A stretch of 39,564 nt of DNA from an uncultured Nitrospira sp. (lineage in GTDB: Bacteria; Nitrospirota; Nitrospiria; Nitrospirales; Nitrospiraceae): positions 1-39,564 of the forward strand of contig CABVRV010000028.1 of NCBI GenBank assembly GCA_902500755.1, read 5' to 3'. A program made the position numbers and the translations under genes. The notes beneath the pieces are model-generated. The model worked only from the letters and a program-made list of their open reading frames with translations. It had not been told where the DNA came from and did not search any database. The stretch's first letter is position 1, and every line of letters starts with the position of its first letter. This document shows, in pieces, positions 1 through 39,564 of the stretch.

Positions 1-6
1 CTTCGT

Positions 7-1485
7 TCATTCCCAGGCTTTCCTTCCCTGCTTCAGCAAGGTCTTGAACAAGGATTTCATGTCCTTGCGGACATCTTTGCGTCGTTGGCGTTGGCGTTCG
101 ACCATGCGTCCTGCGACAAATCCAGAGCGGACGTGGGTCGAGTATTTGAGGAACTGCCGAACGTGACGTTCTGCTTGAATCGCATCCTGGTGGATCCCCA
201 ACAGATCTTGGAGTGCACGAGCGGCCTTGATGAAACGGAGGGCTGGTTTCCCTACCGAGGCGCGAGCCAATTCGGCGGCATAGCGGGCGCGTTTGGTCTT
301 GATCCTGATTTTGTGAAGCGCGACATCCGAGGGCGATGTTCTCAGCCGCCTGATCGCCTTGCGCAATTTCTTGAAGGCCTGCCTAGCGAGCTGGCGCACA
401 GTCAATGGAGACTCGATGACTGCAGGATCGTGTGCGGCTTGTTGCAATCGCCTGATGAGATCGAAGTATCGGGCGCTGGTGAGTTCACTTAGAACCATCT
501 GTTGGACGGCATCCCGTTGAGAACGAAGATGGGAGATGAAGGCAGCCAACAGCTTGCGATCTCGTGCGTCCAATCCAGAGGATTCCTCCATGAAATAGGC
601 AATCTGGACATCGAGATCGCGGGCTGTTCCCAACACTTCGCTCAACCAATCGAGTTCCTGGTCTAGTGATGCGACCCATGCCGACAACAGGATTGGACGA
701 GCTGTGCGAAGCACCGCCCGCAGGCGCCTTGTTGCGACGCGGATCTGATGCAGACTCTCGCTCTCCGTTCCGAGTCTCGTGCCGGGATCATGGGCGAGAA
801 ACCACCTGACGTGCCGTGTGAGTGCCCACGTCAAATGCCCAACCACCGGCGCCTTTGGGTCGGGTTGCGGTGCTGGGGTGGGAGCTTGCAGCGAGAGGGC
901 ACGAAAGAACTTGGGCCGTCCGTCATGGTCGGACGCGCCGGCTTCGCGCATCTGTTGTTCAAGGGAACGAACTGCAGCCTCATTACCCTGTCGTTGTTCT
1001 ATTTCGAGCTCGCGAAACTGCCGAATGGTTCGACCGTTTTTGATGACCGACACCGTGTCGAGAGCGATCTCAGCGACTGCAACTCGGCCATGGCGCACCA
1101 GCAGGCCGGTCCGCCAGACTCGCAGTGTCACGACGGGTAGGAGTTTCCGATGCTCAAGAGGAACAACCAGTAACCCACGTAACGTGGCAGGTGGATCGGA
1201 CTGGTCGCCGGCCACCTCAACTTCCTGCCGATCCTCCCCCAATGGAATTTTAAGCTGCCATACGTGTTTTCCTCGCTCGATGCGATGACGCAAGGTAATC
1301 CGCGCATGGGCCAAATCATAGGCGATCGTGTCGTAATAGGTCGAGATCAGCAGTCGTCGAGGCAGTGGAATGCCGGGTAACCGAGGTAGCTGAAAGTTGG
1401 AGTCAACGGCCAGTTTGATCTCACGCTCGGCTTGAGATGAGATCGTGGAACGTTGTTGAGAAGGAGTTGAGAGGAGTCGAGCCAT
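7..1485 (-). CDS. CYTH and CHAD domain protein (triphosphatase-like, polyphosphate-associated)
   Basis: This 492-residue protein has an N-terminal CYTH domain and a C-terminal CHAD domain. The CYTH signature ExExK is visible as EREIKLAV near residues 20-27, followed by alternating charged strands to about residue 190. The CHAD part starts near residue 215 and is helical and very rich in Arg and His (for example HQIRVATRRLRAVLR and HKIRIKTKRARYAAE), as expected for a domain that binds polyphosphate. CYTH enzymes commonly hydrolyse inorganic triphosphate; CHAD domains are known to localise to polyphosphate granules. Polyphosphate kinase lies 3.4 kb away, which fits a role in polyphosphate metabolism. 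A CBS-domain gene lies upstream on the same strand. The ATG at 1485 places the ExExK motif about 20 residues in, which is normal. The family call is secure; the substrate is inferred. Confidence 0.9.
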   Translation of the reverse strand: MARLLSTPSQQRSTISSQAEREIKLAVDSNFQLPRLPGIPLPRRLLISTYYDTIAYDLAHARITLRHRIERGKHVWQLKIPLGEDRQEVEVAGDQSDPPATLRGLLVVPLEHRKLLPVVTLRVWRTGLLVRHGRVAVAEIALDTVSVIKNGRTIRQFRELEIEQRQGNEAAVRSLEQQMREAGASDHDGRPKFFRALSLQAPTPAPQPDPKAPVVGHLTWALTRHVRWFLAHDPGTRLGTESESLHQIRVATRRLRAVLRTARPILLSAWVASLDQELDWLSEVLGTARDLDVQIAYFMEESSGLDARDRKLLAAFISHLRSQRDAVQQMVLSELTSARYFDLIRRLQQAAHDPAVIESPLTVRQLARQAFKKLRKAIRRLRTSPSDVALHKIRIKTKRARYAAELARASVGKPALRFIKAARALQDLLGIHQDAIQAERHVRQFLKYSTHVRSGFVAGRMVERQRQRRKDVRKDMKSLFKTLLKQGRKAWE

Positions 1486-1656
1486 CGTAGGACCTGTATG
1501 GAGGACGGAGAGGGCCTACTTCTAAACGCCTGTAGGCAGGAATTGCAACCCCTGCTGAGTCGGGAGGAATACGTCAGTTGGTTGCTCACGAGATGGGTGA
1601 TTGGGAAGGGAGGGCGAGGAGCTATCTCATCAAGGAAGCGCTATCTCAACGCGAGC

Positions 1657-2040
1657 CTAAAATTCATCGATAGAGACTGGTCGGAGAAAATCACGGACCG
1701 ATACCAGACCGACGAGCGCACCCTCTTTGGTCACGCCGAGGTGGAGCGTACGATGCCTGTCCATGAGATCCGCAGCTTCCGTCAATGGCCGCCGCTCCTC
1801 GATGCCTGGGATCGGGCTGCTCATGATTTCTTCAATCGGCACGAAATACGCGGCTTTCTCCGCTCCAACGAACTTTTTGACGATATCTGATTCGGTCACG
1901 ATGCCGATGATCCTGGCTTGACGCGCGACGAGCACACTCTCAACATTGCAGGCTCTCATTAACTTCGCCGTTTCGACGACCGAGGTGCCGACGTCAACCG
2001 TCACCATTTCTTTCTGCATCAAATTGCCGACTGTCACCAT
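1657..2040 (-). CDS. CBS domain-pair protein
   Basis: A 127-residue protein made of two CBS motifs and nothing else (VGNLMQKEMVTVDVGTSV..., then IEEIMSSPIPGIEERRPLTEA...). Each repeat shows the typical pattern in which a M-x-x-x-x-x-V segment is followed by a helix and GIVTESDIV or GLVSVRDFL strands. Such stand-alone Bateman modules bind adenine nucleotides and act as energy or ligand sensors. The ATG is preceded by AAGGAGG with ideal spacing. The CYTH-CHAD gene follows after 171 bp, so the two may be co-transcribed. Its upstream region contains weak 11-bp-phased heptamers (see findings). The partner it regulates cannot be read from sequence. Confidence 0.9.
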   Translation of the reverse strand: MVTVGNLMQKEMVTVDVGTSVVETAKLMRACNVESVLVARQARIIGIVTESDIVKKFVGAEKAAYFVPIEEIMSSPIPGIEERRPLTEAADLMDRHRTLHLGVTKEGALVGLVSVRDFLRPVSIDEF

Positions 2041-2301
2041 GGGATCCTCCTTTTAATATTTATATTGGCCTCAAGGTACCAAGCGTCCGTTGCACCGGCG
2101 TTAGGTGGCGATTACAGGTCGGTAAACTTTTCGCGTGAAGAGATGTCACACGGTATTTACGATTCGGCAATGAGGCAGTGACTTACACAAGGCACATCTC
2201 TTCAATGCGGCAAAACGTTCCCCTCATGATCGATCAGGGTCACGACTTCAAGATGATGAAGAAGGATTCCTGTCGATTAGGAAGGTAAGGAGGTGCACAT
2301 T

Positions 2302-2415
2302 ATGGTTACCGAGCTACAGATGGGGTGTTCGCTCGCGAGATCCATCATGGTCCGCTTGGCCATCATCGTGATACGTGTCTGTGGCATGTTCGTCAGACTA
2401 AGACCAGCTCGCTGA
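2302..2415 (+). CDS. Possible 37-residue small protein
   Basis: The reading frame starts at an ATG that follows AAGGAGGTG with a six-base spacer, one of the best ribosome-binding sites in the window. The product is 37 residues with a hydrophobic middle (MVRLAIIVIRVCGMFV) and a basic end (RLRPAR). It resembles no family known to me. It could equally be the surviving 5' end of a decayed gene, since the following 300 bp are full of stops. The ribosome-binding site is the main support. Confidence 0.25.
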   Translation: MVTELQMGCSLARSIMVRLAIIVIRVCGMFVRLRPAR

Positions 2416-2543
2416 AGTCCCCGAGCGTACCCTCTAGACATGAAGCATCACGCTGTATCCTACAGCACGCAGGAAGCCAGTCGTTGATTACAAGTCGAAC
2501 GAGTTTGCTAGTGGAACCATGGGGATCGTGCGCTCGCGGTGTG

Positions 2544-2723
2544 TCAAGGAGGCGTCGCTGTCAACGTCGATACCAACACAAAGCGTATTCTTGAGGCGAA
2601 AGCTCCGATCGGGTTAACCGAGATGAATTCCTTGAATCGCCGACGATGGATTCGGCTTCCAAGCGAAAGCCGGTAGGGCAAGTTTGCCTCTAATCCGGCT
2701 CCCGCCTGTCCATTGCCGTGCAC
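2544..2723 (-). CDS. Possible 59-residue protein downstream of the 27-residue microprotein
   Basis: A GTG-initiated frame of 59 codons begins eight bases after AAAGGAGGG and runs to a TGA at 2544. It lies 43 bp downstream of the 27-residue ORF on the same strand. The translation has no recognisable domain (GNGQAGAGLEANLPYRLSLG... in the first third, basic in the middle). An overlapping plus-strand frame without a good start is just as protein-like, so this call is weak and rests on the ribosome-binding site and tandem position. Confidence 0.15.
   Translation of the reverse strand: MHGNGQAGAGLEANLPYRLSLGSRIHRRRFKEFISVNPIGAFASRIRFVLVSTLTATPP
2653..2700. other. Two mutually exclusive hairpins
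   Basis: CGGCTT at 2653-2658 can pair with AAGCCG at 2667-2672. The overlapping AGCCGG at 2668-2673 can instead pair with CCGGCT at 2695-2700, enclosing a second stem (GGGCA with TGCCT). Only one of the two can form at a time, which is the geometry of an attenuator or riboswitch. No U-tract follows on either strand, and no riboswitch consensus known to me matches. Confidence 0.25.
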
Positions 2724-2766
2724 TTCTGAATCTCCCTCCTTTCTGAGATCAATACGAGCACCTCAC

Positions 2767-2850
2767 TTACTCTCGCCACGCAGCGACCATTGAATACATC
2801 ACTGTCACAATGGCGCTTATCAGGATCACCTCGATCATCCATGTCGTCAT
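2767..2850 (-). CDS. 27-residue single-span membrane microprotein
   Basis: The frame encodes MTTWMIEVILISAIVTVMYS followed by MVAAWRE and a TAA stop. It is almost wholly hydrophobic, with one predicted transmembrane helix ending in a charged WRE tail. The ATG is preceded by GGAAGGAGGTGAAGAGCG, which contains the full AAGGAGGTG anti-16S complement with seven-base spacing. In size and build it resembles accessory subunits such as KdpF, CydX or CcoQ, but the sequence matches none of them to my eye, and no partner complex is encoded next to it. It is too short for standard gene finders. Confidence 0.45.
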   Translation of the reverse strand: MTTWMIEVILISAIVTVMYSMVAAWRE

Positions 2851-3073
2851 CGCTCTTCACCTCCTTCCATGTTAGGCCAGCTCCATGGCAATTAGTAGTT
2901 TGTTCTCCATTGACATGGTGCAATTCTATCGAAGCGTTGTTTCTTCTTAGTTACAATTGTGCCAATTGTGTGTAAAGAACTATGCGGTGGGCGTGAGGGG
3001 TAGAAAGCGAAGTAACCTCCCGGGTCTAGGATACTTGGGGAGCTCCTAAGGAATGGCGGCGATGATAGCCAAC

Positions 3074-3271
3074 CTAGCGGATACATGTGGATAGGACTGA
3101 GTCATTCGCGTCCCGGTTCGCTATATCGAGATGAGCTGTGAGTATCGCTGCCCCTCCTGACCGGTTCGCCGGAAGCGCGTTTTGCGAGAGTTGTGCGCGA
3201 AGATCTTTGATGCCGAGCAAACGCATAATGATGAACAATGTAAGTCTTTTCAGGATGCCATGATAACCCAT
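3074..3271 (-). CDS. Possible 65-residue small protein
   Basis: A 65-codon frame starts at an ATG with AAAGGAG seven bases upstream. The N-terminus is an amphipathic or hydrophobic stretch (GILKRLTLFIIMRLLGI). The rest is polar and unrecognised. The same frame is open 24 codons further upstream, so the ribosome-binding site is what decides this start. It could be a genuine small protein or a remnant. Confidence 0.3.
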   Translation of the reverse strand: MGYHGILKRLTLFIIMRLLGIKDLRAQLSQNALPANRSGGAAILTAHLDIANRDANDSVLSTCIR

Positions 3272-3861
3272 AGAGAAACTCCTTTCGTCCAGAACGTCGT
3301 TCAGAAGCCGGACGTCAATGCTATTCATGGCCTTGCCAGTCAAGGCATAGAGGCAGTGGGCGGTAAATTCTCAAAGCAAGGATATGATTGGCGTGTTACA
3401 AACCGGTTGCGGAGCCGTAAAGTTCGGGTTAAGAGAGCATAAAAACTTGCCCGGTGGCCTCCCATCGCTTGTGCGTTCAGAGGCTAGTTCGTCGAGTTCC
3501 GTTGCCTATTCGAGCCGCGCGCCGGTTTTCTGCGACGGACGCCAGCCTTGGAACAACCGCCAGCTCGGCGATACGCGTGTCTCGACCAGCGCCCGGCCCA
3601 CAGGGAACATGGATGAGCGGAAGGGACGAGAATTATACGTGTCCGGAATCATGGCCTCTACCATCTCTATGAATGTGCGGCTGTTGGGAGAAGCAGAGGG
3701 TGAGGCATTGACGTTCAATGGAAGTTACGAGAGCGTTAACATCTCGACACATTTTCGCGTGTACGTTTTGGGCAAGTCTACGAGGACAGTCTGACTCAGG
3801 CTCTAAGGTCTAGTGCGATGATTCGCGAATCGGCGGGAGCAATATGGATGGTTGAGGCCAA

Positions 3862-4512
3862 TCACTCGAATTCCTCCCACCCACTCAAGCGCGTGCCGAA
3901 GACCAAGGTGCGGTGATTGGTGGAAACTACAATAAGGCCGTTTTCGTTATCGACTCCCACGATGCGCTCGTGGACACCTAACGGCTTTGAGGCGAAACCG
4001 CCGAGAAGTGGCGTGAACCCTACCAATCGCTCATCCGTGATGAAGACGGCCCCATAGTCATTGCTGTGGAAGCGCGCGACTTTTTCCCGCATCCCCAATG
4101 GTTCCTCAAACCACAAGCCATTGACGCCTCGAAATCCGTATAGATGCCGATCCGTTCTGATGAGACTGAAGCTTGGGAAGATCTTCCGCTCGAGGACTTT
4201 TTCATTCACATCCAGTTCTTTCTTGCTCCAGGTTAGTGCTCGGCTTGAAAACCCTAAGAGCCGACGAGACGTCACGACGATGCCATTGATCCCATTCGTG
4301 CCGGTACTGATTACCACCTCTTGAGCTCCCAACGGTATCTCTCTCCGACCACTCAGTTGACTGGTCGCAACGGCTTGACCAGACTCCAGCCACAGCGTCA
4401 CTTCAGACCGGAGCTCTGACCCTGTGACGCCTTGCGAAAGGAGCCAGATCAAGGCCGAATAGGCGAAGAAGCATAGCCGAACCGGGGAGAGAAGGATTCC
4501 GAATGTGTTCAT
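3862..4512 (-). CDS. Secreted protein with exact 39-residue repeats (unknown function)
   Basis: A 216-residue protein with an N-terminal hydrophobic segment (about residues 10-30) that looks like a signal peptide or anchor. The rest is made of repeats. The motif T-x-x-x-x-L-x-G/F-F occurs at residues 81 (TSRRLLGF), 120 (TDRHLYGF), 159 (TDERLVGF) and 198 (TNHRTLVF), exactly 39 residues apart. Between them a second motif recurs: PLGAQEV, LDVNEKV, PLGMREKV and PLGVHERI. Repeats of this length rich in beta strands suggest propeller blades or a beta-solenoid. I know no named family for it. It is divergent from ppk1 and shares the intergenic region that contains the Pho-box-like repeats. The ATG at 4512 fits the signal segment. 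Confidence 0.75.
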   Translation of the reverse strand: MNTFGILLSPVRLCFFAYSALIWLLSQGVTGSELRSEVTLWLESGQAVATSQLSGRREIPLGAQEVVISTGTNGINGIVVTSRRLLGFSSRALTWSKKELDVNEKVLERKIFPSFSLIRTDRHLYGFRGVNGLWFEEPLGMREKVARFHSNDYGAVFITDERLVGFTPLLGGFASKPLGVHERIVGVDNENGLIVVSTNHRTLVFGTRLSGWEEFE

Positions 4513-4742
4513 GAATCCACCGGATAAATTGACTTACGAAGGACTCGTGGGTGGTTACTCTAACCAATCAGTGAACGATGAGTTCCAGCATAGCTTATCA
4601 AGCAACCGCGTAGAAGAGTGAGGGGCACGACGTTCTTCTTGAGATAGCTGGGCCGACCCACCATGACCGTGAATCAGAACGATGCAATCTGGGAATCCAA
4701 TGGAGAGGAGTGGCTGGGATCTTGGTAGAATACGAAGAGAAA

Positions 4743-4782
4743 TGTTACACATCTGTAACAGGCTCACAACAGCATTGTGACC
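4743..4782 (+). promoter_or_regulatory. Pho-box-like 11-bp repeats upstream of ppk1
   Basis: Four heptamers lie in tandem with four-base spacers: TGTTACA (4743), TGTAACA (4754), CACAACA (4765) and TGTGACC (4776). The 7+4 layout is that of PhoB binding sites, which are direct heptamer repeats every 11 bp. The site sits 68 bp before the ppk1 start codon and also upstream of the divergent repeat-protein gene, so it could control both. Confidence 0.6.
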
Positions 4783-4849
4783 TAGGTGGCATAGAGTCCT
4801 CCGGTTTTTGTGGTTCAAGCCGTAATCTCGCAATAGCGAAGGAGTTTCC

Positions 4850-6988
4850 ATGGTAGATCATTCTGCTGAACTGCGTGGTCCAGTTGTTGAAGGCGCGGAG
4901 GGAAGCGAGAAATCGATCCATTTCTTGAATCGTGAGATCAGCTGGCTGCGGTTCAATCTACGGGTCCTCGAAGAAGCCGAGGATAAACGGCATCCTCTCT
5001 TGGAACGAGTAAAGTTTCTGACTATCTTCGCCACAAACCTGGATGAGTTCTTCATGATTCGGCTGTCCGGTCTCCGTCGTCAAGTGGCGGCTGGGACGGG
5101 AGGAACGACACCGGACGGCATGACACCATCTGAGCAAATATTGGCGATCAACCGAGAGCTGAACGTTCAGTTTGAGCGATACGATAGGTGCTGGAAGCAG
5201 GACGTGTTACCAAGCTTGCGGGAAGCCGGTATCCGGATTCTGCATTATGTGGATTTGACGGCGAGGGAGCGAGACGCGATTCAGCAGTACTTTCAACGTG
5301 ACATCTTCCCAGTGCTCACTCCACTGGCATTTGATCCAACCCATCCCTTCCCGCATATCTCAAGTCTGAGTTTCAATCTTGCTGTGTTGGTAAAAGACCC
5401 TGAGCGTGGCGATTGTTTCGCACGGGTCAAAGTGCCGGATGTCTTTCCAAGACTGGTTCCCATTCCTACCGACAAAGATGTCGCCCTCCAGCAGCTGGGA
5501 CTGGGTGGGATGGGAAAAATTCAACAATTTGTGTGGCTAGAGGAAGTCATCGCTCATAACTTGGATGACCTCTTTCCAGGCCTGGAAGTGGGCGCCTCGT
5601 ACCCATTCCGTGTGACGAGAGATGCGGATGTGGCCATTGAGGAAGACGAAGCGTCTGATCTCATCGAGGCGATGGAGGAGCAGCTCGATCAGCGAGATTT
5701 CACCTCAGCCGTTCGATTGGAACTGGATGCGACGACACCGGAGCACATCCGTGAGATTCTGATGCGCAATCTTCAGTTACCACCGTACCTGGTCTACACG
5801 GGGGACAACCCGATCGGTATGGCAGGGATTCGCGAACTCTATGCGCTTGAACGTCCCGACATGAAGGATCCGCCGTTTTTGCCGTCTGTGCCGCCTTGCT
5901 TGAGCAAGTCGAACAATCTCTTAGCTGCTATCCGAGAACAGGATGTCCTCTTGTATCATCCCTACGACAGCTTCATGCCGATCGTAGAATTTCTACGAGA
6001 GGCCGCAAACGATCCGGATGTGCTCGCGATCAAGCAGACCCTCTATCGCGTCAACCCGAAATCCCCCATTGTCGATGCGCTCATGGAGGCACGCGTCAAC
6101 GGCAAGCAAGTTGCGGTCTTGGTCGAGCTCAAAGCGCGATTCGACGAAGAAAACAATATTGAATGGGCCAGGAAACTGGAAGATGAAGGTGTGCATGTTG
6201 TGTACGGGGTACGCGGCCTCAAGACGCATGCGAAGGTGTGTCTCATCGTCCGGCGGGAACCCGATGGGATCCGCCGCTACGTTCATCTCGGCACGGGAAA
6301 CTATAACGTGGTCACCAGTCGTATCTATACCGATTTGAGCTATTTCACGTGCGACCCCGCCATTAGCCACGATGTATCCGATCTATTCAACTCCTTGACC
6401 GGGTACGCCCGCAAAAATTCCTATTCCAAGCTCCTCGTCGCACCGACGATGCTGCGGCAGCAACTGCTTGATCGGATCGAGCGCGAGACGAGCCGGCATC
6501 GCCAGCACGGTGATGGATATATCGCCTTCAAGATGAACGCGTTGGTTGATACGCAGTGTATCCAGGCGCTCTACCACGCATCGCAAGCAGGAGTCAGGAT
6601 TGACCTTCAGGTGCGGGGCATTTGTTGTCTGCGACCGGGTCTCCCCGGGATCAGCGAAACCATCACTGTCACCTCAGTAGTCGGGCGTTTTCTGGAACAT
6701 GCGCGGATCTATTATTTTCGTCACGGTGGAGAGAATGAGGTGTTGATCGGGAGCGCTGATCTGATGCCGCGCAATCTTGATCATAGGGTAGAAATTCTCG
6801 TCCCCGTACAACATCCTCGCTGGCGCGAGATCATCATCAATGACATTCTCACGGTCGGGCTACGCGACAATGTGCAGGCAAGACGATTGCTCGCCGACGG
6901 GACGTATGAGCGAATCCATGCCGCAGCTGGTGAAGTCGCCGTGAATTCGCAGCAATGGCTGTTGGATCACTGGAAATCTCGATCATGA
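4850..6988 (+). CDS. ppk1: Polyphosphate kinase 1
   Basis: The enzyme reversibly transfers the gamma-phosphate of ATP to growing inorganic polyphosphate. The 712-residue length is normal for PPK1. The N-terminal domain begins with FLNREISWLRFN. The two phospholipase-D-like catalytic halves are complete: the histidine that becomes phosphorylated lies in KTHAK (His460), with HLGTGNYN shortly after. The second conserved histidine lies in RHGGENEVLIGSADLMPRN (His625). AAGGAG precedes the ATG by six bases. The upstream Pho-box-like repeats suggest induction under phosphate limitation. The neighbouring CYTH-CHAD protein and phosphatase fit a polyphosphate and phosphate-homeostasis locus. Intact, no anomalies. 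Confidence 0.98.
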   Translation: MVDHSAELRGPVVEGAEGSEKSIHFLNREISWLRFNLRVLEEAEDKRHPLLERVKFLTIFATNLDEFFMIRLSGLRRQVAAGTGGTTPDGMTPSEQILAINRELNVQFERYDRCWKQDVLPSLREAGIRILHYVDLTARERDAIQQYFQRDIFPVLTPLAFDPTHPFPHISSLSFNLAVLVKDPERGDCFARVKVPDVFPRLVPIPTDKDVALQQLGLGGMGKIQQFVWLEEVIAHNLDDLFPGLEVGASYPFRVTRDADVAIEEDEASDLIEAMEEQLDQRDFTSAVRLELDATTPEHIREILMRNLQLPPYLVYTGDNPIGMAGIRELYALERPDMKDPPFLPSVPPCLSKSNNLLAAIREQDVLLYHPYDSFMPIVEFLREAANDPDVLAIKQTLYRVNPKSPIVDALMEARVNGKQVAVLVELKARFDEENNIEWARKLEDEGVHVVYGVRGLKTHAKVCLIVRREPDGIRRYVHLGTGNYNVVTSRIYTDLSYFTCDPAISHDVSDLFNSLTGYARKNSYSKLLVAPTMLRQQLLDRIERETSRHRQHGDGYIAFKMNALVDTQCIQALYHASQAGVRIDLQVRGICCLRPGLPGISETITVTSVVGRFLEHARIYYFRHGGENEVLIGSADLMPRNLDHRVEILVPVQHPRWREIIINDILTVGLRDNVQARRLLADGTYERIHAAAGEVAVNSQQWLLDHWKSRS

Positions 6989-7149
6989 AAAGCTGCTTGG
7001 AGGCTGGCGGGGCGTATCCTGATGGGACTTCTCCATGTGACAGTCCTGACACACGGGAAATGGCAATAACAGTTATGATCCATGACGATTGGTGGATAGC
7101 ATGAAATACTCACGGCCATCTGTTTCGCATGGCTCCACGTCATCTCTCT

Positions 7150-8274
7150 TTAGTGCTGATTCAGCGGGAGAAATGACACGGCGATGGAAAGCGCGATCAA
7201 AATGATAATGATCCACTCAAGAACTTCCATCCGCCTGGTGCCGGCCCGGTCCGACATCTTGCTGTAAATACTTTCCAGAGTCTGCAGCTTTCGAAGGATG
7301 CTCGCGTCCCAGGCTTCCAGATGGAATCGTTGCGAAGCGAGGCGATACACACGCGCCAGATATTGATCACCAAGCAGCTTCAGGGTATTGGTCACGCGCT
7401 CGAAGATTAAGGCGCTATCGACTTGGAGCTGAGCGATGTGTGTCATGTCTTTTTCGTGGGAGCCGGGGAGGGACAAGCGTCGCGGCTTTCGAGTCAAAGC
7501 TTCGTAGCCCTCGTCCAAGGCCCGATCGAGCTGTTCGTCAAGTATCCGCATCTCCAGCAATTCCACATTGGCGAATTCCAGCACCGCACGGACATCGTCC
7601 ATTTCCTTCCCGAACAAGACTGCGGAGTGCCAGTCGATGATGGCTGCGTCTTCTTGCCCGAACGAGATTCGACACGACACTGCATCGGCTACTTCCTGCT
7701 CCGAGAACGGAGTGCGTTCGGCCCGCAGAATCTGAGCCAAGTCAGTCTCATGGCTCATCCATAACGGAGGTGTCTCCGGTACAGAGGACTCGATCGAGAA
7801 CAGAATGTAGTCCTCCACGTCCTCTGCAATGGCTGGCCGCTCGATGGCGGGGCCTAGCGCCCGAACCAGCTGTTCCACGCGGGCGCGCGACTCGGTCAGC
7901 AATCGTTCGTTCTCGTAGAGCGCCCCGCTCAACTCCAGCAGCCGATCGAACGGCCCATCGAGAGAGAAGCGATAGGTGATGGTGACTGCCCCGAAGTCAT
8001 ACGCCATGACTTCGATCATAGGACTCGCTTGATACCGACTGATGTCGAACACGCTCCCTTCCTGCACGAGTCGCAAAGGAGCCGGCCGATACTCGAAGTA
8101 CTGAGGCGCTCTGGTTTTATGGCGCAGGCGCCCTCGTTCCGCCCCGGCGATGATCCGTTGTTCCGCATCCGTTAAGTTGATAGAGAGTCCGACATCATAG
8201 GCGAAGAGTGCGAAACAGGTCCCTTTAGTGATGGTGACATCTTCCGGCATAGAGGTGTCTTTGCAAGTCATCAT
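7150..8274 (-). CDS. DUF155 (RMD1/RMND1-type) membrane protein
   Basis: A 374-residue protein with a soluble N-terminal alpha/beta part, a central helical segment and one C-terminal transmembrane helix preceded by RRMEVLEWIIIILIALSIAV. That ending, together with the W-x-x-x-x-x-F-x-x-E segment and the coiled helix before it (LEFANVELLEMRILDEQLD), is the pattern of DUF155, the family of yeast RMD1 and mitochondrial RMND1. Bacterial members are tail-anchored inner-membrane proteins of unknown role. It is divergent from phoX, and the Pho-box-like site between them may serve both. The start could be either of two adjacent ATGs (8274 or 8271). Confidence 0.75.
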   Translation of the reverse strand: MMTCKDTSMPEDVTITKGTCFALFAYDVGLSINLTDAEQRIIAGAERGRLRHKTRAPQYFEYRPAPLRLVQEGSVFDISRYQASPMIEVMAYDFGAVTITYRFSLDGPFDRLLELSGALYENERLLTESRARVEQLVRALGPAIERPAIAEDVEDYILFSIESSVPETPPLWMSHETDLAQILRAERTPFSEQEVADAVSCRISFGQEDAAIIDWHSAVLFGKEMDDVRAVLEFANVELLEMRILDEQLDRALDEGYEALTRKPRRLSLPGSHEKDMTHIAQLQVDSALIFERVTNTLKLLGDQYLARVYRLASQRFHLEAWDASILRKLQTLESIYSKMSDRAGTRRMEVLEWIIIILIALSIAVSFLPLNQH

Positions 8275-8351
8275 ACCAGCTTTTTCTCTTCTGCTGATTG
8301 ATAGTCAACCTGATCGTCTGGCGGAAGCCTTAGTAGTCCATACCCGCGAGT

Positions 8352-8391
8352 GTTAACGAAATCGTTACCAGTTTTTCACCGACCTGTAACG
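8352..8391 (+). promoter_or_regulatory. Pho-box-like 11-bp repeats upstream of phoX
   Basis: Heptamers GTTAACG (8352), CGTTACC (8363), TTTCACC (8374) and TGTAACG (8385) are separated by four bases each, an exact 11-bp period. The site lies 90 bp upstream of the phosphatase start codon and 78 bp upstream of the divergent DUF155 gene. A PhoX phosphatase is a classic Pho-regulon member, which strengthens the assignment. Confidence 0.65.
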
Positions 8392-8480
8392 AACAGATGC
8401 GAAAGTGATGGTGTTTACAAAGCCATGTCCGCCGTGATGTCAACGGAACGTTCATCCGAGCTTGAGGGGGAGGAGGCTCA

Positions 8481-10502
8481 ATGTCGATGATCGATGACGA
8501 GAGTGTGAGTAACATTTCTGACAATGAACACTTTCAAGACATTGTGAACACGCGCTTGTCGAGACGCAGTTTCTTGACAGGCGGATTTGCGGCAGCCGCA
8601 GCCGCCTCGCTGGGAGGTGTCGAAGCGTTGTTACAGACTCTCCCCGCGACCGCAAAGGAAACGGAGGAAGAGGACGATGCAGATGTAGGGGTGGAAGGTC
8701 GTGGGGGCCGGCAGCCGATGCTAGGGTTCGAAAGTGTGCCGGTCTCCTCTGCCGACGAGATTGTCGTGCCGAAAGGGTATTCGGCTGAAGTGCTGATCGC
8801 CTGGGGCGATCCAGTCTCCAGCGGTCCCACATTCAAACCGGATGCAAGCAACACCGCCGATGAGCAGGCTCGCCAGTGGGGCATGCACAACGACGGGGTC
8901 GTCTATTTTCCGATCTCCGGATCACGGCGAGGATTGATCGTCCAAAACAACGAATATACCGACGATGGGTTGCTGTTCCCGGACGGGGTGAGCAACTGGA
9001 CGCCGGAGAAGACCAAGAAATCGTTGAATGCTCATGGTGTATCGATCATCGAAGTAGCCAGACGGAACGGATTCCACTTTGACCTGCGAGGACATCGAGG
9101 CAAGGGTAAGTGGGATGTGGTGAGACCGTCTCGGTTCGCTCGCCGTATCACGGGTATGACTCCAATCGAGATCGGTGGGCCGGCTGCGGGGGATCCTCGA
9201 TTGGTCACGAGTGAAGATCCAACTGGGCGTCGCGTGCTGGGTACGCTCAACAATTGTGCGATGGGTTTTACGCCTTGGGGTACCTACCTTGCCTGCGAGG
9301 AGAATTTTAACGGCTATTTCCGGAAAGACGGTCCGCAGACGGCGCTGGAAAAACGCTATGGCATTACGGCGGCAGGGTTCGGGTATTTGTGGCACACGAC
9401 CGACAAGCGATTTCGCGTAGATGAGGAACCGAACGAACCGAATCGGTTCGGCTGGGTGGTAGAAATCGATCCCTTTCGTTCGCACTCCACGCCGGTGAAG
9501 CGGACGGCTCTCGGCCGTCTCAAACACGAGGGCGCCTGGGTGCAGGAAGCGCGGAACGGCCGCGTCGTGGTCTATATGGGTGACGACGAGCGAAACGAGT
9601 ATATGTATCGCTATGTCTCCAATTTGCCTTGGCGTCAGGCCCGTCAGCAGGGCATCAATCCCCTTGATGACGGCGTTCTCTATGCCGCGAAGTTCCATAC
9701 GGATGGGACCGGTGAATGGCTGCCTCTGACGCCGGACAATCCCCGTTTGGCGGGGTGGTCGCTCAACGATATCCTCATCAACACGCGTGGCGCTGTGGAT
9801 GCGGTTGGAGCGACCATGATGGATCGTCCTGAATGGATCGAAACCTTTCCCAAAGACCTGACTGCCATCGCGACGTTGACCAACAACAGTCGGCGCGGAA
9901 CGACTCCGCCGTCGGTAAACCACCCCGATGGGACCACCAGTGCTGGGTCCGCGCGGCCTCCGATAGACGCGCCGAATCCTCGCGCAGTCAACAACTACGG
10001 ACACATCATCCGCTGGTACTATCGGCAGGACTGGACGGAACTGACCTTTGATTGGGATATCTTTGCCCTCTGCGGCGATCCGACGAATCCGGCTCATGGC
10101 GCGACGATCGTCGGCGACACGTATGGGTCGCCGGACGGCATCTACGTGGACCGAAGTGGCCTGATCTGGATTCAGACCGATGTCTCGACCTCGACAATCA
10201 ATGCAGGGGCGTACGTCGGGTTCGGAAACAATCAGATGTTGGCAGCCCATCCGGAAACCAGAGAGACTCGGCGCTTTCTCGTGGGCCCGAATCAGTGCGA
10301 AATTACCGGTGTCTTCATGACGCCGGATCGGCGCACCATGTTCGTCGGGATTCAACATCCTGGCGAGCGGCCGGATGATCAGCCGGGTGATCCGAATAAC
10401 CCAAAGCAGTTCAGCTCCTGGCCGGATGGTCCGAGCGGTGGTCGCCCGCGCTCGGCCCTAATCGTCGTAACAAAAGATGACGGTGGCAAGATTGGGAGCT
10501 GA
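8481..10502 (+). CDS. phoX: PhoX-family alkaline phosphatase (DUF839), Tat-exported
   Basis: A 673-residue protein whose N-terminus carries a twin-arginine signal (LSRRSFLTGG, then an alanine-rich hydrophobic stretch to about residue 55), so it is exported folded. The mature part matches the PhoX/DUF839 type: GYSAEVLIAWGDP, the segment with WGMHNDGVVYFP, NNCAMGFTPWGTYLACEENFNGYF, the KHEGAWVQEA stretch and a C-terminal GPNQCEITGVFMTPD segment. PhoX enzymes are calcium- and iron-dependent phosphomonoesterases that release phosphate from organic esters in the periplasm. The start ATG follows GGGGGAGGAGG. It is preceded by a four-repeat Pho-box-like site. Substrate range is not readable from sequence. 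Confidence 0.9.
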   Translation: MSMIDDESVSNISDNEHFQDIVNTRLSRRSFLTGGFAAAAAASLGGVEALLQTLPATAKETEEEDDADVGVEGRGGRQPMLGFESVPVSSADEIVVPKGYSAEVLIAWGDPVSSGPTFKPDASNTADEQARQWGMHNDGVVYFPISGSRRGLIVQNNEYTDDGLLFPDGVSNWTPEKTKKSLNAHGVSIIEVARRNGFHFDLRGHRGKGKWDVVRPSRFARRITGMTPIEIGGPAAGDPRLVTSEDPTGRRVLGTLNNCAMGFTPWGTYLACEENFNGYFRKDGPQTALEKRYGITAAGFGYLWHTTDKRFRVDEEPNEPNRFGWVVEIDPFRSHSTPVKRTALGRLKHEGAWVQEARNGRVVVYMGDDERNEYMYRYVSNLPWRQARQQGINPLDDGVLYAAKFHTDGTGEWLPLTPDNPRLAGWSLNDILINTRGAVDAVGATMMDRPEWIETFPKDLTAIATLTNNSRRGTTPPSVNHPDGTTSAGSARPPIDAPNPRAVNNYGHIIRWYYRQDWTELTFDWDIFALCGDPTNPAHGATIVGDTYGSPDGIYVDRSGLIWIQTDVSTSTINAGAYVGFGNNQMLAAHPETRETRRFLVGPNQCEITGVFMTPDRRTMFVGIQHPGERPDDQPGDPNNPKQFSSWPDGPSGGRPRSALIVVTKDDGGKIGS

Positions 10503-10588
10503 AATTACCACAAAGGTGAAAGATCCTTGGAATAAAGCTCCAAAGGCCATCCATGCAAGGAGGACGAGATGCAAGCTCGGCTACCTCG

Positions 10589-10786
10589 CTACCTCATCCT
10601 GCCAAGGCCTTGTGTCGGCAGCGACGGCGGTTCATGAATGGCCAGATCCTGTTCTAACTCGCGCGCTGCTTGATCAGCAGGGTCAGCATATAGTGCTCGC
10701 TCGGGTGGCTGTGAAGGCGTGAGGTCCCAATCGGCCGGTAATGAGGCACGTTGCTGGTTGAGTTCCTTTCGCAAACGCTCGGTCAT
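10589..10786 (-). pseudogene. Truncated DksA/TraR-type protein lacking the zinc finger
   Basis: The N-terminal coiled-coil half of a DksA/TraR-family protein is readable: MTERLRKELNQQRASLPADW followed by YADPADQAARELEQDLAIH, which matches the conserved D-P-x-D-x-A-x-x-E-x-E region of that family. The frame then turns into unrelated residues (EPPSLPTQGLGRMR) and stops. The C-terminal C4-type zinc finger found in normal members is absent, and I could not find it in the other frames of the next 90 bp, before the phoX stop codon. DksA-type proteins modulate RNA polymerase with ppGpp. This copy is most likely a remnant, tail-to-tail with phoX. Confidence 0.55.
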
Positions 10787-10914
10787 AGGTTGCACCGCCA
10801 GGAGTGTGCGCGGTTTATCGTTCGATGCACGCGACTGACACTGTATTTCGGATGAGGGACACATCACTGGTCTCTTGTCTTGCGATCAGTAGTATAGGAT
10901 TCGTGGGGTCGAAT

Positions 10915-10943
10915 GGTTACGGAATGCTTACGTCCTTGTAAAA
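10915..10943 (+). promoter_or_regulatory. Pho-box-like 11-bp repeats upstream of the ars operon
   Basis: Three heptamers GGTTACG (10915), GCTTACG (10926) and TGTAAAA (10937) are spaced by four bases, an exact 11-bp period. TTGTAA (10936-10941) with TGCATA 17 bp downstream (10959-10964) could serve as -35 and -10, so the last heptamer overlaps the -35 element, as PhoB sites do. The sequence resembles the repeats before ppk1, phoX and the response-regulator gene. Confidence 0.45.
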
Positions 10944-10977
10944 TTTTCGACTCGGTCTTGCATAGGCAGTGCGGAGG

Positions 10978-11000
10978 TTGATTAATCAATAATGTTTGAT
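10978..11000 (+). promoter_or_regulatory. Candidate ArsR operator
   Basis: A perfect 12-bp palindrome TTGATTAATCAA (10978-10989) overlaps a second inverted repeat, ATCAA-N6-TTGAT (10985-11000), directly upstream of the arsR ribosome-binding site. Inverted repeats with TCAA/TTGA half-sites are typical ArsR/SmtB operators, so autorepression of the ars operon is likely. Confidence 0.6.
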
Positions 11001-11013
11001 GTATAAAGGAGCC

Positions 11014-11340
11014 ATGGTGGAGACCAGGACGAAAACAAGGGAGAAGGCAGCATGTCTCTTTCATGCGCTCTCGGACGAGACGCGAGTACGAATTTTGGAA
11101 CAACTTCGCGACGGCGAGCAATGTGTATGTGAGCTTACAGAAGCGTTCAACACAGGCCAGTCGCGACTCTCTTTTCATCTTCGTGTGTTGAAGGACGCAG
11201 GGCTGGTCATCGATCGCCCGGAAGGGCGATGGATCTATTATTCGATCAGTCAGGATGCGATTCAAGAACTGGAGGATCTCGTCGCCTGGCTTAAGGAATC
11301 TCGGTTCGTATACTCGAAACCGGCCGCTCCCTGTGCCTAG
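11014..11340 (+). CDS. arsR: ArsR-family arsenite-responsive repressor
   Basis: A winged-helix repressor of about 108 residues (FHALSDETRVRILEQLRDGEQ, then LSFHLRVLKDAGLV as the recognition helix region). The metalloid-sensing CxC pair is present in the segment EQCVCEL at the start of the helix-turn-helix, as in the E. coli R773 ArsR type (ELCVCDL). Binding of arsenite releases it from DNA. Several starts are possible in frame (10996 TTG, 10999 ATG, 11014 ATG, 11017 GTG); AAGGAG at 11006-11011 favours 11014 or 11017. It is the first gene of arsR-acr3-arsC, with the candidate operator just upstream. Confidence 0.93.
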   Translation: MVETRTKTREKAACLFHALSDETRVRILEQLRDGEQCVCELTEAFNTGQSRLSFHLRVLKDAGLVIDRPEGRWIYYSISQDAIQELEDLVAWLKESRFVYSKPAAPCA

Positions 11341-11430
11341 CGCTATTTTTTTATTCGAAGTATCAAGAAATGTTGATGGACTATCATTGTCGCTTCGTTG
11401 TCATTTGTTGAGTCAAAGGGGGAATTGGGT

Positions 11431-12528
11431 ATGGACATTGCCATGACATCAAGTTCACCGACTCAGTCTCTCGAAAAGCGGCTGAATCTGTTCGAGCGAT
11501 ATCTCACGATATGGGTAGCTCTCTGCATGATAGTGGGGGTGCTGCTGGGGCAAGCGGCCCCCGGCGTTGCCCAATGGCTGCGCAGTTGGGAATTCGGGGA
11601 AGGCAGCCACGTGAATGCCCCCATTACTTTTCTCATCTGGCTCATGATCATCCCCATGATGATGAAGATTGACGTGGCCTCCATCTGCAATGTGGGGAAG
11701 AGGCCGACGGGATTGCTGGTGACCCTCTTCGTGAATTGGGTCGTCAAGCCGTTTTCAATGGCGTTCTTCGCCTGGGTATTTTTCCGGCTCGTGTTCTCCG
11801 CCTGGATTGCTCCGAGCGAGGCGGATCAATATATAGCCGGAACGATTATTTTGGCTGCGGCACCCTGTACCGCCATGGTGTTCGTCTGGAGCTATTTGAC
11901 GGACGGAGATCCTGCGTACACACTGGTGCAAGTTTCTGTGAATGATCTCATTATGCTGGCGCTCTTTGCTCCCATCGTCGGGTTTCTGGTCACCGGTGCC
12001 TCAGCTTTGACGGTTCCGCTTCCGGTCCTGTTCTATTCAGTCGTCGCATTTATTGTCATTCCGCTCGTGCTCGGCGTGATGCTGCGGCACTGGTTCATCG
12101 CACAACGGGGCCAAGCCTGGTTCGAAGACCTGTTACTTCCGAGGTTTGCCCCCATCACTATCCTCGCGTTGCTCGCCATGCTGGTCTTGCTCTTTGCGTT
12201 TCAAGCCGACAATATCACTGGAAAGACGTGGCATGTGGCGCTCATAGCCGTCCCCATTCTGATCCAGGTCTATTTCAATGCCTCATTGGCCTATGCCTTG
12301 ATGAAGTGGCTCAAGGTGCCACATTCGGTCGCAGCTCCGGGGGCACTGATCGGTGCGAGTAACTTTTTCGAGTTGGCGGTCGCGACTGCCATTGTCTTGT
12401 TTGGACCAGAGTCGGGTGCTGCGTTAGCCACTGTGGTGGGAGTGCTCGTGGAGGTGCCTGTCATGCTCTCCGTCTGTGCCTTCTGTAATCGCACACGCAC
12501 CTGGTTTCCAGTGGAGCAGACGGCATGA
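11431..12528 (+). CDS. acr3: Arsenite efflux permease, ACR3 family
   Basis: An inner-membrane carrier of about 365 residues with ten hydrophobic segments. It begins with the typical LNLFERYLTIWVALCMIVGVLLG. The essential cysteine of ACR3 lies in AAAPCTAMVFVWS, and the late conserved helix with GASNFFELAVATAI is present. It exports arsenite using the proton motive force. GGGGGAATTGGGT precedes the ATG at 11431, making this start better than the in-frame ATG at 11398. Its stop overlaps the arsC start by four bases (ATGA), so the two are translationally coupled. Confidence 0.95.
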   Translation: MDIAMTSSSPTQSLEKRLNLFERYLTIWVALCMIVGVLLGQAAPGVAQWLRSWEFGEGSHVNAPITFLIWLMIIPMMMKIDVASICNVGKRPTGLLVTLFVNWVVKPFSMAFFAWVFFRLVFSAWIAPSEADQYIAGTIILAAAPCTAMVFVWSYLTDGDPAYTLVQVSVNDLIMLALFAPIVGFLVTGASALTVPLPVLFYSVVAFIVIPLVLGVMLRHWFIAQRGQAWFEDLLLPRFAPITILALLAMLVLLFAFQADNITGKTWHVALIAVPILIQVYFNASLAYALMKWLKVPHSVAAPGALIGASNFFELAVATAIVLFGPESGAALATVVGVLVEVPVMLSVCAFCNRTRTWFPVEQTA

Positions 12529-12980
12529 GACCCACCGTTCTCTTCTTGTGCACGGGAAACTCCTGCCGCAGTCAGATGGCGGAGGGATGGCTCCGTCGCT
12601 TGGCTGGAGGTCGATTCGACGTTCTGAGCGCAGGGACCAATCCGGTCGGGGTGAACCCGCAAGCCATTGCGGTGATGGAGGAAGTGGGAATCGATATCTC
12701 TCGTCACCGGTCGAAGCACGTTGCAGAACTACAGGGGCGACGGCTCCACTATGTCATTACGGTGTGTGATCACGCTCAGGCATCTTGCCCAACGGAGCCA
12801 AGGGGAGACGTCAGGATACACTGGGGTTTTGATGACCCTGTTCATGCACAAGGCTCCGTTCCGGAACGTTTGCGGGTCTTTCGGCGAGTACGCGATGAGA
12901 TTGGTGAGCAAATTCAAGGGTGGCTGCGAGCAGCTGATCAGGAGGCGGAGTCTTACGTAACATCGTTGCCAGTTGAATGA
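12525..12980 (+). CDS. arsC: Thioredoxin-coupled arsenate reductase
   Basis: A 151-residue protein of the low-molecular-weight tyrosine phosphatase fold. The P-loop CTGNSCRSQ contains the nucleophilic Cys9. The resolving pair Cys81 and Cys88 lies in VCDHAQASCP, which defines the thioredoxin-dependent type (as in Bacillus subtilis and Staphylococcus ArsC) rather than the glutaredoxin type. It reduces arsenate to arsenite, which the adjacent Acr3 exports. It overlaps the acr3 stop codon by four bases. The tail after about residue 140 (QEAESYVTSLPVE) is unconserved. Confidence 0.96.
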   Translation: MRPTVLFLCTGNSCRSQMAEGWLRRLAGGRFDVLSAGTNPVGVNPQAIAVMEEVGIDISRHRSKHVAELQGRRLHYVITVCDHAQASCPTEPRGDVRIHWGFDDPVHAQGSVPERLRVFRRVRDEIGEQIQGWLRAADQEAESYVTSLPVE

Positions 12981-13055
12981 CCAGAGAAACGAGGACAAGT
13001 TGGAGAGGCAGCGACTGGGGCGCGATGTGGTTGTCATCTGAAAAGGCAGGGAAAG

Positions 13056-13766
13056 TTAGTGCGTCTGAGGCTGATCCAAGAGCTTGTATCCGAGAGATTT
13101 GATGGATGTGATGGTCTCATTGAGGAATGGAATCTTCACTTTCAAGCGCCGGACATGGACATCGACGGTTCGCGTCGTCCCATAATAATCGTAACCCCAC
13201 ACCTCATTGAGAAGCACCTCTCGCGTCAGCACTCGCCCAGGATGACGCAACAGATGCTTGAGCAGTCCAAACTCTTTGGCTGTGAGAGGCACTTCCTGCC
13301 CTTTGGCCGTGACTTCGTGTCTGGTCAGATCCATTTGAAGCGGACCATAGGCCAAGGATGTGGGTTGATGATCGGCTACTCGATCCACGCGACGAAGGAG
13401 AGCCTTTATCCGGGCTACCAACGTCTTGGGGCTGAAAGGCTTCGTCATATAATCATCGGCGCCGAGTTCAAGCCCGACGACGGTATCGGACTCGTCATTT
13501 TTTGCTGTCAGCATGATGATGGGAAGAAGTGCGGTCTCTGGCTTGCGCCGCAAGGTCTTACACACTTCCAACCCATCCATCTGCGGCAGCATGAGATCCA
13601 GAACTACGAGATCGGGGCGTTCTGATGCCGCGAGCTTTTGTGCTTCATGACCGGTGTCCGCGATGCACGGATGATATCCTTCCTTCTCGAGGTAGAGCTT
13701 GATCAACTGGGCGATCTCTCGTTCATCTTCCACGATGAGGATTTTCTTGGGCCGTTGTGAAGTCAT
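13056..13766 (-). CDS. OmpR/PhoB-family response regulator (orphan)
   Basis: The receiver domain (residues 1-120) has the acidic pair in VEDERE, the phospho-acceptor aspartate at about 57 (VVLDLMLP) and the switch lysine in TKPFSPK. The C-terminal winged helix (about 135-230) ends with the usual TVDVHVRRLKVKI and ITSIKSLGYKL segments. GGGGGAG before the ATG at 13766 gives a 236-residue protein; an ATG 27 bases upstream is also in frame. No sensor kinase lies beside it: arsC converges on one side and the ABC exporter gene lies upstream. The Pho-box-like repeats in its own promoter and the phosphate genes nearby make a PhoB role likely, but this is inference. Confidence 0.9.
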   Translation of the reverse strand: MTSQRPKKILIVEDEREIAQLIKLYLEKEGYHPCIADTGHEAQKLAASERPDLVVLDLMLPQMDGLEVCKTLRRKPETALLPIIMLTAKNDESDTVVGLELGADDYMTKPFSPKTLVARIKALLRRVDRVADHQPTSLAYGPLQMDLTRHEVTAKGQEVPLTAKEFGLLKHLLRHPGRVLTREVLLNEVWGYDYYGTTRTVDVHVRRLKVKIPFLNETITSIKSLGYKLLDQPQTH

Positions 13767-13819
13767 GAGACTCTCCCCCACGTTTAATTCCATCCGTGTG
13801 GGGAATCATAGACCCTCTG

Positions 13820-13848
13820 TGTTACAGGCTCGTTACGGAGATGTTCCG
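13820..13848. promoter_or_regulatory. Pho-box-like 11-bp repeats upstream of the response regulator
   Basis: On the plus strand TGTTACA (13820), CGTTACG (13831) and TGTTCCG (13842) follow each other with four-base spacers. Read on the gene's strand this gives CGGAACA, CGTAACG and TGTAACA. The site lies about 55 bp upstream of the regulator's start codon, which suggests that the regulator controls its own gene. Confidence 0.55.
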
Positions 13849-13932
13849 CTTGAATCGTGCGCGTTGAGCCGAGGAAATGAGTTGGTCAGCGAACGGGATG
13901 AAGACTCAAGATCTTAGAAATCCGCAAAGCGT

Positions 13933-15663
13933 TTAGGCAGTCGGTTCGTTCAGGCGGATGGTATAAAGATAGTGGTACAGCCCCTGATGTTCCAGCAGTT
14001 GTGCATGGGTGCCTTCCTCAACGAGCTTTCCTTTGTCGAGAACCAAAATGCGGTCGGCACGCTGAATCGTCGACAGCCGGTGGGCGACCACGAAGGTGGT
14101 GCGTCCTTCCATGAGGCGTTGGAGTGCTTCTTGGACCAGGCGCTCTGAATCGGTGTCGAGCGAGGATGTCGCCTCGTCGAGTAAGAGAATGCGAGGATCT
14201 TTCAGGATCGCTCGAGCGATCGCGATTCGTTGACGCTGTCCACCGGACAAGTTGACTCCTTTTTCACCGACCACGGTTTGATACCCGTCCGGTAAGGTTG
14301 TGATGAAGTCGTGCGCATGAGCGGCTTTGCTGGCTTTCCATACAGTCGTTTCGTCTGCGTCCATCTTCCCGTAACGAATATTGTCGAGGATCGTGCCTCC
14401 GAACAGGATAGTTTCCTGCGGGACCAGCGCGATCTGTCGATACCAACTCTCAAGCATCACGTCTCGGAGGTCTCTTCCGTCAATGGTGAGACGCCCCTCT
14501 GTTGGATCATAAAACCGGTGTAAGAGATTGATCACCGTAGTTTTGCCGGCACCGGTTGGTCCGACCAACGCAACGAGTTCGCCGGGCTTGGCTTCAAAGG
14601 AGAGATTGGACAATACCGAACGGCGAGGATCATAGCCAAACGTGACGTTCTCCATCCGCACATGGCCCTCGACTGTGACGAGTGTCTGCGCGCCTGCTCG
14701 ATCGTCAATGTCCGGCTGCGCATCCAGTATCTCGAAGACACGTTGCGTAGCTCCTTGGGCCTCTTTGATCTGCGTAAAGACGCGCGCGGCTGCGCTGAAG
14801 GGCCCGATCAGAATGCCCGCGAACAAGACGAACGCGAACAGATCGCCCGGCGTCACGGTCCCGTCGATAACCTGCCGGCCTCCGTACCACAATACGGCGG
14901 TCGCCGACGAAAAGGTCATGAGGCTGATCACCGGAATGAAAACGGCCATGATGCCCGCTCGGCTGAGTGTGAGATGAAGCGTCTGATCGACCTGATCGGC
15001 GAAGCGATCTGTTTCTCGCTGCGCTTGCACGAACGACTTGACGATGCGGATGCCGGAAATCACTTCTTCGGCCAAAGTGCTCAGCGTGGCGGTATGGTCT
15101 TGAATCGATGTGGAAAGGGATTTCAACCTACGTCCAAACAGCTTTGAGACCACAACGAGTAATGGAAGCAGAATCAGGATAAGGAGACAGAGTTGCCAAT
15201 TCATGAGGAGCAGGAACGTAATGCCTCCCACGAAGGTCACCAGTTGTTTCACTGCGTCAATGGGGGTTTCTGTGACCAGGGACTGAATGACCGTCACATC
15301 GGACATCAATCGGGACAACAATTCGCCCGTGCGCCGGCGAGAAAAAAAACTCACCGTCAAGGTTTGCAGGTGGGCGAAGAGATGTTTGCGGAAATCGGTG
15401 ATGACGTTCTGAGAAACCCAGGCTGTCAGATAACTATGGCCCATGGAGCATAGTCCCTGGAGAATGACTAGTCCCAAGAACACGCCGATCAACTGCGTCA
15501 TTTTGTCGGCGTCATGCTGGACGGTCACAATATCCCAGAGGGTGCCGGCCAGTCTGACCAATGCAAGATTGATGGCCGCCACTCCCGACACCAGGAGGCC
15601 GGCCAGTATCAGGCGTCCCAGGTACGGCCGTACATATGGAAGGAATCGTTTGCAGATCAACAT
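13933..15663 (-). CDS. MsbA-like ABC exporter (half transporter with fused ATPase)
   Basis: A 576-residue protein with six transmembrane helices in the first 310 residues and a complete ATPase: Walker A GPTGAGKTT, Q-loop VPQETILFGG, signature LSGGQRQRIAIARAI, Walker B ILLLDEATSSLD and the switch histidine in VVAHRLSTI. Homodimeric transporters of this build flip lipids such as lipid A core, or export drugs or peptides. Position after the two small genes at 15754-16098 suggests a short operon. MsbA would be the default guess, but substrate cannot be decided from sequence alone. Confidence 0.92.
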   Translation of the reverse strand: MLICKRFLPYVRPYLGRLILAGLLVSGVAAINLALVRLAGTLWDIVTVQHDADKMTQLIGVFLGLVILQGLCSMGHSYLTAWVSQNVITDFRKHLFAHLQTLTVSFFSRRRTGELLSRLMSDVTVIQSLVTETPIDAVKQLVTFVGGITFLLLMNWQLCLLILILLPLLVVVSKLFGRRLKSLSTSIQDHTATLSTLAEEVISGIRIVKSFVQAQRETDRFADQVDQTLHLTLSRAGIMAVFIPVISLMTFSSATAVLWYGGRQVIDGTVTPGDLFAFVLFAGILIGPFSAAARVFTQIKEAQGATQRVFEILDAQPDIDDRAGAQTLVTVEGHVRMENVTFGYDPRRSVLSNLSFEAKPGELVALVGPTGAGKTTVINLLHRFYDPTEGRLTIDGRDLRDVMLESWYRQIALVPQETILFGGTILDNIRYGKMDADETTVWKASKAAHAHDFITTLPDGYQTVVGEKGVNLSGGQRQRIAIARAILKDPRILLLDEATSSLDTDSERLVQEALQRLMEGRTTFVVAHRLSTIQRADRILVLDKGKLVEEGTHAQLLEHQGLYHYLYTIRLNEPTA

Positions 15664-15753
15664 GCGTGCTCAGGCGGTCCTATCGACCACGAATTGTGCC
15701 GATTCACGATACTATTTGGAGATACTCGATTGACGGGAGGCGGGAGGAAGGGG

Positions 15754-15972
15754 TTAGAGTTGAGCAATCGACTCGATCAAGTTCTTATTGATTGCGACGA
15801 AATCCGACCGATCTTTGTCGTCAATGAGGACGTCGGTCAGACTGATAAAGAGGCGTGCTTCTTCGTTGATGGCGTCGGAGACACGATTCCGCATCGGGGG
15901 GACCAGGAAGTCTCCGACATAGGTGCAATTGACCGTCCGTACGCGGATGCGGACTTTCTTGCCCTCGGCCAC
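15754..15972 (-). CDS. Conserved 72-residue protein (unknown function)
   Basis: A small protein with a mostly beta pattern: KKVRIRVRTVNCTYVGDFLV, an arginine-containing loop (PPMRNRVSD), then RLFISLTDVLIDDKDRSDFV and a short helix. The look is of a small Sm-like or OB-like barrel. I recall near-identical small proteins from Nitrospira genomes, without a known function. It lies between the 31-residue bS22-like gene and the ABC exporter on the same strand, 30 bp after the former. Confidence 0.75.
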   Translation of the reverse strand: MAEGKKVRIRVRTVNCTYVGDFLVPPMRNRVSDAINEEARLFISLTDVLIDDKDRSDFVAINKNLIESIAQL

Positions 15973-16002
15973 GATCCCCTCCTCTCGCCACGCAGGCTGA
16001 GT

Positions 16003-16098
16003 TTAGCTTTTTCGGCGAAGAAACTTCTGTCGCTGGCGCAGCTTCTTGTATTTATGCTTGCGCATTTTCTTTCGGCGCTTCTTCAGAACGCTTGACAT
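16003..16098 (-). CDS. 31-residue basic protein of the bS22 / AURKAIP1-COX24 type
   Basis: The frame reads MSSVLKKRRKKMRKHKYKKL followed by RQRQKFLRRKS and TAA. The pattern S-V-x-K-K-R-R-K-K-M-x-K-H-K-x-K-K-L-x-x-x-x-R is that of the AURKAIP1/COX24 domain, shared by a small bacterial ribosomal protein (bS22) and mitochondrial ribosomal proteins. TTAGGAGA lies seven bases before the ATG. It is too short for most gene callers. A role in the ribosome is inferred from the family. It begins a likely operon with the 72-residue protein. Confidence 0.8.
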   Translation of the reverse strand: MSSVLKKRRKKMRKHKYKKLRQRQKFLRRKS

Positions 16099-16172
16099 GC
16101 TTGGTATCTCCTAAGGGGGCAGAGTCTAAAAGCTTTCCGTCGAAAATGCAAGATCACAGCGCTTTTTTCCGT

Positions 16173-16190
16173 ATGGTATACTGACGCTCC
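16173..16190 (+). promoter_or_regulatory. Promoter -10 for a near-leaderless transcript
   Basis: TATGGTATACT contains an extended -10 (TGGTATACT, with TATACT at 16177-16182) only eight bases before the lipoprotein ATG at 16191. Transcription would start at or within a base or two of the start codon, giving a leaderless mRNA. No clear -35 is visible, which fits an extended -10 promoter. No Shine-Dalgarno sequence precedes this ATG. Confidence 0.4.
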
Positions 16191-16706
16191 ATGGATATTC
16201 ACAAATACTGCCTTTCGACGGTTTCGTTCATCGGGTGGCTCCTGTTGGTTACCGTAGTGATGACCGGGTGTCCTTCCAAGACGATCCAATACCCCGAGGA
16301 GCACGATCGTCTTCTTCGCCTTGATCAGGCGTTGGAATCCTTGCGGAGCGCGTATCAACGAAAAGATCGATCCGCATTCCATTCTCTGCTGTTACCGCAG
16401 GATCAGATGGCGGAACTTCAACGACAGGCTGAGATGGATTTTGAAACGTTTCATGCCATCACTCTTGAGTTCAAGATCGAGCGAGTCGTGATCGAAAAGG
16501 ACGACATCGACGTGTTCGTCAATTGGCAAGGGAACTGGAAGAAGGATGCCAATGATGCTGGTATGCGGCAGCGTGGCCACGCGCGGTTGCAATGGGCTGG
16601 GGCACCTTCGATCCTTCTGCGAGGAGTCCAGGGTGACTTGCCGTTTGGAATGAAGACAAAGCAGTTGCTCTCCGAGACTCCTCCACCGCAAACGCCGCTA
16701 CAATAG
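16191..16706 (+). CDS. Putative lipoprotein (unknown function)
   Basis: A 171-residue protein with a lipoprotein signal peptide: a hydrophobic stretch (VSFIGWLLLVTVVM) and lipobox MTGC, giving lipidation at Cys27. The mature part starts with a helix (RLDQALESLRSAYQRKDRSAF), then alternating strands (ITLEFKIERVVIEKDDIDVFVNW), which resembles an NTF2-like cone fold, but I cannot name a family. It ends in a proline-rich tail. nadB starts two bases after its stop, so the two are probably co-transcribed. See the note on its near-leaderless promoter. Confidence 0.75.
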   Translation: MDIHKYCLSTVSFIGWLLLVTVVMTGCPSKTIQYPEEHDRLLRLDQALESLRSAYQRKDRSAFHSLLLPQDQMAELQRQAEMDFETFHAITLEFKIERVVIEKDDIDVFVNWQGNWKKDANDAGMRQRGHARLQWAGAPSILLRGVQGDLPFGMKTKQLLSETPPPQTPLQ

Positions 16707-16708
16707 CG

Positions 16709-18343
16709 ATGTCTCAAACTGTTCCGGAGGCAGATTTTCTCGTGATCGGGAGTGGAGTCGCCGGGCTCCGCGCCGCATTGCAACTTTGCCGCATCGGTCG
16801 AGTGATCGTTCTCACGAAAGGTCACCCCCTACAGAGCAACTCCATTTTTGCACAAGGTGGGGTTGCCGTGGCGATGAGCGAAGAAGACGATGTTGCGATC
16901 CACCTGACGGATACGGTGAAAGCTGGACACGGACTGTGTCGTCGTGACGCGGTGCGTGTTTTGGTTGAAGAAGGGCCGAATCGGATTCAAGAACTCATCC
17001 GGTGGGGAGCCAAGTTCGACAAGACCGGAGGCAAGTTTGCCTTTGCGCGGGAAGCCGCACACAGCCGGAGCCGAATACTGCGCGCTCGAGGCGATGCCAC
17101 GGGAAACGAAATGGTGCGTGCCTTACTGACGCAGGTCGTTCGACAGAAGCAGATTGTCCGCTTGGATTATCATTTCACCGTCGATCTTGTGGTGGAAGCA
17201 GGTCGGTGCTGCGGAGCGGTGGTGCTGGATGAATATTCAGGAGAACAGTTCATTATTCCCGCGAAGGCCGTTCTCCTTTCAACTGGTGGAGCCGGTCAAA
17301 TTTTTGCTCGCACCACGAATCCGCCCAATGCGACCGGCGACGGAATGGCCATGGCGTTTCGCGCGGGAGCAGAGCTCCAGGATATGGAATTCGTCCAGTT
17401 TCACCCGACGGCATTGTATCTGCCGTCGAGCCCTCCGTTCTTGTTGTCCGAGGCGATGCGAGGAGAGGGAGGGCAACTACGCAACAATAAGGGCGAAGCG
17501 TTCATGCCACGCTATCATCCCCTCGGCGTCCTGGCCCCGAGAGATATCGTGGCGCGCGCCATTTGGACGGAGATGGCGGCGACGCGGGCACGACACGTCT
17601 ATCTTGATGTGACGCATCTAGGGTCGAATTTCGTGAAGCGACGGTTTCCCACTATCTATGCGACTTGCTTACGTCACGATATCGATATCACTGAGGAGTG
17701 GATTCCAGTCTCACCAAGCGCGCACTACATGATGGGTGGAGTTGCGACCGACATCAATGGGGCCACGACTCTGCCGGGTCTTTTTGCGGCTGGAGAGGTT
17801 GCGTGCAGCGGTGTGCATGGCGCCAATCGCTTGGCCAGCAACTCTCTGTTGGAGGGATTGGTGTTTGGGATGCGGGCCGGTGCTGCTGCGATAGCCTGGG
17901 CAGCACGCTGTTCGACGCCGGACGTGACTCTTCACGGTGAGCGGCTCAGGTCCAGTGGAGCCGGTCGATTAGAAGACGCTGAAAAGTTACGAAGCTCGTT
18001 GCGTCGAACGATGTGGGGCCAGGTGGGGCTTGTCCGTTCTCGCGAGTCATTGATTCGGGCGACCGCTCAACTTGCCCGATGGGAACAGATGGTCTCGCAA
18101 TCCTTCTCGACGCGGACCGATTTGGAAGTCAAGAACATGGTTCAGGTGGCCCACTGTGTGGCGGAAGCTGCGCTCTGGCGAGAGAATAGTGTCGGTGCCC
18201 ACTATCGCTCTGACTCCCCAAAATCTCCAGGTCCGGGGTGGAAACTGCACAGCAGACTCCGTCTGGGCGAACGGGTTACTGACCAGGCGGGATCGAAGAA
18301 ACGGAAGAGAGTTGCTGTGCTGCGCCTTCCGAAGACGGAATGA
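16709..18343 (+). CDS. nadB: L-aspartate oxidase
   Basis: The FAD enzyme oxidises L-aspartate to iminoaspartate, the first step of de novo NAD synthesis. The FAD-binding GxGxxG lies at residues 12-17 (VIGSGVAGLRAALQL). The active-site region includes HSRSRILRARGDATG, EFVQFHPTALY and the arginine in LAPRDIVARAI. The C-terminal FAD region is present as LFAAGEVACSGVHGANRLASNSLLE. The length of 544 residues is typical. nadA and nadC are not in the window. Its last 68 bases overlap, in antisense, the end of the lytic transglycosylase gene on the other strand. Confidence 0.96.
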   Translation: MSQTVPEADFLVIGSGVAGLRAALQLCRIGRVIVLTKGHPLQSNSIFAQGGVAVAMSEEDDVAIHLTDTVKAGHGLCRRDAVRVLVEEGPNRIQELIRWGAKFDKTGGKFAFAREAAHSRSRILRARGDATGNEMVRALLTQVVRQKQIVRLDYHFTVDLVVEAGRCCGAVVLDEYSGEQFIIPAKAVLLSTGGAGQIFARTTNPPNATGDGMAMAFRAGAELQDMEFVQFHPTALYLPSSPPFLLSEAMRGEGGQLRNNKGEAFMPRYHPLGVLAPRDIVARAIWTEMAATRARHVYLDVTHLGSNFVKRRFPTIYATCLRHDIDITEEWIPVSPSAHYMMGGVATDINGATTLPGLFAAGEVACSGVHGANRLASNSLLEGLVFGMRAGAAAIAWAARCSTPDVTLHGERLRSSGAGRLEDAEKLRSSLRRTMWGQVGLVRSRESLIRATAQLARWEQMVSQSFSTRTDLEVKNMVQVAHCVAEAALWRENSVGAHYRSDSPKSPGPGWKLHSRLRLGERVTDQAGSKKRKRVAVLRLPKTE

Positions 18344-18974
18344 CGTGACCGGTCGAAGCGAGGTCGTTCGCAAGAAAAGTTCGATAGTATCGTAAGACCT
18401 TGCGGACATATTGGCGAGTCTCGTTGATCGGTGGAAGGGTTCGATAGCGATCGACCACGTGCTCTCCGGCATTGTAGGCGGCGAGAGCAAGGGGTAGATT
18501 GCCTCGAAATCGATCGAGGAGTTGTCGCAGATACTTGGTTCCCCCTCCGATATTATCTTCAGGGTTGTAGAGGTCTCGTACATCCAGCCGGACTGCCGTC
18601 TGCGGCATCAATTGCATCAATCCAATCGCCCCAGCCCGAGAGACCGCGCGCGGGTCAAAGTCCGACTCGGCCTTGATGACGGCACGGATCAAGGCGGGGT
18701 GCAGTTGATGTTCTCGGGAAAACCGCCTGATCATCGGTTCCAATTCTTTTTCTGAAATGACTGGGTGCAGACGGTTCGGGTGGAGGTCAACCCGGCGGTA
18801 CCGCGCATCAGAGGGGACGTTCGTTAAGGAGATGGTCCCCTTTGCATCAATGTATTGATAGACCTCTGCTTGGAGACCTGGAACTGCGGTCGTCAGGCTA
18901 CTGTTGAGCAGTATGAGGGTGACCAGGGCGGTCCACCTACGAGAGGAGGCGAGTGGAGATCTGTCCTTCAGCAT
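18276..18974 (-). CDS. Small lytic transglycosylase (SLT domain, DUF4124-like N-terminus)
   Basis: About 232 residues: a signal peptide (ALVTLILLNSSLTTAVPGLQA), a short DUF4124-like segment (EVYQYIDAKGTISLTNVP), then an SLT domain. The catalytic glutamate lies in VIKAESDFDP, followed by the signature SRAGAIGLMQLMP and LALAAYNAGEHVV. It cleaves peptidoglycan in the periplasm with formation of 1,6-anhydro ends. An upstream TTG (18980) is also in frame; the ATG at 18974 is preferred. The 3' end overlaps nadB tail-to-tail by 68 bp. A second, larger transglycosylase lies at 28.4 kb. Confidence 0.93.
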   Translation of the reverse strand: MLKDRSPLASSRRWTALVTLILLNSSLTTAVPGLQAEVYQYIDAKGTISLTNVPSDARYRRVDLHPNRLHPVISEKELEPMIRRFSREHQLHPALIRAVIKAESDFDPRAVSRAGAIGLMQLMPQTAVRLDVRDLYNPEDNIGGGTKYLRQLLDRFRGNLPLALAAYNAGEHVVDRYRTLPPINETRQYVRKVLRYYRTFLANDLASTGHVIPSSEGAAQQLSSVSSIPPGQ

Positions 18975-19074
18975 GGTCAAACGATAGCAGTCTGCAATAG
19001 ACTGTCAAGGAAATGCAGATCTTATGCCGTTAGGAACAGCTGGAGGATGATGGAAAAACAGGGAGATCGGTAGT

Positions 19075-19962
19075 TCATGGCGAGCGGATAGGCTCCAAAA
19101 AACGCTCACGGGCCTTCAGAAATTGCGCTCTGAGCTTCAGCGTCACGGGGCCTGGTTTCCCTCTTGCAATCTTCTTAGTATCGATCATGGATACGGGCAT
19201 GATTTCCATGCTGGTGTTGGTGAGAAAACATTCGTCTGCCTGATACAACTGGTCGACGGTAAAGCGTCCCTCTTCGACTCGGATGTGGAGTCCTCCCGCC
19301 AGCCGAATCACGATCCTTCTGGTGATGCCGTCGAGCAAGCCACATTCCAGGGACGGAGTTCGTAACCTGCCGTCAGCCACAAAGAAGAGGTTGCTGATCG
19401 TGCATTCGGTCAAATGTTGCTCCCAATTGAGCAGGATACTCTCAAATGCACCTGCGGCAAGGGCCTCGCGTTTTGCCAGAATATTGTTCAAAAAGTTCAG
19501 CGACTTCATCTGCGGCGGCAAGGCGCTCGGCAGGTTCCGCTTGGTCGACGCGACGATGATGTGGACACCATTCTCATACAGTTCGGATGCTGGAGTCACA
19601 AGCGGTTTGGTCATCACGACAACGGTCGGCGAGGGACACAGCGCCGGACTCAAACCAATGTCTCCAGCTCCTCGCGAAACCGTGATGCGCAAGTAGGCAT
19701 CTTGTCGATCGGTCTCAACGTTGTTGCGTGCCATGGCTTCATGGAGAATGTCGGCCCATCCCTTCAGGGGAATGGGGATCGTCAACCCAATGGCTTCCGC
19801 GGAACGAAACAACCGTGACAGATGCTGATCCCGCATGAAGAGGCGAGGGCCGTAGGAGCGAATCGTTTCATAGACTCCATCCCCGTACAGAAATCCATGA
19901 TCGAACACTGAAATTACGGCATCATGTTCTTGCACGAACTTATCATTCAGATAGATCCACAT
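19075..19962 (-). CDS. pabC: Class IV PLP aminotransferase, probable aminodeoxychorismate lyase
   Basis: A 295-residue fold-type IV PLP enzyme starting MWIYLNDKFVQ. The SVFDHGFLYGDGVYETIR segment and the lysine in QMKSLNFLNNILAKREA (Schiff base) are characteristic, as is LTECTISNLFFV. By sequence it could be a branched-chain or D-amino-acid aminotransferase. The gene begins four bases after the pabB stop, which makes PabC (4-amino-4-deoxychorismate to 4-aminobenzoate plus pyruvate) the best reading. A GTG further upstream (20022) would overlap pabB and is unlikely. Confidence 0.85.
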   Translation of the reverse strand: MWIYLNDKFVQEHDAVISVFDHGFLYGDGVYETIRSYGPRLFMRDQHLSRLFRSAEAIGLTIPIPLKGWADILHEAMARNNVETDRQDAYLRITVSRGAGDIGLSPALCPSPTVVVMTKPLVTPASELYENGVHIIVASTKRNLPSALPPQMKSLNFLNNILAKREALAAGAFESILLNWEQHLTECTISNLFFVADGRLRTPSLECGLLDGITRRIVIRLAGGLHIRVEEGRFTVDQLYQADECFLTNTSMEIMPVSMIDTKKIARGKPGPVTLKLRAQFLKARERFLEPIRSP

Positions 19963-19966
19963 TTCG

Positions 19967-21445
19967 TTATGAAAACGCGCTGAAAAAGGCCTGAGCTTTA
20001 TGGATGGTTTCTTCGTATTCACGCACCGGATCGGAGTCGGCCACGATCCCGGCTCCGACCTGAAGAGAGGCCATGCCGTTCACCATCACGAGCGTGCGGA
20101 TCACAATATTGAAATCGAGGTCTCCACTCCAGCTGAGGTAGCCCATTGATCCGGTGTACGGACCGCGTCGAACTGGTTCTAGTTCCTCGATGATTTGCAT
20201 GCAGCGAATCTTTGGGACGCCGGTAATCGTTCCCCCTGGGAACATGGCCTTTAGCAGGTCAAAACCGGTGACGTGGTTCCGCAAGGTGCCTGACACCTGT
20301 GAGACCAAGTGGTTGACGTGGGAATATTGCTCCAACGTCATGAGTTCTTCCACGCGAACGCTGCCATATCGACACACACGGCCGAGGTCATTCCGCTCCA
20401 GGTCGACCAACATAATGTGTTCGGCGCGCTCTTTTTCGTTTCCGTGCAGTTCCGTGACAAGCTGCTGATCGGTCGTCACCGTGTTCCCGCGTGGTCTGGT
20501 TCCGGCGATCGGTCTGGTGTCGGCGCGACGACCGTCAAGGCGAACAAGCCGTTCTGGCGATGAACTGATGAGGCGAACTGCATCGAACCGGAGTATCCCT
20601 GAGAAAGGGGAAGGGTTCACCGTCCGCAGGCGTCGATAGGCGGATAAGTCGGCTTGAAGTTCTCCCTGAGCCAGTGCCTCGCAGCTTACTTTGAAACGGT
20701 GTGAAAGGTTGGCTTGGTAAATGTCGCCGGACGCGATGTACTCCTGGCAACGCCGAACGCTCTGGATGTAGTTTGATCGGGATTGTTCCGGTGTGAAGGT
20801 GAGGCGTTCCAGCTCTTCAGATCGAGATTCAGCCGCGACAGATCTGCTCAACTGAGCTTCGAAGGCGGCAAGGCGATCCGTTCCCTCGCGAAACAGTTTG
20901 TCGCGAGGCTCACCCAAGAATCGCTCGAGGGGAGGGCAGAACATCAGGACTAAAGTGCCCAGCTCATGATCGACGGCTCCCACGACGTCAAAAAATCCGA
21001 ACTCCAGATCCGGGCATGCCAGGCTATTCTGGGCCAGCGATGGGAGCTGTTCGAATTGTCGGGCGAGATCATAGCTGAAATATCCGATAGCCCCGCCAAA
21101 AAACGGTGGAGCTCCGGGAAGACGCTCGATCCTCTGACTGGTCACAAGATGCATCAAACGTTGATAGAGACCTAACCGCGATTCGGTGGGGCCTAGAGTC
21201 GAGTGTTGAACGAACTGATCGGCTTTGCCGGTCAAGGTCTGATAGGGATCGGTGCCGAAGTAGGAGTATCGTCCCATGGCCCCGCCACCGTTGCCGCTTT
21301 CAAAGAGAAAGGATGGGTGTCGAGCTGAGGCGATTCTCGAGTACAGCTCGAAGGGACTCGAAGGACAGGGGCGCGTCACAATGAGGGGCGAAGGAGGCCC
21401 ATGCAAGAATGATAATGATAAAGACGACGAGGTGGTTAGCCGCAT
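19967..21445 (-). CDS. pabB: Aminodeoxychorismate synthase component I
   Basis: A 492-residue chorismate-binding enzyme. Conserved stretches include YQANLSHRF, SSSPERLVRLDGRRADTRPIAGT, LVDLERNDLGRVC, MFPGGTITGVPKI and the final GAGIVADSDPVREYEET. PIAGTRPRG rather than PIAGTRKRG and the linked lyase gene point to PabB rather than TrpE. It makes aminodeoxychorismate for folate synthesis, using ammonia from a PabA glutaminase that is not encoded here. Only one suitable start is seen. Confidence 0.94.
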   Translation of the reverse strand: MRLTTSSSLSLSFLHGPPSPLIVTRPCPSSPFELYSRIASARHPSFLFESGNGGGAMGRYSYFGTDPYQTLTGKADQFVQHSTLGPTESRLGLYQRLMHLVTSQRIERLPGAPPFFGGAIGYFSYDLARQFEQLPSLAQNSLACPDLEFGFFDVVGAVDHELGTLVLMFCPPLERFLGEPRDKLFREGTDRLAAFEAQLSRSVAAESRSEELERLTFTPEQSRSNYIQSVRRCQEYIASGDIYQANLSHRFKVSCEALAQGELQADLSAYRRLRTVNPSPFSGILRFDAVRLISSSPERLVRLDGRRADTRPIAGTRPRGNTVTTDQQLVTELHGNEKERAEHIMLVDLERNDLGRVCRYGSVRVEELMTLEQYSHVNHLVSQVSGTLRNHVTGFDLLKAMFPGGTITGVPKIRCMQIIEELEPVRRGPYTGSMGYLSWSGDLDFNIVIRTLVMVNGMASLQVGAGIVADSDPVREYEETIHKAQAFFSAFS

Positions 21446-21521
21446 GGGCGGTCAGGTCCCTTGTGAAAAGTGCGAACCCACTATACCGCAGAGATTTCCT
21501 CAGAGGTAGGCCTCTAACGGC

Positions 21522-21551
21522 TTGACATTGCAAGCAGAGTTTTGCTTAAAT
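21522..21551 (+). promoter_or_regulatory. Sigma-70-type promoter for the atp genes
   Basis: TTGACA at 21522-21527 is followed after 18 bases by TTAAAT at 21546-21551, placing the transcription start near 21558, about 50 bp before atpI. It is divergent from pabB. The exact -35 hexamer makes this a good candidate for the main ATP synthase promoter. Confidence 0.5.
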
Positions 21552-21609
21552 TGCGAGCCCATCAACGGCAGAGTTGTGTGTACGTGCTCTCGCCTTCCAT
21601 GGGTTTCAG

Positions 21610-21831
21610 ATGGCCCCCTCACAAGATCCCTTATATGCGGGGCTCGGTCAAGCGGTTCGGATGGCAACCGATCTGCTGGCTGCGCTGATTGTCGGGGGAG
21701 GATTGGGGTGGGCCTGTGATACATACCTGTTCGATTCGACCCCATGGGGAATGATCGGAGGCTTGGTGTTAGGCCTCGTTGCAGGGATGAGGAATGCGTA
21801 TCGATCGGCCCAGCGGTGGCCGAAAACATAA
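21610..21831 (+). CDS. atpI: AtpI/AtpZ-like ATP synthase assembly protein
   Basis: A 73-residue protein with two transmembrane helices (TDLLAALIVGGGLGWACDTYL and WGMIGGLVLGLVAGMRNAY), the arrangement of AtpI/AtpZ-type proteins encoded in front of atpB. These assist c-ring assembly and have been linked to Mg2+ or Ca2+ transport. The ATG at 21610 is chosen because it gives the usual short polar N-terminus (MAPSQDPLYAGLGQAV); a TTG at 21574 is open in frame but has no support. Confidence 0.85.
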   Translation: MAPSQDPLYAGLGQAVRMATDLLAALIVGGGLGWACDTYLFDSTPWGMIGGLVLGLVAGMRNAYRSAQRWPKT

Positions 21832-21863
21832 ACGACTGCGGATAGAGAAAACACAGGAGTATT

Positions 21864-22613
21864 GTGGAAGAGAGCCCGCTTCATCAATTTGAGCTGGAAA
21901 GTTGGATTCCGATTTCCCTTGGTGGAATAGACATTTCCATCAATAAGGCTGTCGTTTTCATGTGGATTGTCATCGCTGTAGCAGCGGTGCTTATGGTGAT
22001 GGCAGGATCTGCGCGCAAGCTGGTCCCTGGGAAAATGCAGAGCCTGGCGGAAATGATGGTCGACTTCATCCGGAGCATGATCCTGGATACCATGGGGAAG
22101 GAAGGGATGCGCTTCTTTCCCCTCATCGCCACTCTGTTCTTGTTTATTCTCTTCAGCAATCTCATCGGTCTGATCCCGGGAAGTTATACCGTAACAAGCC
22201 AAATCATCGTGACGGCGGTGTTTTCCTTTGTGGTTTACGGGATCAGTTTGGCTCTAGGGTTTATGTTACATGGGGCGAAGTTCCTGGGCATTCTTGTCCC
22301 GCCCGGCACACCAGGGTGGCTCATACCCTTGATGATTCCGATCGAGATCATCAGCCAAGTGGCACGGCCTGTTTCACTGGCGGTTCGGTTATTTGCCAAT
22401 ATGACGGCCGGCCATGTGATGCTCGCCGTCCTGTTCAGCCTGACGATCGGCGGTGGACTATTAATCGGATGGCTGCCTTTTGCGTTTACGGTGGCGATCT
22501 ATGGGTTGGAATTCGGCATCGCGTTCATTCAAGCCTATATTTTCAGCATTTTGACGTGCGTCTATTTGGGGGATGCATTTCATTTGCATGGTCATGAAGA
22601 GCACGCGCATTAG
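21864..22613 (+). CDS. atpB: ATP synthase F0 subunit a
   Basis: A 249-residue membrane protein with several helices. The essential arginine of the proton path is Arg175 in LAVRLFANMTAGH. Other conserved parts are SNLIGLIPGSYT and LEFGIAFIQAYIFSILTCVYL. The gene starts with GTG, with CAGGAG five bases upstream. It forms the stator channel against the c-ring encoded next. Confidence 0.97.
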   Translation: MEESPLHQFELESWIPISLGGIDISINKAVVFMWIVIAVAAVLMVMAGSARKLVPGKMQSLAEMMVDFIRSMILDTMGKEGMRFFPLIATLFLFILFSNLIGLIPGSYTVTSQIIVTAVFSFVVYGISLALGFMLHGAKFLGILVPPGTPGWLIPLMIPIEIISQVARPVSLAVRLFANMTAGHVMLAVLFSLTIGGGLLIGWLPFAFTVAIYGLEFGIAFIQAYIFSILTCVYLGDAFHLHGHEEHAH

Positions 22614-22649
22614 CGCATGCGAGTTTAGACAAGAGAGGAGTAAGCCATA

Positions 22650-22883
22650 ATGGATTCAGCAGCAGCAGGGTTGATCGGCATGGGATGTGCTGCGGCAGGG
22701 TTTGCCGGAGCCGGTGTCGGGATCGGGTTCATCTTCGGAAAGATGATTGAAGTGGTGGCACGTCAGCCTGAAGCTGAGGCTCGCGTCACGAAGTACATGT
22801 GGATCGGATTCGCGCTGGTGGAAGCCATCGCGCTCTATGGTCTGGTCATTGCCTTCATCATCATGGGCTTTCGGAAGGGGTAA
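22650..22883 (+). CDS. atpE: ATP synthase F0 subunit c
   Basis: A 77-residue hairpin of two helices. The first has the glycine-rich GFAGAGVGIGFIFG, the loop is RQPEAEA and the second carries the ion-binding Glu58 in FALVEAIALYG. The residue after the glutamate is Ala rather than the Ser seen in sodium-type rings, so proton coupling is likely. AGAGGAG precedes the ATG. Confidence 0.97.
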   Translation: MDSAAAGLIGMGCAAAGFAGAGVGIGFIFGKMIEVVARQPEAEARVTKYMWIGFALVEAIALYGLVIAFIIMGFRKG

Positions 22884-22946
22884 GGGGAACAACAGGGGGG
22901 ACGTCGTCTCTGTTACGTCGGACCCCTTCTATTCTAGGGAGTTCAC

Positions 22947-23453
22947 ATGCCGCAGTTTGAATCGCACTTTTTTTCTTCTCTCATCTTCTGGGAGATCGTG
23001 TCCTTCGGGATTCTGCTGTTTATCCTTTATAAGTATGCGTTCCCCGGTATCTTGAGCGTCCTCGAAGAACGAGAAAAGAAAATCAAGGATAGTCTTGAGC
23101 AGGCCGAGCATCATCGATCAGAGGCTGAACGCCGGCTGAAGGAGTATGAAGCCAAGCTCAGCGCGGCGGGCAAAGAAGCGGAAGCTATTCTTGCGGCTGC
23201 AAAAGAACGCGCGCAACGGCTTCTTGATGAAAACGAACAGCGATTGACCACAGAGGCTGAACGAATCAAAGGCGATGCGACGCGTGAGATCGAACAAGAA
23301 CGCCGTAAGGCCGTGCAGGACATCCGGGCTCAGACGACGGAGTTGGCGCTGATGGTGGCGGAGAAGGTCGTGCAGCGGAGTTTGACGGAAGCCGATCAGC
23401 GAAAGTTCGCAGACGAAGCGCTGGAAGCGCTTTCTAAGTCCTACCAACGATAG
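22947..23453 (+). CDS. atpF: ATP synthase F0 subunit b
   Basis: A 168-residue peripheral-stalk protein with one N-terminal transmembrane helix (LIFWEIVSFGILLFILYKY) and a long charged coiled coil (residues 35-165, rich in Ala, Glu, Lys and Arg). AGGGAG precedes the ATG by five bases. It is the last gene of the atp set here: no delta, alpha, gamma, beta or epsilon gene follows, because larE converges 23 bp later. Confidence 0.95.
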   Translation: MPQFESHFFSSLIFWEIVSFGILLFILYKYAFPGILSVLEEREKKIKDSLEQAEHHRSEAERRLKEYEAKLSAAGKEAEAILAAAKERAQRLLDENEQRLTTEAERIKGDATREIEQERRKAVQDIRAQTTELALMVAEKVVQRSLTEADQRKFADEALEALSKSYQR

Positions 23454-23469
23454 TGTCTCATGGTTTAAG

Positions 23470-23497
23470 GGTGGCGTCAGCCTAAGCTGACTCCACC
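23470..23497. terminator. Hairpin between convergent atpF and larE
   Basis: An 11-bp stem with one mismatch: GGTGG (23470-23474) and GTCAGC (23476-23481) pair with GCTGAC (23486-23491) and CCACC (23493-23497) around a CTAA loop. It lies right after atpF and covers the larE stop codon. Neither side has a T-tract, so it is a weak or factor-assisted bidirectional terminator candidate. Confidence 0.4.
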
Positions 23498-24295
23498 AGG
23501 TCGATACCCTTCTAAATCCACGGTTACGAATTGAAACCCCAGTTCCTTCAGGTTTGCGCTGATTCTGGTACATCGATCTGATTCGATGAGCCTCGGCAGT
23601 TCTTCTTTGGCGACTTCAATCCTCGCAACATCACCGTGGTTTCTGACCCTGAAATGACGAAATCCTTCTCGATGCAGCACAGCTTCCGCATCTTCAACGC
23701 GATGCAACTTTTCCATTGTGATCATATTTCCACGTGGGATTCGTGATGAAAGACAGGCCGCGGCGGGCTTGTCCCAGTTCGAAAGCCCTAGCTCCTTGGC
23801 AAGGGTGCGGATATCAGATTTCGAAAGCTCAGCTTCGACGAGGGGGCTGCGAACTCCCCACTCGCGCGCGGCTTTGATCCCGGGGCGGTCGTCACCGAGA
23901 TCATCAAGGTTGGTTCCATCTACGACATATGCCGCCGCGCGTGATTCCCGTAGGTCTCCGAGAAGTTGGTACAAATCAGTCTTACAGTGGAAACAACGGT
24001 TCGCGTCGTTCTTCACAAAGTCGTCAATGGCGAGCTGATCCGTCTTCGCGATTTCATGGCGCGCACCGATCTCCCGAGCCACCCGCTCAGCGGTTTCCAG
24101 CTCTATCGACGGGAATGTCGGTGAGACGGCCGTGATCCCAACCGCCTTCTCCCGGAGTTGATCGTGGGCAACTTTGAGAACAAACGTGCTGTCGATTCCC
24201 CCTGAATAGGCCACCACTACCGAACCCATTTCGCACAGGAGGGATCGGAGTCGAGCGAGCTTCTGTTGGAGAATGGATACCTGTTGAATGTGCAT
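23477..24295 (-). CDS. larE: LarE-type ATP-dependent sacrificial sulfur transferase
   Basis: A 272-residue protein with the PP-loop SGGIDST at residues 31-37, a RCFHCKTDLY segment near 100-109 and the KPAAACLSSRIPRG block. The cysteine there (about 181) lies where LarE enzymes keep the cysteine that donates its sulfur. LarE sulfurates a nicotinic-acid-derived cofactor precursor to make the nickel-pincer cofactor of lactate racemase and relatives. No larA, larB or larC is in the window. The ATG at 24295 follows the M16 gene's stop by ten bases, indicating co-transcription; the upstream in-frame start would overlap that gene. Confidence 0.88.
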   Translation of the reverse strand: MHIQQVSILQQKLARLRSLLCEMGSVVVAYSGGIDSTFVLKVAHDQLREKAVGITAVSPTFPSIELETAERVAREIGARHEIAKTDQLAIDDFVKNDANRCFHCKTDLYQLLGDLRESRAAAYVVDGTNLDDLGDDRPGIKAAREWGVRSPLVEAELSKSDIRTLAKELGLSNWDKPAAACLSSRIPRGNMITMEKLHRVEDAEAVLHREGFRHFRVRNHGDVARIEVAKEELPRLIESDRCTRISANLKELGFQFVTVDLEGYRPGGVSLG

Positions 24296-24305
24296 GCGTA
24301 TCTGC

Positions 24306-25709
24306 CTAATGACGAACTTTCGCCTTCGCGATATTGCCGACCACAACCAGCGCGTAATGCTGAGGATCGAGATACTGCTTTGCGACGCGCAGTACATCTT
24401 CTTTTGTCACCCGTTCAATCCACTTTGTATACTGACTGAAGTAGTCGAACCCTAACCCATAGAACTCCACTTGGGCTAAGACCTGGGCCATCTTTGCCGT
24501 GGAATCCAGTCGAAGCGGGAAGTTGCCCATGAGGAATGCTTTGGCTTCGGCTAATTCCTGGTCGGTGACCGGAGCCTCTCGAATAGTCTTCATCTCGGAC
24601 AACACGCTGCTGATGGCCTGGTTGGTCGTTTCGGTTCGAGTCTGGAGATTAATCCAAAAAGAGCCGGGCATCGCTCGGGTGTCATAATGGCTTGTGATGC
24701 CGTAGGCGAGCCCCTGCTTGTCTCGAATCGAATCCATCAGACGCGATGAGAATCCCCCGGCACCCAAGATATGGTTCATGACGGTCACGGCGTAAAAATC
24801 CGGGTTCGTTCGACTGATTCCAGGATGGCCGATCATAATGGTTGATTGCGTGAGATCCTTCTCGATGAGCTGTACCACCTTTTTATCGATCGCGGCCGGT
24901 TTCTTAACGGGCCTAGGTTGTGCAGAACCTTTCTTCCAGGACCCGAAATGCTCCTGAACCAGTGCCGTCGCCTGTTCCACTGTTACGTCGCCGACGATCG
25001 TGAGAATGACCTGATTGGGGAGATACTCCTTGGCGTAGAAGTTCTGCACGTCCGATAAGGTAATCTTTTTAAGCGACTCCTCGGTTCCATTCACCGGCCA
25101 GCGATAGGGATGATTCTGGAAGACCAGCTGGTTGAACGCCTTCATGGCGACGTGACCAGGATCGTCGTTGTCGCTGGATAGTTCTCCGAGGATCAGTGAA
25201 CGAACCCGTTCAAATTCCTGTTTGGGGAAAATTGGGCGCTGAAGAATGTCTGCAAGGAGCATAAACCCGAGCTCGATATCTTTCCCAAGAATCCGCACGG
25301 TGGCGCTGCTGAAATCTTCGCTTGCATGGGCTCCCAATGAACCGCCGACGAAGTCGATCTGTTCAGCCAACTGCTTAGACGTTCTCGTCGATGTGCCTTC
25401 GTCCAAAAGACTGGCGACTAAGTTTGCCAGGCCTGCTTTTTCCGCGGGGTCTTGTGCCGAACCGGCCTTAATGAGAGCATGGATTTCAACGATGGGAAGG
25501 AAATGTTGTTCCAATACCAGCACAGTCATGCCATTGGGAGTCGAAAATCTCGTCGGGGAAATTTCTGCCGCCAGTCCCGTCGCCGTCACCGCCAACAGTA
25601 AACCTGCGCACAGGAGCCACCCACACAAGCCAATCCCAAGCCGATGTTGAACGGATGGTGAATTGAAACAGCGGTGCCTCACGCTGTGTCGCTCATACCT
25701 CATGGTCAC
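24306..25709 (-). CDS. M16 family protein lacking the zinc motif (probable non-catalytic subunit)
   Basis: A 467-residue pitrilysin-fold protein with a signal peptide (LCGWLLCAGLLLAVTATGLAA). Where active members have HxxEH this one reads ANLVASLLDEG, so zinc cannot be bound in the usual way. It keeps the arginine and tyrosine of the substrate-binding region (SSRLMDSIRDKQGLAYGI). M16B enzymes often work as a heterodimer of an active and an inactive subunit, and the active partner is encoded immediately upstream. The GTG start at 25709 abuts the upstream stop codon; an ATG at 25703 is also possible. Probably periplasmic. Confidence 0.92.
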   Translation of the reverse strand: MTMRYERHSVRHRCFNSPSVQHRLGIGLCGWLLCAGLLLAVTATGLAAEISPTRFSTPNGMTVLVLEQHFLPIVEIHALIKAGSAQDPAEKAGLANLVASLLDEGTSTRTSKQLAEQIDFVGGSLGAHASEDFSSATVRILGKDIELGFMLLADILQRPIFPKQEFERVRSLILGELSSDNDDPGHVAMKAFNQLVFQNHPYRWPVNGTEESLKKITLSDVQNFYAKEYLPNQVILTIVGDVTVEQATALVQEHFGSWKKGSAQPRPVKKPAAIDKKVVQLIEKDLTQSTIMIGHPGISRTNPDFYAVTVMNHILGAGGFSSRLMDSIRDKQGLAYGITSHYDTRAMPGSFWINLQTRTETTNQAISSVLSEMKTIREAPVTDQELAEAKAFLMGNFPLRLDSTAKMAQVLAQVEFYGLGFDYFSQYTKWIERVTKEDVLRVAKQYLDPQHYALVVVGNIAKAKVRH

Positions 25710-27110
25710 CTAAGATCTTCCTTCTCGTATCGTCGTGGGATGTGAGGCTTCGGAAGGTTTGGGCGGCAAAGGAATCAGGATGCCAAGGGTACGGTTGTCC
25801 TCGGTCAGATATTGTCTGGCGACGCGCTGAATGTCTCTTGCGGTGACGGCCCGAATGCGCTCGACGAATTGATCGACCCGCCGCCATCCGGCGCCCACCA
25901 TTTCTGCCTGTCCCAGCAACATGGCGCGGCGAAAGTTTGAATCCTGCTCGAAGGTTCGCGCGGCCTCGATTTGGTTCTTGGCCCTCTGGAGTTCCTGATC
26001 GGAGGGCGGCTCGCTTTGAAGCCGGGTAATCTCACGCTGCAGGGCAGCCTCCACGGTCTCGACCTTTGCGCTGGGATTCACCAAGGAGTAGAAATAGAAC
26101 AGGCCTGGATCTGTCTGGATCAAGCTGTACTCGGCCCCGACGGACAACGAATTTTTCTGCTCATACACCAGGCTCTGGTACAACCTGGAGCTTTTCCCGC
26201 GAGAAAGGATCGACTCGAGCACGTCGAGCGCGTACGAATCGTCACTCGAATAGTTGGGCACGCGAAACCCCATCATGACAAACGGCACCTGTGCCTCGCG
26301 CTTCAGCAGAAATCGACGCTCGCCTCGTTGTTCTGGTTCCGTTGGCAAAGACTGCTTAGGTGATGGTCCCCTCGGTATCGGCTCAAACAGGCGTTTGATC
26401 GTGGGAAGTAACGCGTCGGCTTTGATATCGCCCACGACGACCAGTGTCGCGTTATTGGGCGAGTAAAATGTGTCGTAGTGTCGTTGCAAGTCCTCGAGAG
26501 TCATCGCATCCAGATCGGCGAACCAACCGATAACCGGCCAATGGTAGGGATGACTCATGTAGGCTTGTGCAAACAACGCTTCAACCAATGCACCTTGAGG
26601 ATCGTCTTCGGATCGTAGCCGGCGTTCTTCTTTCACGACCTCGCGTTCGGTCTGGAATTCGGTATTATCGAGAGTCAAACCCTGCATACGGTCGGCTTCC
26701 AGTTCCAACGCTAGCGGGACACGATCGGCTGCGACGTTCTCAAAATAGGCCGTGAAGTCCTGCCCAGTAAAGGCGTTATCGATCCCGCCATTCTTCCGAA
26801 CGATCCGGGAAAATGAACCTTTGGGGTATTTCGTCGTGCCTTTGAACATCATGTGTTCAAGCATATGGGAGAGTCCGGCGCGACCCATCACTTCGTTTCG
26901 AGACCCGACTTTGTACCACACCTGCACCGTCGCCACCGGGGCTTTAGGGACCTCAACGAGCAGCACCTTCATGCCGTTGGAGAGGATGTATTCGCTCGGT
27001 TCCGCACCGAAAGAGAACGTGGAAAGGCTTGAAAGGAAAAGCGCGCCTATGAGACAGCTATACCAAGGCACGTGAGAAGTTGAGTTGATCATACTGTGAG
27101 AATTTACCAT
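25710..27110 (-). CDS. M16 family zinc peptidase (catalytic subunit)
   Basis: A secreted protein of about 466 residues with a signal peptide ending near SFGAE. The zinc motif HMLEH is intact (about residues 82-86) and the third zinc ligand region EREVVKEERRLRSE follows some 70 residues later. The C-terminal half has the SSRLYQSLVYEQKN segment. It should degrade peptides in the periplasm together with the adjacent inactive paralogue. The start is uncertain: a TTG at 27128 and ATGs at 27110 and 27092 are in frame and none has a good ribosome-binding site. rlmN ends just upstream. Confidence 0.93.
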   Translation of the reverse strand: MVNSHSMINSTSHVPWYSCLIGALFLSSLSTFSFGAEPSEYILSNGMKVLLVEVPKAPVATVQVWYKVGSRNEVMGRAGLSHMLEHMMFKGTTKYPKGSFSRIVRKNGGIDNAFTGQDFTAYFENVAADRVPLALELEADRMQGLTLDNTEFQTEREVVKEERRLRSEDDPQGALVEALFAQAYMSHPYHWPVIGWFADLDAMTLEDLQRHYDTFYSPNNATLVVVGDIKADALLPTIKRLFEPIPRGPSPKQSLPTEPEQRGERRFLLKREAQVPFVMMGFRVPNYSSDDSYALDVLESILSRGKSSRLYQSLVYEQKNSLSVGAEYSLIQTDPGLFYFYSLVNPSAKVETVEAALQREITRLQSEPPSDQELQRAKNQIEAARTFEQDSNFRRAMLLGQAEMVGAGWRRVDQFVERIRAVTARDIQRVARQYLTEDNRTLGILIPLPPKPSEASHPTTIREGRS

Positions 27111-27134
27111 GCTAGCAACGAGTTTCAACGGGTG

Positions 27135-28196
27135 TCAAGGTTGGAGAAGGGGGCCAGCTATGAGGTTCCCCAGTTGGCCGCAGGCACCCAGCACGTCCCG
27201 CCCGCGGCTCTTTCTCACGAACGCATCCAGACCGGCGTCGCGCAGGATGGATTGGAACTGAAGGACGCTCTGTTCCGATGGGCGACGAAAACGACTGCCT
27301 GGAAATTCGTTGAACGGGATCAAATTGACCATGCATCGTATGCCTTTCAGCAACTGCACCAGCCGCCGGGCATGACTCGGCTGATCGTTTACGCCGGCCA
27401 GCAGGACATACTCGAACGTCAATCGTTGATGAGAAGCGAGCGGATACCGGCGACAGGCGGCAAGGAGCGTTTTCAAAGTAGCCAGTTCGCTTGCGGCAGG
27501 CATCAACTCGCGCCGTTGTTCTTCGGTGGTCGCATTGAGGGAGACGGCGAGATTCACGCCAAGGCCGGCGACTTCACGTAGGCGGGATGCCAGTCCTGCC
27601 GTCGACACCGTAATGCGTCGACGCGACCATCCCAGACCCCACGGCTTATTGGTCAGGCCGACCACCGCGGCCTTCAACATGTCCAGATTGGCCAGAGGTT
27701 CTCCCATCCCCATAAACACGAGGTTGGTCATGCGTTCGTCGGCCTTCAGCAGATCTTGCGCGGTCAGGACTTGATCGATGATTTCATGGAGCTTGAGGTT
27801 TCGTTTGAGCCCCATTCTTCCAGTCAGGCAAAAGCTGCAATCCAACTGACATCCGACTTGTGTCGACACGCAGAGCGTCAGTCGTTCGTCGTCCGGGATC
27901 AGCACGGACTCAATCGTCATTCCGTCATCGAGGTTGAACAACAATTTGCGCGTTCCATCCTGAGACGATATGACGGTTGGATTGTGCGAACGACCAACGC
28001 TGGTGGACTGAGCTAACAGGACACGAGTGTGCAACGGAAGATCCGTCATGTCGGTGATGGTCCGCACTCGCCGCTGGTACAGCCAGCGCATGATTTGTGT
28101 TGCGCGATAGTCCGGCCAGCGCTGGGCGCGGACAAACTTCACCATCTGAGATTCGGTAAAGGCCAGAAGGGGTGCCTGTGTAGTCGGAGGTGACAT
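27135..28196 (-). CDS. rlmN: 23S rRNA (A2503-C2)/tRNA (A37-C2) methyltransferase
   Basis: A radical-SAM methylase of 353 residues. The iron-sulfur cysteines are Cys116, Cys120 and Cys123 (GCQLDCSFC), followed by TGRMGLKRNL. The methyl-carrying cysteine near the C-terminus is Cys339 in GACGQLGNL. The segment VFMGMGEPLANLD is also typical. It lacks the Cfr-type features and shows nothing unusual. The start at 28196 is chosen because longer versions would run into the divergent slt gene. First gene of the rlmN-M16-M16-larE run. Confidence 0.96.
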   Translation of the reverse strand: MSPPTTQAPLLAFTESQMVKFVRAQRWPDYRATQIMRWLYQRRVRTITDMTDLPLHTRVLLAQSTSVGRSHNPTVISSQDGTRKLLFNLDDGMTIESVLIPDDERLTLCVSTQVGCQLDCSFCLTGRMGLKRNLKLHEIIDQVLTAQDLLKADERMTNLVFMGMGEPLANLDMLKAAVVGLTNKPWGLGWSRRRITVSTAGLASRLREVAGLGVNLAVSLNATTEEQRRELMPAASELATLKTLLAACRRYPLASHQRLTFEYVLLAGVNDQPSHARRLVQLLKGIRCMVNLIPFNEFPGSRFRRPSEQSVLQFQSILRDAGLDAFVRKSRGRDVLGACGQLGNLIAGPLLQP

Positions 28197-28349
28197 TGGT
28201 AAAATCGGAGTATTGTATTCGGGAAACGCGAGCCTATCATAGCGGACGCTCTTCCGCCTATGGCGCCATCCTGATCGTGAGGTCCGAAACTTCTTCCATT
28301 GCAGACGGCCCCGTATATAATGAAGGTGAATGAAGGTTAGCAGGCTCTC

Positions 28350-30653
28350 GTGAAAATCTTTATCAAGTATCGCCTCATCATCGGTTGTACTCTGGCGTTC
28401 GCGTCCGGGACGGTCTCCGCGTTTGGAGGCATGTTCTCTCGTGATGTCTATACGGGGCAGGTGGCAACGCCTCAACAGTCAACTGCCGATGGTTGTGCCT
28501 CAGCGGAAGAGTGTTTTGCCGCTGCGGCCTTCTCAAAAGAACGACTGAGTAACAGTCTGACGAGAGACCACGTTGCGGCGCTGAAGCTTGAGCGTCTCCG
28601 AAGGGTGATGGAAAAGTTTCCGGATTCATTGTCGGCGAAACGAGCGGGGCTACTGTCCGGTGTGACTTTGATCGATCAGAATCCGGCGGAAGCGATCGTC
28701 TACCTTCGAGCTGCTCAACGGGACTTTCCCGCGCTCGACGACTATCTCCGATTCTGGATCGGAGAGGCCTTGCTGCATTTGGGTGATCCCAAGGAAGCGG
28801 CAGCCACGTTTGAAGGCGTGCTTCAGGCCATTCCTGATTCCAACTTACTCAATCAAGCAACACTTCGTGTGGGGGAAGCTTGGTATCAGGCCTCCAGATG
28901 CCCCGAAGCCATTTCTTGGCTGGTCAAGACCGTCGACCTCGACGATAAGGAGCGGCAAGTTGCGCAAGCTCGGTTCCGGTTGGCTTCTTGCCAACTCCGT
29001 GAAAGTCAATTGAACGACGCCAGAGAAACGCTTAAGCAGCTCTGGGCGAAGTTTCCGCATACAAAGGAGGCCAAGGAAGCCGAGGCGTTGCTCGCGAGCA
29101 ATATCGGAGGTGAGCCCTGGGCGCCGTCACCGGATGAGCATTATGCCAGGGCCCAGGCCTTTCTCGGACAATCGCTTCACGTCGAGGCGATTGAAGAGTT
29201 GAAGAAGTTCTTGACGCGAGATCCCTCTTCTCCGCATCGCAGAGAGGCCAAACTGAAACTGGGTGTGGCACACGTTCGCCTCAAACTCTACGACCAAGCA
29301 CGCGACACCTTCCACGAACTCGCGGTAGGACAAGGACCTCGGGCTGACGAAGCCACTGTTTGGCTGGCGAGGGTCTATCTCAGGCAAGGGCTCGGAGACA
29401 AACTTTTAGAGCTCTGTCGGACACTCTCCAAGCGACGGTTAAGCCCAGAACAAAAAGGGCAAATCAATATATTCGGTGGGATTTGGCTTGAGGATCAATC
29501 ACGGTTCGACGAAGCGATCACGAAGTATCGACGCGCGGCAAAATCGGGAGAGCCGGCGTCCCAACGCGCAGAGGCGCGGTGGCGAGAAGGGTGGGTATTC
29601 TACCGAACGGCTCGCTATCAAGAGGCGATTCGCGCGTGGCAGCAGATCGTCGACCAGAGGGAGAGCGAACTTGAGCCGCAAGCGCTCTACTGGATTGCCC
29701 GTTCCTACAGTCACGTCGAAGCTGCGAAGTCCGGTGGGGCGTTTGTGCGGCTTTGCCAACAGTTTCCCTATACCTATTATTGCCAGCTGGCAGGGGACCT
29801 GGGCGACGCACCGAGCGAGCGTCGGACTCAGCAGGAGCATCCCACCGTTTCCACCAGCGTGGCTCAGCCGGTTGCTGAGCCGACCGGAGCTTCGACGCAG
29901 GACAATCATGCAAAGAATCGGGCGCATATCGAGCAGCAGTCAGCCTATCGGCGTGCGGTCGAGCTACGAGCGCTTGGCCTTGAGCAGGATGCCGTCAGAG
30001 AACTTGCGGCCTTGACAGATCAGTATGGTCGCGACCCTGAAGCGTTGGCGGCGCTATCGATCATGTTGAACGAAGTCGGTGCGTACCATCACGCCTTGCG
30101 TCTCGTGCGATCTCGATTTCGGGAGAAGCTGGAGCGGACCGGTGGAGAGATCGCCGATGGCCTTTGGCAAGTCGCCTATCCAACCGGATTGATTCCAACC
30201 ATTAAAATGTCAGCGGTCAACGGCGTGGATCCATTCCTCGTGGCGGCAATTATTCGGGAGGAAAGTCAGTACGATTGGAAAGCCGTTTCTCGGGTTGGGG
30301 CGATTGGACTCATGCAGGTGATGCCTGCCACCGCCAATGCCGTGGCTCAACAACATCGGCTTCCCCCGCTCTCCCGGGAAGATCTCTTTGATCAAGAGAT
30401 GAACATTCGCATCGGCGTCCGGTACGTGGAACAACTCCTTGCGCAGTTTTCCGGCAATCTAGTGCAGACGATCGCTGCGTACAACGCGGGCCCAATCGTG
30501 GTCAAGAATTGGGCAGCCACGTATCGTGGGCGGAGCGAAGACGAGTTTGTTGAGCTCATCCACTATCAAGAGACTAGGCATTACGTGAAACGGGTGTTGC
30601 GAAGCTACAGAGAATATCGTCGTCTGGCCGGAATCCAAAAGTCCGTTTCTTGA
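28350..30653 (+). CDS. slt: Slt70-like soluble lytic transglycosylase with TPR-rich superhelix
   Basis: A 767-residue periplasmic enzyme: signal peptide (residues 1-26), a long helical region of TPR-like repeats (about 60-480), a polar linker with glutamines and threonines (about 490-520) and a C-terminal SLT domain (about 610-760). The catalytic glutamate is in AAIIREESQYDW (near residue 638), followed by SRVGAIGLMQVMP and IAAYNAGP. It removes peptidoglycan strands during growth and division. The start is GTG. Its stop codon overlaps the -35 of the zapB promoter. Confidence 0.94.
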   Translation: MKIFIKYRLIIGCTLAFASGTVSAFGGMFSRDVYTGQVATPQQSTADGCASAEECFAAAAFSKERLSNSLTRDHVAALKLERLRRVMEKFPDSLSAKRAGLLSGVTLIDQNPAEAIVYLRAAQRDFPALDDYLRFWIGEALLHLGDPKEAAATFEGVLQAIPDSNLLNQATLRVGEAWYQASRCPEAISWLVKTVDLDDKERQVAQARFRLASCQLRESQLNDARETLKQLWAKFPHTKEAKEAEALLASNIGGEPWAPSPDEHYARAQAFLGQSLHVEAIEELKKFLTRDPSSPHRREAKLKLGVAHVRLKLYDQARDTFHELAVGQGPRADEATVWLARVYLRQGLGDKLLELCRTLSKRRLSPEQKGQINIFGGIWLEDQSRFDEAITKYRRAAKSGEPASQRAEARWREGWVFYRTARYQEAIRAWQQIVDQRESELEPQALYWIARSYSHVEAAKSGGAFVRLCQQFPYTYYCQLAGDLGDAPSERRTQQEHPTVSTSVAQPVAEPTGASTQDNHAKNRAHIEQQSAYRRAVELRALGLEQDAVRELAALTDQYGRDPEALAALSIMLNEVGAYHHALRLVRSRFREKLERTGGEIADGLWQVAYPTGLIPTIKMSAVNGVDPFLVAAIIREESQYDWKAVSRVGAIGLMQVMPATANAVAQQHRLPPLSREDLFDQEMNIRIGVRYVEQLLAQFSGNLVQTIAAYNAGPIVVKNWAATYRGRSEDEFVELIHYQETRHYVKRVLRSYREYRRLAGIQKSVS

Positions 30654-30678
30654 CAAGATGTTGTGAAGTTTTTATAGT
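30650..30678 (+). promoter_or_regulatory. Near-consensus sigma-70 promoter of zapBA
   Basis: TTGACA (30650-30655), a 17-bp spacer and TATAGT (30673-30678) form the best promoter seen in the window. Transcription should begin near 30685, about 33 bp before the zapB start. The -35 contains the stop codon TGA of slt. Confidence 0.75.
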
Positions 30679-30717
30679 GCACCACTATTCCTAGAGGCCA
30701 AACCAAGAGGAGCTGTC

Positions 30718-30972
30718 ATGGCGTTGGATCGACTTGATGCGCTTGAAACCCGAATCCGTGATCTGGTGCAGCTGGTTCAAGAGCTCAAACGGAAGAATGC
30801 GGCGTTGGAAGAAGAGGTCAAGACCGCCCGCCAGCGATTGGTAGCACAGGACGACATGAATCGCCAATGGGAGAAGGAGCGGGTCGATATCAGGACACGC
30901 ATAGAAAAAGTCATGAGCGAGATCGAACTGCTCGAATGCATCGAGGATCCCAAGGAGGTGGCCATTGACTAA
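30718..30972 (+). CDS. zapB: ZapB-like division-associated coiled-coil protein
   Basis: An 84-residue protein that is almost entirely coiled coil, with heptads from about residue 2 to 70 (LDALETRIRDLVQLVQELKR). Size, charge pattern and position just before zapA fit ZapB, which bundles FtsZ rings through ZapA. The end of the frame overlaps the zapA start by eight bases. AGAGGAG precedes the ATG. Confidence 0.75.
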   Translation: MALDRLDALETRIRDLVQLVQELKRKNAALEEEVKTARQRLVAQDDMNRQWEKERVDIRTRIEKVMSEIELLECIEDPKEVAID

Positions 30973-31261
30973 GACCATTGATGTCGAGATTTATGGTCAA
31001 CGGTACGCAGTCACGGGAGACGGTGATGACGTCTATATTCGGCGGCTGGCCCATTTTGTCGACGATCGGATGAAACATCTGGCCGAAGGAATGAAAACGA
31101 CGACCCCGTCAAAGTTAGCGGTGCTGACCGCCATCAACCTTGCCCATCAACTGTTTGAGTCGGAGAAGAAACGAGCACAAGGAGAGGCCGATGTCGAACG
31201 ACGAATGGCTACCTTGATGGAGTCCATCGATGAGCAGATGCCGACCTCGCTTTTTCGCTAG
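30965..31261 (+). CDS. zapA: Cell division protein ZapA
   Basis: A 98-residue protein with the ZapA pattern: VEIYGQRYAVTGDGDDVYIRRLAHFVDDRM, then LAVLTAINLAHQLFESEK and a C-terminal coiled coil. It binds FtsZ and promotes Z-ring assembly. It starts with TTG: no ATG or GTG is available at the right place, and AAGGAGG lies a few bases upstream inside zapB, overlapping its 3' end. Translational coupling with zapB is likely. Confidence 0.9.
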   Translation: MTKTIDVEIYGQRYAVTGDGDDVYIRRLAHFVDDRMKHLAEGMKTTTPSKLAVLTAINLAHQLFESEKKRAQGEADVERRMATLMESIDEQMPTSLFR

Positions 31262-31740
31262 AGAGATTCGCCTTGCTTTCAAAGAGTCCCTTTGTTATCG
31301 TGCAGATAGGCGAGTGTGTTGAGAGTCAGAGGGAAGGATAATATCGCATAATCGTTCTTGTACCGGAAACGAGTGTAGTCAAAAGAAGAGAGACGATACC
31401 TTGAGGGGATACGAAGAACTAGTTCGGTGGATGCTCATAGTAAGAACCTTGGTTGGTCAATGGGTTAGGTGTGCTGCGAAACGGCCTGTTGTCCGACACA
31501 ACGATATCGGGAAGATGCCGGCTAGAGCCGGCGAGTATCTACCACCCACATCTGTTTCGACAACCGACTCTCACCAGCGACTGATCACGAACGATCAGCC
31601 ACGAGGGAGAGACAGGGTCAGAAACATATTCACTGTGGAAACGTACCCCCACGCTCTCTGGTGTTTCCAGGTCGAACGACTCGCGATCTCCTAAACCCTC
31701 CCTCTGTCTTCATCGTACATCGCGCGTATGCCCACTATGC
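31262..31740 (+). ncRNA. Non-coding zapA-rny interval with a candidate structured RNA (possibly 6S)
   Basis: This 480-bp stretch lacks a credible gene. CAGAGGGAAGG (31327-31337) can pair with CCCTCCCTCTG (31696-31706) with one mismatch, closing a domain of about 380 nt. Inside are the perfect hairpins GCCGGC-TAGA-GCCGGC (31517-31532) and CTGATC-ACGAAC-GATCAG (31581-31598), the latter framed by CTCTC and GAGAG. A possible promoter, TTGCTT (31273) with TTATCG 17 bases on, lies before it. 6S RNA is commonly encoded just after zapA, which is the best guess by position, but length and motifs do not confirm it. RNase P RNA and tmRNA signatures are absent. Confidence 0.35.
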
Positions 31741-33384
31741 ATGGTCCGTGAGTGGGCGCTCCGTCAGGTTGTGCATAGCTACCTGATGGTTTTCAAGAAG
31801 GGGGTGACTTCCATTTCAACCTCAATTGTCGTGTACATCATGCTTTCCGGTATTGTCGGCGCCGTAGTCGGAGCTGGGATATTTGAGCTTCTGCGTCGCC
31901 GGATGACAGGTGCCAAACAGGCTGAGGCGGAGGGGTTGGCTAAACAGGTTGTGCAGAACGCACAACGCGAGGCGGAGAATGTTCTCAAGGAAGCAAGATT
32001 AGAGGCAAAGGATTTGGCCTTCAAGGCAAAGTCCGAATTCGAACAAGAGCAGAAGGCCAAGCTGGGCGAACTGTTGTCGCTGGAAAAACGCCTCATTCAG
32101 CGAGAAGAAGGGTTCGACCAAAAGGTCGCCGCGTTGGAAAAACGAGAGACTGAGGCCCGCAAACGCGAGGTCGATTTCATGAAACGAGAAGAGGGACTTC
32201 TGGCCAAGGAATCTGCCTGCGCGAAAGCCGAGCGTGACCACCGTGAAGCGCTGGAGCGTGTGGCGGGCATGACGGCAGACGAGGCCAAGAAGCAGCTGAT
32301 CGTGGAGATGGAATCGCAGGCTCGACTGGACGCCGTTGGGATTGCAAAACGGACGATCGAAGAGGCCCGTGAGAATGCGGAGCGGGAGGCGCGAGAGATC
32401 ATTACGTCTTCGATTCAACGCGTTGTTCGCGACTATGTCTCGGAGTCCACGATTTCAGTGGTTCCGATCCCCACCGATGCCATGAAAGGCCGGATCATCG
32501 GTCGGGAAGGGCGAAATATCCGCGCGCTTGAGGCGGCGACGGGTATCGATCTCATCATTGATGAAACCCCGGAGGCCGTGATCATTTCCGGATTTGATCC
32601 GTTACGACGAGAGATCGCAAAAGTGTCGTTGGAACGCCTGATGCATGATGGACGCATTCACCCCACTCGCATTGAAGAGATCGTTGAAAAGGTGAAGGTG
32701 GACATCGACAAGCTGATGTATGAAGAGGCCGAAAAGATCATCTTTGAGCTGGAGCTTTCCGACTTTCATCCGGAATTGATTAAAGTGTTGGGACGCCTCA
32801 AGTATCGAACGAGCTACGGGCAGAATAACCTCTACCATGCCCGCGAAGCCTCCTACATTTGCGGCATCATGGCATCGGAGTTGGGATTGGATGTCAGATT
32901 AGCTCGTCGCGGAGCCCTGCTCCACGATATCGGCAAGGCGGTCAGCCATGAAGAAGAAGGACCGCACGCCATGCTGGGGGCTGAAATTGCCAAGAAATAC
33001 GGTGAATCGGCCAAAATCGTCAATGCGATCGCCGCGCATCACGAGCAGGTTGAACCAATTTGTCCCGAGAGCGTGTTGGTCGCGGCGGCCGAAGCGTTGT
33101 CGGCGGCACGCCCCGGGGCACGACGGGAGGCGCTGGAGTCCTATGTCAAGCGGCTCGAAAAGCTTGAGTCGCTGGCGACCGGGCACAAGGGCGTGCAGAA
33201 GGCGTATGCCATCCAGGCCGGGCGTGAAATTCGCGTCATCGTCAGGCAAGAAGACATCACCGATGCTGAGTCTTTTCAGCTCTCTCGTGAACTGGCCAAA
33301 AAGATCGAGCAGGAGTTGACCTATCCGGGACAGATTAAGGTGACCGTCATCAGAGAAAGTCGATACGTGGAATACGCCAAATGA
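31741..33384 (+). CDS. rny: Ribonuclease Y
   Basis: A membrane-anchored endoribonuclease that starts mRNA decay. It has an N-terminal transmembrane helix (MLSGIVGAVVGAGIFEL), a long coiled coil rich in Glu, Lys and Ala (about 60-220), a KH domain (KGRIIGREGRNIRALEAATG), and an HD domain (RRGALLHDIGKAV with ISAHHEQ-like IAAHHEQVEP). The C-terminus REIRVIVRQEDI and YPGQIKVTVIRESR is typical. The ATG at 31741 gives an unusually long N-terminus (about 33 residues before the membrane helix); ATG 31786, GTG 31804 or ATG 31840 may be the true start. None has a clear ribosome-binding site. The stop overlaps ymdB by four bases. Confidence 0.96.
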   Translation: MVREWALRQVVHSYLMVFKKGVTSISTSIVVYIMLSGIVGAVVGAGIFELLRRRMTGAKQAEAEGLAKQVVQNAQREAENVLKEARLEAKDLAFKAKSEFEQEQKAKLGELLSLEKRLIQREEGFDQKVAALEKRETEARKREVDFMKREEGLLAKESACAKAERDHREALERVAGMTADEAKKQLIVEMESQARLDAVGIAKRTIEEARENAEREAREIITSSIQRVVRDYVSESTISVVPIPTDAMKGRIIGREGRNIRALEAATGIDLIIDETPEAVIISGFDPLRREIAKVSLERLMHDGRIHPTRIEEIVEKVKVDIDKLMYEEAEKIIFELELSDFHPELIKVLGRLKYRTSYGQNNLYHAREASYICGIMASELGLDVRLARRGALLHDIGKAVSHEEEGPHAMLGAEIAKKYGESAKIVNAIAAHHEQVEPICPESVLVAAAEALSAARPGARREALESYVKRLEKLESLATGHKGVQKAYAIQAGREIRVIVRQEDITDAESFQLSRELAKKIEQELTYPGQIKVTVIRESRYVEYAK

Positions 33385-34160
33385 AGGTGCTCTGTATCGG
33401 CGACATTATGGGAGAGCCCGGCCGTCGAGTTGTGGCTCGGGCAGTGCCTCGCCTGGTCGCGCAGCGTCAGATTGATGCGGTGATTGCGAACGGCGAAAAC
33501 GTCGCGGGGGGGTTCGGTATCACGCCGGAACTGGCAGAGGAACTCTTTGAGACGGGCGTCTCGGTGATCACCACCGGCAATCATGCCTGGGATAAGAAGG
33601 AAGCCGTCGAGTATTTTTCTCGTGAGCCTCGTGTGCTCCGTCCGGCGAACTATCCGGCCGGCGTTCCAGGAAACGGGAGCGTCGTCATTGAGACGGCAGG
33701 CGGCGAGCGGCTGGCGGTTCTGCAGGTGATGGGTCGGGTGTACATGCCGACGATCGATTGCCCGTTTCAGACGGCGAAACGAGACGTGTCACGGCTGAAG
33801 CGGGAAACATCCGCCATCATCGTCGATATGCATGCGGAAGCCACCTCTGAAAAAATGGCCATGGGGCATTTCTTGGATGGGGAAGTGGTGGCTGTCGTGG
33901 GCACACACACCCATGTGCAGACTGCTGATGAGCAGGTCCTTCCGAAAGGGACCGCTTACATCACGGATATCGGCATGACGGGGCCGCTTCATTCGGTCAT
34001 CGGAGTCAAGAAGGAATTAGCGATCGAAAAGTTTTTGACCGGAATGCCTCGGCGGTTTGAAGTTGCTTCAGGACCGTCGGTGTTCTGTGCGGTCTTGCTC
34101 GAATTGGATCCCCGCTTGGGTAAGGTCATCGCATTTGAACGAATTCGCCTTGTTGATTAG
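33381..34160 (+). CDS. ymdB: YmdB-type metallophosphoesterase (2',3'-cyclic nucleotide phosphodiesterase)
   Basis: A 259-residue calcineurin-like phosphoesterase. Metal ligands are in CIGDIMGEPG, NGENVAGGFG, TTGNHAWD and VGTHTHVQTADEQ. The family (TIGR00282) is usually encoded beside rny; the Bacillus YmdB hydrolyses 2',3'-cyclic nucleotides. The ATGA overlap with rny indicates coupled translation. Confidence 0.94.
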   Translation: MKVLCIGDIMGEPGRRVVARAVPRLVAQRQIDAVIANGENVAGGFGITPELAEELFETGVSVITTGNHAWDKKEAVEYFSREPRVLRPANYPAGVPGNGSVVIETAGGERLAVLQVMGRVYMPTIDCPFQTAKRDVSRLKRETSAIIVDMHAEATSEKMAMGHFLDGEVVAVVGTHTHVQTADEQVLPKGTAYITDIGMTGPLHSVIGVKKELAIEKFLTGMPRRFEVASGPSVFCAVLLELDPRLGKVIAFERIRLVD

Positions 34161-34206
34161 CTAAGAATGCTGAAGTCGGCGCTGAGCGGCGGGCCATGAT
34201 AAGCGG

Positions 34207-35637
34207 TTGCGTAGTGATCCTCACACGCAACCAGGAAGGAGCGGGCTCACGAATACCTACTCTTCCCCCTCACTTTTTTCTCCTGCGTTTGATGGGCCTC
34301 CAAGGCCAGTTCTCACGGTCTCTGAATTTACCGCCATGGTTCGAGCTTCCCTTGAATCCGATTTTTCCGAAGTCTGGCTTGAAGGGGAAATTTCAAATCT
34401 GCGCGCGCCAGGGTCTGGGCATCTCTATTGTACGCTAAAGGATCAGTCGAGTCAGATTCGAACGGTGATCTTTCGTTCAGCGGCGCTTCGTTTGCGATTC
34501 GGGTTGGAGGATGGGCTGCATGTCATCGTGCGCGGACGGCTCTCAGTCTATGAGCCACGCGGAGAGTATCAGCTTATTCTTGATCATCTTGAGCCCAAAG
34601 GTCGAGGCGCGCTTCAGTTAGCGTTTGAGCAGCTCAAACGTCGCCTTGAAGCGGAGGGACTCTTTCATGCACAGCGCAAACGAGCATTGCCGGTGTTTCC
34701 TCGGACAGTTGGAATCGTCACCTCACCGACCGGAGCGGCGGTTCGAGACCTGATCGCTATCTTACACCGTCGGTGCCCCATCTTGAAAATTGTCATCGCA
34801 CCTGTCCAGGTCCAAGGATCCGAAGCAGCCGAACAGATTGCCTCAGCCATTCACGCACTCAACACGCTCGGCTCGATCGATGTGATGATTGTCGGACGGG
34901 GTGGCGGTTCGATGGAGGATCTGTGGAGTTTCAACGAAGAAGCGGTCGTGCGAGCGATTGCCGCATCGCGGATCCCGATCATGTCAGCCATTGGGCATGA
35001 GACGGATGTCACTCTTGCCGACTTTGCGGCCGACGTGCGAGCGCCAACGCCTTCGGCTGCGGCTGAAATGGTTGCTCCGGTGTTGACGGAGATCGTGGAA
35101 CGTCTCGAAATGCTCACGACTCGTTGTCGGCAGGCGATCATTTCGCAATGCGTTGAGCGCAATCAACGACTTGATCTCATGTTGATCCATATGGGAAATA
35201 TCCGATTTCGAATTCTGAGAGAAGCGCAACATGTGGATAGTGTTGTGGCAGATATGCGCGACGCCATACGCGCCAAGTTGAAACAGGGGACGGCAACGAC
35301 ACAGGAATGGTGCCAAGCATTGGCGTCTGCGAGCCCTGAGAGTCGAGTACGTCACGGTATGGCCATTGTCCCGCAATTGTGGTCACGCTTGAGGGGAGCG
35401 ATGAGTCATGGCCTCACGCGAAACGAGCAGCGTACGCACGCGTATCTCGACAGATTGAATAGTCTGAGCCCACTTGCCATACTGGGCCGAGGCTATGGGA
35501 TTCTCGAAACGATACCTTACCGCCAAACCATTCGAGACATCAACCAAGTCTCTGTCGGTGAACAGATCAGGGCGCGGCTTGCAAACGGCCAACTACGCTG
35601 TACGGTGGAAGAAGTGTCTTCCGGCTCGTCCGTATAA
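34207..35637 (+). CDS. xseA: Exodeoxyribonuclease VII large subunit
   Basis: The catalytic subunit of ExoVII, which degrades single-stranded DNA from both ends. An N-terminal OB fold (LTVSEFTAMVRASLESDFSE, LEGEISNLRAP) is followed by the catalytic domain (FPRTVGIVTSPTGAAVRD, IVGRGGGSMEDLWSFNEE, SAIGHETDVTLADFAADVRAPTPSAAAE) and a coiled-coil tail. Length 476 residues from a TTG. The start is doubtful: no ATG or GTG exists before the OB fold. The only good ribosome-binding site, AAGGAG at 34236-34241, is seven bases before an in-frame ACG at 34249. Confidence 0.95.
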   Translation: MRSDPHTQPGRSGLTNTYSSPSLFSPAFDGPPRPVLTVSEFTAMVRASLESDFSEVWLEGEISNLRAPGSGHLYCTLKDQSSQIRTVIFRSAALRLRFGLEDGLHVIVRGRLSVYEPRGEYQLILDHLEPKGRGALQLAFEQLKRRLEAEGLFHAQRKRALPVFPRTVGIVTSPTGAAVRDLIAILHRRCPILKIVIAPVQVQGSEAAEQIASAIHALNTLGSIDVMIVGRGGGSMEDLWSFNEEAVVRAIAASRIPIMSAIGHETDVTLADFAADVRAPTPSAAAEMVAPVLTEIVERLEMLTTRCRQAIISQCVERNQRLDLMLIHMGNIRFRILREAQHVDSVVADMRDAIRAKLKQGTATTQEWCQALASASPESRVRHGMAIVPQLWSRLRGAMSHGLTRNEQRTHAYLDRLNSLSPLAILGRGYGILETIPYRQTIRDINQVSVGEQIRARLANGQLRCTVEEVSSGSSV

Positions 35638-35686
35638 ATGCTGACTTCGATATAATGCTTCTCGGTGTCACTTGAAGGAGAATGTT

Positions 35687-35944
35687 GTGGCTGGAGTGAA
35701 ATTTGAACAAGCGATGGCCAGACTGGAAGTCATCGTGGGTGAATTGGAGAAGGGAGATCTGCCGCTCGATGAATCATTAAAGATTTTCGAGGAAGGCATC
35801 CGACTGTCGAGGAATTGTTTGAAGGTGTTGGAAGAAGCGGAACGGAAAGTGGAAGTTCTTGTCCAGGACAAGAATGGGAAGAAGCAGCTGCGTGCCTTCA
35901 CATCCGAGGACATCGACCTGAAGGGCTCCACCGAGGAGTCTTAA
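35687..35944 (+). CDS. xseB: Exodeoxyribonuclease VII small subunit
   Basis: An 85-residue helical protein with the family pattern KFEQAMARLEVIVGELEKGD, LPLDESLKIFEEGI and LVQDKNG. It binds the coiled coil of XseA. GTG at 35687 is taken as start because AAGGAG lies six bases before it; a TTG at 35672 is also in frame. Follows xseA by 49 bp. Confidence 0.94.
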   Translation: MAGVKFEQAMARLEVIVGELEKGDLPLDESLKIFEEGIRLSRNCLKVLEEAERKVEVLVQDKNGKKQLRAFTSEDIDLKGSTEES

Positions 35945-35997
35945 CGAGGCCCTATCTGATGGCAGGGGACTGTCACGCCCTCCTGTATTTGCCACTC

Positions 35998-36771
35998 ATG
36001 GGTACGAAAGTACGACTCGAGAAGGATCGCTGCGATCACGTGCTGGTGGTTCAGGGGTTGGTGCAGAGCCGAGATACGGCAGCCCGTATGATTCTCGCCG
36101 GAAAAGTCAAAAGCAACGGGCTTATTGTCGACAAACCATCCAGAGTGATTCCCGTAGATGCGGTCATTGAGATGACCGGGGAACAACAGCCCTTTGTCAG
36201 TCGAGGCGGTGAAAAACTCGCGGCAGCGCTTGATGTTTCTTCAATTGCTCTTCACGGACGAGTCTGTCTCGATGTCGGGTGTTCGACGGGAGGATTCACC
36301 GACTGCTTGTTGCACAGGGGGGCATCGAAGGTCTATGCGGTTGATGTTGGGTACGGCCAATTCGACTGGCGGCTTCGACAAGACCCGCGCGTCGTGTTGA
36401 TTGAGCGAACCAACATACGGTACATGGTACGTTCCGCCATCCCAGAGCCGATCGATCTGGTCGTCATTGATGTGTCCTTTATCTCACTGACGAAGGTATT
36501 CCAACCTATCATTCAGTTTCTACGACCTCACGCCGATATCATCGCCTTGATTAAACCGCAGTTTGAAGTGGGAAAGGGGCAAGTGGGTCGAGGAGGCGTC
36601 GTGCGCGACGAGGGGCAACGCGAGGAGGCGGTCCAGCGAGTCTTACGATTTGCGACCGACGTAGGAATACGGACGAATCGGGTCATCCCTTCTCCCATCA
36701 AAGGCAAGAAAAAAGGCAATGAAGAGATATTGGCAATTCTTGAATACCGTGCCACGTTTCATGATATGTAA
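35998..36771 (+). CDS. tlyA: TlyA-family rRNA 2'-O-methyltransferase (S4 plus FtsJ-like domain)
   Basis: A 257-residue protein: an S4 RNA-binding domain (RCDHVLVVQGLVQSRDTAAR, AGKVKSNG) followed by a Rossmann methyltransferase (VCLDVGCSTGGFTDCLL as the SAM loop, YAVDVGYGQFDWRL, VVIDVSFISLTKV, ALIKPQFEVGK). TlyA enzymes methylate ribose hydroxyls of 16S or 23S rRNA and affect capreomycin sensitivity. The ATG at 35998 places the S4 domain right at the N-terminus; an ATG at 35959, with a weak GAGG upstream, would add 13 residues. It follows xseB as in many genomes. Confidence 0.93.
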   Translation: MGTKVRLEKDRCDHVLVVQGLVQSRDTAARMILAGKVKSNGLIVDKPSRVIPVDAVIEMTGEQQPFVSRGGEKLAAALDVSSIALHGRVCLDVGCSTGGFTDCLLHRGASKVYAVDVGYGQFDWRLRQDPRVVLIERTNIRYMVRSAIPEPIDLVVIDVSFISLTKVFQPIIQFLRPHADIIALIKPQFEVGKGQVGRGGVVRDEGQREEAVQRVLRFATDVGIRTNRVIPSPIKGKKKGNEEILAILEYRATFHDM

Positions 36772-36807
36772 GAAAGGTTGCAGTGGACAGCTGACTGAGG
36801 AGGGCCA

Positions 36808-37734
36808 ATGAAAGTATTGGTGACGGGTGGTGCAGGATTTATTGGGTCTCATGTGGTGGACCGACTCGTGGAAGAGGGGCATCAGGTTGTCGTCGTCGAT
36901 AATCTGGCCACCGGAAAGCGAAAAAACGTCAACCGCGCGGCGAGTCTCTATAAGACCGACATTACCAGCGGGCGATTGGAGCGGGTGTTCCGCAACGAGC
37001 GACCCAACGTGGTCCTTCATCTCGCGGCTCAAATCAGCGTGCGTAATTCTGTCGAGGATCCAGTATTCGATGCGCAAGTCAACGTCCTGGGCACCATGAA
37101 CGTATTGCAACAGGCGGTTCGGTATGGATGCAGAAAGGTTGTCTTTTCTTCGTCCGGGGGAGCAATCTACGGTGAGCAAGAGACGTTCCCGGCCCCGGAA
37201 TCCCACGGCTATAACCCGCTGTCACCCTATGGCATCAGTAAGCTGTGCGGTGAACATTACTTGTCCTACTTCCAACGCACGGGCGGGATTCCAGTGGTCA
37301 GTCTACGATACGCCAACGTATATGGACCACGGCAGGATCCTGAGGGAGAAGCCGGGGTGGTCGCCATCTTTATCCAAAAGATGTTGAATAATGAGCAGCC
37401 TATTATCAACGGAAACGGCCGACAAACACGCGACTTTGTGTTCGTGGATGACGTGGCGGAAGCTAATCTTGCAGCCATGGGCCAGGATGCGCACGGGGTC
37501 TACAACGTCGGAACCGGGACCGAGACATCTGTGAACGAGCTCTTCCGAATGATTGCTGGTCTGACCGGTTCTCCCGCGAAGGAAGTCCATGGCCCGGCTA
37601 AACTCGGCGAACAGCTGAGGAGCGTAATCGATCCTTCCAAGATTAAACAGGAGTTGGGGTGGGAGGTGAAGGTCGATCTCGCCGAAGGACTCAAGCAGAC
37701 TGTCGAATTTTTTCAGGGGAAAGTAGGTCGTTGA
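36808..37734 (+). CDS. NAD-dependent epimerase/dehydratase (UDP-glucose 4-epimerase-like)
   Basis: A 308-residue extended short-chain dehydrogenase. The NAD motif is VTGGAGFIGSHVVD (residues 5-18). The active site has SSSGGAIYG and the tyrosine-lysine pair in SPYGISKLCGE. Further marks are LRYANVYGPRQDP and GRQTRDFVFVDDVAEA. Its closest type is GalE-like UDP-glucose or UDP-GlcNAc 4-epimerase of surface-sugar pathways, but no sugar genes are adjacent, so the substrate is open. GAGGAGG precedes the ATG. Confidence 0.9.
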   Translation: MKVLVTGGAGFIGSHVVDRLVEEGHQVVVVDNLATGKRKNVNRAASLYKTDITSGRLERVFRNERPNVVLHLAAQISVRNSVEDPVFDAQVNVLGTMNVLQQAVRYGCRKVVFSSSGGAIYGEQETFPAPESHGYNPLSPYGISKLCGEHYLSYFQRTGGIPVVSLRYANVYGPRQDPEGEAGVVAIFIQKMLNNEQPIINGNGRQTRDFVFVDDVAEANLAAMGQDAHGVYNVGTGTETSVNELFRMIAGLTGSPAKEVHGPAKLGEQLRSVIDPSKIKQELGWEVKVDLAEGLKQTVEFFQGKVGR

Positions 37735-37794
37735 GACGTTCGGAAGGCTGAGCGGGGACGCTGAGTCACCGACTGGTTGTCATGACTTCAGCCG

Positions 37795-37817
37795 TAGCAG
37801 TCGACGAGAGACTGCTA
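37795..37817. terminator. Inverted repeat between convergent epimerase and rhodanese genes
   Basis: A perfect 8-bp stem, TAGCAGTC (37795-37802) and GACTGCTA (37810-37817), with a seven-base loop sits between two convergent genes. There is no T-run on either side, so a bidirectional terminator is likely but not certain. Confidence 0.45.
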
Positions 37818-37830
37818 TGGTGTCAGTCTG

Positions 37831-38151
37831 TTAGTACCGAGGCACACTTCCGTCGATTTGAATAGACCAGGCATCGATCCCACCGATCAAATTTTTCACA
37901 TTTGCGAACCCTTGCTGAAGGAGAAAGCCCGCGGCGTCTCCGCTTCGCATGCCATGGTGGCAGTAGGCGATAATCTCAGCGTTCGGGTCCAACTTTGACA
38001 GTGATTGGGGCAAGGTCCCGAGCGGGATCAAGACAGATCCTTCCAGCTTCGCGAGCTGGTTCTCCCACGGTTCCCGCACATCCAGAAGGACTAACTTATC
38101 CCCTTTATCGATTCGGGCCTTCAATTCTTTCGGCGTAATGACAAAGCTCAT
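37831..38151 (-). CDS. Single-domain rhodanese-like sulfurtransferase
   Basis: A 106-residue rhodanese domain: ELKARIDKGDKLVLLDVREPWE at the N-terminal half, then the active-site loop with the catalytic cysteine in YCHHGMRS and the final LIGGIDAWS. The cysteine and the six-residue loop are intact, so it can carry a persulfide. The ATG at 38151 follows AGGAGGGGG; the frame is open 35 codons further upstream but without a better start. The role of its sulfur is unknown. Confidence 0.92.
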   Translation of the reverse strand: MSFVITPKELKARIDKGDKLVLLDVREPWENQLAKLEGSVLIPLGTLPQSLSKLDPNAEIIAYCHHGMRSGDAAGFLLQQGFANVKNLIGGIDAWSIQIDGSVPRY

Positions 38152-38231
38152 GTGAGATCCCCCTCCTAGCTTTGACGAATCATAAGCGACTGGAGAAAAG
38201 TCTGTCAAATGCGGTTCGTTGCCAGGTTTCC

Positions 38232-38930
38232 CTAATCTTCGCGATCGAACTCCCACCGGCCACCTCGGTCGGGAAGTCTGATTGCTTCAGTGAGATATTT
38301 GACGAAGTCTGATCGTGCAATCTCTTCTGCTCCGAACCGCATGACATGGGAAGAGGATTGCTGGCAATCGATCAGACGAAAGTTCCAGGCCTGGAGTTGT
38401 TGGACAAGCCTCACCAGTGCAACCTTTGATGCGTCATCGACCTTCGTGAACATCGACTCGGCAAAAAATGCCCCGCCGATCGCCACGCCGTAAAGTCCTC
38501 CAATGAGATGGCCATCTTGCCACGTCTCGACGGAATGAGCATGGCCGAGGTCATGCAAGCGTGTGTAGGCGTCCAGCATCTCTCCGGTGATCCAGGTGCC
38601 TCCTTCTGGATACTGTGGACGTGGACCTGCGCACTGTTCCATGACGTTTCGGAAGTTGGTATCGAGCGTGACGGTGAACACATTCTGGCGGAGACTTCGT
38701 TTAAGACTGCGCGAGACATGAAGCTTTTCAGGGAACAGCACCGCGCGGGGATCAGGCGACCACCAGAGAATGGGTTGATCATCGTTGTACCAAGGGAAAA
38801 TGCCGTGCCGATATGCTTCGAGAAGGCGCTCAGGGCGGAGGTCTCCTCCAATGGCCAGGAGCCCTTCGGGGGATGCCTGATCAACCGGAGGAAAGCGAAG
38901 ATTGTGCCAGTGTAAGCGAATCATCGCCAC
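38232..38930 (-). CDS. aat: Leucyl/phenylalanyl-tRNA-protein transferase
   Basis: A 232-residue enzyme that adds Leu or Phe to N-terminal Lys or Arg of proteins, marking them for ClpAP through ClpS. Family hallmarks are all visible: GLLAIGGDLRPERLLEAYRHGIFPWY, PILWWSPDPRAVLFPE, GTWITGEMLDAY, GGLYGVAIGGAFFAESMF and the C-terminal FRLIDCQQSS segment. Start is GTG (38930) or the ATG two codons later (38924). It may be followed by the rhodanese gene on the same transcript (80-bp gap). Confidence 0.96.
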   Translation of the reverse strand: MAMIRLHWHNLRFPPVDQASPEGLLAIGGDLRPERLLEAYRHGIFPWYNDDQPILWWSPDPRAVLFPEKLHVSRSLKRSLRQNVFTVTLDTNFRNVMEQCAGPRPQYPEGGTWITGEMLDAYTRLHDLGHAHSVETWQDGHLIGGLYGVAIGGAFFAESMFTKVDDASKVALVRLVQQLQAWNFRLIDCQQSSSHVMRFGAEEIARSDFVKYLTEAIRLPDRGGRWEFDRED

Positions 38931-39046
38931 GTACGATACGTGAAGAGAAGGGAAAAGACTATGCTGGCAGAACGAAACGGGGTTTCACGAATATTCAAAA
39001 GAGTGCTAAACTACATCAATAGTATGAATAGATCGGAGGTCTTACG

Positions 39047-39301
39047 ATGGGAACGACACGCAAGACGATCACTGTCACGGAACAGCAGGATCAATGGATA
39101 AAGTCCCAGATCGAGCGTGGGAAATTCACAAACGACAGCGAATATATCCGCGATCTGATTCGACGCGATCAGGACAGCGCCAAATTTCACACATTGAAGG
39201 ACGCCATACAGGAAGGGTTGGACAGCGGCGTCAGTGACCACACGGTGCCGCAGATTATGGAGGTAGTCGAAACGCGGCTGAAGGCGAATGGCCGGTTATA
39301 G
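39047..39301 (+). CDS. parD: ParD-like antitoxin (type II toxin-antitoxin)
   Basis: An 84-residue protein with an N-terminal ribbon-helix-helix DNA-binding domain (RKTITVTEQQDQWIKSQIER, GKFTNDSEYIRDLIRRDQ) and a C-terminal tail that should neutralise ParE. It normally represses its own operon. GGAGG precedes the ATG. The toxin frame starts inside its last codons (14-bp overlap), the standard antitoxin-first order. Confidence 0.9.
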   Translation: MGTTRKTITVTEQQDQWIKSQIERGKFTNDSEYIRDLIRRDQDSAKFHTLKDAIQEGLDSGVSDHTVPQIMEVVETRLKANGRL

Positions 39302-39564
39302 CCTCTCGTCGAAGGCTGCCGCCGATCTCGATGGTATCTACGAATACACGATCCTGCATTTTGGGCTGGAACAGGCGCGGGTCTATCTCTTCGGCTTGCA
39401 CGAGCGGTTGCAGATGCTGGCGGAGCAGCCGATGCAGGGGCGCACGGCCGATGAACTCGCGCCGGGATTGCGGCGGTTTGAGTATCAGTCTCACGTAGTC
39501 TTTTACCTCCCGAAGGACCACGGTATTCGGATCGTGCGTGTCCTACACCAACGCATGGACGTGA
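39288..39564 (+). CDS. parE: ParE-like toxin, 3' end cut by the window edge
   Basis: An open frame of 92 codons runs off the end of the window without a stop. The start MAGYSLSSKAAADLDGIYEY and the segments ARVYLFGLHERLQMLAEQPM, GLRRFEYQSHVVFYLP and IRIVRVLHQRMD are the RelE/ParE fold. Chromosomal ParE toxins generally inhibit DNA gyrase. The ATG at 39288 overlaps the parD stop. Almost all of the family length is present; only the last few residues are missing. Confidence 0.9.
   Translation, partial: MAGYSLSSKAAADLDGIYEYTILHFGLEQARVYLFGLHERLQMLAEQPMQGRTADELAPGLRRFEYQSHVVFYLPKDHGIRIVRVLHQRMDV

Follow-up and report, generated by a model that had tools for sequence, protein, structure and literature searches.

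The window analysed here (39,564 nucleotides; contig C28 of a 3.83-Mb, 203-contig Nitrospira genome that is 94% complete) raises the question of whether heptamers repeated in tandem before several of its promoters are Pho boxes, and which genes and which regulator they would join. In the available excerpt of PMC4415409, the Pho box consists of direct 7-bp units with 4-bp spacers. The initial annotation had placed arrays of this kind before ppk1, phoX, arsR and an orphan response regulator gene, and had read them as a local Pho regulon. All four arrays were found where it had put them, with spacers of exactly 4 bases; the phased heptamers stood as described, but the unit read in the direction of the gene is TGTAACA, which corrects the form first given. 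There are strong grounds in the sequence for regarding the arrays as Pho boxes of a phosphate-starvation regulon with its own motif and an extra PhoB. The features concerned are as follows:

1657..2040, minus strand: CBS-domain protein gene (PF00571)
2088..2127, minus strand: array of the CBS-domain gene promoter, four units, −10 TACCTT at 2073-2078
2767-2850: 27-aa ORF downstream of the 2938 array
2938..2955, minus strand: weak two-unit array, TGTAACT aaga AGAAACA, −10 TAGAAT at 2923-2928
3074-3271: 65-aa ORF downstream of the 3394 array
3394..3422, minus strand: three-unit array, −10 TATCCT at 3379-3384
3712..3740, minus strand: array-like stretch, unsure
4743..4782, plus strand: putative four-unit Pho-box array before ppk1, −10-like TAGAGT at 4792-4797
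4850..6988, plus strand: ppk1, polyphosphate kinase 1 (TIGR03705, 861 bits, cut-off 466)
8352..8391, plus strand: putative four-unit Pho-box array before phoX, −10-like GAAAGT (a weak hexamer) at 8401-8406
8481..10502, plus strand: phoX alkaline phosphatase (PF05787, 499.9 bits)
10589..10867, minus strand: truncated DksA/TraR-like gene of 92 aa, lacking the zinc-finger half
10915..10943, minus strand: array between arsR and the DksA-like ORF, TTTTACA agga CGTAAGC attc CGTAACC towards the DksA-like ORF
10996..12980, plus strand: arsR, acr3 and arsC-like genes, probably bystanders of the 10915 array
13056..13793, minus strand: orphan PhoB-type response regulator (Response_reg and Trans_reg_C); its start may instead be the second ATG at 13766
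13820..13848, minus strand: putative Pho-box array before the orphan regulator gene, CGGAACA tctc CGTAACG agcc TGTAACA, −10 TATGAT at 13805-13810, 15 nt past the G of the final unit

Further window genes encode a CHAD/CYTH protein and, behind the regulator, an ABC exporter; no kinase was found beside the regulator, and the label orphan was right. The label DUF155 for 7150-8274 found no support: the product has neither a Pfam match at E≤0.001 nor an NCBIfam match.

The arrays were scored with a heptamer matrix derived from 84 units in the pstS promoters of 28 relatives in the genus, the own genome being excluded, and the consensus of this matrix is TGTAACA. Three or four units in 11-bp phase were scored, and 18 stretches of 20 kb from the same genome (about 360 kb, chosen by contig number and not at random) served as background. 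With three units in either orientation, a mode of scoring adopted after the sites had been seen, the best separate sites in the window are those of the regulator, ppk1 and phoX and those at 3394, 2088, 3712 and 10915. A matrix built from pstS promoters ranks the sites of ppk1, phoX and the regulator gene among the best of the window, and the proposal that a Pho box particular to this lineage joins these three is well supported. The regulator and ppk1 arrays have no equal in the background; the phoX array has none as four units and seven as three units in a single orientation. The 10915 array is the weakest of the four (two background equals with three units in either orientation, or 0.22 expected per window; seven with one orientation and seven as four units). 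At period 11 the window has six clusters scoring at least 10, whereas no other period tried (7-10 and 12-16) gives more than one; two such clusters of period 11 occur in the background of about 360 kb. Two candidates were set aside: the stretch at 3712 scores as a site, but it may belong to a coding region, both here and in G046, and lacks a convincing −10, so it was left unsure, and C95:2617 sits within a NUDIX ORF. A stretch on contig C23 before a metK gene (L155 14307) scores 11.2.

A loose pattern (three GTTAC in 11-bp phase, at most three mismatches) had 31 matches in the whole genome against 93 for the reversed control. As there is no genome-wide excess, the signal lies in clustering: 16 of the 31 matches fall on the window contig (10) and on contig C96, which carries the pst genes (6). 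A 44-position model of the pstS promoter was of little use because it models the spacers too. Genome-wide, pstS (E 2e-7) and a single stretch of C23 (E 0.37) were all that it recovered; in the window, it gave the regulator (E 0.049), ppk1 (E 0.12) and a borderline stretch at 3724 (E 0.99) at E<1, and did not recover the phoX and 10915 sites.

The Pho reading had been made to depend on whether the motif also occurs before pst genes, and it does. Contig C96 carries pstS, pstC, pstA and pstB, whose products all pass the respective NCBIfam cut-offs (PstB being cut by the contig end), together with a Porin_O_P gene (phosphate porin), and arrays lie directly before pstS (5814-5854) and before the porin gene (7318-7358). 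Boxes thus stand before pst genes and a phosphatase gene, as expected of a Pho regulon. In the genus, a pstS match was found in 52 of 59 genomes, and the array counts come from the best 30 loci, which hold the closer pstS genes: in 29 of these 30 listed loci (the miss is L200), three units spaced at period 11 match 13 or more of the 15 core bases, and none of the 30 has three such units at periods 8-10 or 12-15. Porin promoters carry the array, in which TTAACA-like units occur, in all 18 regions that gave a scored promoter (17 above the background maximum; 3 of the 21 regions gave none). Counts for pstS, phoX, acr3 and ppk1 cover loci among the matches listed (at most 30 per search). On this basis 15 of 20 ppk1 upstream regions have the array, and three of the five misses belong to genes of 74-75% identity. 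Among 25 distinct phoX promoters, scored with a template derived from phoX promoters themselves, 16 have at least 17 of 20 core bases, five have 14 and are marginal, and four have 10 and lack the array; these last four were dropped before the profile was made.

The regulon proposed at first, limited to four promoters, proved too narrow: the CBS-domain gene is added, and perhaps the two small ORFs. The CBS array is present in five of five genomes, and its core columns are invariant (20/20, against 9/21 of the others). The 2938 array is present in three genomes (window, G046 and G038), as is the 3394 array (window and the relatives L145 and L149, judged by eye; a regular expression for this site had no match). 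The motif also reaches beyond the genus within its order: 10 of 20 pstS upstream stretches from outside the genus exceed the background maximum of this genome, namely 2/2 in genus g4, 3/8 in genus g2 and 5/5 in family f2 of the order, with 0/3 in f11 (one stretch being only 173 bases long) and 0/2 in others with a distant pstS.

The spacing between array and −10 hexamer was analysed for each promoter family with a −10 matrix (standard sigma-70 frequencies, from general knowledge), scored 8-23 nt past the G of the last unit. Of the eight families, seven have their highest mean score at 15 nt: pstS (22 distinct stretches out of 30 loci), regulator (21), porin (16), phoX (16, where the hexamer is weak with a mean score of 0.9), DksA-like (10, the last unit being a degenerate position 11 nt past the last clear unit, set to keep phase), CBS (5) and the 2938 site (3). 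For ppk1 (15 stretches) the maximum falls at 16 nt. The patterns were sought anywhere in the named loci, and a few distinct matches may fall outside the intended promoter. A joint score of array and −10 gave a modest contrast (seven window clusters at 15 nt, three to six at other distances) because the arrays dominate it, and the per-family test is sharper. The arrays thus have the build of Pho boxes, with direct heptamers and 4-bp spacers (11-bp period) and with the array replacing the −35 element at a fixed distance from the −10. The enterobacterial core TGTCA is not found, the core here being TGTAACA; as the Pho-box core varies between species (PMC4415409), this core is compatible with the wider Pho-box class.

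Two explanations would deny the arrays this meaning. That they are chance clusters of short AT-rich words could be argued from the lack of genome-wide enrichment of the loose pattern and from the degenerate units at phoX, 10915 and CBS, but an independently derived matrix, the period control, the conservation of cores over spacers and the fixed −10 distance strongly disfavour it, and we give it next to no probability. The arrays might instead be bound by some other regulator of the OmpR type, one that responds to another signal and controls these genes by coincidence. The OmpR/PhoB family as a whole typically uses direct heptamers repeated every 11 bp, the kinase and regulators of this genome fail the strict PhoR and PhoB models, and a search of the genome (94% complete) for PhoU (TIGR02135) at E≤0.001 gave no match, the control being found in 13 of 14. 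However, arrays precede pstSCAB, the Porin_O_P gene and phoX across the genus. Contig C23 moreover encodes a PhoB-like regulator (36959-37657) followed directly by a PhoR/PnpS-like kinase, and this kinase passes the NCBIfam PnpS model (417.8, cut-off 400) while scoring 302.5 with PhoR (cut-off 334.2). Both PhoB-like proteins have PhoB (TIGR02154) as their best NCBIfam match (window orphan 245.3, C23 241.4, cut-off 296.2). A regulator outside phosphate control is very unlikely on these grounds.

The remaining alternatives accept the Pho boxes and concern what they control and what binds them. The 10915 array had been taken to bring the arsenic genes into the regulon. In the window and G012 it lies 5' of arsR, and in G039 and G027 it lies 5' of acr3, all four examples adjoining close ACR3 relatives, and PhoB control of arsenite oxidase genes is described for Halomonas in the part of PMC4563254 available. 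Nevertheless, only the window and G012 have the array among 21 arsR upstream regions (matches listed); in G026 and G052 (L302, L304) the arsR regions contain a different array-like stretch of similar rank. Towards arsR in the window, no −10-like hexamer lies at the Pho distance of 15 nt, and a palindrome resembling an ArsR operator (by eye) is conserved further down. On the other side, the divergent 92-aa ORF has homologs in 15 other loci examined, and the array lies upstream of the DksA-like gene in 10 of the 16 loci, window included. Two of the genomes with the array, G038 and G016, have no ars match in the stretch examined and no ACR3 match in the genome at E≤1e-80. The hexamer at 10889-10894 (TACTAC in the window, TATCAC in nine of nine relatives with the array) lies 26 nt past the last clear G, which is 15 nt past the degenerate fourth position, and core columns of this array type are conserved in 14 of 15 cases against 5 of 14 for spacer columns. 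The DksA/TraR C4 zinc finger (PF01258, cut-off 24.9) was identified in the two proteins scanned, from L146 (32.4 bits) and L145 (40.7 bits), and was not found in the truncated ORF of the window; the best match is to the full DksA model (TIGR02420), with a score below its cut-off. Because of orientation, −10 spacing, conservation and the presence of the array in relatives without ars genes nearby, the 10915 box most likely belongs to the DksA-like gene. The earlier assignment thus probably does not hold: arsR-acr3-arsC are likely bystanders, with arsenic resistance outside the regulon as far as this box is concerned. One promoter region may be shared by both sides, and control of arsR-acr3-arsC by the array, with arsenic resistance inside the Pho regulon, appears rather unlikely.

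As to the regulator, the protein encoded at 13056-13793 is of PhoB type and its gene carries a box, but it is not the sole candidate for acting on these boxes, since the C23 pair exists. Two kinds of regulator occur in the genus, a phoB paired with a PhoR/PnpS-like kinase gene and a kinase-less form. In a tree with long outgroups and an uncertain root, 25 kinase-less proteins including that of the window group together (support 96/91), and their sister clade consists of ten paired proteins. L260, labelled as an orphan because no adjacent kinase was detected, falls inside the paired clade and was excluded from the orphan counts. A phased pair of units precedes the orphan gene in 19 of 24 relatives, all 19 with TAnnnT at 15 nt, and the five without a box form one subclade; of 39 paired phoB promoters, three match 8 of 10 core bases and none matches 9 or more. 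From this frequent box and from the place of its gene among the targets, one could argue that the orphan rather than the C23 pair chiefly governs all the boxes. Against this, the orphan has no kinase of its own, and genomes that yielded the paired kind alone at E≤1e-60, such as G018, G017, G047, G005 and G013, still carry the pstS array, so that we consider such a role quite unlikely. Because the paired-only genomes keep the pstS array, the recognition helices of paired and orphan regulators are nearly identical and the paired promoters lack the box, the C23 PhoB is likely the founder regulator, and the regulator of the window an added, box-controlled paralog.

The arrays, their conservation, period and geometry and the gene context are observed; from them we infer how binding, phosphorylation, induction by phosphate shortage and a division of labour between the two regulators would proceed. 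Phosphate shortage would be sensed by PstSCAB and, probably, the PhoR/PnpS-like kinase of C23. A phosphorylated PhoB-type regulator would bind TGTAACA-type heptamers 11 bp apart, head-to-tail, in place of a −35 element, and RNA polymerase would start from the −10 hexamer 15 nt past the G of the last unit. In this way, the C23 pair would activate pstSCAB, the phosphate porin, ppk1, phoX and the CBS-domain gene, as well as the DksA/TraR-like gene (truncated in this genome) and the orphan second PhoB, which with nearly the same recognition helix may amplify the response. A bolder reading, to which we give slightly less than an even chance, is that positive feedback has moved in this genus from phoB-phoR to a duplicated, kinase-less, Pho-box-controlled PhoB that borrows the original kinase, while the regulon extends past phosphate uptake to the synthesis of polyphosphate, to a DksA-like factor acting on RNA polymerase and to some very small proteins, with a TGTAACA box that recurs through a large part of the order.

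Nitrospira relatives include major nitrite oxidisers, and a defined box would make the phosphate regulon readable from the genomes of a largely uncultured order. From the box before ppk1, one would expect polyphosphate synthesis to be linked to phosphate shortage, and with the two regulators it can be tested whether a response regulator, once duplicated, has taken autoregulation over. No description of a Pho box of Nitrospira was found in the literature searched, which mostly did not include subscription journals; in the part of PMC7533571 available, Nitrospira is named only among arsenite oxidisers.

The E. coli Pho box is built in the same way, from direct 7-bp units with 4-bp spacers, four of them before pstS, and in the K-12 pstS promoter (TGTCACC and TATTTT) the −10 hexamer lies 15 nt past the G of the last unit, as here. 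The target kinds are also the same, namely pstSCAB, a phosphatase and a regulator gene. In contrast to E. coli, the core is TGTAACA and not TGTCA, the arrays of ppk1 and phoX contain units in both orientations, an orphan paralog has the box in its promoter whereas the phoB-phoR pair does not, and PhoU was not found in this genome. The PhoP box of Bacillus subtilis is of the TTAACA type; it shares the 11-bp repeat unit, and TTAACA-like units occur in the porin array here, whereas the consensus and the extra regulator are particular to the present system. The same two differences separate it from the Streptomyces PhoP box (GTTCACC, in the excerpt of PMC4415409), with which 11-bp direct repeats are common. 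The C23 kinase, which passes PnpS and lies directly behind a PhoB-like regulator, resembles PnpR-PnpS and PhoB-PhoR, although here an additional kinase-less PhoB paralog lies inside the regulon. With Halomonas sp. HAL1, where PhoB controls arsenite oxidase genes (available part of PMC4563254), the idea of a phosphate-arsenic link is common, but the array near the ars genes here more probably serves the DksA-like gene. The system is very probably of the known Pho kind, with the TGTAACA variant of the box and the extra copy of PhoB as features of its own.

Within positions 3862-15663 of the window, the genes lie in the order ORF3862-ppk1-ORF7150-phoX-(ars)-regulator-ABC exporter, and this order is conserved, wholly or partly, in many genomes of the genus. 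Two smaller features were also annotated:

10589-10867, minus strand: DksA/TraR-like gene, its zinc-finger half lost in this genome
2767-2850, minus strand: 27-aa ORF, located 3' of a weak Pho-box-like promoter

The zinc-finger half of the DksA/TraR-like protein is kept in two scanned relatives. The 27-aa ORF has a strong ribosome-binding site, and the predicted peptide is hydrophobic.

The pstSCAB genes are present in this genome, on contig C96, while no match to PhoU (TIGR02135) was obtained in the assembly, which is 94% complete; the missing match may reflect either an assembly gap or a true absence. The PstC-like protein encoded on C96 (2344-4665, minus strand) has 773 aa, which is unusually long for PstC, and weak WD40/beta-propeller matches were found in its first part. 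Adjoining the pst genes, three TTTAC units in 11-bp phase (C96, 8162-8199) are located 5' of a 240-aa ORF, for which no Pfam match was found.

Array-like stretches were also detected at other loci. On C23, the contig with the phoB-phoR-like pair, a phased stretch at 14307-14346 (score 11.2 against the heptamer matrix from relatives' pstS promoters) is located 5' of an S-adenosylmethionine synthetase gene. Upstream of arsR in two related genomes (G026 and G052), there is an 11-bp-phased stretch with GTTAA-like units, which differs from the array near arsR in the window (10915).
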